From the IMG/VR virus record IMGVR_UViG_3300037119_006958, positions 1 to 44,788 of that record: DNA of 44,788 nt. One strand, 5' to 3'. Source of the stretch: a virus. The first letter of the stretch is position 1. Each line of letters begins with the position of its first letter. Positions 1 through 44,788 of the stretch are shown here, in pieces. Made by a program: the position numbers and the translations under genes. The notes below the pieces were generated by a model that saw nothing but the letters and a program-made list of their open reading frames with translations, ran no database searches and was not told where the DNA came from.

Positions 1-352
1 GGATGCGGGCCGCGAATTCGGCGTTCTCGACGTCGATGGCGGCGACCACGAGCTTCGAGACCTCGATGGCGTACGCCGCCTCGGCCGGCGAGCTGACCTC
101 GTTGGAGAACAGGATGCCGAGGACCCCGTAGCCGGTCTGGCCGGGGTGGTCGGGGTGGTCGACGGCGACCGTCAGCGCGATGCTCTCGGTGCCGTCCTCG
201 TGGGTCACGAGGGCGGGGAAGACGTCGGCGCTGTTGAACAGGATGGAGTCCTGCACGATGGACACGAGGGCGAGCACCGCACGGGCGGCGGGCTCGGGCT
301 TCTCGTCGTCGTCGGGCGGTGAGACCAGGCGGACGGACTGCGGGGTTGGCAC
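1..352 (-). CDS. Hypothetical protein, 3' end cut by window edge
   Basis: Minus-strand frame open from a GTG at 352 to the left edge (117 complete codons). The protein begins MPTPQSVRLVSPPDDDEKPE and has no motif I recognise; the first ~20 residues are acidic and probably disordered, followed by an alternating hydrophobic/charged, alpha/beta-looking segment. The start was chosen because a GAAAGAGG Shine-Dalgarno lies 8 nt upstream and the leader (CCACCTACCACCACCG) resembles the leader of the gene starting at 4109. It lies just downstream of the HNH gene on the same strand. The C-terminus is outside the window. No function can be assigned. Confidence 0.6.
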   Translation of the reverse strand, partial: MPTPQSVRLVSPPDDDEKPEPAARAVLALVSIVQDSILFNSADVFPALVTHEDGTESIALTVAVDHPDHPGQTGYGVLGILFSNEVSSPAEAAYAIEVSKLVVAAIDVENAEFAARI

Positions 353-393
353 GGGTAGAACCTCTTTCGGTGGTGGTAGGTGGGTAAACGATA

Positions 394-702
394 TCAGAGC
401 TTGGAGAATTCCGCAGGCGAATGCCGAATCATGTGACAATTCGCGCAGAGCACCTCGAAGCCCTTGTGGTCGCCCTTGACGATCCTGCGGTAGGTGGCCT
501 GGTTCCCGCCGCTTGCGCGGCGATCGGCGTCGCCGCCGCCGTGCGTGTGGTGGATTTGCAGGCACCGGTGGTCGGCGATGCCGCAGTCGGCGCACGTCGC
601 CCCGAGGGCGTCGAGGGCGCGCCGGCGCAGGCGCGCGTTGTATTCGCGCCCTTGCTGGCGGTAGACCTCGCGGTTGGCGTCCCGCCATTCCTTGTTAGGC
701 AT
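394..702 (-). CDS. HNH endonuclease-like protein
   Basis: A 102-residue protein starting MPNKEWRDANREVY. It has the HNH layout: a CADCG knuckle near residue 37, the catalytic-type IHHTHGGG motif near 50, and a closing CANCHMIRH knuckle near 87, so metal-dependent DNA nicking or cleavage is expected from the family. The ATG at 702 was preferred over the longer frame because a TATGAT hexamer lies exactly 6 nt upstream, the leaderless spacing seen throughout this phage. It overlaps the 3' end region of the gene at 710-1246. A second HNH protein with the same HHxHGGGD-type core is encoded at 23568. It could be a free-standing homing nuclease or a packaging-associated HNH; the sequence does not decide. 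Confidence 0.8.
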   Translation of the reverse strand: MPNKEWRDANREVYRQQGREYNARLRRRALDALGATCADCGIADHRCLQIHHTHGGGDADRRASGGNQATYRRIVKGDHKGFEVLCANCHMIRHSPAEFSKL

Positions 703-708
703 TCGGGA

Positions 709-714
709 ATCATA
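709..714 (-). promoter_or_regulatory. Candidate -10 hexamer of the HNH gene (leaderless)
   Basis: TATGAT on the minus strand, followed by 6 nt and the ATG at 702. There is no good Shine-Dalgarno. The spacing would put the transcript start at or next to the start codon. Confidence 0.45.
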
Positions 715-1246
715 CCGGGAGAAACTCCCACAGTCCAAAGTCCAGCCATACGGGCTCGCCGGTCTCCCGCACGAGGATTTGGTCGGGCGCGACGTCCGAG
801 GGCTCGATGCCCACGGTGCGGACCTCGCGCAGCAGCTCGGCGTAGGTGAAGGTGTCGCAGCCGACTCGGCCGGTCTCCCACGCCTGCGCGACCCACGAGA
901 CGCCGCGCCATGCCGCCGGGCGGTCGCCCGGCTGGGGCACGTGGGTGGTCGAGCTGGCGGCGGCGAGGAGCGGCGAGAACCGGTGCCGGATGGGGTCGAG
1001 GCGCTCGTCGGTCCAGAGCGCGGCCTCGTCCCAGCATTGCGCGGCGTGGACGAGGTGGCGCTCGTGAACCTGCGCCTTCACGATGACGCCGAGGTCGCGC
1101 AGCGGAAACTTCCGCCGGCAGCCGCCGAGGGCCCCGTGGTGGAAGATCGGGTCGCGGTCCCCGTAGTGGAGCGCGAGCGCGAGCCCGAGGGGCCCGGCGG
1201 GGTCGCCGTGCCACCTCCAGCTCACAAGGGCGGGGTCGAAGCTCAC
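710..1246 (-). CDS. Hypothetical protein (178 aa)
   Basis: Starts VSFDPALVSWRWHGDPAG with a GTG that overlaps the TGA of the upstream 50-residue gene (GTGA), the usual coupling in this operon. It is rich in Trp, His and charged residues, has no signal peptide or membrane segment, and ends with a pattern of alternating acidic and hydrophobic residues (VRETGEPVWLDFGLWEFLPV). I do not recognise a family. The longer open frame upstream of 1246 overlaps the preceding gene and is unlikely to be used. Its position behind zincin genes suggests an accessory early function, but this is only context. Confidence 0.6.
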   Translation of the reverse strand: MSFDPALVSWRWHGDPAGPLGLALALHYGDRDPIFHHGALGGCRRKFPLRDLGVIVKAQVHERHLVHAAQCWDEAALWTDERLDPIRHRFSPLLAAASSTTHVPQPGDRPAAWRGVSWVAQAWETGRVGCDTFTYAELLREVRTVGIEPSDVAPDQILVRETGEPVWLDFGLWEFLPV

Positions 1247-1395
1247 CGGTGCCGGTCCAGGTGGAACGAGAGGTGCCCCTGAGCTTGGGCGACCTTGTTG
1301 CCGGGGACGGTGACCTCGAAGCCGCACGAGCACGAGGCGACGGTCTGGCCGTAGGTCTTGAGGTACTTGGCCGGGGTCGGGGTGTGGGTCTTCAT
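1243..1395 (-). CDS. Small zinc-finger-like protein (50 aa)
   Basis: A short gene read from the overlap pattern: ATG at 1395 overlaps the stop of the zincin-like gene (ATGA) and its own TGA overlaps the next GTG. The protein MKTHTPTPAKYLKTYGQTVA continues with CSCGFEV (Cys22, Cys24) and a tail with His41, His45 and His49, which could form a single zinc-binding knuckle. Such mini zinc fingers are common in actinophage early operons and usually lack known function. Confidence rests on the double start-stop overlap and the clean Cys/His spacing. Confidence 0.55.
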   Translation of the reverse strand: MKTHTPTPAKYLKTYGQTVASCSCGFEVTVPGNKVAQAQGHLSFHLDRHR

Positions 1396-1853
1396 TGGAT
1401 GCCCTCCTGGGCGTATTGGTGGGTGAGTAGACCGTGGGCGAGGGGGTGCGGGTGGAACGTGCGCACGAGGTGCAGCATGTTCCAGCGGAATTCGGCGTCG
1501 TGGAGGTGCGCGTGCTGGGGGTCCACGAGCGAGCGGTAGAGGTGCGCGGCCTCGTGCAGGACGATCGAGGCGGTGGTGGGGAGCGCGAAGCGTAGCCGCA
1601 GCTCGACCCGGTGGCGGTAGGGGCGCCGGCGGTAGCAGGTGATGTCGCAGCGCTCGAAGTCGGCGAGGGTGACGGTGGCGTCGCGCCTCATGGGGCGCAC
1701 GGTGGCGCGGCTGGCGAGGGAGGGCGGGAGCACGGCGTCGAGGTAGCGCTCGACGTCGGCGACCGTCCAGAGTCCGGGCTCCCGGAGGGCGCGCCTCCAC
1801 GTGGTCTCAGCCACGTAGAGGCGGGTGACCCCGAGGTCGCGGCGGGTCTTCAC
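1392..1853 (-). CDS. SprT-like zincin without zinc ribbon
   Basis: A 153-residue protein with an HEAAH zincin motif at about residues 100-104, followed by a His-rich stretch (His114, 116, 118) in HAHLHDAEFRW that could supply the third zinc ligand, as in SprT/Spartan-type metallopeptidases. It lacks the C-terminal Cys ribbon of the neighbouring SprT-like protein. GTG at 1853 was chosen because it overlaps the TGA of that neighbour (GTGA); the upstream frame extension lies within the neighbour. SprT family members cleave DNA-bound proteins; whether this one is active cannot be told. The motif is clear, the family placement inferred. Confidence 0.65.
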   Translation of the reverse strand: MKTRRDLGVTRLYVAETTWRRALREPGLWTVADVERYLDAVLPPSLASRATVRPMRRDATVTLADFERCDITCYRRRPYRHRVELRLRFALPTTASIVLHEAAHLYRSLVDPQHAHLHDAEFRWNMLHLVRTFHPHPLAHGLLTHQYAQEGIQ

Positions 1854-2296
1854 CGCCGGCGCCAGACGACGGGCTGGCCCGTCTTGTTGCAGCGGTACGT
1901 GGCGCCGGCGGGCGGGGCCTTGTACCGGGTGTGCTCGTGCTCGCACGAGCAGTCGGCGACCCACGGGCCCGGCGCCGCCTGGAGCTGACTGTCGCAGCTC
2001 CGGGGGTCGGCGCCGACCGTGATGGCGGCGACCTTCCACCGGTGCCCGTGGCCGGCGCCGGGGCCGGCGAGCACGTGGGCCACCTCGTGGAGGATGGTGT
2101 CGAGAGCCCGGTCCCGGTTGGACTCAAGCTCGAACACCGGCCACGAGAGGCCGATTTCACGGGGCCCGTATCGACACTGACCGGCCCGCCGGCGGGCACG
2201 ATCCCAGCGGAACGTCCAGCCGGCGGCGGTCAGCCCGTACTCATCGAGGGCGGCTTGCGCCAGCTCCTCGATGTCCTGCTTCGTGAGGACGGCCAT
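1850..2296 (-). CDS. SprT-like metallopeptidase with zinc ribbon
   Basis: A 148-residue protein beginning MAVLTKQDIEELAQAALDEY. It carries HEVAH at 70-74 inside TILHEVAHVLAG, then GAGHGHRWK, where a downstream His completes the SprT zinc site. A C-terminal ribbon follows (Cys115/Cys117 in CSCEHEH and Cys135 in YRCNKTG). SprT/Spartan proteins degrade DNA-protein crosslinks or act on DNA-bound proteins. ATG at 2296 overlaps the upstream stop (TGATG). Immediately downstream is a second zincin lacking the ribbon, so the two may be diverged duplicates. This is the better-supported member of the pair. Confidence 0.82.
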   Translation of the reverse strand: MAVLTKQDIEELAQAALDEYGLTAAGWTFRWDRARRRAGQCRYGPREIGLSWPVFELESNRDRALDTILHEVAHVLAGPGAGHGHRWKVAAITVGADPRSCDSQLQAAPGPWVADCSCEHEHTRYKAPPAGATYRCNKTGQPVVWRRR

Positions 2297-2538
2297 CAGT
2301 CGACCCGGTGGTCGAGGATCACGAGCCGGTGGCAGCCCTTGAGCGGCGTACGGAGCGTGATGATCGAGCCGTTGTCGAGGTTCTTGGCGTAGACCACGCC
2401 GTCCGCCACGTGGACGATATCGAGCGTCCACGAGGCGAGGGGGGCGATGCGGTCGCCGGCCTTGATGTCCTCCCAGGCGACGGGCTCCCACCGGACGTTG
2501 CCGGTCTCGGTCACGTGGTTGTTGGGGTCCCAGCTCAT
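2296..2538 (-). CDS. Hypothetical protein (80 aa)
   Basis: Starts MSWDPNNHVTETGNVRWEPV at an ATG that overlaps the previous stop (ATGA). The middle (WEDIKAGDRIAPLASWTLDIVHVADGVVYAKNLDNGSIITL) reads as a small beta-barrel, of the kind found in many short phage proteins where AGDRI precedes a strand-rich core. There are no catalytic motifs, Cys pairs or membrane segments. It is translationally coupled between a 63-residue protein and the SprT-like gene. Function unknown. Confidence 0.6.
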   Translation of the reverse strand: MSWDPNNHVTETGNVRWEPVAWEDIKAGDRIAPLASWTLDIVHVADGVVYAKNLDNGSIITLRTPLKGCHRLVILDHRVD

Positions 2539-2726
2539 GCCGGCACCCCCGCAGCGGCCAGGAACCGGGCCCGGTCGAACCGGGGGTTGTCCCGCCCGAA
2601 GGCGTCGGCCACCCGCTGGATGGCCTGCTCGAAGCCCCGGCGAGCGCCGGAGCCCTGGACCTCGGTGAGGTCGGGCCAATCGCCGGCGAGGTGCTCGGCG
2701 ATCAGGACGTAATCCTTGCGTGTCAT
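2535..2726 (-). CDS. Conserved small actinophage-type protein (63 aa)
   Basis: MTRKDYVLIAEHLAGDWPDL at the start and DNPRFDRARFLAAAG at the end match a short family I know from many actinobacteriophages, for which no function is established. The ATG at 2726 is preceded by the leader element CCACGGGAGGC (2741-2731) and by a consensus-like promoter; the longer ATG at 2765 lies upstream of that ribosome site and is rejected. It is the first gene of the cassette that runs to the HNH gene. Confidence 0.75.
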   Translation of the reverse strand: MTRKDYVLIAEHLAGDWPDLTEVQGSGARRGFEQAIQRVADAFGRDNPRFDRARFLAAAGVPA

Positions 2727-2730
2727 GTCT

Positions 2731-2741
2731 GCCTCCCGTGG
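2731..2741 (-). promoter_or_regulatory. Ribosome-binding leader element CCACGGGAGGC
   Basis: An 11-nt element on the minus strand ending 4 nt before the ATG at 2726. Identical copies stand at 4114-4124 and 4820-4830. The GGGAGG core is a Shine-Dalgarno; the conserved CCAC 5' to it is more than ribosome binding needs. Confidence 0.7.
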
Positions 2742-2753
2742 CAGGAAATGGAT

Positions 2754-2783
2754 GAGGACCGGCAATTTAGTCTGCCGGTCCTC
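2754..2783. promoter_or_regulatory. Inverted repeat centred on an early -10 box
   Basis: Perfect 11-bp arms GAGGACCGGCA and TGCCGGTCCTC separated by 8 nt. On the minus strand the spacer and arm edge contain the TAAATT -10 of the promoter for the gene at 2726. It could be an operator, or a terminator for the upstream 30-residue gene, although no T tract follows. Confidence 0.55.
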
Positions 2784-2793
2784 GTCCTGTCAA
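2764..2793 (-). promoter_or_regulatory. Early promoter TTGACA-18-TAAATT
   Basis: On the minus strand TTGACA (2793-2788) is followed after 18 nt by TAAATT (2769-2764), a close match to a housekeeping sigma promoter. It points at the gene starting at 2726 with a ~37-nt leader. Confidence 0.7.
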
Positions 2794-2811
2794 ATTGAAT
2801 TTCTCGGCGAG

Positions 2812-2904
2812 CTACCTCGGGCCCGCCTCCTCGGTCGCGATTCCCCACAGAATCCAGAGGATGCCCACGAGGAAGATCAGCGCAGCGATCAGCAGCTCGA
2901 TCAC
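2812..2904 (-). CDS. Tiny membrane protein (30 aa)
   Basis: GTG at 2904 overlaps the TGA of the upstream gene (GTGA) and the frame ends with TAG at 2812. The translation VIELLIAALIFLVGILWILW followed by GIATEEAGPR is almost entirely one transmembrane helix with a short polar tail. Its reality rests on the coupling and the clean hydrophobic composition. It is the last gene of a short cassette whose preceding protein also has an N-terminal membrane segment, so the two may act together at the membrane. Confidence 0.5.
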   Translation of the reverse strand: MIELLIAALIFLVGILWILWGIATEEAGPR

Positions 2905-3122
2905 CGGCAGTCGCCGGCGGGCTCGGGCGGGCTGTCCTCCTCGGCGCCGGTCGCGACGATGACGCCGACGTGGTTGTGCCATGCGCCGTCGTGGTAGTCC
3001 ACGAGGTCGCAGCTCGGGCGCGGCGCCGGCGCCCTCGTGGGGGCGAGGGTGACGGCGAGCACGAGCAGGGCGACGCCCACGAAGTAGGCGAGGGTGAACA
3101 CGGCGATGCGGTGGGCGATCAC
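2901..3122 (-). CDS. Small membrane-anchored protein (73 aa)
   Basis: GTG at 3122 overlaps the TGA of the 86-residue gene. The first ~28 residues (VIAHRIAVFTLAYFVGVALL and on) form one membrane segment, followed by a Pro-rich linker and a polar tail with two Cys (DLVDYHDGAWHNHVGVIVAT, ending PAGDCR). The tail would be extracytoplasmic if the basic N-terminus stays inside. No family recognised. It is coupled to the tiny membrane protein downstream. Confidence 0.55.
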   Translation of the reverse strand: MIAHRIAVFTLAYFVGVALLVLAVTLAPTRAPAPRPSCDLVDYHDGAWHNHVGVIVATGAEEDSPPEPAGDCR

Positions 3123-3379
3123 TCGGGCACCGGCCAAATGGTCACGCCCGACACGATGACGGTGAACCGGTCACGGTCGGCGGCACGGTCCACGAGGCGC
3201 CGCAAGAGGGCCCTCGTGCAGTCGGCCTCGTCGCGGCCCTCCACCTGGACGGTGAAGCCCCACACCTCGGGGGCCGGCTCGGGCTCGGGGGCCCACAGGG
3301 CCGCGGCCCCGTCGGTCTCCACGTGCTGCCACCCGGCGCTCTTGAGCACCTCGATGGCGGTTTCCACGGCGTCAGCCAT
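3119..3379 (-). CDS. Hypothetical protein (86 aa)
   Basis: MADAVETAIEVLKSAGWQHV starts at an ATG with AGAAAGGAAATC just upstream. An N-terminal amphipathic helix is followed by a strand-rich core (WGFTVQVEGRDEADCTRALL) and a short C-terminal strand; it looks like a compact alpha/beta domain. It is the first gene of a three-gene cassette with its own promoter and terminator hairpin upstream. No function can be inferred. Confidence 0.6.
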   Translation of the reverse strand: MADAVETAIEVLKSAGWQHVETDGAAALWAPEPEPAPEVWGFTVQVEGRDEADCTRALLRRLVDRAADRDRFTVIVSGVTIWPVPE

Positions 3380-3424
3380 GATTTCCTTTCTGCCGGGCCG
3401 CAGGGTGCGGCGCCGGCACCGGTG

Positions 3425-3453
3425 AATTTAGACGGAGCTGGAGGAAATTGCAA
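3425..3453 (-). promoter_or_regulatory. Early promoter TTGCAA-17-TAAATT
   Basis: Minus strand: TTGCAA (3453-3448), 17-nt spacer, TAAATT (3430-3425), then ~45 nt to the ATG at 3379. The -35 box lies 9 nt beyond the terminator stem at 3462-3485. Confidence 0.6.
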
Positions 3454-3461
3454 ATAGCAAA

Positions 3462-3485
3462 GGGCCCCGGCTTTCGCCGGGGCCC
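3462..3485 (-). terminator. Rho-independent terminator
   Basis: Perfect 10-bp stem GGGCCCCGGC/GCCGGGGCCC with a 4-nt loop, followed on the minus strand by TTTGCTATTTGC. It ends the transcript of the 170-residue gene (3597-4109). The ~110 nt between the hairpin and that gene's stop shows no supported ORF. Confidence 0.75.
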
Positions 3486-3596
3486 TCGCTCTACATCTTG
3501 CGTTGGTTGTGGTACTTCCCGTTCCTTCCTTCCTTGAGGGAGCCTCCTCTCTGGTGAGTGGCGCCGCCGGCCCGGATGGCCGACGGTCGCCGGAGA

Positions 3597-4109
3597 TTAT
3601 GCGTACGGGCTGAGACCGGGGAGCGCGACCTCGCCGGGGAGCGGGATGCGCCCGCCCACGCCGGGGTACAGCTCGTCCTCGGTCTCGACCACCCGCGCCT
3701 CGTGGGGCTCGGGGTGCAGCTCGCGGTCGTTGGCCCGCTCCCACACGTCGTCCTCGGCGAGGTTCTCGGACTTGAAGCGGGCGAGCACGATCCGGCGGGC
3801 GTCGTCGGTCACGACGGCCCACAGGGCCGGGACCTCGTAGCCGCAGTCGCGGCACGCCTCATCGAGCCCGTGCTCGTCGGCCTCCTCGAAGACCTCGGCG
3901 CCGCAGTCGCAGCGCTCGCCGCAGGCCGTCTGGTCGTCGTGGGAGTGCAGCGGGCGAAGCTCGGCGCCCTCGTAGTCGGACAGCTCGGCCTCGTCGGGCT
4001 CGTCGTCCCGCTGGGTGCGGGCGTAGTCGAGGGCGATTTCCTCGGCGCAGGCGTTGCAGGCGACGAAGCCGTCCCCGACGTAGCCGTAGATGCGGGTGTC
4101 GATATTCAC
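3597..4109 (-). CDS. Multi-zinc-ribbon hypothetical protein (170 aa)
   Basis: GTG start at 4109 (VNIDTRIYGYVGDGFVACN), preceded by the CCACGGGAGGC leader element and promoter. Three Cys pairs are visible: CNAC near 19, CGERCDCG near 62-70 and CRDCG near 86, enough for one or two zinc ribbons in the N-terminal half. The C-terminal half (WAVVTDDARRIVLARFKSEN) is followed by an acidic stretch. Similar Cys-rich proteins occur in actinophages without known role. A nucleic-acid or protein-binding function is plausible from the ribbons alone. Single-gene cassette with its own promoter and terminator. Confidence 0.68.
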   Translation of the reverse strand: MNIDTRIYGYVGDGFVACNACAEEIALDYARTQRDDEPDEAELSDYEGAELRPLHSHDDQTACGERCDCGAEVFEEADEHGLDEACRDCGYEVPALWAVVTDDARRIVLARFKSENLAEDDVWERANDRELHPEPHEARVVETEDELYPGVGGRIPLPGEVALPGLSPYA

Positions 4110-4113
4110 GATG

Positions 4114-4124
4114 GCCTCCCGTGG
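4114..4124 (-). promoter_or_regulatory. Ribosome-binding leader element CCACGGGAGGC
   Basis: Second copy, ending 4 nt before the GTG at 4109. It supports that GTG over the upstream in-frame codons. The preceding CACCACCGG resembles the leader of the gene at 352. Confidence 0.7.
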
Positions 4125-4146
4125 CCGGTGGTGAGTAGGTGGAGGG

Positions 4147-4175
4147 AAATTAGCACGTGGATTTCGCCGACGCAA
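4147..4175 (-). promoter_or_regulatory. Early promoter TTGCGT-17-TAATTT
   Basis: Minus strand: TTGCGT (4175-4170), 17 nt, TAATTT (4152-4147), ~37 nt to the start codon at 4109. The -35 directly follows the terminator tail of 4181-4210. Confidence 0.6.
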
Positions 4176-4180
4176 ACGGA

Positions 4181-4210
4181 AAGCGCCCCCGGCCGGAGCC
4201 GGGGGCGCTT
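4181..4210 (-). terminator. Rho-independent terminator
   Basis: Perfect 13-bp stem (AAGCGCCCCCGGC and its complement) with a 4-nt loop, followed on the minus strand by TCCGTTTGC. It lies about 40 nt after the stop of the 187-residue gene. Confidence 0.75.
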
Positions 4211-4251
4211 CTGGTTGGGGTACTAGGCGCCGGCCGGCCGGCCGGGTTGTC

Positions 4252-4815
4252 CTAGAGCTTGACGCAGGGCGGCGCCGTGAGGGGGTCGCCGCCGCAGTCG
4301 GGGCACGGGGCGAGGGTGGCCTCCTCGGGGTCGAGGAGGGCGATGCGGCGCCGGAGCTGCTCGGCGTCCCGGAGGCGCTTCTGGCGCTCGGTCACGTGGA
4401 CCCACTCGGCGGTGCTGTTGCGCAGCGAGGGCGTGACGTAGGCCGGCGGGCTGACGGGCGGGTCGACCAGCTCGTGGTAGATGCCCTGGGTCAGGAACCC
4501 TCGGGGATCGACCACGGGCCCGAGCACCCAGCGGGAGGGCAGGCCGTAGGTGGCCTGGAACTTCTCGGCGGCGTCGCGGTCGATCGAGGCGAGCGTCTGC
4601 CACGTGCAGGAGGCGGCGCCCACGGTGTTATGGGTGAGGTCCGAGCCGATGCGGTCCCGAGGGCCGGTGACCTTCTCGTGGTACTCAGCGAGCTGCCGGA
4701 GCAGGAGCCCCGCCAGTATGCGGCGCTCGTACGCTCCGAGCTGGAGGGCGCCCTCGGCCGGCGTGATGCGGAAGGCGTCGCCGTCCGGGGTGAGGTGGTA
4801 GAGGGTGTCTGACAT
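4252..4815 (-). CDS. Hypothetical protein with C-terminal zinc knuckle (187 aa)
   Basis: ATG at 4815 (MSDTLYHLTPDGDAFRITPA) is preceded by the third copy of the CCACGGGAGGC element. The body is helical, with a segment LGAYERRILAGLLLRQLAEY near 30 and a Cys-containing middle. The C-terminus has CPDCGGDPLTAPPC, a likely zinc knuckle. I do not recognise the family. It is a single-gene cassette between a promoter with an inverted repeat and a strong terminator. Confidence 0.68.
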   Translation of the reverse strand: MSDTLYHLTPDGDAFRITPAEGALQLGAYERRILAGLLLRQLAEYHEKVTGPRDRIGSDLTHNTVGAASCTWQTLASIDRDAAEKFQATYGLPSRWVLGPVVDPRGFLTQGIYHELVDPPVSPPAYVTPSLRNSTAEWVHVTERQKRLRDAEQLRRRIALLDPEEATLAPCPDCGGDPLTAPPCVKL

Positions 4816-4819
4816 GGTG

Positions 4820-4830
4820 GCCTCCCGTGG
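4820..4830 (-). promoter_or_regulatory. Ribosome-binding leader element CCACGGGAGGC
   Basis: Third exact copy, ending 4 nt before the ATG at 4815; here too it is embedded in GGCCACGGGAGGCCA, as at 4109. Confidence 0.7.
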
Positions 4831-4840
4831 CCGTTGGTGG

Positions 4841-4869
4841 GTGTCCAGGGGACGGTAGCCCCTGGACAC
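4841..4869. promoter_or_regulatory. Inverted repeat around an early -10 box
   Basis: Perfect 11-bp arms GTGTCCAGGGG/CCCCTGGACAC with a 7-nt centre. The minus-strand TACCGT (4857-4852) in the centre is the likely -10. Same geometry as 2754-2783 but a different sequence. It may also form an RNA hairpin after the stop at 4884. Confidence 0.5.
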
Positions 4870-4881
4870 CCGGAAATGCAA
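4852..4881 (-). promoter_or_regulatory. Candidate early promoter TTGCAT-18-TACCGT
   Basis: Minus strand TTGCAT (4881-4876) begins 2 nt after the stop codon of the 73-residue gene, with 18 nt to TACCGT (4857-4852). Weaker -10 than the other early promoters. Confidence 0.4.
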
Positions 4882-4883
4882 AT

Positions 4884-5105
4884 TCAGTCGGGTGGGGCGG
4901 CGGCGTAGACGCCGTACATCACGCCGGCGATGGTGGCGTGAGCTACCGACAGGGTGGCCCACACCTGCCGCTGCGCGACGCTATCGCGGTGCGGGTCGTC
5001 GTCGGCGAGGGCGGCGTAGCGGCCGGCCTCGGCGAGGTGGTCGGCGCCACCCATGAGGTCGTGGGTCTCGTGCATCGCCTCGACGTAATCGGTGGTGATG
5101 GTCAT
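4884..5105 (-). CDS. Hypothetical protein (73 aa)
   Basis: MTITTDYVEAMHETHDLMGG begins at an ATG overlapping the stop of the D5-type helicase gene (ATGA). The protein is mostly helical: an acidic, His-containing first half (DHLAEAGRYAALADDDPHRD) and a hydrophobic C-terminal helix (WATLSVAHATIAGVMYGVYA), possibly membrane associated or packing against a partner. Coupling to the replication gene suggests co-production. No family recognised. Confidence 0.6.
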   Translation of the reverse strand: MTITTDYVEAMHETHDLMGGADHLAEAGRYAALADDDPHRDSVAQRQVWATLSVAHATIAGVMYGVYAAAPPD

Positions 5106-6514
5106 ATTTCACCTCCTTCGGTCAGCTTGGGAAGGGCGGGGACGGCGGCGCGCAGCTCGGTGAGGGAGGGCGGCGTCGGGGGCCCGTCGAGGTTGCGGAG
5201 TGCGTCGAGGGCGGGGTGCGGCGCCTCGGCCTCGGGGGGCAGGACGTCGAGGGTGTAGCCCTCGTTCCCGTTGACCTTGTGGTAGCGGAGCCCGAGCACC
5301 GTGGCCGATTCGAGGCGGTCCTTGAAGGCGAGGCGCTCCAGCTTGTGGTTGTTGTTGTTGGCCCGGCACCACATCTCGTAGTCGAAATACAGGCGCCGGA
5401 TACCGGTGGTCGCCGACGGGTTGACGACGCACCGGTCATCCAGCCAGGCGCGCACGTTGTCGGAGCGGGTGGCGAAGACGTCGCGCACCGCGATCGAGGT
5501 GCGGGTCTGGACGAAACCGCCGGTCCCGAGCACCCACACCAGGGCGTCGAGGGCCGTTTCGATGATGGCCGGGATTTCGGTGCTGAGCTTGTCCACGAGG
5601 TGCGGGTCGGTGTGGCCGGCGAAGGTATTGGGGAAATAGAGGGTGTACCACCGCTCGAAATAGCCAGGGCCGGCATCGCGCACGCTGGGGATGGTGTTGG
5701 AGGCGGCGAGGAACAGGCCGGGAGGGTTGAGGGGGAACGGGTGCGCGCGCTTGCGCTCCACGAGCACGGGCTCACCGGCGGTGACCTGGAGGAACCCGGT
5801 GGTGTCGCTGATGAAAGCGCCCGAGGCGTCGAAGTCGATATTGATGATCTTGTTGTGCAGCTCGGCGAGCTTGAATTGATTGACCGAGGTGTTCATTTCG
5901 CGCAGGGACACGTTCGAGGTGTTGCCGCGGCCCACGATGCGACGGATCAATTCGAGGAGGGTGCCCTTGCCGTTACGGCCGGTCGGGCCGTACATCCATA
6001 CCGCTTTCTGGAGCGGGTTGGAGGGGAGCATGGCGTAGCCGATGATCTGCCAGACGGCGGGGATTTGGGCCTCGTAGCCCTTGAAGACCTCGGCGAGGAA
6101 GGCGTCGAAGCGGGGGTGCCGGTGCTGATGGTCGGGGTCGGCCGGGAAGTCCCACGGGAGCTTGGCGGTCGTCCAGTCGGCGGGGCGGTGCGGGGTGAAG
6201 GTGGCGGCGAGCGGGTCGTAGGTCCCGTCATCGAAGGGGATCAGGCGGGGGTTCGGGCGCCCCATCCGAGGGAGGCGCGGGTCGTGGAGGAGCAGCGGGC
6301 GCACCTCGCGGCGATGCTTGACCCGAGCGTTCCGGCCGAACGCCGTATTGACCACGAGGTCGAGGAGGGACGGGGGCGAGGCGTCGAGGCGCCACCGCTC
6401 GACGCTGGGGTCGTAGACCCACAGCTCGTCGTCGTGGCCGAGTGCGAAGGAGCCCGTATCGAGGGCCTCCTGGGCGATGGCGGTGTAGTCGGGGCCGGCG
6501 GTATCGGTGGTCAC
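5102..6514 (-). CDS. D5/P4-type superfamily 3 primase-helicase
   Basis: A 470-residue protein. An N-terminal ~140-residue region (LWVYDPSVERWRLD) resembles the D5_N domain; the SF3 ATPase core follows, with Walker A GPTGRNGKG at 176-184, Walker B INIDFD at 224-229 and the SF3 motif C AASNTIP at 270-276. Family members unwind DNA at phage or plasmid origins. No archaeo-eukaryotic primase domain is seen; a separate CHC2/TOPRIM primase is encoded at 38525-39481. GTG at 6514 has no Shine-Dalgarno but a TAGACT hexamer 5 nt upstream, suggesting a leaderless mRNA. It is the first gene of the long leftward operon. Confidence 0.9.
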   Translation of the reverse strand: MTTDTAGPDYTAIAQEALDTGSFALGHDDELWVYDPSVERWRLDASPPSLLDLVVNTAFGRNARVKHRREVRPLLLHDPRLPRMGRPNPRLIPFDDGTYDPLAATFTPHRPADWTTAKLPWDFPADPDHQHRHPRFDAFLAEVFKGYEAQIPAVWQIIGYAMLPSNPLQKAVWMYGPTGRNGKGTLLELIRRIVGRGNTSNVSLREMNTSVNQFKLAELHNKIINIDFDASGAFISDTTGFLQVTAGEPVLVERKRAHPFPLNPPGLFLAASNTIPSVRDAGPGYFERWYTLYFPNTFAGHTDPHLVDKLSTEIPAIIETALDALVWVLGTGGFVQTRTSIAVRDVFATRSDNVRAWLDDRCVVNPSATTGIRRLYFDYEMWCRANNNNHKLERLAFKDRLESATVLGLRYHKVNGNEGYTLDVLPPEAEAPHPALDALRNLDGPPTPPSLTELRAAVPALPKLTEGGEI

Positions 6515-6519
6515 GATTC

Positions 6520-6525
6520 AGTCTA
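6520..6525 (-). promoter_or_regulatory. -10 hexamer of the leftward early operon
   Basis: Minus strand TAGACT, then 5 nt to the GTG at 6514. The absence of a ribosome site fits a leaderless transcript. Confidence 0.55.
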
Positions 6526-6685
6526 ACCGGGGCTAAATTCCGCATGTTCCCCCTGTTCCCCCCAGCGCTTGTGACGTCTGTCACTTTCGGGGGGTATAAG
6601 AGGAAGTCTGGGAGGTAGTTAGTACCACGCGCACCTGCGCCTGTGGCGGTAAATGGCAGGCCAAACTTCCCGTTCTTCCCCCCGG

Positions 6686-6691
6686 TACTAT
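6686..6691 (+). promoter_or_regulatory. -10 hexamer of the HTH gene
   Basis: TACTAT followed by 7 nt and the ATG at 6699, with no Shine-Dalgarno between them. Confidence 0.5.
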
Positions 6692-6698
6692 CTATGGC

Positions 6699-7211
6699 AT
6701 GGATTCCACCAACTCGATCGTGCCCGTCGAGCGCACCTGGGAACAGGCGAAGGCGAGCGCGATCAGCCCCGGCGGGAAGTTCAACGAGAAGCGCCGCGCG
6801 ATCTACCTGGAGGAGCGCCGGCAGGGGACGCCGCACCTCACCGCGCTACGGCGGGCCGACATCTCGCCTAGCACGCATGATCGCTACTCGGCTGCGATCG
6901 GCCAGCAATGGAAGAACACCGTCCGGTATGCGGTCGAGGAGGGCCTCGACCCGATCAGGGCGGTGCGTCGGGCTGCTGCCCTAGAGGGCGAGCCGTGGGC
7001 GGTGCGTGCGGAAATCGGCGACGGTCGCGCCGCTAGTGGCGGTGCGTCCGGCGGTGAGGGCCCCGCAGGGTCGACCACCGTGAACATTGGCGCCGTCGTC
7101 GTGGGCGGCGAGGCGGGGGTCGCCGGCGCGCTCCACGGGATTCTCGACCGATTGCGGGAGCGGGAGCGTGCGATAGCAGGAGGCGACGGGAGCGAGCACG
7201 AGAGCGCATAA
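6699..7211 (+). CDS. HTH protein: regulator or small terminase-like
   Basis: A 170-residue protein (MDSTNSIVPVERTWEQAKAS). Residues ~28-65 (EKRRAIYLEERRQGTPHLTA followed by LRRADISPSTHDRY) look like a helix-turn-helix of the type found in small terminase subunits and phage regulators; a Gly/Ala linker and a short C-terminal helix follow. It diverges from the D5-type operon, which favours a regulator, but small terminases have the same build. The last ~20 codons (RERERAIAGGDGSEHESA) lie inside the word-iterated zone, so the 3' end appears overrun by that repeat vocabulary. Confidence 0.65.
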   Translation: MDSTNSIVPVERTWEQAKASAISPGGKFNEKRRAIYLEERRQGTPHLTALRRADISPSTHDRYSAAIGQQWKNTVRYAVEEGLDPIRAVRRAAALEGEPWAVRAEIGDGRAASGGASGGEGPAGSTTVNIGAVVVGGEAGVAGALHGILDRLRERERAIAGGDGSEHESA

Positions 7212-7217
7212 CGCAAA

Positions 7218-7246
7218 CGAGGCGACCGCTCGTGCTGGTCGCCTCG
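7218..7246. repeat. Dispersed repeat hairpin, copy 1
   Basis: Stem CGAGGCGACC/GGTCGCCTCG (10 bp) with loop GCTCGTGCT, just after the HTH gene stop. The identical loop and inner 9-bp stem recur at 9027-9057. On the minus strand it is followed by TTTGCGTT, so it could terminate leftward transcripts. Confidence 0.7.
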
Positions 7247-7283
7247 TGCGCTCGTGCGCTCGCCTCGTGCTCGCTGGTCGATA

Positions 7284-7293
7284 CCGCCGGCGG
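7284..7293. repeat. CCGCCGGCGG iterated palindrome, first of nine
   Basis: Exact copies start at 7284, 7518, 8365, 8382, 8470, 8593, 8833, 9490 and 9653, in genes and in spacers, often extended to ACCGCCGGCGGT or CCCGCCGGCGGG. Confidence 0.85.
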
Positions 7294-7557
7294 GAGCTGC
7301 GCAGCTCGTGCGCTAGCTCGTGCTGGTCGCCTCGCTCGCTGGTCACGAAATCACACTAGTGGAATTCGACCGCTCGTGCTCCCGCTCGTGAGCGGTCGCC
7401 TCGTGAGAGCGTGCTAAATCGACGCCTAAGCTCGTGCGAGGGAGGGAGGCGGTAGGTAGGTGCGGGAGGATGGGAGGCGAGCGCAGCGGTCGATTTCTCG
7501 CCTCGCTCCCGTCGCGACCGCCGGCGGAAATGTGCGCGAGCTTGAGCGGGAAACGAA

Positions 7558-7585
7558 AGAGGCGACCGCCTAGGCGGTCGCCTCT
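7558..7585 (-). terminator. 28-bp perfect palindrome, leftward terminator
   Basis: AGAGGCGACCGCC followed by its mirror (centre CCTAGG) forms a perfect 28-bp palindrome. Minus-strand continuation is TTCGTTTCCC. It lies ~43 nt after the stop of the gene at 7628 and fits a rho-independent terminator for the leftward genes of this zone. Confidence 0.6.
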
Positions 7586-7627
7586 CGTGCTCGCTCTCGT
7601 GCGCAGCTCGTGCGCTCTCGCTGGTCG

Positions 7628-8293
7628 CTAGAAATCCTCCGTTCCGTCGGATAGGTGCGCAGCGGGAGCGGGAGCGGGAGTGTTAGCTCGCTGCGCTATG
7701 TGCGCAGCACGTAGGTTCCCGCTCGCTTTCCCGTCTAGCTCCCGTCGATGCGCTAGCCAGCAAATAGCTTGCAATTGCTGCGGGAGGATTCCCGCTCGCC
7801 TCGCCTCGCTGCGGTAGATAGAGGCGACCAGCGCATAGGTTCCCGCTCGCTCTAGCCATTTATCGGATGGCGAGCGACCGCCTATCCCGTGGAGAGCTAT
7901 GGCTACAGCATGGCGGTCGACCGTTACCGCTCCCGCTCGTGAGGGATAGAGGATGTTTCGATAGAACGAGCGCACCTTTCGACCGCCTAGCACGAGCGAG
8001 GGAGGCGAACCCTCAAGAATGGCTAGCGCTTTCGATATCCCGTCGCCTAGCGCACCTATGCTCTGCGCTTCCTCGTGCGAGCGGGAGGCGACCAGCGAGC
8101 GAGCTGCGGAAATGTTCGCTAGCCATCCGATTTGAGGCGAGAGCGCAGCGATTACCGCAGCTCCCGTACTCACTCCCTCGCCTAGCTCGCTCGCTAGCTC
8201 GTGCGCTACGGGATACCAACCCATCCCGCTCGTGCGCTCGCTCTCGTGAGCGAGGCGGTAGCACGTGCGCACGTTCTCACGCAGCACGCTCAC
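7628..8293 (-). CDS. DUF7178-type actinophage protein
   Basis: The segment SGMGWYPVAHELASELGEGV, then AAVIAALSPQIGWLANISAA, LGGRKVRSFYRNIL, AVTVDRHAVAIALHG and the closing LQAICWLAHRRE match a protein family I know from many actinophages (believed DUF7178, unknown function; the order loosely recalls helix-hairpin-helix glycosylases with a catalytic-type Asp in VDRHA, which is speculation). The frame stays open to a TTG at 8452, but upstream residues are repeat-derived; GTG at 8293 (VSVLRENVRTCYRLA) fits the family N-terminus better. Start uncertain. The gene is written in the local repeat vocabulary. Confidence 0.62.
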   Translation of the reverse strand: MSVLRENVRTCYRLAHESERTSGMGWYPVAHELASELGEGVSTGAAVIAALSPQIGWLANISAARSLVASRSHEEAQSIGALGDGISKALAILEGSPPSLVLGGRKVRSFYRNILYPSRAGAVTVDRHAVAIALHGIGGRSPSDKWLERAGTYALVASIYRSEARRAGILPQQLQAICWLAHRRELDGKASGNLRAAHIAQRANTPAPAPAAHLSDGTEDF

Positions 8294-8423
8294 GGGATAC
8301 GTGCGCAGCTCTCGTGCGATGCTCGCACGTATGGCGGTTTGCCTAGCTCGCCTCCCGCTACCTACCGCCGGCGGGAGGAAACCGCCGGCGGGAGGAAGCG
8401 AGCGCAGCTCTCGTGCTCGCTGG

Positions 8424-8951
8424 TCAGTAGGCACTAGCGAGCACGTTCTCAAGCGAGCGAGCGTAGATACCGCCGGCGGTCGCCTCTATGCGCTCGCCTC
8501 CACCGTAGGTGAGGGAAATCGCATCCTGGAAATACCAGCGAGCGAGAATGGCGAGCGTGCGCTCAAGCTCCCGCCTCGTGAGCGAGCACGTACCGCCGGC
8601 GGTAAAGGTTTCCTCGCTCCCGTGTTCCTCGCTGGTCGAAATCCCGCCATCCACCCGGAAATCAAGCGAGGCGAACAAGTCGACCGTATCCCGCTTGAAT
8701 TCCTCCCATTCCGAAAGCGGAAGGTCGCGACCGCTCGTGCTCTCGATATTGCGACCGATCGAAACGATCACCCATCCCGCCTCGCTCGTGCTGGTCTCGT
8801 GCTCGCTGGTCTCGCTGGTCTCGCTCGTGCTCCCGCCGGCGGGAACGAATCCGCCTAGCTCGTGCGAGAAACGGAACGCTGCGGACGGTCGGCAGATTTC
8901 GCCCGGATATCCCTTGTGGGCGGGACGGTCGGAAATCGGATTCGTAGGCAT
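8424..8951 (-). CDS. Hypothetical protein with TSE-rich insert (175 aa)
   Basis: MPTNPISDRPAHKGYPGEIC starts at an ATG with GAAAGAGG 7 nt upstream. Residues ~40-60 are a low-complexity run (TSETSETSEHETSTSEAG) produced by the zone's GACCAGCGAG and GCACGAG words; elsewhere TAGG and PAGG mark copies of the CCGCCGGCGG palindrome. Between them are ordinary helical segments (LPLSEWEEFKRDTVDLFASL and RRELERTLAILARWYFQDAI), which argue that this is a real gene that tolerates the inserted words. No family recognised. Confidence 0.58.
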   Translation of the reverse strand: MPTNPISDRPAHKGYPGEICRPSAAFRFSHELGGFVPAGGSTSETSETSEHETSTSEAGWVIVSIGRNIESTSGRDLPLSEWEEFKRDTVDLFASLDFRVDGGISTSEEHGSEETFTAGGTCSLTRRELERTLAILARWYFQDAISLTYGGGERIEATAGGIYARSLENVLASAY

Positions 8952-8973
8952 TGCTCGCCTCTTTCGTAGGTGT

Positions 8974-8988
8974 GAGGGAATTTCCCTC
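8974..8988. repeat. GAGGGAA-T-TTCCCTC inverted repeat, copy 1
   Basis: 7-bp arms around a single T, 22 nt upstream of the ATG at 8951. A second copy with 9-bp arms is at 9408-9426. Both precede minus-strand starts, so they may be operators or leader structures. Confidence 0.55.
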
Positions 8989-9026
8989 GCTCGTGCTCTG
9001 CGCTCTCGTGCGCAGCTCACGAGCGA

Positions 9027-9057
9027 GGGAGGCGACCGCTCGTGCTGGTCGCCTCCC
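9027..9057. repeat. Dispersed repeat hairpin, copy 2
   Basis: Stem GGGAGGCGACC/GGTCGCCTCCC (11 bp) with the same 9-nt loop GCTCGTGCT as at 7218-7246. It lies in the spacer upstream of the gene at 8951. Confidence 0.7.
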
Positions 9058-9061
9058 GTCG

Positions 9062-9244
9062 CTAGCTCTCGCCTCGCTGGTCTCCCGCTCGCCTCCCTAG
9101 CGACCATCGACGGTCGATGCTCTCGCTACGTGCGCTCGCTCGCCTCCCGTCGCTAGCTCTGCGGGAGGCTACGTAGCCTCGCCTACGGTCGGTTAGGTAC
9201 GTGCGAGCGAGCTGCGTGCGCTCGCTCTCGCTCGTGCTGGTCAC
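9062..9244 (-). CDS. Doubtful small ORF (60 aa)
   Basis: A GTG at 9244 overlaps the TGA of the 47-residue ORF (GTGA) and has AGGCGGGAAA in front, both typical of genuine starts here. The product (VTSTSESERTQLARTYLTDR and on) is mostly Arg, Ser, Asp and Gly from the repeat words, so it could be translated repeat rather than a selected protein. No motif. Listed only because of the coupling signal. Confidence 0.25.
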   Translation of the reverse strand: MTSTSESERTQLARTYLTDRRRGYVASRRASDGRRASARSESIDRRWSLGRRAGDQRGES

Positions 9245-9384
9245 TTTCCCGCCTCCCTCGTGCTCGCCTCAATCATCGACCAGCGAGCGAAATCCTGCCT
9301 ACGTTGCCACGCAGCTCGTGCGCTCGCCTCGTGCTCCCGTAGGCGGTCGCCTCGCTGCGCATCCCGCAGAGTGTCAAATCGCAT
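9241..9384 (-). CDS. Small basic ORF (47 aa)
   Basis: ATG at 9384, product MRFDTLRDAQRGDRLREHEA continuing to RRQDFARWSMIEASTREAGK. GGGAGCGAGAGCT lies directly upstream. It is helical, highly charged, and partly repeat-derived. Flanked upstream by the second GAGGGAA inverted repeat and followed by a GTGA overlap. No known family; coding status uncertain. Confidence 0.4.
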   Translation of the reverse strand: MRFDTLRDAQRGDRLREHEASARAAWQRRQDFARWSMIEASTREAGK

Positions 9385-9407
9385 AGCTCTCGCTCCCGTG
9401 CTCTCGT

Positions 9408-9426
9408 GCGAGGGAATTTCCCTCGC
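9408..9426. repeat. GAGGGAA-T-TTCCCTC inverted repeat, copy 2
   Basis: GCGAGGGAA-T-TTCCCTCGC, 9-bp arms, 24 nt upstream of the ATG at 9384. It shares the 15-nt core with 8974-8988. Confidence 0.55.
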
Positions 9427-9463
9427 TCGCTCGCCTCCCGTGGGCAGGGAGGAAAGCGAGCGA

Positions 9464-9491
9464 GGGAGGCGAGCACGTGCGCTCGCCTCCC
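9464..9491. repeat. Hairpin repeat GGGAGGCGAG/CTCGCCTCCC
   Basis: 10-bp stem with loop CACGTGCG, built from the same words as the other hairpins, in the spacer after the gene at 9504. Confidence 0.6.
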
Positions 9492-9503
9492 GCCGGCGGT
9501 CGC

Positions 9504-10034
9504 CTAGTTGTCTGCGTACCATTCCGTCGCGACCGCTACCGCCATCGGAACGCTTGAGTAGCTCTCGCTGTAGGTGTGCGACTCCCGCAGCTCTCGCACG
9601 TAGTGAGGAAGCTCACGAGCGAGGAATACCTCACCCGTAGACGGGACCCATACCGCCGGCGGAACGAGGAAGCTCTCTAGAACGATCCCGCAGCTCTCGC
9701 ACGTGCGCTCGCCTCGCTCGCCTCGCTCGCTCTCGTTCTCGTGCTCGCACGTGCGAGGCGAGAAATCCCGCAGCGAGCCGACGGGAGGGAGACCGTCGGC
9801 GGATAGGTGCGAGGCGAAACCGCCGAAAGCGTGCCTACCGTCGATGCTCACGTAATAGCTAGGCGTGCATTCCGTCCCGTCGGGACGGGTGAGCTGCGTG
9901 GTCACGATTTCGACCAGCACGGGACCGATCACCCAGACTCCCGCCTCGTTCGTTCCCGTGCTGCGTGCTGTCCAGAGCGTGCGAGTGAGTAGCTCGCTCG
10001 TTCCTCGTTCGCTGGTCTCGTGGGTCGCATCCAT
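9504..10034 (-). CDS. Hypothetical protein, first gene of the repeat zone (176 aa)
   Basis: MDATHETSERGTSELLTRTL starts at an ATG with GAGGAACGAG upstream. Non-repeat parts look like a folded beta-rich protein (TGTNEAGVWVIGPVLVEIVT and PSYYVSIDGRHAFGGFASHL, plus a C-terminal PMAVAVATEWYADN). A Cys-rich stretch (TCEHENESERGERGERTCES then CG) could be a zinc knuckle but is largely spelled by repeat words. Function unknown. Farthest upstream of the leftward genes in the zone; no clear promoter seen. Confidence 0.55.
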   Translation of the reverse strand: MDATHETSERGTSELLTRTLWTARSTGTNEAGVWVIGPVLVEIVTTQLTRPDGTECTPSYYVSIDGRHAFGGFASHLSADGLPPVGSLRDFSPRTCEHENESERGERGERTCESCGIVLESFLVPPAVWVPSTGEVFLARELPHYVRELRESHTYSESYSSVPMAVAVATEWYADN

Positions 10035-10609
10035 GTTCGCTCTCGTTCCTCGTGCGTCGGTTTCCTGTCGGGTGACACGTGCTCATCGGACCGAAATTCT
10101 GTCAAGAGGGAAATCTCAAATAACGCTGTGACCAGCGGAAATACAGCGATGTAGTTCGGCGGATTTCGCGACACTCTGTGCCGAAATCCCCTAGGTGGTC
10201 GCGAGCTGCGGTAGGCGCGACCGCCTCGCCTCCCTCCCTCCCGCAGCGGTATCGCGCTCCCGCCTCGCCTCCCGCCTCCCTCGTGCTCGCTACCGCAGCT
10301 CGCATATCGGGACGGGAGGCGACCGCCTCGCACGTGCGACGGGAGGGAGGGAGGCGGGAGCTATGCAACGTGATGCATAGGTATGCGCTCGCCTCGCCTC
10401 CCTCCCTCGCTGGTCACGTGTTACAGCACGTCATATGAAACGGTTACAGTTCGATGTCATTGAATCAATGGTTGTTCACAATTGGGGACAACTTTCGAGG
10501 CGGGGGGCGGGGCGGGGGGCACACCCCCTTCGTGGCGGGCCCGCGCGCCCTAAGTTGGCGTCCACCGGTGCTACGAAATTTCGAGCTGTAACCCGCGTAC
10601 ACTGGCCCC
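10035..10609. other. Gene-less spacer before the virion region
   Basis: No supported gene in ~575 nt. To about 10430 it continues the repeat words. Beyond that it is ordinary sequence with an ACGTG-N6-CACGT repeat (10416-10431), GTTGT/ACAAC arms (10471-10492), a G5-CACA-C5 hairpin (10515-10528) and the palindrome CGAAATTTCG (10574-10583), which ends 14 nt before the first late -10 hexamer and so lies in the -35 area. Confidence 0.6.
10598..10603 (+). promoter_or_regulatory. First late -10 hexamer, TACACT
   Basis: TACACT, 6 nt, ATG at 10610. The palindrome CGAAATTTCG lies in the -35 area. Probable start of the rightward virion transcript. Confidence 0.6.
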
Positions 10610-10819
10610 ATGCCCACCCACTACCCGCCCGCCTACGACGCCCACGACGACCCCCCGCACCCGGTCCTCGACCGGGTGTTCCCCGTCCACGAGTGCGTCC
10701 CCGTCCCCGCCGGCGCGATCTACCTGAACAGCGGCGGGCACGCCTACTCGACCCACGGCACCGCCGGCCCGATCCAGGGGTTCTACGTCCCGCACCTCGA
10801 CGGCGCAGCGCTGCTGTAG
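10610..10819 (+). CDS. Hypothetical small protein (69 aa)
   Basis: MPTHYPPAYDAHDDPPHPVL, rich in Pro, His and Asp at the N-terminus, then a strand-like segment (PVPAGAIYLNSGGHAYSTHG). No membrane segment or motif. The start is fixed by the TACACT hexamer 6 nt upstream. Its TAG stop forms the first half of the next gene's TAGGCT hexamer. First gene of the late block; function unknown. Confidence 0.6.
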   Translation: MPTHYPPAYDAHDDPPHPVLDRVFPVHECVPVPAGAIYLNSGGHAYSTHGTAGPIQGFYVPHLDGAALL

Positions 10820-10822
10820 GCT
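10817..10822 (+). promoter_or_regulatory. Stop-embedded -10 hexamer TAGGCT
   Basis: The TAG stop of 10610-10819 is the first half of TAGGCT; 6 nt (all C) separate it from the ATG at 10829. Confidence 0.55.
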
Positions 10823-10828
10823 CCCCCC

Positions 10829-10936
10829 ATGCGAGGACCAGCCCTGACCACCGAGGAAATCCGCGACTACCAGCGGCGCGCCGCCGAGCGTGACGCCAAG
10901 GCGCGCGCGGAGGTCGAGCGCGAGCGGCGCTCGTGA
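10829..10936 (+). CDS. Small charged helical protein (35 aa)
   Basis: MRGPALTTEEIRDYQRRAAE followed by RDAKARAEVERERRS. Entirely helical and highly charged. ATG lies 6 nt after TAGGCT, and its TGA overlaps the GTG of the glycosidase gene (GTGA), which supports translation of both. Function unknown; it may serve mainly to couple translation. Confidence 0.5.
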   Translation: MRGPALTTEEIRDYQRRAAERDAKARAEVERERRS

Positions 10937-12042
10937 CCTACACGCCTCCCACCGACGATGACCTCGCGGCCATCCAGAACACGGCGGACTACCTGCACGA
11001 GACCATCGGCCACCTCACCGAGGACGCCGCCCGCCTGACCCTGGTCCGGGACCGCCTCGCGGTCCCCGCCCCACCACCGCCCCCGGCGAAACCTGCGCTG
11101 TCGCCGGTGGGCGTGGTGGGCGCCTCCTCCTGGAACCAGCTCCCCGCCATCCAGCGCCAGGACGCGCTCCACCTGATGCGCCAGGCCGGCATCACCCACT
11201 TCCGGCTCGGCGTCCCGTGGTCCTCCGTCGAGCGGCGCCCCGGCGTCTACGCCCTCGATTTCTACAAGACCCTGGTGCGCGAGGTGGTCTACGCCGAGCT
11301 GGTGCCGATCATCGTCACGGGCTACACGCCGACCGACCTTCGCCCCGCGGGCGGCGATATGTTCAGCGCCCCGCGCTCCCCCGCCTACGAGGCCCGGTGG
11401 GAGGGCTACCTGCGCGCCCTGTTCGTGGCGCTCTGCCCGCTCGGCGCCTGGCGCTACGAGATTTGGAACGAGCCGAACCACAAGGGCCCTCCGGGCATGT
11501 GGCCCGTCAGCCCCGGCCTCTACTCCGATATGTGCATGATCGCGCACAAGGCGAGCTGCGACTTCGACCGGCGCATCCGCCTTGTCGCCGGCGCGATCAG
11601 CCCCGCCCCCGACAAGCTCCCCAACGCGCTCGGCGGCACCAAGTTCCTCGAACAAGTGTTGCAGCACGAGCCCGACTTCTTCTCCTTCGTGGACGAGTGG
11701 TCGCTGCACCCCTACGCCGGCACCACCACCTTCCTCGACGGCCCGATGTGGAAGAAGCACTACGGCCCGACCCGAGCCCTCATGCCGGCCAACATCCCGA
11801 TGTCGGCCACCGAGTGCGGGTGGGCCACCGCCCCCGGCAAGGGCGTCACCGAGCAGGTGCAGGCGAGCCGCCTCACGCAGGCCATCACCGACTGGTCCGC
11901 CCACGAGGCCGGCGTGTTCTACATCTTCAACTGGCGGGATTGGGGCACCGGCGCCGACCGCGACAACAGCCAGGGGCTCGCGCGCCTCGACGGCACCCTG
12001 CGCCCCAGCTACTTCGCCGTCAAGAACCTGCTGGTCGGCTGA
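10933..12042 (+). CDS. Clan GH-A glycoside hydrolase-like protein
   Basis: A 369-residue protein. After a ~50-residue helical N-terminus and a Pro-rich linker comes a TIM-barrel-like domain: FRLGVPWSSVE near 90-100, YEIWNEPN with the presumed acid/base Glu180, DEWSLHPY near 254-261, and SATECGW with the presumed nucleophile Glu294. This is the GH39/GH5-like clan GH-A pattern. The N-terminal helix and linker suggest an anchored, virion-associated enzyme acting on host cell-envelope glycan, but that is inference from position at the head of the late block. Coupled to the 35-residue gene upstream and the small membrane protein downstream. Confidence 0.8.
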   Translation: MTYTPPTDDDLAAIQNTADYLHETIGHLTEDAARLTLVRDRLAVPAPPPPPAKPALSPVGVVGASSWNQLPAIQRQDALHLMRQAGITHFRLGVPWSSVERRPGVYALDFYKTLVREVVYAELVPIIVTGYTPTDLRPAGGDMFSAPRSPAYEARWEGYLRALFVALCPLGAWRYEIWNEPNHKGPPGMWPVSPGLYSDMCMIAHKASCDFDRRIRLVAGAISPAPDKLPNALGGTKFLEQVLQHEPDFFSFVDEWSLHPYAGTTTFLDGPMWKKHYGPTRALMPANIPMSATECGWATAPGKGVTEQVQASRLTQAITDWSAHEAGVFYIFNWRDWGTGADRDNSQGLARLDGTLRPSYFAVKNLLVG

Positions 12043-12176
12043 TGGCTCTCCTGCTCGCGCTCGTGTTCGGCTTCTGCTACTGGCTCACCGGCGCCGCCGC
12101 GTTCCAGTGGTTGGCCGTCGGCTTCGCCCTCCTGTGGGTGGTCGCCGTCGTGTTCGACGCGATCGTCGGGGACTGA
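12042..12176 (+). CDS. Small two-helix membrane protein (44 aa)
   Basis: MALLLALVFGFCYWLTGAAA then FQWLAVGFALLWVVAVVFDA and IVGD: two hydrophobic helices with almost no loop. ATG overlaps the stop of the glycosidase gene (TGATG). It could be a holin-like or virion membrane peptide; the lysis genes proper are elsewhere, so its role is open. Confidence 0.6.
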   Translation: MALLLALVFGFCYWLTGAAAFQWLAVGFALLWVVAVVFDAIVGD

Positions 12177-12178
12177 GC

Positions 12179-12184
12179 TACACT
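12179..12184 (+). promoter_or_regulatory. -10 hexamer TACACT
   Basis: TACACT, 7 nt, ATG at 12192; no Shine-Dalgarno. Confidence 0.55.
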
Positions 12185-12191
12185 CGTCGCC

Positions 12192-12512
12192 ATGCCGTTC
12201 TCCGTCCGCACGATCGCCGTCGCCGCCGACACCCCCGTCGAGGTGGCCGGTCGCGACGTGTCCACGACCGCCAAGGTCAACACCAAGGGCGTGAGCCACA
12301 CGATCAAGCTGAACTTCATCCCGACCTCGACCGCGGCCGTCGTGCAGATCGCCGAGACCTCGGCCAAGGCGAGCACCGGCTTCCCGCTCCAGAGCACCGA
12401 CCCCGCGGTCGACACGGTGTTCCAGGGCGACGACGAAATCAACCTGACCCCCAACGATGCGCTGTGGGTCCACGCCACCGAAGCGGGCACGCTGTACGTG
12501 CTCGTCGTCTGA
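12192..12512 (+). CDS. Small beta-rich structural-type protein (106 aa)
   Basis: MPFSVRTIAVAADTPVEVAG, an all-beta-looking sequence ending DALWVHATEAGTLYVLVV, the kind of strand pattern found in small decoration or fibre-associated proteins. No Cys or membrane segment. Leaderless-type start. The next two genes encode proteins of similar character, and the three may be minor virion components. Assignment is by composition and position only. Confidence 0.55.
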   Translation: MPFSVRTIAVAADTPVEVAGRDVSTTAKVNTKGVSHTIKLNFIPTSTAAVVQIAETSAKASTGFPLQSTDPAVDTVFQGDDEINLTPNDALWVHATEAGTLYVLVV

Positions 12513-12516
12513 GCGG

Positions 12517-12522
12517 TACACT
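12517..12522 (+). promoter_or_regulatory. -10 hexamer TACACT
   Basis: TACACT, 7 nt, ATG at 12530. Confidence 0.55.
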
Positions 12523-12529
12523 CGCGACC

Positions 12530-12718
12530 ATGCCTGCAACCAAGACCCTCCGTCCCAGCCCCTCGGCCCCCGGCAAGGAGCTTCCCGATCCGCCCGCAGC
12601 GGACGCGACTGCCGACCTCACCTACGTGCTCAGCCTCACCGTCACCGGTGCGGACACGGCCGGTGGCTCGACCGCCGTCTACACCTGGGTGAACTACACC
12701 GCCGACCTCACCCCCTGA
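12530..12718 (+). CDS. Small hypothetical protein (62 aa)
   Basis: MPATKTLRPSPSAPGKELPD, a disordered Pro-rich N-terminus, then YVLSLTVTGADTAGGSTAVY and TWVNYTADLTP, a short strand pair. Its C-terminal pattern (AVYTWVNYTADL) resembles that of the next protein (AVYTFVDSADYVNA), suggesting a related module. Leaderless-type start. Possible minor virion protein. Confidence 0.5.
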   Translation: MPATKTLRPSPSAPGKELPDPPAADATADLTYVLSLTVTGADTAGGSTAVYTWVNYTADLTP

Positions 12719-12720
12719 CG

Positions 12721-13002
12721 ATGGCGCTCGACCAGTTCGCTCCGAACCAGTACCGGCTCACCGTCGGTGCCGACGACACCGAGGACGGCATCGCCATCTT
12801 CGTCGGCGACGAGGCATTCGCCCGTGTCAGCATCAGCGCCGCAGGCATCGCGGTTGGTGATGGCACCGAGGCGCCGGTCGTGCCGGTCGACACCCCGAGC
12901 GCGGCTGCGGAGGACGACGGCACGTACCTGCTGCTCGCCACCGTGACCGACGGCGCGGCCGTCTACACCTTCGTGGACAGCGCCGACTACGTGAACGCGT
13001 AG
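12721..13002 (+). CDS. Small beta-rich hypothetical protein (93 aa)
   Basis: MALDQFAPNQYRLTVGADDT starts 2 nt after the previous stop, so it is probably coupled. It is strand-rich, and the C-terminus YLLLATVTDGAAVYTFVDSA resembles the end of the 62-residue neighbour. No catalytic motif. Probably part of the same set of small virion-type proteins as 12192-12718. Confidence 0.5.
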   Translation: MALDQFAPNQYRLTVGADDTEDGIAIFVGDEAFARVSISAAGIAVGDGTEAPVVPVDTPSAAAEDDGTYLLLATVTDGAAVYTFVDSADYVNA

Positions 13003-13007
13003 CCGGG

Positions 13008-13013
13008 TACACT
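13008..13013 (+). promoter_or_regulatory. -10 hexamer TACACT
   Basis: TACACT, 6 nt, ATG at 13020. Confidence 0.55.
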
Positions 13014-13019
13014 CCAGCC

Positions 13020-13130
13020 ATGAAGTTCCACGGCAAGAACGCCCAGGCGGGTCTCACCGCCCTCGAAATCGTGGTCATCATCCTCGTGGTGATCGTCCTC
13101 CTGGCGCTGTTCGGCGCCATCAGCCTCTAG
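13020..13130 (+). CDS. Tiny membrane protein with prepilin-like motif (36 aa)
   Basis: MKFHGKNAQAGLTALEIVVI then ILVVIVLLALFGAISL. A short basic leader ends in Gly11, followed by LTALE and a long hydrophobic helix. This is the class III signal layout: Gly at -1 and Glu at +5, as in type IV pilins. It may equally be a simple single-span membrane peptide. The start has TACACT 6 nt upstream. It sits between small structural-type genes and the RNA-like spacer before the terminase. Confidence 0.55.
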   Translation: MKFHGKNAQAGLTALEIVVIILVVIVLLALFGAISL

Positions 13131-13136
13131 CCCTGC

Positions 13137-13142
13137 TACGCT
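13137..13142 (+). promoter_or_regulatory. -10 hexamer TACGCT with no ORF behind it
   Basis: The same hexamer class as the gene promoters nearby, but no convincing ORF follows for 250 nt; it would start a transcript near 13149. Confidence 0.45.
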
Positions 13143-13147
13143 GACCA

Positions 13148-13373
13148 GCCTCGGGAATCTCATGGTGCTCGCACCGGACAGGTACCCGACAACGCGACCC
13201 ACATCCTGAGCTTTAGGACCCGGCAGTCTGAAATTGCCGGGGGCAACGGGAGTTTCTCCCCGAGCATCGAGAGCCCGCGGTGTTGGCGAGCCGAGTCCTA
13301 GCCCCCAACCAAGTCCGTCGAAAGCCTCTCCTCCGGGAGTCGCGAATAGGGGACAGCGGTTGGGGGCTTTCTC
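13148..13373 (+). ncRNA. Candidate structured RNA upstream of the terminase
   Basis: About 225 nt without a supported ORF, flanked by TACGCT upstream and a T-rich tail downstream. Hairpins seen by eye: GGTG/CACC (13164-13175), TCCT/AGGA (13204-13218), CCCGGCA/TGCCGGG with a 9-nt loop (13219-13241), GGGAG/CTCCC (13248-13260), CTCC/GGAG near 13330, and an 11-bp closing stem AGCCCCCAACC/GGTTGGGGGCT (13300-13310 with 13358-13368) followed by TTCTCGTT. CTCGGG at 13150 can pair with CCCGAG at 13259. It may be a stand-alone RNA, the terminase leader, or an elaborate terminator. Confidence 0.45.
13300..13373 (+). terminator. Terminator-like closing stem
   Basis: 11-bp perfect stem (13300-13310 with 13358-13368) enclosing 47 nt that contain a smaller hairpin, then TTCTCGTT. 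The large enclosed region is unusual for a simple rho-independent terminator. Confidence 0.45.
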
Positions 13374-13377
13374 GTTG

Positions 13378-13383
13378 TAGCCT
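13378..13383 (+). promoter_or_regulatory. -10 hexamer TAGCCT of the terminase gene
   Basis: TAGCCT, 9 nt, GTG at 13393; a slightly longer gap than at the other genes, implying a 2-3 nt leader. Confidence 0.45.
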
Positions 13384-13392
13384 GCGAGTGCC

Positions 13393-15177
13393 GTGCCTAC
13401 CCTGCCCAGCGTCGCCGAAATCGAGCGCCTGCTCACCATCGCCACCCCCGAGGAGGCGAAGGAGCTGGAGCACCTGCTCGAACTTCACCTCTCCCTCGAC
13501 AGCCCCCTCGCGCTCGCGCTGCGCGTCACCCCCAACACGCAGCCCTTCCCGCACACGGTCCTGATCGACAAGTACCTCGTCGCGCTGGTCGAGCACAGCC
13601 TCTACCACGAGACCAGCGAGGCGGCGCGGAGGGACGACGCGACGCCTCTAGGCATCGACGTGCCCGCGGTGTGGGTGTGGGACGACGAGGACATCGGCGC
13701 CGGCCACTTCGAGCACCCCGAGACCGGCGAGCAGCCGGTCTACAACCTCGGCCTCTCGTGCCCGCCCCAGCACGGCAAGAGCTTCATGGTGAGCCAGCAC
13801 CTCCTCGCCTGGTACCTGCTCCGCTACCCGACCCGCCACGCCGCGATCATCAGCTACGAGCACGACTTCGCCACCTCGTGGGCCTACAAGGTGAAGAAGC
13901 TGATCGAGGACCACAACGAGTACGGCGTCGAGCTGGACGCCAGCACGCGGTCGAAGGGCGAGTGGCTGACCGTGTTCGGCGGCGGGCTCCTCGCCGCCGG
14001 CGTCGGCGGTCCCCTGACCGGCCGCTCGCTCCACCTCACGGTGGTGGACGACCCCATCAAGAACGCCGAGGAGGCGCTCTCCGAGACCAAGACCAAGGGC
14101 ACGCAGGACTGGTGGACCTCGACCGCGAAGACCCGTAATCAGTCCCCCCGCAAATGGCCGGGCAAGGACGCCGAGGCGGGCGTGCGCGTGGTGATGATGA
14201 CCCGCTGGTCGAAGGCCGACCTCGCGGGGTTCGTCGCGCGCACCGAGGCCGACGAGTGGTTCTTCCTCAACCTGCCCGCGATCAGCGAGGGCATCGACCC
14301 CGACGACTTGCCCGAGGGCCACAAGGTCGACCCGCTCGGCCGCGAGAAGGGGATGGCGCTCGCGCCCATGCTCCACTCGAAGGCCGTGCTGGAGCGGACC
14401 CGCGAGGCCGGCGACCCCGACGACCCCGGCTCGGGCGGCGCCTTCTGGTTCGAGGCAATGTATCAGGGATATCCGACGGTCGAGGGCTCGGGCATCTTCT
14501 CCCCGCCCTACGACTACTTCACCCGACGGAACAACCGTTTCACATTTGCCGACGGCTACGAGTGCTACTACGAGGACATGCGGCATTTCGCCTCGACCGA
14601 CCTCGCGATTTCCACCAAGACCCGCGCCGACTGGACCGTGTTCATGGAATTGGGCCAGTGTCCCGACGGGCGCCTCGTGGTGGTCGACGTGTTCCGATTT
14701 CGGCTCGAAGGCCCCGACCACGAGCCGCGCCTCTACGAGTGGCTCGGCCAGCGGGCCAAGCCCATGTTCGTCTGCATCGAGGACAAGACCTTCGGCACGA
14801 TGCTGATTCAGCAGGTGAACCGCAAGGCCAAGTTCATCCCGCGCCCGATGAAGGCCGACATCGACAAGCTGACGCGCGCGATCCCCGCCGGCCAGGCCAT
14901 CAAGAACCACCGGGTCTGGTGGCCGGCCCCGAGCAAGGCCGAGTGGGCGCGCCACATGGAGGCCGAGATGGAGGCGTTCCCTACGCCCGGCGTCCACGAC
15001 GACATCGTGGACACGCTGGCCTACGCCGTGCAGGCGTGGCTCACCCTCGCCATGCGCCAGGCCCCCGAGCAGGACCACGACACGTCGATGAAGGCCAAGG
15101 TCCAGCGCGACCTCCAGAAGCGCCTGCGCAAGCAGGGCAAAGGGCGCGGCCGTCATCCCATCCTCGGCCGCATGTAG
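13393..15177 (+). CDS. terL: Terminase large subunit
   Basis: A 594-residue packaging motor and nuclease. ATPase: Walker A CPPQHGKS at 123-130, Walker B HLTVVDD ending at 220, and a likely coupling motif in RVVMMTRW. Nuclease (RNase H-like): STDLAIS with Asp near 404, a second acidic residue in CIEDKTFG, and HDDIVDTLAYA near 535. The length is normal for the family. It translocates DNA into the prohead through the portal encoded at 19018. No certain small subunit lies next to it; the HTH protein at 6699 is one candidate. Its TAG stop supplies the next gene's hexamer. Confidence 0.95.
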   Translation: MPTLPSVAEIERLLTIATPEEAKELEHLLELHLSLDSPLALALRVTPNTQPFPHTVLIDKYLVALVEHSLYHETSEAARRDDATPLGIDVPAVWVWDDEDIGAGHFEHPETGEQPVYNLGLSCPPQHGKSFMVSQHLLAWYLLRYPTRHAAIISYEHDFATSWAYKVKKLIEDHNEYGVELDASTRSKGEWLTVFGGGLLAAGVGGPLTGRSLHLTVVDDPIKNAEEALSETKTKGTQDWWTSTAKTRNQSPRKWPGKDAEAGVRVVMMTRWSKADLAGFVARTEADEWFFLNLPAISEGIDPDDLPEGHKVDPLGREKGMALAPMLHSKAVLERTREAGDPDDPGSGGAFWFEAMYQGYPTVEGSGIFSPPYDYFTRRNNRFTFADGYECYYEDMRHFASTDLAISTKTRADWTVFMELGQCPDGRLVVVDVFRFRLEGPDHEPRLYEWLGQRAKPMFVCIEDKTFGTMLIQQVNRKAKFIPRPMKADIDKLTRAIPAGQAIKNHRVWWPAPSKAEWARHMEAEMEAFPTPGVHDDIVDTLAYAVQAWLTLAMRQAPEQDHDTSMKAKVQRDLQKRLRKQGKGRGRHPILGRM

Positions 15178-15180
15178 CCT
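15175..15180 (+). promoter_or_regulatory. Stop-embedded -10 hexamer TAGCCT
   Basis: The terminase TAG stop begins TAGCCT; 6 nt later is the GTG at 15187, chosen as start for that reason over the ATG six codons on. Confidence 0.55.
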
Positions 15181-15186
15181 ACGAGG

Positions 15187-16812
15187 GTGCCCGTCCTGAC
15201 GATGAACTTCCCCGTGGGCACCACGGGGACGATCGAATTCATTTGTCCGTTCTACCTGTTCGACAGCGACGGCAACGAGATTCAGGCCCCCTTCTCGGAG
15301 CTGGTGACGGTCAACTCGACCGAGGAAACGGTCACGCTCCTGTCGGGCGTCGACCCCGATGTGGTGCCCAACCCCTGGTCCTACACGGTCAAGATCAACC
15401 TGAATGGCGCCAACGAATTCATCGCCTACGTCGAAATGCCGCTCACCGCCGCGGATTTCATGGACGTGTTCAACCCGACCCAGCCCTCGACGCCGGAGTA
15501 TTACGTCCTCAAGAGCGACTACCTCGCGCACGTGGACGAGGTTGGCGGGCCCGGCGGCGGGCTGACCGAGGAGGAGGTGCAAGACCTCATCGACGCCTCC
15601 GAGGTGGCGCACGAGGCCGAGGCGAACCCCCACGCCGTGTACCTGACCCAGGCCGAGGCCGACGCGCTCTACGCCGACGCGGCTGATATCACATCCGCTA
15701 TATCCACCCACTCCGGTGCGGTCGACCCCCACGGGGACCGGGCGTTCGCCACCTCGGCGGTCAACACCGAGGCCGGCACCCGAGCGTCGGCCGACACCGC
15801 GCTCGACGGCCGGCTCGATGTGGTCGAGCCCGCGGTCATCGACCACGAGACCCGGATTGACGACCTGGAGCTGGAGGACATCGCCCTCGACGGCCGGCTC
15901 GACACGGCTGAGACCGACATCACCGCCCTCGAAGCGGCGGACGTCGCGCTCGACGGACGGCTGGACACCGCCGAGTCGGACATCAACATCCTGGAGGCCG
16001 CTGACGCCGCACTCGACACTCGCCTCGATGCGGAGGAGGCCCTGTCGGTCACCTTCGACTCGCGCCTCGACACCCACGACACCGACATCGCCGCCAAGGC
16101 CCCGCTCGCCGACCCGACCTTCACGGGCACGCCGGATGCGCCGACGGCCACGGTCGGCACGAACACGACCCAGCTCGCCACCACCGCGTTCGTCCAGACC
16201 GCGAGCGGGCTGCTCGTGCCCAAGTCGCTCTACACGGGCAAGGGAGTGATCCTTGCCGCCACCGCCGCCGACACCCCAGCCGCGCACGCCGCGCCCTCGA
16301 CCGGGCAGTTCATCGTCGGCAACACCGCCAACTCCGACGGGCTAGAGAACCGGGTGCTCGCCTATACGGACATCCCCGCCTTCCCGAAGGGCACGATGTC
16401 GGTCGGCACGAAGGTCGTCTCGACCGGCACCGACACGATCATGGGTCTCACCGCCGACACGAACCCCGGCGTCACGGTGAGCCAGACCCACGCCTTCCAC
16501 TCGGACAGCACCAACCGCTCCCGCATGACGATCCCCTCCGGGCTCGACGGCGACTACCTCTGCATCGTCGCCGCCAACCTGGGCGGCACCGACTCCGGCG
16601 GCTCCCGGCGCGCCCGGCTCCTCAAGAACGGGTCGACCCTGGCGACCCTGACCTCGCCGGACGCCCCGGCCGCCATCCCTGCCATCGAGTCGGTGACAGC
16701 TATGGCGGTCGGCCTGGTGGCAGGGGACTACCTGGAGGTGCAGGTCTTCCAGGACTCGGGCGGCGCTCTCAACTTCACCATGTCCGGCTTCACGATCATC
16801 CGCATCCCCTAG
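15187..16812 (+). CDS. Tail fibre protein 1
   Basis: A 541-residue protein. An N-terminal ~115-residue beta domain (MPVLTMNFPVGTTGTIEFIC and on to EYYVLKSDYLAHVDE) is shared with the next gene and is probably the virion anchor. A Gly-rich hinge follows, then a coiled-coil region of ~10-residue repeats of the type ALDGRLDTAETDI at ~195-305, then the fibre signature PTFTGTPDAPTATVGTNTTQ LATTAFVQTA, and a beta-rich C-terminal head. It is expected to form trimers and bind or reach the host surface. Confidence 0.85.
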   Translation: MPVLTMNFPVGTTGTIEFICPFYLFDSDGNEIQAPFSELVTVNSTEETVTLLSGVDPDVVPNPWSYTVKINLNGANEFIAYVEMPLTAADFMDVFNPTQPSTPEYYVLKSDYLAHVDEVGGPGGGLTEEEVQDLIDASEVAHEAEANPHAVYLTQAEADALYADAADITSAISTHSGAVDPHGDRAFATSAVNTEAGTRASADTALDGRLDVVEPAVIDHETRIDDLELEDIALDGRLDTAETDITALEAADVALDGRLDTAESDINILEAADAALDTRLDAEEALSVTFDSRLDTHDTDIAAKAPLADPTFTGTPDAPTATVGTNTTQLATTAFVQTASGLLVPKSLYTGKGVILAATAADTPAAHAAPSTGQFIVGNTANSDGLENRVLAYTDIPAFPKGTMSVGTKVVSTGTDTIMGLTADTNPGVTVSQTHAFHSDSTNRSRMTIPSGLDGDYLCIVAANLGGTDSGGSRRARLLKNGSTLATLTSPDAPAAIPAIESVTAMAVGLVAGDYLEVQVFQDSGGALNFTMSGFTIIRIP

Positions 16813-16815
16813 GAT
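16810..16815 (+). promoter_or_regulatory. Stop-embedded -10 hexamer TAGGAT
   Basis: The TAG stop of fibre 1 begins TAGGAT; 6 nt separate it from the GTG at 16822. Confidence 0.55.
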
Positions 16816-16821
16816 GGGCCG

Positions 16822-17625
16822 GTGACCTCGTACAACGTGACCGCCGAGTTTGGCGCAGGCTCGGCCGGCACGGTGACCTTCCGCCGGCACGTCTGGCTCA
16901 ACGACAACGGCGTGCTGATCCCCCCGGCCGACGTGATCGCGACCCTCGCGGGCAGCCCTCCGGGGTTCGTCCAGTCCTTGCGCGCGACCACCGAGACGGG
17001 CGTCAGCCCGCAGGGCTGGAGCTACGAGGTGATCGTTGACCTCGACGGCCAGGACCAGCTCGTGGGCTCCATGTTCCTCACGGCTGCGGCCGACCTGACC
17101 GACGTCTTCCAGTACGTCGCGCCCGAGGTGGGCGACTACTACGCCACCAAGGGCGAGCTGACCGCTTTCGAGGCTGAGGTCGCGTCTGGTTCTGCCTCCC
17201 AGGCTGCCCTCGACGCCGAGGAGGCTGCGCGCATCGCCGCCGACGAGGCGCTCGACACCGACCTCACCACGGCCGAGGCCGCGATCGTCACGCTCGACGG
17301 CCGTGTCGACACCCACGACACCACGCTCGGCACGCTCGACACCCGGCTCGACGCCGAGGAGACCGCGACCACCGCCCACGACACCCGGCTCGACGCGCTC
17401 GAAGCGCTCCCCGAGCTGCCGACCCCTGTCGGCGAGTCGGACGGCGACGTCCTCACCATCGACACCGACGGCTGGATCGTCGCGCCGCCCACCGGTGGCG
17501 CCGCCAACATCGTCAACACCGACTCGGACCCCGGCACCACCATCTACATCGGCACGGTCGAGCCCACCGACCCCCCGTACGACCTTGAGGTCGGCGACGT
17601 GTGGCTGGACACCACCCCGGCATGA
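16822..17625 (+). CDS. Tail fibre protein 2 (paralogue)
   Basis: A 267-residue protein whose first ~110 residues parallel fibre 1: GTVTFRRHVWLND, WSYEVIVDLDGQDQLVGSMF and LTDVF..YYATKGELTAF align with GTIEFICPFYLFD, WSYTVKINLNGANEFIAYVE and FMDVF..YYVLKSDYLAH. A coiled-coil stretch (TLGTLDTRLDAEE, HDTRLDALEAL) and fibre motifs (VGESDGDVLTIDTDGWIVAP, YDLEVGDVWLDTTPA) follow. It lacks a large C-terminal head; that role may fall to the coupled next protein. Confidence 0.8.
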   Translation: MTSYNVTAEFGAGSAGTVTFRRHVWLNDNGVLIPPADVIATLAGSPPGFVQSLRATTETGVSPQGWSYEVIVDLDGQDQLVGSMFLTAAADLTDVFQYVAPEVGDYYATKGELTAFEAEVASGSASQAALDAEEAARIAADEALDTDLTTAEAAIVTLDGRVDTHDTTLGTLDTRLDAEETATTAHDTRLDALEALPELPTPVGESDGDVLTIDTDGWIVAPPTGGAANIVNTDSDPGTTIYIGTVEPTDPPYDLEVGDVWLDTTPA

Positions 17626-18281
17626 GCTTCGCAGGGACGGCCTACGTGTGGGACGGCGCCGAGTGGCTGCCGACCGCTGCCGGCGAGTCGGGCGGCGGCG
17701 GCAGCAACCCTGTCGATGGGTACGGCGACGAACCCGAGATGCTGGTCGAGTACCTGTTCACGGGTGGAGTCACGACCGGCTGGACCCTGGTCGAGTCCTG
17801 GAGCCAGTCGCCCACCGACTACCAGTATTCGGCGGGCTCGGGCTCCGGCTACACGGTCATGCACCGGGCGCAGCAGTCGGGCGTGGTCTACGCCGAGACC
17901 GACGTCTTCCAGACCCACACGGGCACCGAGTGGGTCGCCATCCGCATCAACCACCCCAACGGCGGCGCCATCTACGACAGCACCGCCGACGGCGCCCTCA
18001 TGCGTGGCAACGGCGACCTCGCGATCCCGTGGTCTGCTGGGGCCGACGCCTCGATCGGCGCAGGCGACTTGTCGGGCGCTCCGCAGGACTCGTCCGAGCG
18101 AGTCGCGCTGGGTATCCATTCGCCCGGAGGCGGGCTTGTCGAGCTGTACGTGAACCGCGTCCTGCGCCAGACCTTCACCGGCTGCACGGCTCGTGTCGGC
18201 ACCCACATCGCCATCGGCGTCTACAACGGCGGGGCGGGCCACTTCCACAAGGTGCGTGAATACGACGCCCTTCCGTTCTAG
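17622..18281 (+). CDS. Lectin-like fibre tip / receptor-binding candidate
   Basis: A 219-residue protein, ATG overlapping the stop of fibre 2 (ATGA). An N-terminal short tag MSFAGTAYVWDGAEWLPTAA and Gly-rich linker are followed by a beta-sandwich-like domain (WTLVESWSQSPTDYQYSAGS, EWVAIRINHPNGGAIYDSTA and RVALGIHSPGGGLVELYVNR) that resembles concanavalin/LamG-type jelly rolls. The coupling to a headless fibre paralogue suggests it is the adhesive tip. Fold assignment is by pattern only. Confidence 0.6.
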   Translation: MSFAGTAYVWDGAEWLPTAAGESGGGGSNPVDGYGDEPEMLVEYLFTGGVTTGWTLVESWSQSPTDYQYSAGSGSGYTVMHRAQQSGVVYAETDVFQTHTGTEWVAIRINHPNGGAIYDSTADGALMRGNGDLAIPWSAGADASIGAGDLSGAPQDSSERVALGIHSPGGGLVELYVNRVLRQTFTGCTARVGTHIAIGVYNGGAGHFHKVREYDALPF

Positions 18282-18284
18282 ACT
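18279..18284 (+). promoter_or_regulatory. Stop-embedded -10 hexamer TAGACT
   Basis: The TAG stop of the lectin-like gene begins TAGACT. Here the ATG (18309) lies 24 nt away with GAGGAG in front, so this gene would have a short leader and an ordinary ribosome site. Confidence 0.45.
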
Positions 18285-18308
18285 GCCTCCAACTACCCGA
18301 GGAGCGTC

Positions 18309-18734
18309 ATGTTCACCGAAATCCCCGACTTCACCCCGCAGAACCAGGGCGGCGCCACATGCACGTTCTGCGGCCAGCACGCCCGCGACATGCCCGACGG
18401 CCGGCGCGCGCGCACGTTCCGCACCCCGACCCACATCCACATGGAGGGCTGGATCGAGATTTGCGAGCGCTGCATCGTGGAGGCCGCGGTCAAGGTCGGC
18501 ATGATCCCGACCGCCGAGGCCGAGGAGCTGCGCGCTCTGCACGAGGCTGCCGAGACCCACGCCGAGAAGCTCCTCCACGACCTGGAGGACCAGCGCTCGA
18601 CGGTCCGCACCCTCGCGCAGTCGCTCTCGGTCGAGGCCGAGGAGCAGGCCGCGAAGGTGAAGAAGTCGTACGACCGCGGCTACGAGCAGGCCCTCGCCGA
18701 CGCCAAGGCCGAGAGTGCGGAGCTGATCGGGTGA
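18309..18734 (+). CDS. Zinc-knuckle plus coiled-coil protein (141 aa)
   Basis: MFTEIPDFTPQNQGGATCTF: two Cys pairs, CTFCG near 18-21 and CERC near 51-54, make a likely zinc site, and the C-terminal half (AEAEELRALHEAAETHAEKL and on) is a charged coiled coil. The GAGGAG ribosome site 3 nt before the ATG is stronger than for most neighbours. It precedes another coiled-coil protein and the portal. Possible head-assembly accessory; function unknown. Confidence 0.6.
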   Translation: MFTEIPDFTPQNQGGATCTFCGQHARDMPDGRRARTFRTPTHIHMEGWIEICERCIVEAAVKVGMIPTAEAEELRALHEAAETHAEKLLHDLEDQRSTVRTLAQSLSVEAEEQAAKVKKSYDRGYEQALADAKAESAELIG

Positions 18735-19000
18735 GGGCCGCACAGGTGCAGGCGCTCATCGACGCGCAGAACGCCGAGCGCGACCTCTGGTGGCGCCAGC
18801 TCCAGGCCGAGCGCGCATCCGTCGAGAAGGAGCGCGAGGCGTGGGCCGAGGAGCGCAAGCTCCTGCTCAACGCCGCCGTCAGCAAGGGCCAGAGCGAGTT
18901 TCTCGCCCGCCAGCAGGCGAGCAAGCCGGCGCGCCCGGCACCCATCCATGACCTGCCGGTCGAGGCCCGCGAGGCCCGGCCCCGCGTCATGGGTCTGTGA
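18731..19000 (+). CDS. Coiled-coil hypothetical protein (89 aa)
   Basis: GTG at 18731 overlaps the previous TGA (GTGA). VRAAQVQALIDAQNAERDLW then a long charged helix (AERASVEKEREAWAEERKLL) and a basic, Pro-rich tail. It reads like an assembly or capsid-associated helical protein and may pair with the coiled coil of the upstream protein. No family recognised. Confidence 0.6.
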   Translation: MRAAQVQALIDAQNAERDLWWRQLQAERASVEKEREAWAEERKLLLNAAVSKGQSEFLARQQASKPARPAPIHDLPVEAREARPRVMGL

Positions 19001-19005
19001 TCCGC

Positions 19006-19011
19006 TAGCCT
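19006..19011 (+). promoter_or_regulatory. -10 hexamer TAGCCT of the portal gene
   Basis: TAGCCT, 6 nt, GTG at 19018. Here the hexamer lies just beyond a TGA stop rather than inside a stop codon. Confidence 0.55.
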
Positions 19012-19017
19012 CATACC

Positions 19018-21138
19018 GTGGCGACAGACCAGCGGCAGGGCCCGCAAGACGAGCAGACCGCGCATGATGCCAACCCGGATCGTCCGTTCGACGCCGCCAA
19101 GGTCCGAGCCCTGTACGACCAGGCCCTCCGCTACCAGCGAAAGGCGAACCAGGAATACTGGATGAACAGCGCCTTCCTCGAAGGCCACCAGTGGCTCTGG
19201 TGGGACACCCACTCGCGCTCGATCGCCGAGCTTCCTCGCGACGAGGACCGGGTGCAGGCCACCATGAACCGGCTCGCCCACAGCACCCGCTCGATCATCA
19301 GCAAATACACCCAGCGCGAACTTGGGTTCGAGGTGCTCCCCGACGCCGGCACCGACGCCGCCATGACCGGCGCCAAGATCGCCGAGGCCGTCATCGAGGG
19401 CGTGCGGAAGTCCCACGATTGGGAGGTCAAGCGCGAAATCGTCGGCCGCGCCGCATGGAAGGCCGGCACCGCCGGTATCTGCGTCGATTGGGACAAGAAC
19501 GCCGGCGCCCCGCTGTTCGACGGCGGGCTCACCGCCGACGACCCGAACCAGCGCGCCGCCGTGGTCTACGAGGGCGACAGCGTGGAGACCGTGCTCTCGA
19601 TCGCCGAGATTGCGCTCCAGCCGGGCGTGAAGGACGGCGAGACCGGCACCTACTGGATCAAGGCCGTGGCCCTCCCGCCCGAGGACGTCAAGGGCATGTT
19701 CAGCCTCGACAAGCTCCCGCCCGCCGACGCCTCGGCCGGGCTCACCCCGTTCGCCTCGAAGCTCCTCGCCTCCCACAGCGCCGAGGGCAACGAGGAGCGG
19801 CCCGACCTCACGCTCGTGCTCACGTACTACGAGCGCCCGAACCCCGCGAACAAGGAGGGGCGGGTCGCCATCGTGGTCGACAACAAGTTCGTGGACGGCC
19901 CCAAGGCGTGGCCCTTCCCCTGGACCGACCGCCTCAACCTCGTGCTGCACCGCGAGACCCCGAGCGAGACCAGCGCGCTCGGCACCACGATCCTGAGCCA
20001 GGCCCGGTACTCCCAGGTCGCGCTCAACAGCGCGTGGTCGAACTACCTGGAGCACCTCAAGAACGCCGGCAACGCGCGCCTGATGATCGACGCCGCGAGC
20101 CTCGACCTGATCGACGCGCTCACCGACCTCCCCGGCGAAATCATCCCCGTGCCCACGGGGATCGAGCGGCCCGAGTGGCTCCAGCCGGCGCCCATCGCCG
20201 ACGCCCTGATCCGGCTCCTGGAGGAGCTGCGGATGGAGATTGACGACCAGCTCGGCATCCACGACGTGAGCCGCGGCACCGCCCCCGTCAACATCGAGTC
20301 GGGCTACGGGCTCTCGATCCTCGCCGAGCAGGACAACAGCCCCGTGGGCCGCATGGTCAAGGACTCGGCCAACCTCTGGTCGAAGGTCGCGAGCATGGTC
20401 CTCAAGCTCTACGAGGACAACACCGAGCACCAGCGCACCACGACGGTGAAGGCCGACAAGTACGGCCCGAAGACCGTCGCCTGGTCGGGCGACAGCTTCG
20501 CCGGCCAGACCGACGTGTCGATCCCCCTCGACGCGATCATGCCGCGCAGCCGCGCGGCGCAGATGGCCGTGGCCGAGAAGTTCGTGCAGATGGGGCTCGT
20601 GCAGGACATCGAGACCGCGGCCATGATGGCCGAGCTGCCGGGCCAGAAGGACCTGATCGCGGCCGTCAACCCCGACCTGAACCGCGCGCGCAACGAGAAC
20701 TTCAAGATGAGCCAGGGCCGGCCGGCGCTGGTCGCGCCGTTCGACAACGACGAGGTTCACATCCGGGCCCACGAGTCCGAGATGAAGAACATGGAGTGGG
20801 ACGACGCTCCCGAGGAAATCAAGGCGATGTTCCTGGAGCACGTCCAGCAGCACCTCACGATGGCTGCCGAGAAGGCCGGCAAGGCGCAGGCCCGCGCGCA
20901 GGTCTCACCGGTGCTCGCCACCGCGCCGGCCCTGTCCGGCACCCCGACCATCCCCGCCGAGGCCCTGCCCGACGGGTCCCTCGTGGACGCCGGCCCGCAG
21001 GCCAGCCTCCCGATGAACGCGCAGGAGCCGACGTCGATGGACGCCGCCGTCCCGCCTGGCGCCCCCGCTCCGCTCGAAGGCATGGGCATGGACAACAGCC
21101 AGCTCCCGCCCGAGGCAATCGCGGCCGCTGAGCAGTAG
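19018..21138 (+). CDS. Portal protein
   Basis: A 706-residue protein of the P22-like portal type: N-terminal QANQEYWMNSAFLEGHQWLW-like segment with bulky aromatics, the long alpha/beta wing and stem, and GYGLSILAEQDNSPVGRMVK near 430, typical of the clip/crown-proximal helix of such portals. A Pro/Ala/Met-rich tail of ~90 residues ends the protein. The dodecameric portal is the DNA gate for the terminase at 13393 and is followed directly by scaffold and capsid genes. Leaderless-type GTG start; the TAG stop begins the scaffold hexamer. Confidence 0.85.
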   Translation: MATDQRQGPQDEQTAHDANPDRPFDAAKVRALYDQALRYQRKANQEYWMNSAFLEGHQWLWWDTHSRSIAELPRDEDRVQATMNRLAHSTRSIISKYTQRELGFEVLPDAGTDAAMTGAKIAEAVIEGVRKSHDWEVKREIVGRAAWKAGTAGICVDWDKNAGAPLFDGGLTADDPNQRAAVVYEGDSVETVLSIAEIALQPGVKDGETGTYWIKAVALPPEDVKGMFSLDKLPPADASAGLTPFASKLLASHSAEGNEERPDLTLVLTYYERPNPANKEGRVAIVVDNKFVDGPKAWPFPWTDRLNLVLHRETPSETSALGTTILSQARYSQVALNSAWSNYLEHLKNAGNARLMIDAASLDLIDALTDLPGEIIPVPTGIERPEWLQPAPIADALIRLLEELRMEIDDQLGIHDVSRGTAPVNIESGYGLSILAEQDNSPVGRMVKDSANLWSKVASMVLKLYEDNTEHQRTTTVKADKYGPKTVAWSGDSFAGQTDVSIPLDAIMPRSRAAQMAVAEKFVQMGLVQDIETAAMMAELPGQKDLIAAVNPDLNRARNENFKMSQGRPALVAPFDNDEVHIRAHESEMKNMEWDDAPEEIKAMFLEHVQQHLTMAAEKAGKAQARAQVSPVLATAPALSGTPTIPAEALPDGSLVDAGPQASLPMNAQEPTSMDAAVPPGAPAPLEGMGMDNSQLPPEAIAAAEQ

Positions 21139-21141
21139 CAT
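21136..21141 (+). promoter_or_regulatory. Stop-embedded -10 hexamer TAGCAT
   Basis: The portal TAG begins TAGCAT. A ~30-nt leader with AAGGAG follows before the GTG at 21178, so this is a leadered late gene. Confidence 0.4.
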
Positions 21142-21177
21142 GTCGAGAACCAACCGCCCCTACCCAAGGAGTCCAGC

Positions 21178-22011
21178 GTGACCATGACCGAGCCGGCAGG
21201 CGATGCCGGCGCCACCGAGAGCAGCAACGTGCTCGACTGGCCCGACGCCAGTGACATCGGCGACGAGGTGTTCGAGGAGACCACCGAGACCGAAACCGCT
21301 GACGAGCCCGCCGAGGAGACCAGCGAGGAGGCTCCCGCCGAGGAGACCACCGAGGAGCCGGCCGAGGAGGCCGCGCCCCCCGTCGAGACCTTCGATCGCG
21401 AGTACGTCGAGAAGCTCCGCAGCGAGGCTGCCGAGCACCGGGTCCGGGCCAAGGAGGCCAACGAGGCGTTCGAGGGGTTCGATGAGCCCACCCGCGCGGA
21501 ATTCCTCGACATGGCCCGCGGGCTCAACGACCCCGACCGCCACGTCGAGGTCGCGCAGAAGTTCTACGACGTCGCCAAGCGGGTCTTCGACCACTACGGC
21601 ATCGAGACCCCCGAGATGGTCCCCGACCCGAACCGGCCGCTGACCCCCAAGCAGCTTGAAGACCGCCTCCAGCAGGAGCGCGAGGAGCGCGACCTGGCCG
21701 AGCAGACGAGAATCCTCGACGCCGAAATCAAGTCCCTCGGCTACGAGACCGGCACCCCCGACCACTTCGCGCTCATGCGCATGGCGTGGGCCCGTGAGGA
21801 CGGCTCCATCCAGGAGGCCCACAAGGCCGTCGAGGCGTGGAAGAAGGGCATCATCACCGAGTGGGCTAAGCACTTCCAGGAGAAGCAGGACCGCCACCTC
21901 GACACCGCCCCGCAGGTCGGGCTCGCCCCGGCCGAGGCGCCGGCCGAGGACCCCACCACCTTCGAGGGTGCGCGCGAGCGCATGAACCAGATGTTCAAGG
22001 ACCAGGCGTAG
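21178..22011 (+). CDS. Scaffold protein
   Basis: A 277-residue, strongly acidic protein. Residues ~25-75 are a Glu/Thr/Pro-rich disordered stretch (ETADEPAEETSEEAPAEETT), then long helices (REYVEKLRSEAAEHRVRAKE and KQLEDRLQQEREERDLAEQT). The position between portal and capsid, high acid content and coiled-coil nature are those of tailed-phage scaffolds that direct prohead assembly and are then removed. GTG start with AAGGAG 6 nt upstream. A terminator hairpin follows. Confidence 0.8.
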   Translation: MTMTEPAGDAGATESSNVLDWPDASDIGDEVFEETTETETADEPAEETSEEAPAEETTEEPAEEAAPPVETFDREYVEKLRSEAAEHRVRAKEANEAFEGFDEPTRAEFLDMARGLNDPDRHVEVAQKFYDVAKRVFDHYGIETPEMVPDPNRPLTPKQLEDRLQQEREERDLAEQTRILDAEIKSLGYETGTPDHFALMRMAWAREDGSIQEAHKAVEAWKKGIITEWAKHFQEKQDRHLDTAPQVGLAPAEAPAEDPTTFEGARERMNQMFKDQA

Positions 22012-22034
22012 ACCTCCTCGCTACCGGAGGACCG

Positions 22035-22062
22035 GAGCCCGGCCGCAACAGCGGCCGGGCTC
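22035..22062 (+). terminator. Rho-independent terminator between scaffold and capsid
   Basis: Perfect 12-bp stem GAGCCCGGCCGC/GCGGCCGGGCTC with loop AACA, followed by TTTCTATT. It would insulate or attenuate transcription into the capsid gene. Confidence 0.75.
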
Positions 22063-22102
22063 TTTCTATTCCAGGATGTTGCAACTTCTCGCGCGGGTGG
22101 GC

Positions 22103-22183
22103 ATGATGGAGAACGCGAAGCCAGAAGAAGGGCCAGGAGCCCTTCGAGCAGAGGTCCGGGTGACCAAGCTCAAGCGGCAGTAG
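22103..22183 (+). CDS. Doubtful 26-residue leader ORF before the capsid gene
   Basis: ATGATG start, product MMENAKPEEGPGALRAEVRV ending TKLKRQ. GGGTGGGC lies upstream. It occupies the 190-nt leader between the terminator and the capsid gene. No support beyond an open frame; it could be a leader peptide or chance. Confidence 0.2.
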   Translation: MMENAKPEEGPGALRAEVRVTKLKRQ

Positions 22184-22256
22184 CAGAACCGCAAGTCACC
22201 CACGAGCACGGCAATCCCGCCGCGCTCCCTCCGCTCCTGAAAGGGCAAGCAAGCTC

Positions 22257-23471
22257 ATGGCAATCACCGGCCTGAATCTGAGCGCCGCAAGCGCCGCGCT
22301 CAAGGACGTGTACCTCCCCGTGGTGCGCGACCAGCTCAACCGCTCGAACTGGCTCCTGAGCCAGATCGAGAAGAACACCGAGGACTTCGAGGGCAACCGC
22401 GCCGTCCTGTCCCTGCACGTCGGCCGCAACACCGGCATCGGCTTCCGCGCTGACGGCGCGGACCTCCCGACCGCCGGCAAGCAGGCGCGCACGACCTCCT
22501 ACGTCGGGATGCGATACAGCTACGGCCGTATCGAGGTCACCGGCCCGACCATCAAGACGATGAAGTCCAACAAGGGCTCCTTCGTCCGCGCGGTCGAGTC
22601 GGAGATGAAGGGCGTCGTGAACGACCTCAAGCGCGACTGGTCCCGTGCGCTGTTCGGTGCCGGCAATGGCGTCATCGCCACCGCCGACGACACCGCGGCC
22701 AGCACCACGGTGGTCCTCCAGGCGGGCACGACCGACGCCGCCTGGCGCACCCTCAAGGAAGGCGCCGTCATCGACATCGGTACCGTCGCCTCCCCGACCT
22801 CGGTCGCCTCGGCTCGTACGGTCTCGGCCGTCGACCAGGACGCCGGCACGTTCGTCGTGTCCGGTGCCGCGGTCTCCACGACCGATGGCACGCACTTCAT
22901 CTTCCGCTCGGGTTCGGGCGGCGACGGCATCGAGACCGTCGGCCTCCAGCAGATCGTCAGCCAGGCTGACGACAACTTCCAGGGTGTCGACACCGGGGTC
23001 TACCCCGTGTGGGCGGCTGCCTCGGTCGTGGACGCCAACCAGGCGACCCTGACCGACACCCTCCTGGAGGAGTCGCTGGACGAGGTGGACATCGTGTCCG
23101 GCGAATTCCCCGACATCATCGTCACCACCCACGGCGTGGTCCGCAACTACGCCGCGTCCCTCAAGGACAACAAGCGCTTCACCGACACGGTGACGCTCAA
23201 GGGTGGCTTCAAGGCGGTGTCGATCGACACCCCGGCCGGGCACATCAACCTGATGCGCGACCGGGACGTGCCCAACGGGTACGCCTACATCCTCAACACG
23301 AAGCACCTCTCGCTGTTCGTCCTCTCCGATTGGGAGTGGATGGACGATGACGGTGCGATCCTGTCGCGGGTGAGCAACAAGGACGCGTACGAGGCCACCT
23401 TCTACAAATACGCGAACCTGGCGACGGATCAGCGCAACGCCCACGGGCTGATCTTCGACCTGGCCGACTGA
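22257..23471 (+). CDS. Major capsid protein
   Basis: A 404-residue protein starting MAITGLNLSAASAALKDVYL. The N-terminal QLNRSNWLLSQIEKNTEDFE, SYVGMRYSYGRIEVTGPTIK and DLKRDWSRALFGAGNGVIAT order matches HK97-fold capsids of the kind found with P22-like portals. The position after the scaffold supports the call. No promoter hexamer lies near the ATG; it has a long leader with GAAAGGG ~11 nt upstream, and terminators stand on both sides of the gene (22035 and 23520), so it looks like a self-contained, separately dosed unit. Confidence 0.85.
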   Translation: MAITGLNLSAASAALKDVYLPVVRDQLNRSNWLLSQIEKNTEDFEGNRAVLSLHVGRNTGIGFRADGADLPTAGKQARTTSYVGMRYSYGRIEVTGPTIKTMKSNKGSFVRAVESEMKGVVNDLKRDWSRALFGAGNGVIATADDTAASTTVVLQAGTTDAAWRTLKEGAVIDIGTVASPTSVASARTVSAVDQDAGTFVVSGAAVSTTDGTHFIFRSGSGGDGIETVGLQQIVSQADDNFQGVDTGVYPVWAAASVVDANQATLTDTLLEESLDEVDIVSGEFPDIIVTTHGVVRNYAASLKDNKRFTDTVTLKGGFKAVSIDTPAGHINLMRDRDVPNGYAYILNTKHLSLFVLSDWEWMDDDGAILSRVSNKDAYEATFYKYANLATDQRNAHGLIFDLAD

Positions 23472-23519
23472 CCGGCACGCGAGTAGTTCCCAGCTCGGGT
23501 AGGGGCTGGTGAAGTGAGG

Positions 23520-23548
23520 AGGGCCCCCGGTGGTGGACCGGGGGCCCT
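23520..23548 (+). terminator. Rho-independent terminator after the capsid gene
   Basis: Perfect 11-bp stem AGGGCCCCCGG/CCGGGGGCCCT with a 7-nt loop, then TCTGTTTG. The T-rich tail runs into the TATAAT box of the next gene. Confidence 0.75.
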
Positions 23549-23556
23549 TCTGTTTG

Positions 23557-23562
23557 TATAAT
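23557..23562 (+). promoter_or_regulatory. Consensus -10 TATAAT of the HNH gene
   Basis: TATAAT, 5 nt, ATG at 23568; the only perfect consensus -10 noticed in the late block, 9 nt beyond the capsid terminator stem. Confidence 0.6.
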
Positions 23563-23567
23563 GTGGG

Positions 23568-23906
23568 ATGCCTACAACCACCACCTGCCGGCAATGCGGC
23601 AAGGACTTCCCCTGGAAGCGCGCCGTGCGCGTCTGCTCCGACGAGTGCCGCCTGGCCCGGCGCCTGGAGTACCAGGGCGCGTACCAGCTCCGTACCTACC
23701 ACGAGCTGCGGGCCGCGGCTGTCGAGAAGCTCGGCGGCACCTGCGCGTGCGGGGCGACCGAGCGGCTGGAGATACACCACGTCCACGGGGGAGGCGACCA
23801 GGACCGCGCGAAGCGCTCGCGCAACGGCGTGCTCCGGGCGGTCGCGGCCGGCGAGCCCGGCTTCGCGTTGCTCTGCCGCCCCTGTCACCTAGAATCCCAC
23901 GCATGA
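23568..23906 (+). CDS. HNH endonuclease-like protein
   Basis: A 112-residue protein: MPTTTTCRQCGKDF with an extra N-terminal zinc knuckle (CRQC, CSDEC), then CACGATERLEIHHVHGGGD and a closing CRPCHLESHA, the HNH core. It shares the HHxHGGGD layout with the HNH protein at 394-702. It is inserted between the capsid and adaptor-side genes with its own TATAAT promoter, which fits a homing nuclease that joined the late block, although HNH proteins also assist packaging in some phages. Its end overlaps the next ATG (ATGA). Confidence 0.82.
   Translation: MPTTTTCRQCGKDFPWKRAVRVCSDECRLARRLEYQGAYQLRTYHELRAAAVEKLGGTCACGATERLEIHHVHGGGDQDRAKRSRNGVLRAVAAGEPGFALLCRPCHLESHA
23890..23895 (+). promoter_or_regulatory. 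-10 hexamer TAGAAT
   Basis: TAGAAT inside the end of the HNH gene, 7 nt before the ATG at 23903. Confidence 0.5.
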
Positions 23907-24337
23907 GCTTTGCCCTACCCACCACCACCCGCAGCGGCGCGCGCCGCTGGCTCGACCCCGCCGTCCAGGACGTCGCGCGCAAGATTCACGACGGGGACCC
24001 GACCGTAGGCTGGAGCGGTGACGAGCGCCTCGGCCTGTACCTCGCGACCGAGGGCCCGTACGCCGGCCAGTGGGAGCTGGTGAGATTCCCGGAGGACGGA
24101 AGCCCCGAGATGATCGTCGCCCGAGCCAAGCCGGGCGTCGACATCCGTACGCTGCCGGCACACCTGGCCTACCACGACATGCGCCGCAAGGGCGCCGTCG
24201 AGGACATCGAGAGGGACGCGATGGTGGCCGAGGCGGCGCACAAGGCGATGGAGAAGCAACAGGTGGGTGAGGCCGTGGACACCTGGCTCTCGCGGGCCAC
24301 ACGCCACGCCGGCCCCGCGCCGCAGCGTGCGAGCTAG
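23903..24337 (+). CDS. Hypothetical protein in the head-tail joining cluster (144 aa)
   Basis: MSFALPTTTRSGARRWLDPA with a central strand-rich part (RLGLYLATEGPYAGQWELVR) and a helical C-terminus (AVEDIERDAMVAEAAHKAME). The position between capsid and adaptor suggests a virion or assembly role. No recognised family. The ATG overlaps the HNH stop and also has a hexamer 7 nt upstream, so it may be expressed both ways. Its TAG stop begins the next hexamer. Confidence 0.6.
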   Translation: MSFALPTTTRSGARRWLDPAVQDVARKIHDGDPTVGWSGDERLGLYLATEGPYAGQWELVRFPEDGSPEMIVARAKPGVDIRTLPAHLAYHDMRRKGAVEDIERDAMVAEAAHKAMEKQQVGEAVDTWLSRATRHAGPAPQRAS

Positions 24338-24340
24338 GCT
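24335..24340 (+). promoter_or_regulatory. Stop-embedded -10 hexamer TAGGCT
   Basis: The TAG stop begins TAGGCT; 6 nt to the GTG at 24347. Confidence 0.55.
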
Positions 24341-24346
24341 GTCACG

Positions 24347-25012
24347 GTGAGCTACACCCTGGCCGATGTGTGGGACGAGGCACTACTGCGCATCGGACTC
24401 CCCGAAGATGATGGCTACCTGACCCAAGGGTTCAAGCGGGTGGCTGTCTCGACGGCGCAGCGGGATGTGGCCTCGCAGGTCGATTGGCCCGAGCTGGCTG
24501 TGGAGATGGAATTCACCGTGTCTGGTGATCCGCCCTACGACCTGCCTGCGATGGAGAACTTCCTGCGCCTCCAGTGGGTGGCCGTCGAGCACGGCACCGG
24601 GACGGCCACGCAGGTCAACCTTCTCCTCCCCAAGCAGCGCCGCGAGCTGCTCCAGTACGACCACCAGACCGCGAGCCCCAACACGGCCCGGTACTACTCG
24701 GTCGTGTCCGACGGGCTCGGCCAGCTCCAGCTCCACATCGCGCCGCGCCCCGCCGACGACGAGGTGGTGCGCCTGAGCTACATCCGCAAGCCGACCAAGA
24801 TCAGCAACGACACCGACGAGCTGATCGTCCCCGACCACCTGATCGAGGCCGTCGTGATCCGCACCATGTACCACGTCGCGGTCCGCAAGGGCGACCTCGA
24901 CCGCGCCGCCGAGGCGCGCAACGAGTGGATGGAGCAGCTTCGCTACCTCAAGGACGAGGTGCTCACCTCCCGAGGGCCGATGCGCCCGAAGACGCGCGAA
25001 GACGGAATCTGA
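24347..25012 (+). CDS. Head-tail adaptor (tail tubular A / gp4-like)
   Basis: A 221-residue protein: VSYTLADVWDEALLRIGLPE, a helical start, then a beta part (MEFTVSGDPPYDLPAMENFL) and a C-terminal helical segment (DHLIEAVVIRTMYHVAVRKG). The size, order and position directly before a ~530-residue nozzle-like protein match podovirus adaptors that bind under the portal. Its TGA overlaps the next ATG (TGATG), consistent with co-assembly. Family placement is by architecture and context. Confidence 0.65.
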   Translation: MSYTLADVWDEALLRIGLPEDDGYLTQGFKRVAVSTAQRDVASQVDWPELAVEMEFTVSGDPPYDLPAMENFLRLQWVAVEHGTGTATQVNLLLPKQRRELLQYDHQTASPNTARYYSVVSDGLGQLQLHIAPRPADDEVVRLSYIRKPTKISNDTDELIVPDHLIEAVVIRTMYHVAVRKGDLDRAAEARNEWMEQLRYLKDEVLTSRGPMRPKTREDGI

Positions 25013-26601
25013 TGCGCCAGCAGGCGAACAAGCCGACGGGCTCGGCCGTGTACGAGGACTTCTCCCTCGGCGACTACGGCGTCGTGCATCCGCGCTCGGG
25101 CAAGGCCGGCTCGTTCCACGGGATCAACGTGGTTGTTTACCGGGACGGCACGCTCGGGCCCCGCAACGGGCTCGTGCAGCAGCCGCTCGCCGGCGCGAAA
25201 TACGTGGACGGCGCGCTCAACATGCTCTACTTCGGCGTCGAGCACGAGGTCGCGACCCCCCGGATGGTGTACGGCCAGGGCATCACCCCCAAGTTCTTCG
25301 AGGTCGAGGACATGACCTCGCAGAACCCGCAGACCTTCACCGGCCCCTCGGGCACGCCCGACCCGTTCGTCTTCGCCGCCGACACTCCGACCAACGGGAA
25401 GGTCGCGGTCCTGGAGCGGCTCGGCTTCAATATGTATTGGTCGCCGCTCGGCGACAACACCTACCTCGTGGACGCCCTGTCCGACGAGGTGGAGACCCTG
25501 ACGGGCACCAACCAGTCCTTCGGCGCGCACGACATCGTGGAGTACCTCGACCGGCTGTACCTCATCGGCATCGGCGACGGCGCCTCGAACCGCGGCTACA
25601 AGGTGGTCTACTCGGACCGCGACGACCCGACGAGCTGGCCCGACGAGAACATCTTTCTCGTCGGCTACGCCTGGGTCCTGAGCCACGGTAACCGGATGCT
25701 CAACGGGCTCATCATGTCCACGCAGGACGAGCGCTGGTACCTGCTCCAGGGGACCCCGACCGACGGCTCGCTGCGCAACGTCGCCTCGGGCCGCGGCCCC
25801 CTGCTCAACAGCCACGGCGGGATGCTGATTTACAAGGACCGGGCCTGGTACCTCGCGAGCGGCGCGCCCGGCGGCGCCTACCCCTGCGTGTTCGACGGGC
25901 AGGACAACGACACCGAGACCTACAAGCACCTGCGCGGCCACCTCGACGGCTCCGACAACATCGGCGGGCTCGTCTGCGAGACCGACGGCGACATGCTGTT
26001 CGTGGACAGCGAGGCCAACGCCCTCATGTTCCACGAGGGGGCCTGGACCCGCCACGAGTACGAGGTGGGTGTCGGCGAGTGGTGCTCCTCGTACGACGAC
26101 CAGCGGTTCTACCTGACGGTCGACGGCACGGTCTCCACCGAGCCGATCTTCTACCGCTCGACCTTCGCCATCGAGGGCCCGCCCATCAAGGACTCCCTGT
26201 GGCAGAGCCCCGGCGACGGGAGCGACACGCCCGTGGACGCCTGGGTCGAATTCCCCGAGGTCTGGCAGGAGGACGGCTCGACGGCCAAGCCCATCACCGT
26301 CACCCTCGAATTCACGAGCTACGACCAGAACGTCGCGGCCACCGCGCACATCGCCTGCGAGGTCGACGTCATCAACCGGTTCGGCATGGAGTCGACCGAG
26401 ACCATCGACGGCGGCGCCTGGGACGAGTCGGACGCCAGTGTCGCGAGCACCGCCGACGGCATCCGCCGCAAGCACATCTTCCGCCTGCCGGTCGCCCACC
26501 AGGGCGCCGCTCTCCAGCTCCGCTTCACCGACATCCGAGGCGTGAAGATCGAGCGCGCCGTGCTCGACTACGAGCTGGGGAGTCAGCTCGACCGTGCCTA
26601 A
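25012..26601 (+). CDS. Tail nozzle-like protein (tail tubular B / gp10-like)
   Basis: A 529-residue, beta-rich protein: MRQQANKPTGSAVYEDFSLG, followed by repeated strand pairs such as GKVAVLERLGFNMYWSPLGD, EYLDRLYLIGIGDGASNRGY and NSHGGMLIYKDRAWYLASGA that suggest a propeller-like body, as in the hub proteins of short-tailed phages. Translationally coupled to the adaptor gene. It would form the distal tube that the internal proteins pass through. Confidence 0.65.
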   Translation: MRQQANKPTGSAVYEDFSLGDYGVVHPRSGKAGSFHGINVVVYRDGTLGPRNGLVQQPLAGAKYVDGALNMLYFGVEHEVATPRMVYGQGITPKFFEVEDMTSQNPQTFTGPSGTPDPFVFAADTPTNGKVAVLERLGFNMYWSPLGDNTYLVDALSDEVETLTGTNQSFGAHDIVEYLDRLYLIGIGDGASNRGYKVVYSDRDDPTSWPDENIFLVGYAWVLSHGNRMLNGLIMSTQDERWYLLQGTPTDGSLRNVASGRGPLLNSHGGMLIYKDRAWYLASGAPGGAYPCVFDGQDNDTETYKHLRGHLDGSDNIGGLVCETDGDMLFVDSEANALMFHEGAWTRHEYEVGVGEWCSSYDDQRFYLTVDGTVSTEPIFYRSTFAIEGPPIKDSLWQSPGDGSDTPVDAWVEFPEVWQEDGSTAKPITVTLEFTSYDQNVAATAHIACEVDVINRFGMESTETIDGGAWDESDASVASTADGIRRKHIFRLPVAHQGAALQLRFTDIRGVKIERAVLDYELGSQLDRA

Positions 26602-27208
26602 CTTCGACCAGCTCTGCTTCGAGTACCGCACCCGCCAGAAGGACATCCCGTGGGAGGACCCCGACGCCGCGCGCCGCATCCTGGAGCAGCGCGATCGCGA
26701 GCTGGAGGACTTCCTGACCGAGCTGTGCAACCGCACGAGCGGCACCACCGAGGCCGGCGCCCGCTTCCCCGTGTACCCCGGCGAGGGCGACTTCACCGGC
26801 TCACTCCAAGCCATCCTGTGGGACCCCGCCCCCGTCGCCTGGTCGCTCGACTACGACACCTTCTTCGCCGTCGAGGCCGGCAACAAGGACCGCGCGGTCA
26901 TCCGCACCGCCGGCTTCTACACGGCCACCGCCACGATCTACTCGCCGCAGGGCGGGACCATGTGGGGGCGCGGTATCGCCATCACGGCGGACGCCGCCGG
27001 CGAGGCGGGCAACAGCTACGCCGTCGCCGGCGAGACCATCGTCAGCGGCACCGAGTCCTCGGTCACCGTGGTCACCTCGTACGCGATGGAGGTCGGCGAC
27101 TACTTCCGGTTCCAGGTCGAGGGCGTCCTGGCCGACACGTTCGAGGCCGCGCTCACTATTGAGTACGTGGCCCCGTACGGCGGCACGTTCGTCGCCTCGT
27201 GCGCGTGA
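26594..27208 (+). CDS. Tail-associated protein (204 aa)
   Basis: GTG overlaps the end of the nozzle gene. VPNFDQLCFEYRTRQKDIPW starts a helical anchor with RRILEQRDRELEDFLTELCN, followed by a beta-rich body (FFAVEAGNKDRAVIRTAGFY to LTIEYVAPYGGTFVASCA), a layout common in short tail spikes or fibre-like minor proteins of phages. Probably a tail appendage; specific role unknown. Confidence 0.55.
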   Translation: MPNFDQLCFEYRTRQKDIPWEDPDAARRILEQRDRELEDFLTELCNRTSGTTEAGARFPVYPGEGDFTGSLQAILWDPAPVAWSLDYDTFFAVEAGNKDRAVIRTAGFYTATATIYSPQGGTMWGRGIAITADAAGEAGNSYAVAGETIVSGTESSVTVVTSYAMEVGDYFRFQVEGVLADTFEAALTIEYVAPYGGTFVASCA

Positions 27209-27711
27209 TCCACCGGGCGTGGGAGGGCCTGTCGCCCTCGTGGGTGCTGTGGACCGAGGAGGCCGTGCGCTCCACGCACCCCGGCGCTCGGGTCCGCACG
27301 GCCCGCCTCGACCCCGCGCTGCCGGGCCCGACGCCGGCGCGCCGCTCTAACATTCACCGGCTGAATGTTCTGCTCGACCAGGGCGGGCTCTGGCTCGACT
27401 GCGACGTCGTGCCCCTGGCGAACCTGCTCACCCTGTGGGACGAGCCCTGGATGGGCTACCAGAACGGGAAGCTCCGTCCGGGGATCGCCTTCTTCCCCGA
27501 GGGCAACCATCCGCTCGTGGCCGAGACGCTGGAGCGCGCGCTCGCCGACCCCGGCACCGTGCTCGCCAACCACGTTGCAGCCTGCAAGCCAACCATCCGG
27601 CCCGAGCCGAGAGTCCTGCCCCACGACGCGAAGGGCCGGTGGGTCCTCGGGAACAACCAGGAGCCTCTCGCTGTTCACCTCTGGCTCTCGTCCGGGCGCC
27701 TGATACCCTAG
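27205..27711 (+). CDS. DXD glycosyltransferase-like protein
   Basis: A 168-residue protein, GTG overlapping the previous TGA (GTGA); an earlier in-frame GTG exists at 27199. It opens VIHRAWEGLSPSWVLWTEEA, and has RRSNIHRLNVLLDQGGLWLD then CDVVPLANL: the R..I.R...L...GG.WLDxD block of the GT32/OCH1-like (sugar-binding DXD) group, with DCD as the nucleotide-sugar/metal motif. It is shorter than full family members (usually >220 residues). In the tail cluster it may glycosylate virion proteins or alter a host surface sugar; that is inference. Confidence 0.68.
   Translation: MIHRAWEGLSPSWVLWTEEAVRSTHPGARVRTARLDPALPGPTPARRSNIHRLNVLLDQGGLWLDCDVVPLANLLTLWDEPWMGYQNGKLRPGIAFFPEGNHPLVAETLERALADPGTVLANHVAACKPTIRPEPRVLPHDAKGRWVLGNNQEPLAVHLWLSSGRLIP
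27704..27709 (+). promoter_or_regulatory. -10 hexamer TACCCT overlapping a stop codon
   Basis: TACCCT shares its last T with the TAG stop of the glycosyltransferase-like gene; 6 nt to the GTG at 27716. Confidence 0.5.
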
Positions 27712-27715
27712 AGCC

Positions 27716-28336
27716 GTGGCTGGCATGGGACTACAGGTCGATCCGATCGCGGCGCAGGACCCCGAGTACCTCGCGTTCATGCGAGGTGCTGGCTACTCCG
27801 AGGCCGAGGTGCTCGCCGAGCTTGCCCGCAAGCAGGGCTCCCTCCAGCGCCAGCTTGAGCGGAGCGCGCCGCGCTTCGCCGACGAGCTGCGCACCACGGG
27901 CGAGGCCGTGAAGAACGACTTTGAGGGGCGCGGGCTCTACCGCTCGGGCGGGCGCATGGTGCAGCAGGTCGACGCCGAGAACGCCGTCCGCCGGAACGAG
28001 CAGGAGTTTCGCTTCGGCATCGCCGACCAGCAGGGCGACCTCAACAGCGCCGCCATGCGCGACATCGCCGAGGGCCGGCGCCAGGCGGCGGACATGATGC
28101 TGACCTCCCGCCAGACGGCCGCGATCAACGCCGCCAACGCCAACACGGGCGGGATGCCCACGGGCCACACCCTCGGCCCGGAGCCGGGCAACGGCGGCGC
28201 CCCCGGTGGCCGGCCGCTCCCCGCCTCGAACCCCAACTCCAGCAACGCCGGCCGCACCCGGTACGACAACTTCCGCCGGAACACGCTGCGCGGTCGGGTC
28301 GGCCCGACCAACGGACGATCGCCGAGCGCCTACTGA
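27716..28336 (+). CDS. Internal virion protein candidate (206 aa)
   Basis: MAGMGLQVDPIAAQDPEYLA, then helical repeats such as ELARKQGSLQRQLERSAPRF and VKNDFEGRGLYRSGGRMVQQ, and a Gly/Pro/Asn-rich C-terminus. Helical, soluble, located directly before two other internal-type proteins, it resembles the first of the three ejected proteins common to short-tailed phages. Leaderless-type GTG start. Confidence 0.55.
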   Translation: MAGMGLQVDPIAAQDPEYLAFMRGAGYSEAEVLAELARKQGSLQRQLERSAPRFADELRTTGEAVKNDFEGRGLYRSGGRMVQQVDAENAVRRNEQEFRFGIADQQGDLNSAAMRDIAEGRRQAADMMLTSRQTAAINAANANTGGMPTGHTLGPEPGNGGAPGGRPLPASNPNSSNAGRTRYDNFRRNTLRGRVGPTNGRSPSAY

Positions 28337-28461
28337 TGGCTCCAGAAATCGCTGAGACCCCCGTAGAAATTCGCCAGAGCCCCGCACGGGCCCTGTGCGC
28401 CACCGTCGGGCACTACGCCTGGCTCGCCCTGCGGATGGGAGCCCTCCGACATGGCCGGTAA
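28336..28461 (+). CDS. Small coupled protein (41 aa)
   Basis: MAPEIAETPVEIRQSPARAL then CATVGHYAWLALRMGALRHG R. ATG overlaps the previous stop (TGATG) and its end overlaps the start of the next gene, so it bridges two internal-protein genes. One weakly hydrophobic helix (VGHYAWLALRMGAL). May be a real small protein or a coupling device. Confidence 0.4.
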   Translation: MAPEIAETPVEIRQSPARALCATVGHYAWLALRMGALRHGR

Positions 28462-29731
28462 CGCCCCTTTGCCCGCTTTCGCCGGGGTCAACACGAGCAC
28501 CGACGCGCAGAAGGCCGCGCTCGGGTCGATGATCGCTGCCCAGGGGTCGGCCGGCGCCGCCAGCTTCAAGGCCGAGCAGGCCGTCCAGCAGAAGGCGGCG
28601 GACATGGCGCGCGAGCAGTTCATCGCGACCAACCCGAACATCGGCAAGCCCAACATGGGGAGCGCCACCGGCCCCGGCCAGCTCACGCAGATGCTCGCCG
28701 CCCGCGCCGCCGCCCCCGGCCAGCTCGGGTCCGCGCAGATGGGCCAGGCCGGCACCGAATTCAGCAAGTACGCCGGGCTCATCAGCGACGCCAACGGCTC
28801 CTACATGGACGCCGTGAAGGGCGCCGCCCCCATCGTCCAGGCGCAGACGCAGAGCGAGGTCGCCGCGATCCAGGCCGAGATGGCGCAGAAGCGGATCGAC
28901 CGCCAGTACGAGCTGAACCAGCGCGAGGAGGACCGCCGCTGGCAGGAGAAGACGCGCGGCTGGGACATCCAGGACCGGATGCTCGCCGAGGCCGCGGCGA
29001 AGAAGAAGCTCGCCGCCGAGGAGAAGGGTGACCCCGAGGCGTACAGCTCGCGCGAGGTCGGCGACTCGCTCCGCTGGAGCGACGACAAGGTGCGGCAGAT
29101 CACCAGCTCCGACGTCTACAACGACGTGATGCCGGCCGCGCGCAAGGGTCTCGCCGCGCTCGGCCCCAACGCCGACCGGAACATGATCGACGGCATGGTG
29201 CAGTCCATCCTCAACAGCGAGAACGACGATGGCGTCGTCTACGGCAAGCGCCCCGACATCAAGCGCATGATCGTCAACCAGCTCATGGGTCTGGTCGAGC
29301 AGCCGATGGAACGCTACAGCCCCGGCGCCGGCGGCGGCGGCGGCGGTGGCGGTGGCGGTGGCGGTGGCGGTGGCGGGGGCGACCTGCCCACGGTCCCGCA
29401 GCCCCGGCCCACCCGCCAGTCCATCCTCCGGCACGCCGGCGAGGCCCAGGGCCGGCAGCACGAGGAGAGCCTCCCCGTGCGGGTGTGGGAGACCGCGCGC
29501 GAGGGTCTCGGCATGGGCGACCAGAGCGTCGACCGGACCAAGGGCGCGAACTTCACGATGGCTGACGCGAAGCGGGCGACCGACGATCAACTGTGGGCCG
29601 TGATCGGCCTGGGTCGAGCCGGCTCCTCCGACTACATCCTCGCCAACATGGAGCTGGAGAGACGGCGCAAGGCTGCCGGCGGCAACGACGGCGGCTCCGG
29701 GCGTGGCGCCGGCTTCCTCCCCGGCAAGTAG
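28451..29731 (+). CDS. Internal virion protein candidate with poly-Gly tract (426 aa)
   Basis: MAGNAPLPAFAGVNTSTDAQ starts at an ATG with GGGAG upstream. A long helical body contains QAQTQSEVAAIQAEMAQKRI and WDIQDRMLAEAAAKKKLAAE. A run of about 17 Gly near residues 296-312 (29335-29380) separates it from a C-terminal domain (DAKRATDDQLWAVIGLGRAG). Ala/Gln-rich helical proteins like this are typical of ejected inner-core proteins. Its TAG stop begins the next hexamer. Confidence 0.6.
   Translation: MAGNAPLPAFAGVNTSTDAQKAALGSMIAAQGSAGAASFKAEQAVQQKAADMAREQFIATNPNIGKPNMGSATGPGQLTQMLAARAAAPGQLGSAQMGQAGTEFSKYAGLISDANGSYMDAVKGAAPIVQAQTQSEVAAIQAEMAQKRIDRQYELNQREEDRRWQEKTRGWDIQDRMLAEAAAKKKLAAEEKGDPEAYSSREVGDSLRWSDDKVRQITSSDVYNDVMPAARKGLAALGPNADRNMIDGMVQSILNSENDDGVVYGKRPDIKRMIVNQLMGLVEQPMERYSPGAGGGGGGGGGGGGGGGGGDLPTVPQPRPTRQSILRHAGEAQGRQHEESLPVRVWETAREGLGMGDQSVDRTKGANFTMADAKRATDDQLWAVIGLGRAGSSDYILANMELERRRKAAGGNDGGSGRGAGFLPGK
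29335..29380 (+). repeat. GGC/GGT triplet tract (poly-Gly)
   Basis: About 15-17 consecutive GGN codons, mostly GGCGGT alternation, a simple-sequence tract likely to slip in replication; it encodes a flexible Gly hinge. Confidence 0.8.
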
Positions 29732-29734
29732 CCT
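29729..29734 (+). promoter_or_regulatory. Stop-embedded -10 hexamer TAGCCT
   Basis: The TAG stop of the 426-residue gene begins TAGCCT; 7 nt to the GTG at 29742. Confidence 0.55.
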
Positions 29735-29741
29735 GTAAAGC

Positions 29742-32700
29742 GTGGCTGTCAACTCGTCGTTCTTCGGCAACTCCTCCGGCAGCAGCGGCGGGGGATTCTT
29801 CTCCCAGCAGTCGAGCGGCAGCGGCGGCTACGGCAACGCCTACGGTGGCGGCGGCTCGACCGAGCTGACCCCCGAGGAGGAGGAGGCCGCGAAGAAGGTG
29901 ACCGCGCGCCGCAACCAGCTCGGCGCCGTCGCCCGCCTCCAGCGCGGTAACGACCGCGACCGCGAGATGGCGAAGAAGTACCTGGAGGACAACCAGCACC
30001 TCTACACCGACGACGAGCTGGCCGAGTACGGGCTGGAGAAGCCCGGCGACGACGACCGGTCCCTGTGGGAGAAGGCCAAGGGCGGCGCGATGGGCGCCGT
30101 CACCGGTGCGATGGGCGTCATCAGCCGGCCCCAGCAGTTCATCGCGCACTCGCTGAACACGGTCGGCACCGGGCTGGCCGGCGCGGTCGAGGTGGCCCAG
30201 GGCGACATGAAGGCCGGCGACTTCTTCGGTGGCATGAAGGAGATGACCGAGGACACCTTCGGCTCGCTCACCGACATCCAGGGCAAGGGCGACATCAACA
30301 CCCGCGAGATGCTCAACCTCGACAAGAACGCCGGCGGCTCCGGCTGGGTCGGCGACTACGTGATCGGCGGGCTCGACATGGCCGGCATGATCGCCACCGA
30401 CCCCCTCTCGTGGATGGGCGCAGGCGGCACCGCCGGCGCACGCGCCGCCGGCATGAAGACCGTCGAGAAGGCCGCGGCCGAGGGACTCGTGCGCGCCGAG
30501 CTGCCCCAGCTCCTTCGCACCGCGGGCCGCAAGGCCATCACCGCCGAGGAGGAGGCCGTGCTGCGCCAGCTCGCGCGCACGAGCGCCGAGGAGGCAATGG
30601 CCGGTCAGCGTGGCCGGCTCGCCACCAAGTTCTTCCGGGGCAACAAGGACAAGACCGGCGGGGTGTTCACCCGCTGGAAGGAGGGCGCCATCCACGACGT
30701 CGCCACCGGTGCCAAGGAGGAGACCGGCCGGCTCAGCGCCCGCTACTGGTCGCCCACGGGGCTCAAGGACGAGGCCGGCAACCGGCTCGTCGGCGCCGCC
30801 CGTGTCGGCGAGAAGAACATCGACGCCATCCTCGCGGGTGGTCAGCGCGGATTCAAGTTCGGGGGCCAGACCCTCGTCAGCTCGGCCAAGTACCGGGGCC
30901 CGCTGGAGAAGGCGCGCCTCATCAACTCGCGCCCCCTCGTGGAGAACGTCGAGCGGGGCCGGGCCCTCACCGAGGCCGACGAGGTGGCCGCGTCCATCGC
31001 CAAGGCCGAGGAGCACGCGGCCCAGGCCGAGGCCGGCAAGACCGCGTGGTCGAGCAAGTCGAGCGAGGCTCTGCCCGAGGCCGTCGCTGCGCGCGACGAG
31101 GCCGAGGCCGCATGGAAGACCAAGGCCAGCGAGCTGAACGACGCCGACCCCGAGGTCTACGTCCCGCCCGGCATGGTGCCGAACCCCGACCTGCCCAAGG
31201 CCAACCAGGACTACCTCCGCACCGAGGCTCGGCTCAAGCAGCTCGAAGCCGAGATGGCGAAGCTGGACGAGGCCGACCTGGCTCAGGAGGCCGAGCGCAA
31301 GGTGCTGACGGACCAGCTCAAGACGCTGCGCGAGAAGCGCTTTGAGGCGTCGGTCCTCATCGCCGACCAGACCAGCGCCTCGGGCCGCGACGTGGCCCGA
31401 CAGGTCAAGGCCACCGACGAGGCTGCCGGCTGGCAGCAGATGGAGGACGACCTCCAGCGCCGGCTCGATGAGCTGGACGACAACGACGACATCGGCGACC
31501 GGCTCGCCGACCTCAACGAGGAGTACGAGCGGGTCGCGCTGGAGCAGGACCAGTACGCGACCACCCCCAAGGAGGTCTACGCCGAGGGCCGGCTCGACCC
31601 GAACCCCGAGCTGGACGTGCGCAAGCGGTTCCCGGTCGAGGACACCAACGTGTACGAGAGCGGCGAGGGCATCAGCCCCGGCACCAAGTCGATCACCGCC
31701 AAGAGCCCCGACGGCAAGGGTCTCGGCACGGTCGATTACTACGTGGACGAGAACGGCGTCGTGCAGATCGACAACATCACCACCGTCAAGCGGGGCGAGG
31801 GCCACGGGAAGAAGCTCATCGCCAAGGTCGAGGAGGAGACCGGCCAGCCCGCCTCCAGCTTCGGCGCCGGCGATGGCGTCGAGGAGGGCTCCGAGGGGTT
31901 CTGGAAGTCCGTCACCGGGAAGGACACCGACCCCGACACCCGCCAGTTCATCGAGCCCAAGATGGACGCCGCCGGCGCGCTCGGCACCAAGAGCGAGGAC
32001 GAGCTGCTCAACGAAATCGGCGACATGATCGCCGCCCCTCGTGACCCCAAGGCCGCGGCGATGGACGAGGCCCAGCGCAAGATCGACCTGCCGCCCGCGC
32101 ACGAGGCGTACGGCGGGTACATCAGCCAGACCCCCGAGGGCACTCTGACCATCGACGGCGAGCCGGCCGAGAAGCTCTACCGGGTCGTCAGCAACGAGGA
32201 GTGGGCCGAGGCCCAGCGCACCGGTAAGCTCGCCGGCGGTGAGGGGAGCGGCTACACCCGCGCCTCTGCGCTCCCCGACCAGCGGTGGGTGCAGGAGGGC
32301 GGGCACGTTGTCGAGATTCGGTACGACCCCACCGATGCCTGGTCCGCCTCGGCCGAGGGCTACGCCGCCACGAAGCAGCCGATCGACCTGAGCAAGGTGC
32401 GCGACGTCGGCGGCGAGGAGCAGGCCAGCCTGTTCGCCAAGAACCAGGACTACGCCGCCGCGAAGAAGGCTGAGCGCCAGGCTGCTTTCGACGCCGAATA
32501 CGGCGAGGGCGTGCCCGGTCAGATCAAGGAGGGCGATTTCACGATCGACCTCGGCGGGCCTAAGCCCGAGGCGCCCGCCGCCGCCCCCAAGCCCGCCGCC
32601 CCCGAGACCCGCAAGAGCCTCGCGGCCCAGGCCCAGGAGGCCGAGCGCGAATACAACCGGGCCCAGCGGGTGGTCGACCGGCTGGAGAAGAAGGTCGGGG

Positions 32701-35216
32701 TCACCGCCGAGAAGCAGGTCGCCCGCGCCGAGCGCAAGCTGGAGCGCCTCGCCGAGCGGCGCGCTCGCCTGGTCGAGCGCCAGGCTGCGCTCGATGAGCG
32801 CATCCCCAAGATGCCCGCGCAGGTCGAGGACTTCATCCCGTCCCGCATCCCCGGCGCGACCAAGACGCAGAACGTCCTCCGCAACGCCTTCGTCACCGGC
32901 GCGCGGGTGGCCGACCAGCACGGGGCCCGCACCGCCCAGGCTCTCAAGAACCTGCGCGAGCTGGCGCTCGGCACCGCTGAGTCCCGCTCGAACCAGGCCG
33001 TGCGCACCCTGCGCAACGTGCTCCACAGCGCCGCCGGCGAGGACCGCGCCTTCCTGGACGAGCTGCCCGACATCTACCGGGCGCTGGAGATGGGCAACGC
33101 CGACGAGCTGGCGATGCAGATGGCCGAGGCCGGTCGGCCCCGCGCCGCCGAGGCCATCCGCACCTTCCGCAACATGAACGCCGAGGACACCAAGGCGGTC
33201 GTGGACGAGGGGTTCCTCCCCGAGGACTGGCTGTCGCGCGCCGGCGGCAAGGAGGGCGGCGGCTACATGCACCGCCTGGAGACCAAGGAGGCCCGGAAGC
33301 TCCGGGAGGAGACCGAGCGCGGCACGCGCCGCGGCTCGCCCGCCCGGCCCGCCTCCATGAACAAGGCCGACCAGGACATGGGCGCGCTCCACGCCCGGAC
33401 CTCGCACGTCGGCGAGGTGCTGAGCGACGACCTCCAGGCGAGCTTCGCTGCGGAGCGCGGGCTGCCCGAGGGGACCAAGGTCATTGACGACAACCCCGCC
33501 GCCTCCATCGGCCAGCACCGTGTCGACCTGGAGCACAAGCGCGCCGCGCGCGAATTCTTCGAGGGCGCCCAAGAGCTGACCGACGACGCCGGCCTACCGC
33601 TCGTGACCAAGGACGCCGACCTGGCGCGCACCCACGGCTACGTGAAGGTCTCGACCCCCGAGGGCGACCTGTGGGCGCCGCCGGCAATCGCCGATGAGGT
33701 CAACCGGTTCCAGGATGTCGTCTACAACGACGAGACCATCAAGGCGTTCGGCGCCGTGATGGACAAGACGATGCGGATTTGGAAGGCGCACGCCACCGTG
33801 CCCCTCGTCGGCTTCGCCTTCCACGCCCGCAACGCGCAGACCAACATGATGCTCAACTGGATCGCCGGCGTCGAGAACCCCGTGTGGTACGCACGCTCGG
33901 CCAAGCTCCAGCTCAAGCTGGAGAAGGCGATGAAGCAGCTCGGTCCCGAGACCGACATCGAGACCCTCCTCGCCAAGGGCGGGCTCACCGCCAAGGAGCA
34001 GAACTACGTCAAGCTCGCGCAGAAGCACAACGTGCTCGCCACCAGCCAGACCGCCATCGACCTCGCCGACCAGGGCGGGTCGAGCTACGCCGCCCAGCTC
34101 GGCACGCGCGCCGCCGAGCCGGGGCTCAAGGGCCGCGCCAAGCGGGCCCCCGGCAAGCTCAACTTCCTCAACCCCGAGACCTTCGTCGGCACCACCTCGG
34201 GCCGCATGGTCTCGGGCGGGCTGGAGAACAACGCCCGCCTCGCCCACTTCATGTGGGCGATGGACAAGTACGGCGACGCCGAAATGGCCGCGCAGTCGGT
34301 GAAGAAGTACCTGTTCAACTACGCCGACCTGACCCCGTTCGAGCGCCGCGTGATGAAGCGGACGATCCCCTTCTACACCTTCATGCGGAAGAACACCGCG
34401 CTCATGCTCAAGAGCACCGCCGAGAACCCCGGCAAGATGAGCCGGTTCGCGATGGCGCAGGAGCAGCTCCAGGACAACACGCAGGGCGGGCCCGACTTCC
34501 TCAAGGGGAACCTCATCCCCAACTACGTGAGCGAGATGGGCCAGGGCCCGACCAAGGCGCCCGGCTTCGGCGGGCTCACCACCTCGATCGAGTCGCCGTG
34601 GTCAGCCGCGTCGGAGGTGCTCGCGCCCGCCGGCGAGATTGCCGGCATGACCCCCGTGCTCAACCGGTTCGTGCCCGGTGAATTCAAGGGCAAGGGCCCC
34701 GAGGAGACCGCGCTCAAGCTGCTCAACATCCCCGGCGGTCCCGTGGCCGAGGCGCTCAAATACACCGCCGAGCGTGCCCTCGGGAAGGACACCTTCACCG
34801 GCGCGCCGGTCAAGACGATGAACCCCCTCGGTGAGACCCTGCGCCTCACCGACATCTTCGCGCCGTCCCCCTCGAAGGTCGCGCGCCTCGGCGACAAGGT
34901 GAGCCAGGGCGACGTGCTCGGCACCCACAAGGACCCCGTGCAGGGCGACGAGCGCACCCGCCGGCGCCAGGCCGCGGTCATCAACGCCCTGTTCGGCCTC
35001 AACACCAACGCCGTCGGGCCCGAGGCCACCGAGGCCGAGGTCACCCGCCGGTTCTACGAGTTGAAGGACTACCTCGACGTGCGCAACAAGTTCCTGGAGC
35101 CGGGCGAGAAGGGCTACATCCCCACGATCGAGGAGCTGCGCGAGGAGGGGATCATCCCCGAGCTGCCCAGCAAGAGCAAGGGCGGCGGCGGGTACGGCTC
35201 GGCCTACGGGGGCTAG
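29742..35216 (+). CDS. 1824-residue polyvalent internal virion protein
   Basis: Visible parts: Gly/Ser-rich N-terminus; hydrophobic helices near 110-240; coiled coil near 400-620; a GNAT-like stretch near 660-730 (YYVDENGVVQIDNITTVKRG then EGHGKKLIAKVEEETG); an ADP-ribosyltransferase-like block near 810-890 (LYRVVSNEEWAEAQ, VVEIRYDPTDAWSA, KQPIDLSKV); a second coiled coil near 970-1030; and a C-terminal region near 1335-1560 (KAHATVPLVGFAFHARNAQT, KKYLFNYADLTPFERRVMKR, TIPFYTFMRKN) like the LPD38 domain of large polyvalent proteins. Such proteins are packaged and ejected with the DNA. The enzymatic assignments are by motif order only. Convergent with the lysis arm; the stop codons share CTAG. 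Confidence 0.72.
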   Translation: MAVNSSFFGNSSGSSGGGFFSQQSSGSGGYGNAYGGGGSTELTPEEEEAAKKVTARRNQLGAVARLQRGNDRDREMAKKYLEDNQHLYTDDELAEYGLEKPGDDDRSLWEKAKGGAMGAVTGAMGVISRPQQFIAHSLNTVGTGLAGAVEVAQGDMKAGDFFGGMKEMTEDTFGSLTDIQGKGDINTREMLNLDKNAGGSGWVGDYVIGGLDMAGMIATDPLSWMGAGGTAGARAAGMKTVEKAAAEGLVRAELPQLLRTAGRKAITAEEEAVLRQLARTSAEEAMAGQRGRLATKFFRGNKDKTGGVFTRWKEGAIHDVATGAKEETGRLSARYWSPTGLKDEAGNRLVGAARVGEKNIDAILAGGQRGFKFGGQTLVSSAKYRGPLEKARLINSRPLVENVERGRALTEADEVAASIAKAEEHAAQAEAGKTAWSSKSSEALPEAVAARDEAEAAWKTKASELNDADPEVYVPPGMVPNPDLPKANQDYLRTEARLKQLEAEMAKLDEADLAQEAERKVLTDQLKTLREKRFEASVLIADQTSASGRDVARQVKATDEAAGWQQMEDDLQRRLDELDDNDDIGDRLADLNEEYERVALEQDQYATTPKEVYAEGRLDPNPELDVRKRFPVEDTNVYESGEGISPGTKSITAKSPDGKGLGTVDYYVDENGVVQIDNITTVKRGEGHGKKLIAKVEEETGQPASSFGAGDGVEEGSEGFWKSVTGKDTDPDTRQFIEPKMDAAGALGTKSEDELLNEIGDMIAAPRDPKAAAMDEAQRKIDLPPAHEAYGGYISQTPEGTLTIDGEPAEKLYRVVSNEEWAEAQRTGKLAGGEGSGYTRASALPDQRWVQEGGHVVEIRYDPTDAWSASAEGYAATKQPIDLSKVRDVGGEEQASLFAKNQDYAAAKKAERQAAFDAEYGEGVPGQIKEGDFTIDLGGPKPEAPAAAPKPAAPETRKSLAAQAQEAEREYNRAQRVVDRLEKKVGVTAEKQVARAERKLERLAERRARLVERQAALDERIPKMPAQVEDFIPSRIPGATKTQNVLRNAFVTGARVADQHGARTAQALKNLRELALGTAESRSNQAVRTLRNVLHSAAGEDRAFLDELPDIYRALEMGNADELAMQMAEAGRPRAAEAIRTFRNMNAEDTKAVVDEGFLPEDWLSRAGGKEGGGYMHRLETKEARKLREETERGTRRGSPARPASMNKADQDMGALHARTSHVGEVLSDDLQASFAAERGLPEGTKVIDDNPAASIGQHRVDLEHKRAAREFFEGAQELTDDAGLPLVTKDADLARTHGYVKVSTPEGDLWAPPAIADEVNRFQDVVYNDETIKAFGAVMDKTMRIWKAHATVPLVGFAFHARNAQTNMMLNWIAGVENPVWYARSAKLQLKLEKAMKQLGPETDIETLLAKGGLTAKEQNYVKLAQKHNVLATSQTAIDLADQGGSSYAAQLGTRAAEPGLKGRAKRAPGKLNFLNPETFVGTTSGRMVSGGLENNARLAHFMWAMDKYGDAEMAAQSVKKYLFNYADLTPFERRVMKRTIPFYTFMRKNTALMLKSTAENPGKMSRFAMAQEQLQDNTQGGPDFLKGNLIPNYVSEMGQGPTKAPGFGGLTTSIESPWSAASEVLAPAGEIAGMTPVLNRFVPGEFKGKGPEETALKLLNIPGGPVAEALKYTAERALGKDTFTGAPVKTMNPLGETLRLTDIFAPSPSKVARLGDKVSQGDVLGTHKDPVQGDERTRRRQAAVINALFGLNTNAVGPEATEAEVTRRFYELKDYLDVRNKFLEPGEKGYIPTIEELREEGIIPELPSKSKGGGGYGSAYGG

Positions 35217-35500
35217 ACGGCGGGCGGGAAGCCGTCGTCGGGCTCGGCGAGAACCTTGCCCAGCGTGACGCCGGCCTTGAACTGCTCGTCGGCGACCTCG
35301 GCGGCTTCCTTCGCCGGCGTGGTGACGAACTGCCGGAGCAGCGCGCCGATCACGATGGGCGCCCACACCTTGTAGCTGGAGAGCGGGACGTCCTGCGGCC
35401 AGACGGAGTAGATCGCGAGCGCGATGGGGAGCAGGACGACCAGCTCGCGACGGATCGCGTCGAGGGCCTTCTGCGTGAACGGGACGGTGGACTCGGGCAT
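35213..35500 (-). CDS. Holin-like membrane protein (95 aa)
   Basis: MPESTVPFTQKALDAIRREL, then two hydrophobic stretches (LVVLLPIALAIYSVW and VWAPIVIGALLRQFV) and a charged C-terminus, a class II holin-like layout. The ATG has TAGGCT 6 nt upstream, the hexamer starting with the stop codon of the 185-residue gene. It is the last gene of the leftward lysis block and one of three membrane candidates there, so which one is the holin is not settled. Confidence 0.55.
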   Translation of the reverse strand: MPESTVPFTQKALDAIRRELVVLLPIALAIYSVWPQDVPLSSYKVWAPIVIGALLRQFVTTPAKEAAEVADEQFKAGVTLGKVLAEPDDGFPPAV

Positions 35501-35506
35501 GGCCTG

Positions 35507-35512
35507 AGCCTA
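35507..35512 (-). promoter_or_regulatory. Stop-embedded -10 hexamer TAGGCT (minus strand)
   Basis: The minus-strand TAG stop of 35510-36067 begins TAGGCT; 6 nt to the ATG at 35500. Confidence 0.55.
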
Positions 35513-36067
35513 GCGCGGTTTGCGCGTGACGCGCATGGTGCTGGTCGGGGAGACCGACCGGTTCCGCCGCTTGGCGACCTTGCGCTCACCGCTGGCCCGC
35601 GACTTCTGCTTGCGCCGGGCGCCCTCGCCGAGACGCTCGCTGCCCTTGGGCGGGGTCAGCAGGTACATGCCGGCCTCGATGTTGTCGTAGTCGTTGGTGT
35701 CGAGCGGGATCACGACCTTGGAGAGCATGGCCGGGCTGTTCTTGTAGCGGTACACCGTGCGCGACGTGCGCTCGAACAGGACCCACGTGTATTTGTGGGT
35801 GACCCACACGGCGTCGGCGTCGGTGCCGCGCTTGCACGCCTGCGCAGCAACGCAGTCGCCGCCGTCACCGCAGCGGGCGCGGGCGATGTCCTTGTCCTTC
35901 ACGTAGAGCGGGTAGGTCTCCTGCGCGTCCCGGACCGAGAGGTCGTTGGGGGTGAGGTACCGCTCCCCGCAGGCGTCCAGAAGGTTCTGGAGGATCGTCT
36001 GCGTGCGGCCCATGTGGACCGCGTTGCGAGGCTCGGGGGTGGGTTCGGGCTTGGGTTTGCGTGCCAT
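35510..36067 (-). CDS. Basic-tailed hypothetical protein (185 aa)
   Basis: MARKPKPEPTPEPRNAVHMG starts the protein; ATG at 36067 preferred over one 9 nt upstream because a TAGCGT hexamer lies 10 nt before it. Middle part: TQTILQNLLDACGERYLTPN, a Cys-containing block (ARCGDGGDCVAAQACKRGTD) and a strand-rich segment. The last ~40 residues are very basic (RRKQKSRASGERKVAKRRNR), suggesting nucleic-acid binding. The N-terminal and C-terminal basic tails around a compact core suggest a DNA-associated late protein. Function unknown. Confidence 0.55.
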   Translation of the reverse strand: MARKPKPEPTPEPRNAVHMGRTQTILQNLLDACGERYLTPNDLSVRDAQETYPLYVKDKDIARARCGDGGDCVAAQACKRGTDADAVWVTHKYTWVLFERTSRTVYRYKNSPAMLSKVVIPLDTNDYDNIEAGMYLLTPPKGSERLGEGARRKQKSRASGERKVAKRRNRSVSPTSTMRVTRKPR

Positions 36068-36106
36068 AGATTTCATAACGCTACCGGGCGCTCGAACATT
36101 CCCGAG

Positions 36107-36961
36107 CTACGAGGCAACGCGCTCGACCCAATCATCGAAGGGGTTGCTCGGCTTCACGTACTTCTCGGCGAGGAAGTCGGCGAGCGGGAGCCCCTCGTAT
36201 TTCTTGCAGAGGTAGTCGAAGCTCACCTTCATCAGGTCGCCGTAGCCGTTCTCGACCTCGTGCAGCATGACGATGCCGCGCCAGTACCCGTTCCCCTGCG
36301 GGCCGAGGTACGCCTCGTCGTGCAGGTACCCGGTGCCGCACACGAGCCCCATCTGCCGGCCGGCACCGGTGGTGCGCTCGGCGTAGTCGAAGACCTGCTG
36401 GTGGCCCATCACGAAGCTGTGGCCGAGGGTCTTGAGGCGGGTCGCGACGACGCCGCCGTAGGCCCGGCCCGTCATCGGGTTGTAGAAGTAGTGGGAGTAC
36501 GCGATGCCGTCGAGCACGAGCACGTCGAGGAACGGGTGAACGATCCAGTCGCGGGTGTCGAAGTCCTCGAACCCGAGCGCGCCCTCCAGCTTGGGGTCGC
36601 TCTCGATCGCGCGCATGATGCGGTTCTCGTGGTTGCCCATGAGGTAGTGCTTCTCGGGGAAGTACCCGTTGTCGGTCTTGCGCACCCGCTGGTTGTGCCA
36701 CGTGGTGCTCTGGTCGAGCGCGGTGAACCCCTTGTTGCCGGCCACGATGTCGTCCTTGTAGCGCCGGCCCTCGGCCTGGAGCTTGCCCTTGTCGTAGTGC
36801 GAGAGCGACGGCATGTCGTAGTGGTCGCCGATGTGGATGATCTTCTCGGGCCGCTTCTCCAGGGCGTACTGGCCGATCCACTTGAGGTGGTCGGTCGGCA
36901 CGCCGGGGCGCACCTGCGTGTCCGGGATGATGAGGTGCTTCACACCCTGGCCCAACGTCAC
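36107..36961 (-). CDS. Calcineurin-like metallophosphoesterase
   Basis: A 284-residue protein: motif I IIPDTQ near 10-15, motif II HIGDHYD near 43-49, motif III MGNHENR near 109-115 and GHQQ near 190-193 for the C-terminal His motif. Phage members hydrolyse phosphodiesters in nucleic acids or nucleotides; the substrate here is unknown. GTG overlaps the TGA of the Rz-like gene (GTGA), so it is coupled to the lysis genes rather than to replication. Confidence 0.85.
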   Translation of the reverse strand: MTLGQGVKHLIIPDTQVRPGVPTDHLKWIGQYALEKRPEKIIHIGDHYDMPSLSHYDKGKLQAEGRRYKDDIVAGNKGFTALDQSTTWHNQRVRKTDNGYFPEKHYLMGNHENRIMRAIESDPKLEGALGFEDFDTRDWIVHPFLDVLVLDGIAYSHYFYNPMTGRAYGGVVATRLKTLGHSFVMGHQQVFDYAERTTGAGRQMGLVCGTGYLHDEAYLGPQGNGYWRGIVMLHEVENGYGDLMKVSFDYLCKKYEGLPLADFLAEKYVKPSNPFDDWVERVAS

Positions 36962-37422
36962 GAGCCCGTGAGGTCTTCCCGAACCTGGCGCTCGACCTGC
37001 TTGCAGTCGGGCACGGGGTTCTCCTTCTCGTAGTCGATCGCGGCCTGCTCAACGATGCTCGGGCCCTCGTCCTCGGGGGCCTGGTTCAGCCGCTCCTCCA
37101 GGGCCCGCAGGTACTCGGCGGTCCTCGGGTCGGTGAGCTGCACGTACTCGGGGAAGCTCGTCAGGTCGATGCCCCGCTGCGCGCTCGACGCCACCGCGAT
37201 CTTGCGGAGGGTGGCCGGGAAGACCGTGCGGAATTCCGCCTGGCCGCGGCACTCGGCGACGCGCGACTCGACCCGCTCCTCCACGAGGGCGGTCACGACG
37301 GCGGCGTTCTTCTCGGCCACGGTGTTCGTCCGGTCGACCGAGACCCCGACCGTGGCGAGGAACACGAGCACGGCGAACACGATGCTGATGGTCGTGCGCC
37401 AGCGGTACCAGAAGGTGGTCAC
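36958..37422 (-). CDS. Membrane-anchored extracytoplasmic protein (Rz-like layout, 154 aa)
   Basis: GTG at 37422 overlaps the previous TGA. An N-terminal basic start and one membrane helix (VTTFWYRWRTTISIVFAVLV and on) lead into a helical exported domain (VVTALVEERVESRVAECRGQ) with two Cys, ending in a charged tail. In phages, type II membrane proteins downstream of the endolysin are often spanin- or accessory lysis factors; in hosts without an outer membrane (or with a mycolate layer) the role would differ. Assigned by layout only. Confidence 0.5.
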   Translation of the reverse strand: MTTFWYRWRTTISIVFAVLVFLATVGVSVDRTNTVAEKNAAVVTALVEERVESRVAECRGQAEFRTVFPATLRKIAVASSAQRGIDLTSFPEYVQLTDPRTAEYLRALEERLNQAPEDEGPSIVEQAAIDYEKENPVPDCKQVERQVREDLTGS

Positions 37423-37547
37423 AGCTCCCACACCCCGGCCCAAATGAGCATGACGCGGACGAACAGGACCGTCACGCAGAACGCGATCCAGACGATGGTC
37501 GCCTTCCACTTCCAGGTGAACGCAGCGCGCTCAGCCGCCGTGCTCAC
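37419..37547 (-). CDS. Small membrane protein in the lysis cluster (42 aa)
   Basis: GTG at 37547 overlaps the previous TGA and its own TGA overlaps the next GTG. VSTAAERAAFTWKWKATIVW then IAFCVTVLFVRVMLIWAGVW EL: one membrane helix. Chained between two membrane proteins, it may be a holin partner. Too short for family assignment. Confidence 0.5.
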   Translation of the reverse strand: MSTAAERAAFTWKWKATIVWIAFCVTVLFVRVMLIWAGVWEL

Positions 37548-37762
37548 GAGTCGTCCGAGTCGTCCGAGGACGTGCGCTGGCGCTTCTCGTCCACCCGGAG
37601 CCATACCGGTAGGCCAAGCAAGCCTGCTGCCACAAGCATCAGTGTATGACGTTCGGCACCCCGCTGGAGGAATGTCTCGTTGAGCAGGATCACGGTGCCC
37701 AAGGCACCCAGGAAGGTGTCGCGGGTCAACCGCTGCGCCCAGCGGGAGCGTTGAGGGGCCAC
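37544..37762 (-). CDS. Two-helix holin candidate (72 aa)
   Basis: GTG at 37762, 3 nt after the endolysin stop region. VAPQRSRWAQRLTRDTFLGA then two hydrophobic segments (FLGALGTVILLNETF and TLMLVAAGLLGLPVWL) and a charged C-terminal tail (KRQRTSSDDSDDS). The position directly behind the endolysin, two membrane helices and a charged tail are the classic holin layout. Best holin candidate of the three in this block. Confidence 0.6.
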   Translation of the reverse strand: MAPQRSRWAQRLTRDTFLGALGTVILLNETFLQRGAERHTLMLVAAGLLGLPVWLRVDEKRQRTSSDDSDDS

Positions 37763-37765
37763 TCA

Positions 37766-38515
37766 TCAGACCGACTTGTTCGGGCGGTCCGACACGATGG
37801 CAGGGTCGAACCCCTTGCCGAGCGTGTTGATCGCCCGGTTGGTCGCGTTCGTGATGTCGGCGTTGAGCTTCACGCCGAGGGCCTCGATGGCGGCGAGGGT
37901 GGCCTTGTGGTCGTCGGCCTGAATCTTCTCGACTCCGGCGATGATCTTGAGGCTGTCGGCATCGGTGAAGGGCACGCCGTCATTGTAGTCACCGGAGAGA
38001 GCCGGCAGCACCACTCGCTGTAGCTGCTCGATCCGGCGCCGGCCGGGGCACGCCTTGGCGACGGGCGTCCAGTAGCCGGGCGTGCCGAACTGGATGTGCC
38101 AGCCGAAGCCGGCGCCGTCCCACGTGGGGGTCAGCCGGTTCGGGATGCCCCACTCCTTGTGGGCCCAGGCGCAGAGCCGGGTGATGGCCGCGACCTGATC
38201 GGCGGACCAGGGGTCGTCGTCCCAGGCGCCGCGCCGCACGTACTCGATGTGGTTCTCGGTCTCGACGGAGAAGGCGAAGGGATTGGCCTTGTAGTTGGCG
38301 TCCATCCGTCGGTTCATGTCGCCGTACTGCTCGACGGTGCCGTCGGTGCCGATCCAGAAGGTGGACTCCAGCGAGGAGGACCGGCCGAAGAACCCACGCA
38401 GCGAGCCCACGCCGGCCTGCGAGTGCAGGATGCCGATGCGGGGGACGATGGTCGGCTGGCTCTGGTTCTCGGGGAGCGGGAGCCACACGGCGTCGGGGTA
38501 GCGGGTCTCGGGCAC
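37766..38515 (-). CDS. N-acetylmuramoyl-L-alanine amidase endolysin
   Basis: A 249-residue protein with an Amidase_2-type catalytic domain: GILHSQAG with zinc ligand His31, SVETEN with Glu86, GFGWHIQFG with His140, and KACPGRRRI with Cys156 as third ligand. A ~90-residue helical C-terminal tail (VEKIQADDHKATLAAIEALG) may bind or multimerise at the wall. It cuts the amide bond between muramic acid and the stem peptide. The GTG start has TAGCCT 6 nt upstream whose TAG is the stop of the primase gene, so lysis has its own late promoter against an early operon. Confidence 0.88.
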   Translation of the reverse strand: MPETRYPDAVWLPLPENQSQPTIVPRIGILHSQAGVGSLRGFFGRSSSLESTFWIGTDGTVEQYGDMNRRMDANYKANPFAFSVETENHIEYVRRGAWDDDPWSADQVAAITRLCAWAHKEWGIPNRLTPTWDGAGFGWHIQFGTPGYWTPVAKACPGRRRIEQLQRVVLPALSGDYNDGVPFTDADSLKIIAGVEKIQADDHKATLAAIEALGVKLNADITNATNRAINTLGKGFDPAIVSDRPNKSV

Positions 38516-38521
38516 GGGCCC

Positions 38522-38527
38522 AGGCTA
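38522..38527 (-). promoter_or_regulatory. Stop-embedded -10 hexamer TAGCCT of the endolysin gene
   Basis: The minus-strand TAG stop of the primase gene begins TAGCCT; 6 nt (GGGCCC) to the GTG at 38515. Confidence 0.6.
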
Positions 38528-39481
38528 CCTCGTGAGCAGGTAGGAAAGCTCGGCGAGCGGGAGCATGGCGAGGTCGGTCTTCTCGGGCACGTCGAGGATG
38601 CGGACGCTCGCGCCGTAGCTGGCGAGCGCCTCGGCCCAGCGGAGCGCGCCGGCGCGGCCGGCCTCGTCTCCGTCGAAGGCAATGCGGACGTCGCGGCCCG
38701 CGAGGGTCACGGCCTGGAGCGGGTGGGACCCGACCCCCGTCGGCACCCCGAGCGGGGTGTAGTCGGACCAGAGGAGCGCCTGGTTCGCGGCCCACGTGTC
38801 GGTCTCGCCCTCGCAGAGGACGACGGTGCGGTCGGTGTGGCAGTCCCACCATTCGCCGTAGAGCACGCCCGAGAACTGGCCCTTGCCCGGAGGCGAGAGC
38901 GCTTTCGTGAGCGCGGTCCGGTGCTTGTAGCTCACGAGGTCGCCGTCCCGGTTGAAGTACGGGATGATGATTTCATCGAGGCGTGAGCCGACCGACCAGC
39001 GCCCCACGAGGTCGCCGGCGGTCAGCTCGCGCAGCGCGCCCTCGGCGTGCTTGTGGGCGAGGAACCGGTCGATGGCCTTGCGGTCGTTGAGCGAGGACTG
39101 CGCGACGAGCGCGCGCGCCGCCGTGCTGTCGAACGTGCGCGCGACCCCCTCGGTGGGGCCGGTCCAGTCGGACGCCTCCAGCTCATCGAGGAGCACGAGC
39201 GCGTAGCGCCGCACGTCGGAGAACGAGGGGGACGCCTCGGGCCAGGCGAGCCGGCCGATCAGGTCGAAGACGTCGCCCCGTGCGCCGCACGGGAAGCACC
39301 CCCACCGTTCGAGCCGCTCGCCGTAGACGTCGAGAGATGGCTCACGGTCGGGGTGGAAGGGGCAGACAGCGGCCCACCTGCCATCGCCCCCGTCCTCGAC
39401 CGGTATGCGGTACCGGTCGAGCACGTAGACGATGGGCAGGCGGGCCTTGATGCCGCCGGCGTCGAGCGCCCGCAGGTCCAC
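38525..39481 (-). CDS. DnaG-type primase (CHC2 zinc finger and TOPRIM)
   Basis: A 318-residue protein, GTG at 39481 five nt after the previous stop. VDLRALDAGGIKARLPIVYV leads to a CHC2 zinc finger (Cys40, His43 in CPFHPDREPSL; Cys62, Cys65 in GCFPCG). The TOPRIM region has VVLCEGETDTWAA and IAFDGDEAGRAG. It lacks a helicase part; the D5-type helicase at 5102 may partner it. A much longer open frame upstream overlaps the DUF669-like gene and is rejected. It makes RNA primers for DNA replication. Confidence 0.88.
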   Translation of the reverse strand: MDLRALDAGGIKARLPIVYVLDRYRIPVEDGGDGRWAAVCPFHPDREPSLDVYGERLERWGCFPCGARGDVFDLIGRLAWPEASPSFSDVRRYALVLLDELEASDWTGPTEGVARTFDSTAARALVAQSSLNDRKAIDRFLAHKHAEGALRELTAGDLVGRWSVGSRLDEIIIPYFNRDGDLVSYKHRTALTKALSPPGKGQFSGVLYGEWWDCHTDRTVVLCEGETDTWAANQALLWSDYTPLGVPTGVGSHPLQAVTLAGRDVRIAFDGDEAGRAGALRWAEALASYGASVRILDVPEKTDLAMLPLAELSYLLTR

Positions 39482-39486
39482 GAGCC

Positions 39487-40089
39487 CTAGAAGGGCTCGG
39501 GGACACCGGTCGACGGGTCGACCGGGACTGCGGGTGCCGGCGCCGCCGGTGCGGGCACCGGAGCAGCCGCCGGTGCAGGCGCCGGAACCGGCGGGGCCGG
39601 CGCAGGGACGGGAACCTGCGGGGCCGGCGCCGGAGCGGGGGCGGGAGCCGCCGCGACCGGCGCGCCGGTCGAGAGGCTGATGTTCTTGAGGTTGACGAAG
39701 GGCTTGCCGCCCTCCTTCTTCGCCGCCGTCAGGGTGACGTCGGCCTGGAACGCGCGACCGACGAGCTGCTCGGCGACCTGCTCCAGCGTGACCGCCGGGT
39801 CCGAGTAGTAGGTCTCGGGGATGCCGAGGCTGTCGAACATGCGGAACAGGAACCCCGTGCCGGCGGGGTTGCCGACGCCGAAGTTCTGGTTGACCCAGCC
39901 GGTGGTGCCGGCCTCGGGGCCCGCGGTGATGCGGAGCATCAGCCCGAGGGTGGTGGTCTGCTTCCCCTGGTTGTCGCGCAGGTTCCACTTCTCGATGACG
40001 AGGGCGTGGTTGCCCTCCGGGAGCGAGCCGAAGCTCTGTCCCGATTCCTTGGCCTGCTTGAGCAGGTCCGCCATGCTTGTGCTGGTCAT
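39487..40089 (-). CDS. DUF669-like single-strand DNA-associated protein
   Basis: A 200-residue protein, ATG overlapping the stop of the ATPase gene, with AGGAGG 10 nt upstream. MTSTSMADLLKQAKESGQSF, then a beta-rich domain (GNHALVIEKWNLRDNQGKQT, MLRITAGPEAGTTGWVNQNF) of the type found in phage single-strand-binding or DUF669 proteins that neighbour Sak4-like recombinases. The last ~65 residues are an Ala/Pro repeat (APAPAPAPQVPVPAPAP). It probably coats or escorts single-stranded DNA; the assignment is by layout and neighbourhood. Confidence 0.6.
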   Translation of the reverse strand: MTSTSMADLLKQAKESGQSFGSLPEGNHALVIEKWNLRDNQGKQTTTLGLMLRITAGPEAGTTGWVNQNFGVGNPAGTGFLFRMFDSLGIPETYYSDPAVTLEQVAEQLVGRAFQADVTLTAAKKEGGKPFVNLKNISLSTGAPVAAAPAPAPAPAPQVPVPAPAPPVPAPAPAAAPVPAPAAPAPAVPVDPSTGVPEPF

Positions 40090-40838
40090 ACGGTTGCGGC
40101 CTCCTGGCTGCTGTTGATGACGGACAGGATGTCCGTCAGGGATGGGTTGGTGATGCGCCCCGAGGGCCAGTGTTCCGACACCTCGTGGATGTTGGACTTG
40201 GCGACGTACGGGGTGCCCGCTGCGTCGATCACCATGTCGCGGTAGCGCGCCTGGCTCGACGGTTCGATCTGACGGGAGAGGTAGCCCACGATGTCGAATC
40301 GGTAGGGGAGTTTCTTCCCGAGCTGGCCTCTCACGTACGGCTGCAACACGCCGTCCTTGTTCTCTGTTCCCGCGCCGACGTAAATCACGTCGATGGGGTT
40401 GGTCGCGTGCCGGCGCCAGTCCTTCATGGCGAGGATGTAGTCGTTCATCCGGTCGTAGATGACGCCCCAATCCTGGAGGTCAGCCTGGCCGGTGCCGCGC
40501 ACATCCTCGACCAGGCGGTCCTGGCCGTCGGTGATGGAGTCGAGCCCCACCGCCTTGAAGTAGTGCTGGCCGCTGTCGATCCAGAGCTTGGCGTTGGTGA
40601 GGTCGCGCATCGACTGCACGTCCACGACGACGGTCGTGTCGGTGGTGATGGCGTTGGCCTCGACATCGGGCGGCGGCTCGGCCGGGTTCCACCAGACCTT
40701 GTGGCCGGGGCAATGCTCGGCGCGGCCCTCGGCGTCGAGGTGGAGCCTCGGGCCGGGGGCGCTGTAGAACAGCCACGATTTGCCTGCGCCGGCGGGGCCG
40801 TGGCAGAGGATCGTGAGCCTGCGGGTGGAGTCGGTCAT
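40086..40838 (-). CDS. Sak4-like RecA-fold ATPase
   Basis: A 250-residue protein: Walker A GPAGAGKSW at 14-22, a Walker B-like strand ending VGLDSITD near 105, and a C-terminal region with DVIYVGAGTENKDG. Size and order match the Sak4/AAA_24-type single-strand annealing or recombination ATPases of phages. ATG at 40838 overlaps the nuclease stop (ATGA). It lies between a Cas4/RecB-like nuclease and the DUF669-like protein, a common recombination trio. Confidence 0.78.
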   Translation of the reverse strand: MTDSTRRLTILCHGPAGAGKSWLFYSAPGPRLHLDAEGRAEHCPGHKVWWNPAEPPPDVEANAITTDTTVVVDVQSMRDLTNAKLWIDSGQHYFKAVGLDSITDGQDRLVEDVRGTGQADLQDWGVIYDRMNDYILAMKDWRRHATNPIDVIYVGAGTENKDGVLQPYVRGQLGKKLPYRFDIVGYLSRQIEPSSQARYRDMVIDAAGTPYVAKSNIHEVSEHWPSGRITNPSLTDILSVINSSQEAATV

Positions 40839-41740
40839 GGGGTAGTGGGGTCCTCTCGGGTCGTGAACCATACCGCCTTGGCAGCCTGCCAGTCATCACC
40901 CTGATCCATCATCGGACACAGGTGGATGAAATCGCAGTCCCAAGAGCAATCTCGGTTCGGGGTTGGGTAGAGCCAGTCATGGTGAGCGTCGGGGTCAGCC
41001 TCGACCGCCTGCACCGAGGCCACCATGCGGCTGATCGTGCCGTACAGGTGGCGCTCGTGGAGGGCCCGCTGATCCTCCGAATATGTTACCTCGTGTCGGG
41101 CGTAGAACGGCGGCTTGGCCTTGGCCGTGCGCTGGACTTTCTTGAGCTGCGTGTGGCGGAAGGTGTGGACCTTCTCGCCGAGCACGTGGTCGAGCACCCA
41201 CCCGTAGGTGAGCTTCTGGTCATCGAAGGCCAGGGTCGCCGGCGGGTCGAGCGACGCGACGGTCTTCCAGTCGTCCACGGTGATGAGCCCGGACACCCGG
41301 TTGCGCACGATCAGGTCGGGACCGGCGGTGATCCACACCTCGTCGCCGTGGAAGGTGCCGGCGAGGCGCTTGTACCGCTCCTCGACGTGCAGCACCTCCT
41401 CCTGCGCGTCGGCGCCGGTCTCGTCGCGCCACTCCTCGAAGCCCTCGACCATGCGGTCGACCAGGAAGTAGACCTTCTCCCACTCGGGGGACAAGACACC
41501 CTCGCCCTCGTGCCGGCGCTTCTCGTCGGCCAACGTGGCGCGCCAGTCTTCGCCCCGATAGATCGAGGCGACACCGAGGTGTGCGAGGGTGCCCACGTCC
41601 CGTTGGCCGGTGAGTGGCTTCTCCGGGTCACGCTCGGGCTCGACACCATCGCCGGTGCCGGTCCCGTAGCTGAGCCAGAAGGAGCGCGGGCATCGCTTGA
41701 ATTTCTTGACGGCGGACATGCGCCAGGTGCGGACGGTCAC
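40835..41740 (-). CDS. Cas4/RecB-like Fe-S exonuclease
   Basis: A 301-residue PD-(D/E)XK nuclease: motif with Asp142 (TAGPDLIVR), Asp157 and Lys159 (ITVDDWKT), and Gln175 (FDDQKLTYGW). Cys17 (FKRCPRSF) and Cys265, Cys269 and Cys275 (CSWDCDFIHLC) give the four-Cys iron-sulfur cluster set of Cas4/AddB-type enzymes. It is expected to resect DNA ends for the Sak4-like recombinase. GTG at 41740 overlaps the previous TGA (GTGA). No CRISPR genes are nearby, so it is a phage recombination enzyme. Confidence 0.85.
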   Translation of the reverse strand: MTVRTWRMSAVKKFKRCPRSFWLSYGTGTGDGVEPERDPEKPLTGQRDVGTLAHLGVASIYRGEDWRATLADEKRRHEGEGVLSPEWEKVYFLVDRMVEGFEEWRDETGADAQEEVLHVEERYKRLAGTFHGDEVWITAGPDLIVRNRVSGLITVDDWKTVASLDPPATLAFDDQKLTYGWVLDHVLGEKVHTFRHTQLKKVQRTAKAKPPFYARHEVTYSEDQRALHERHLYGTISRMVASVQAVEADPDAHHDWLYPTPNRDCSWDCDFIHLCPMMDQGDDWQAAKAVWFTTREDPTTP

Positions 41741-41937
41741 AGGTGTGCCACCGCCTTGAGCGCGCCGGCCGCACCGAGCAGCTCGTGCGCGAGCGCGATC
41801 GCCTCGTCGGCGGTGAGATACGGCCCGCCCATGTCCCAATCGTCGTGGCTGATGCCGGCGATGGTGAGCAGGCGCTCCCTCGTGCCGTCGTCGTGCGGGC
41901 GGTAGGCGTCGGAGACCTCGACGGTGTACGTCGCCAT
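41737..41937 (-). CDS. Hypothetical protein (66 aa)
   Basis: MATYTVEVSDAYRPHDDGTR, then ERLLTIAGISHDDWDMGGPY and a helix (LTADEAIALAHELLGAAGAL). ATG at 41937 overlaps the upstream stop (TGATG); a GTG one codon earlier is possible. Small alpha/beta protein without motif, chained into the recombination operon. Confidence 0.55.
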   Translation of the reverse strand: MATYTVEVSDAYRPHDDGTRERLLTIAGISHDDWDMGGPYLTADEAIALAHELLGAAGALKAVAHL

Positions 41938-42122
41938 CACTGGAACTGCCCGAGGTCGAGCACGTACTCGCCCGCGCCGCTGTCCCAGCGGAGGTCGACC
42001 TCGACCGGGAACCGGTCGACCTCGACCGCGATCGACTTCACGGTGAGGTCTCCCTCCTCGTGGTTGGCGACGTGGTTGGCGAGGTTGTGCAGCGCGTCGA
42101 GCTGCGAGGTGGTGAGCTTCAC
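41937..42122 (-). CDS. Hypothetical protein (61 aa)
   Basis: GTG at 42122 overlaps the previous TGA (GTGA). VKLTTSQLDALHNLANHVAN then a strand-rich acidic part (VEVDRFPVEVDLRWDSGAGE). The N-terminal helix plus beta hairpin recalls small phage accessory proteins. No family recognised. Coupling on both sides supports it. Confidence 0.55.
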   Translation of the reverse strand: MKLTTSQLDALHNLANHVANHEEGDLTVKSIAVEVDRFPVEVDLRWDSGAGEYVLDLGQFQ

Positions 42123-42265
42123 TTCCGGCCCTTTCGTTGGCGGTACTCGGCGATGTATTTGTTCCACGCCACCTTGCAGCGGCGGCACGCCTTCTCGCCG
42201 CGCCGCTGGTGCGCTCGGTAACCCGCGGCCGGGGTCTCCGGCTTGAACAGGGGGCACTCGCTCAC
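42119..42265 (-). CDS. Small basic zinc-knuckle protein (48 aa)
   Basis: GTG at 42265 overlaps the previous TGA. VSECPLFKPETPAAGYRAHQ then RRGEKACRRCKVAWNKYIAE: Cys4 and the pair Cys27, Cys30 with His19 could hold one zinc. The tail (YRQRKGRK) is basic. It resembles small host-type proteins with a conserved CxxC...WN.Y pattern seen in actinophages. Likely nucleic-acid binding; function unknown. Confidence 0.55.
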   Translation of the reverse strand: MSECPLFKPETPAAGYRAHQRRGEKACRRCKVAWNKYIAEYRQRKGRK

Positions 42266-42540
42266 GGCCGGTACCGCTCGGGCAGGTGGCGCGCAGCGAG
42301 CGCGCGGCGCGGGCCCTTCATCGCGCCGACGGCGCGGCTCACGCCCACCATGTAGCGGTGGGGGAGCGGCTGCTTGGCGTCGCCCCGGCTGAACGCCACG
42401 CCCCGGATACGGTCGTGGAAGAACACGTAGTCCTTGGGCTTGAGCACGAACAGCAGGGCGTCGTCGGTGATCGGCGCACCCTCCGGGTACTTGGGCGGGG
42501 TCGGAACGGATGATTGCTGCACGTTGGTATTGAACAGCAT
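42262..42540 (-). CDS. Hypothetical protein (92 aa)
   Basis: ATG at 42540 overlaps the helicase stop (TGATG). MLFNTNVQQSSVPTPPKYPE, then ALLFVLKPKDYVFFHDRIRG and a basic C-terminus (MKGPRRALAARHLPERYRP). Strand-rich core, no motif. Coupled between the helicase and the zinc-knuckle protein. Confidence 0.55.
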   Translation of the reverse strand: MLFNTNVQQSSVPTPPKYPEGAPITDDALLFVLKPKDYVFFHDRIRGVAFSRGDAKQPLPHRYMVGVSRAVGAMKGPRRALAARHLPERYRP

Positions 42541-44273
42541 CAGTACCGCTGCAATTCCCGCTTGATCCAATCGGGGTCCTGGAGGATGGCCTGCGCGGTC
42601 TCCTCCTTGTAGGCACCCGAGCGGAAGACGCTCTCGTCGTAGCTGTTCACGCTCACGACGTCGATGATGTTCACGTAGTCAGCATCCTGCCCGATGCGCC
42701 GGCACCGACCGTCGGCCTGCACGTTCTCGATCAGCTTGAAGCTCCGCTGGAGCATGAGCTGGTGGTGCGCAGCGGTGAGCGTGATGCCCTCCGACATGGC
42801 GCCGTAGGTCCCGAGCAGGACGCGCAAGTCCTTGCGCTGGAACCCGTCCTCGGCCATGCGCCGGGCGCCCTCGTTCTGCGCGCCGGTGATGAGCCCGTAC
42901 GGGATGCCGAGGTGCTCCAGCTTGCGGGCGCACAGCTCGATCAGCCGGCGCGACACGGCGAACACCACGAGGGAGAGCGCGGGGTCGTGGTCTTCGAGCC
43001 AGTCCACGAGGGCGTTGAGCTTCGAGGAGGGCTCCTCGAAGGAGACCAGCCGGTTCTCCTGGTCGAAGGTGGGCAGGGCGCTCGCCATCTGCAAGAGCCG
43101 GAGGCTCTGCTGCATCGGGTCGGTCGCGGCGATGATCCCCGAGGGCACCTTCGCCAGCATGTCTTTCTTCATCGCCTTGTAGGCGGTCTCCTGCTTGCCC
43201 TCCATCTCGACCCACAGCGTCGAGGGCACGACGGGCGGGAGCCCGCCGGCGCCGACGATCTGATCGAGGGTGCGGCGCAGCATGTAGGGCTCGGCGATGC
43301 GGCGCAGCTCGGCCTCGGTGCGGGGGTTGAAGGCGCGCACCTTCTCGACCTTGCGGCCACCGCCGGCGAAGATCGCCTCGGTGAGGCAGTACCGGTCCTG
43401 GAATTTCACCCGGCTCTGGAAGTCGAGGGGCGCGACGGTGTGCATGATCGACCAGAAGCCGATCGGGTCGGGGATCGGGGTGGCGGTCGTGACCCACACC
43501 CGGTCGGCCTCGTGCGACACCGCCCACAGGGCGCGTGTCTGCTTGGACCGAGGGTCCTTGGCCCGGTGCGCCTCGTCGGCGATGACGGTGGGGATGTGGA
43601 CGTTCAGCTCGCCCGGCTCCTTCTCCTTCTCGGAGCGGGCGGTCGAGCCGTAGGGCGCGAGCTTCGAGTGGTAGCGCAGGCTCTCCCAATTCATAATCAG
43701 CACGCCGCCCTCGGAGGTGAGCCCCTCCTCGATCAGCTTGCGGCGCTTGGCCGCGCTGCCCGACACGACGACGGGGTGCAGGTGCGGGGCCCACTCCTCC
43801 AGGTGTCGGGCGTGGGTCCACTTCACGGTGCGGGGGCACACGATCAGGGCGGGGAAGGCGTCGGGCTTGAGCAGCCCGAGCGCGACCGCCACCATCACGC
43901 CCTTGCCGCTGCCGGCCTCGTCGGTGATCGCGCCGCGCGCCATAGCGGCGAGGTAACCCGCGCCGGATACCTGCGGGGGGTAGAGCCCCTCGGTCCAGGC
44001 GGGCGAGGCGCCCGGCTGCCAGACCTTGAGCGCCTCGACCCAGCGCTCCCAGCGGACGCGCTCCTCGGCCCAGGCGCGCACCGCCGGCGTCATCGCCAGC
44101 TCGTGGCCGAAGACCCCGCGGCAGGCGAGGGCGGTGCCCCACGAGGGGAGCCCCGACCAGACGTTGGTCTTGTGGTTGAACGTGAGGCCGGGCACGAGGC
44201 GGGCCAGGTCGTGGTCGAGCGGGCCGACCTCCAGCCAGAGGCGGTCGTCGTGCAGGTCGAGGGTGGCGCTCAT
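42540..44273 (-). CDS. SNF2-type superfamily 2 helicase
   Basis: A 577-residue protein. After a ~110-residue N-terminal part: motif I DEAGSGKG (118-125), motif II IADEAHRAK with DEAH at 233-236, motif III TTATP at 262-266, and C-terminal motifs V/VI LGTYGAMSEGITL and ADGRCRRIGQ near 530. This is the SNF2/HARP-like order seen in phage DEAD-box-annotated helicases. ATG at 44273 overlaps the resolvase stop (ATGA). It probably remodels forks or recombination intermediates next to the resolvase and exonuclease. Confidence 0.88.
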   Translation of the reverse strand: MSATLDLHDDRLWLEVGPLDHDLARLVPGLTFNHKTNVWSGLPSWGTALACRGVFGHELAMTPAVRAWAEERVRWERWVEALKVWQPGASPAWTEGLYPPQVSGAGYLAAMARGAITDEAGSGKGVMVAVALGLLKPDAFPALIVCPRTVKWTHARHLEEWAPHLHPVVVSGSAAKRRKLIEEGLTSEGGVLIMNWESLRYHSKLAPYGSTARSEKEKEPGELNVHIPTVIADEAHRAKDPRSKQTRALWAVSHEADRVWVTTATPIPDPIGFWSIMHTVAPLDFQSRVKFQDRYCLTEAIFAGGGRKVEKVRAFNPRTEAELRRIAEPYMLRRTLDQIVGAGGLPPVVPSTLWVEMEGKQETAYKAMKKDMLAKVPSGIIAATDPMQQSLRLLQMASALPTFDQENRLVSFEEPSSKLNALVDWLEDHDPALSLVVFAVSRRLIELCARKLEHLGIPYGLITGAQNEGARRMAEDGFQRKDLRVLLGTYGAMSEGITLTAAHHQLMLQRSFKLIENVQADGRCRRIGQDADYVNIIDVVSVNSYDESVFRSGAYKEETAQAILQDPDWIKRELQRY

Positions 44274-44755
44274 TCGGTGGACTCCATGATCTTGTTGAGC
44301 AGGTCGTGGCCGACCTGGCCGGGCTTCCCGTACTTGCGCACGAGGTAGGTGAGTAGGTGGCGGGCGGCTTCCCGTGCGTGCCCGTCGGGGGTCGTTGCCT
44401 CCCACCCGAGGGCACGCAGCTTACCGTCGTCGGCGAACGCTCGCTTGCTTCTGTCCTGAATTTCAAAGGGCCAGCCGTGCTGCTCGCACAGCCCCTCGAT
44501 ATAGCCGATGATGCGGAGCGCGTCGACCTGCCGCGATTTCTTGTGGGTGTTCTGGTCGAGCACGTAGTCCTCGATCACCACCTCGGGGATCGCGCCGGCG
44601 CTCGACCACATGCGGAACGCCTCGTAGAAGTCGAAGCGCCCGACGATTTCGCCGAAGCCGAACTGCTCGCCGTTGAACCAGGCGAAGCCGGTGGCCTTGC
44701 CGGGGTCGATGGCGAGGAAGAAGAACGTCTGCTCGTCGGGGACGGAGGTGGGCAT
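44270..44755 (-). CDS. RuvC-like Holliday junction resolvase
   Basis: A 161-residue protein with an RNase H-like fold: Asp17 in FLAIDPGKATGFAWF, Glu62 in VVIEDYVLD, and HAREAARHLLTYL near 127 where the final acidic residue seems to be Glu129. It cleaves branched DNA. The frame is open to the right edge, but ATG at 44755 was chosen because the sequence CTGATG there would give a TGA/ATG overlap with an upstream gene ending MEKPSERCR, matching the rest of the operon. Confidence 0.82.
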   Translation of the reverse strand: MPTSVPDEQTFFFLAIDPGKATGFAWFNGEQFGFGEIVGRFDFYEAFRMWSSAGAIPEVVIEDYVLDQNTHKKSRQVDALRIIGYIEGLCEQHGWPFEIQDRSKRAFADDGKLRALGWEATTPDGHAREAARHLLTYLVRKYGKPGQVGHDLLNKIMESTE

Positions 44756-44788
44756 CAGCGGCACCGCTCGCTCGGCTTCTCCATGCAT
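44756..44788 (-). CDS. Probable C-terminal end of the upstream gene, cut by the window edge
   Basis: In the frame that ends with the TGA at 44757-44755 the last codons read CMEKPSERCR. By the operon's overlap habit (TGATG) this is likely the tail of the gene preceding the resolvase. It could be the missing end of the gene at 1-352 if a number of bases equal to 1 modulo 3 is absent between the two edges. Only 11 codons are visible. Confidence 0.3.

Follow-up and report, generated by a model that had tools for sequence, protein, structure and literature searches.

How does a phage come to write about 3.3 kb of its genome, genes and spacers alike, in a few shared words? This question is raised by the window analysed here, which is the whole 44,788-nucleotide stretch of the virus record IMGVR_UViG_3300037119_006958, and in which an earlier note had described a zone of tiny repeat vocabulary with sharp boundaries at 7160-10430. 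The zone is real, and both its description and its coordinates hold. It spans 7160-10425 and contains 548-600 distinct canonical 7-mers per kb, as compared with 744-880 elsewhere in the window. An order-3 Markov chain, itself trained on the zone, predicts 1553 distinct 7-mers for the zone as a whole; the 1278 that are present give a ratio of 0.82, whereas ten control segments gave 0.96-1.00 in the same test; the k-mer comparison with the rest of the genome thus came out as the earlier description had it. GAGGCGA occurs 41 times (about 1.5 expected), CTCGTGC 34 times (2.8 expected) and CTCGCTC 31 times (1.3 expected), while GGCC, for which 40 occurrences are expected, is absent. Word recurrence is 0.6-3.5 at 7060-7140 and 9.9-14.9 at 7180-7260, and the left edge between them lies in the final ~50 bp of the gene that stops at 7211; at the right edge, near 10420, recurrence declines from 11.3 to 0.5.

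The words are present in three frames, and their recurrence is 5.4 in intergenic and 5.8 in genic DNA, as compared with 2.1 in the control. The claim that several interlocking words run through genes and spacers in both orientations was borne out, although with a strand bias that favours the coding strand (GCACGAG 32:2). It was also rightly said that the zone is no transposon, CRISPR or tandem repeat; TRF gave minor fragments only, and no regular repeat units of the tandem or CRISPR-array type were found in it. The proposed likeness to iterated palindromes such as HIP1 or REP did not stand: one dominant genome-wide palindromic word was not seen in the window, the words being many, mostly non-palindromic and confined to the zone. 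Word sharing is nearly independent of distance inside the zone; 9-mers spaced 8-20 bp reach 2.3-4.4 times expectation, and sharing is otherwise close to uniform. No match to the zone DNA was found among 50,697 phage records, and a DUF7178 search of genome contigs found nothing. On its minus strand the zone has at least four ORFs, and the following features lie in or beside it:

6699..7211, plus strand: conserved 170-aa gene with a 67% identical homologue in L015, its last ~50 bp inside the zone; it has no Pfam or PHROG match and, by sequence impression, is probably the terminase small subunit.
7219..7245: 27-bp hairpin-forming direct repeat, copy 1.
7558..7585, no strand assigned: 28-bp perfect palindrome of zone words, a candidate terminator.
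7628..8452, minus strand: DUF7178 (phrog_3842) gene made up of zone words, whose start codon is uncertain, with a 56% identical homologue in L015 (Pfam PF23802, E 8.3e-45, 153.5 bits against a cut-off of 27; phrog_3842, 4.9e-45).
8424..8951, minus strand: small gene within ORF 8424-9107, which has an internal ATG; zone words make up its insertion rich in Ser/Glu/Thr (SETSETSEHETSTSE); by eye, a related ORF lies in L015 at 4948-5463.
9029..9055: 27-bp hairpin-forming direct repeat, copy 2.
9241..9522, minus strand: short ORF with an AWQRRQDFARW motif, seen by eye also in L015 at 5657-5842.
9504..10034, minus strand: 176-aa gene with a 52% identical homologue in L015 and a weak zinc-ribbon match below cut-off.
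10496..10592: G+C-rich non-coding block just right of the zone, highly conserved (84% to the relative G002).

The rightward structural genes begin beyond this last block, which is a candidate cos/pac region; the zone would then be the right terminus of the window phage. Among the genes of this phage are those for an exonuclease and for an annealing protein of Sak4 type.

Could the proteins, or the codons chosen to encode them, dictate the words? Synonymous codons were permuted within each gene, so that protein and codon usage were held constant. In the DUF7178 gene, 310 of the 817 9-mers are common to the rest of the zone, as compared with 51 ± 12 after shuffling (z = 22). The other two window zone genes tested gave z = 12-20 (TerL 3.4), the long ORF 8424-9107 gave 17-20, and values across the zone genes of the phages tested were mostly 7-22. 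Although zone genes and structural genes are unlike in codon usage, the words are lost on shuffling that preserves both protein and codons, and codon usage is therefore no explanation, as the earlier note had maintained. Composition as a cause was rejected by Markov chains of orders 1-5, and paralogy by its absence from the window zone.

A contig carrying the same zone, G001, is a second assembly, though it may come from a related sample and so perhaps not be a distant one. Over 36.3 kb aligned with the window there are 15 substitutions and one 18-bp indel, and all 15 substitutions fall in the zone, which makes up 9% of the alignment, with none outside. They form three patches:

7730..7766: 7 substitutions, all synonymous.
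8024..8045: 5 substitutions, all synonymous.
10149..10178: 3 substitutions, non-coding.

The DUF7178 gene thus carries 12 differences without an amino acid change, and in both coding patches the vocabulary is matched better by the window than by G001. In the third patch, as read from the sequence, G001 has CTCGCT, one of the zone words, together with a 10-bp palindrome that is new. The substitution types are mixed, and the adenine-biased pattern of a diversity-generating retroelement is absent from these strain differences. The three patches probably arose by exchange between co-infecting phages.

In the more distant relative G002, whose TerL is 72% identical to that of the window, the zone is reworded. 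The two genomes align at 68-84% over most of their length with little alignment inside the zone, where the homologous proteins are 52-56% identical. The syntenic zone of G002 is k-mer poor too and uses different words (GGCCG, CCACCAC, GCCGGCGCC), and the top words are nearly exclusive, with AGCGAG found 57 times in the window zone and 0 times in that of G002, and CGGCCG 83 times in the latter and 0 in the former. The DUF7178 gene of G002 has a synonymous-shuffle z of 10-13. A third vocabulary (CGGCCCG, GCAGGCC, CAACGC) is used by G003, a distant DUF7178 phage with a GC content of 54% in the fetched locus, where the dip in complexity is partly a 36-bp array. A similar dip in L113 was rejected as a zone, being a plain 6-bp tandem array.

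Cultured phages show where such zones lie. In the Rhodococcus equi phages Madraxi, Jflix2 and Shagrat they occupy the right-terminal 3-4 kb, with one dialect in Madraxi and Jflix2 and another in Shagrat; the DUF7178 genes have z values of 9-10 (8-mers) and neighbouring genes outside the zone about 0-2. The Apiary group, also phages of R. equi, has a right-terminal zone of 8.5 kb with gene z values of 7-19, and the Gordonia phage NatB6, of the same cluster as Apiary, has a weaker zone. For Jflix2, Shagrat and Apiary, 3′ cos overhangs have been published with coverage above 1,600-fold (PMC10868187), and coverage of the cultured phages with zones is 1,635-4,019-fold; these zones are therefore physical right ends of the virion genome and not assembly errors, and the same position is inferred for the window zone. 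With the second contig and these phages at hand, the assembly artefact contemplated by the earlier note did not materialise, and its idea that other phage genomes might hold the same word set led to zones in which each lineage has its own words. The separate vocabularies at homologous genes and the right-end position in cultured phages go beyond that first reading. In several cluster A mycobacteriophages no more than a short non-coding tip of low complexity is seen.

Many cultured actinophages have their DUF7178 gene close to the right end and encoded on the minus strand. The gene was rejected as the cause, as most DUF7178 phages examined have no zone, and those Apiary zone proteins for which a search was run gave matches to different families or no match. 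Among the phages examined, the zone is absent from lambda, BabyRay, Streptomyces phages and other phages with right-end DUF7178 genes.

How the zones change was followed in close relatives. Dialect similarity tracks phylogeny: the 5-mer enrichment correlation with Apiary is 0.98 for Braxoaddie, 0.91 for GuyFagieri and 0.68 for NatB6, and across lineages it is about 0.37-0.72, with no motif found common to all of them. Five close phages form 10 pairs, and in 9 of these divergence in the zone exceeds that of the remaining genome by a factor of 3 to 42 (Maselop-CoffeeBean, 6.95% as against 0.17%), whereas Maselop-Polyyuki has no zone excess. The zones are mosaics of blocks that are either near 0% or up to 15% divergent, which indicates that a few divergent alleles are being shuffled. 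When alleles differ at two or more bases, a copy of the alternative string is often present at another place in the zone of the other phage (14-mers, 46 as against 8.3 expected; 16-mers, 15 as against 1.4), with no such excess outside it, so that change is largely word for word; changed windows recur somewhat less than unchanged ones. No synonymous excess was found in the zone between Madraxi and Jflix2, by which simple hypermutation is rejected, and Apiary and GuyFagieri have equal rates.

Of the causes that the earlier note had offered, template switching or recombination is, by inference, the one that fits these data best. We consider it quite possible, though we hold the idea with reserve, that, near a DNA end, recombination and template switching reshuffle alleles and at the same time make short words alike through ectopic micro-conversion. 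Co-infecting phages would swap short tracts in the zone far more than elsewhere, and strand-annealing or template-switch events that use short ectopic matches within the zone instead of the allelic partner would overwrite a few bases at a time. The same words would gradually come to occupy spacers, synonymous sites and those protein loops that tolerate change, and lineages would drift separately to their own dialects because their initial words were unlike. The effect would be limited to the terminal kilobases because the free DNA end may be resected and recombinogenic at injection or in recombination-dependent replication. Homogenisation of coding DNA by template switching has been documented in other systems (PMC8604942). 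This model fits most of the facts, namely the right-terminal position in cultured phages, the zone-only differences from G001, the mosaicism, the word-for-word differences between alleles, the long repeats, the phylogeny of the dialects and the Sak4-like protein and exonuclease. Counting against it are the distance-independent word sharing, the rates in the pairs Madraxi/Jflix2, Apiary-GuyFagieri and Maselop-Polyyuki, the existence of lambda and of right-end DUF7178 phages that lack a zone, and the G001 patches, which are less vocabulary-like.

The main rival is selection for the words themselves, according to which many short motifs are required in the terminal DNA or its RNA, or have to be kept out of it, for instance in protein binding at the end by phage or host, or in escape from nucleic-acid-guided immunity, with a recogniser that differs per lineage. 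We regard this as rather unlikely. The near loss of some 4-mers over the 8.5 kb of the Apiary zone (CCAG, 3 as against 143 expected; CTTC, 3 as against 110) would suit it, as would the shift in amino acid composition there (Lys 0.8% vs 4.9%), the coding-strand bias and the fact that changed synonymous codons still conform to the vocabulary in both alleles. However, the words are many and wholly different between homologous zones, no motif occurs in all lineages, palindromes are not avoided, and the excess of long repeats exceeds what the word content gives. RNA structure as a general cause was rejected, as an excess is seen in only two of six zones, that of the window and one other. A common nuclease or PAM motif was likewise rejected, since the shared depletion of CTTC, CCAG, AAGG, AGGA and GCCC resembles loss of host-preferred codons.

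An improbable alternative is a mutational equilibrium, in which an error-prone polymerase with strong context preference acts on single-stranded terminal DNA and leaves a low-entropy sequence. Short contexts are indeed enriched and depleted symmetrically and locally at the end, and order-4 Markov chains account for most of the 7-mer poverty of the zone. On the other hand, 18-mer direct repeats number 37 where an order-5 chain trained on the zone predicts 13, the substitutions between strains are of mixed types, synonymous divergence is not raised between Madraxi and Jflix2, and phages on one host (R. equi NRRL B-16538) carry different dialects.

Far less probable still is restriction-site avoidance in first-entering DNA, the form of immune evasion in which the sites of many systems are removed until few words are left. 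The terminal position and the complete loss of GGCC from the window zone would agree with it, but GGCC is the top word of the sister phage G002, and the idea failed the palindrome test: six-base palindromes are depleted outside the zones (0.61-0.74 of expectation; 0.41 in G003), whereas they stand at 0.90-1.26 in four zones including that of the window, and the G003 zone is less depleted (0.55). Finally, ordinary causes (codon bias, composition, paralogous genes, microsatellites or assembly error) are scarcely credible; in the case of the window, G002, Jflix2, Shagrat and Apiary they have been refuted by the shuffles, the Markov controls, the equal recurrence in spacers and genes and the well-covered cultured genomes, even though the non-coding ends of Madraxi and Jflix2 contain real microsatellites and two or three Apiary zone proteins are weakly similar to one another.

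Among known phenomena, HIP1 of cyanobacteria, DNA uptake sequences and Chi are short words over-represented in genes and spacers; each is a single genome-wide motif, whereas the zone has many words that are local and different in relatives. Closest to the zone come cryptic simplicity and template-switch homogenisation. Cryptic simplicity, reportedly described by Tautz and colleagues in 1986, consists of scrambled short motifs. As in cryptic simplicity, the zone uses short interlocking motifs in excess over composition and without tandem order, in genes and non-coding DNA alike; however, the zone is confined to one end of a phage genome, lineage-specific and extreme in conserved coding sequence, and its motifs occur in both orientations, are tied to allele mosaicism and appear to be shared zone-wide more than in the local clusters that slippage predicts. 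Actinophages also have repeated short sequences known as stoperators. Further actinophage repeats are the start-associated sequences of cluster K and the 17-bp repeats of cluster O (PMC4351075), the latter denser toward the right genome end and partly within genes, as in the zone; unlike the zone, each of these is one defined site-like motif whose surrounding codons are not rewritten. Template-switch or quasipalindrome mutagenesis, like the model proposed here, would homogenise short similar sequences by multi-base changes, genes included (PMC8604942), but it is known from sporadic events between nearby inverted repeats, whereas the zone is a whole multi-gene region in which direct repeats dominate. 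A description of lineage-specific terminal dialects was not found in the literature searched, two papers on these very phages among it (PMC10868187, PMC13313380); the incomplete coverage of that literature makes this weak evidence of absence. There is a fair chance that the zones are categorically new.

We therefore put forward, as a tentative proposal, that terminal dialect zones of actinophages are an undescribed class of region, in which a DNA-level process rewrites sequence into a heritable, lineage-specific word set that dictates codons and amino acids, and which doubles as a recombination-shuffled hypervariable locus. Codon choice is usually attributed to translation or composition; here words shared with the spacers dictate codons and partly amino acids, in several conserved and unrelated genes and with a word set that differs per phage lineage. 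The zones offer a compact system, including isolated laboratory phages, in which to learn how template switching and recombination could create a sequence vocabulary. Caution is called for at phage ends, which can mislead gene finding, binning and the prediction of hosts from k-mers, and the zones may account for a class of hypervariable, orphan-rich genome ends.

Apart from substitutions, the window phage and the near-identical contig G001 are separated by a single indel of 18 bp (window 21285-21302), which sits at the border of a coding stretch rich in repeats and probably arose by replication slippage. Beside the vocabulary zone of the window lies a block strongly conserved with the relative G002, which we regard as a candidate packaging site:

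Window 10496-10592: non-coding G+C-rich block.

Repeat arrays were also seen in other phages. The second zone, that of G002, contains GTG-repeat arrays (L015 5466-5842), and because of these the overlapping ORFs encode runs of at least 10 Thr or His residues. In the distant phage G003, an array of an 18/36-bp unit within a plus-strand ORF (L109 8574-8899) adjoins the vocabulary zone. A further phage contig, of 37% GC and also carrying a DUF7178 gene, holds 45 copies of the G+C-rich 6-bp unit GGTCGC (L113 7767-8036).

The right tips of three cluster A mycobacteriophages are of low complexity over a few hundred bases, with words that vary from phage to phage:

Timshel, Sheen and Herbertwm, low-complexity right tips: L017 1-420; L134 9600-10000; L135 9700-9950.

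Among five near-identical Rhodococcus equi phages (L133, L139, L142, L143 and L144), the right 8.5 kb carries divergent and shuffled alleles.
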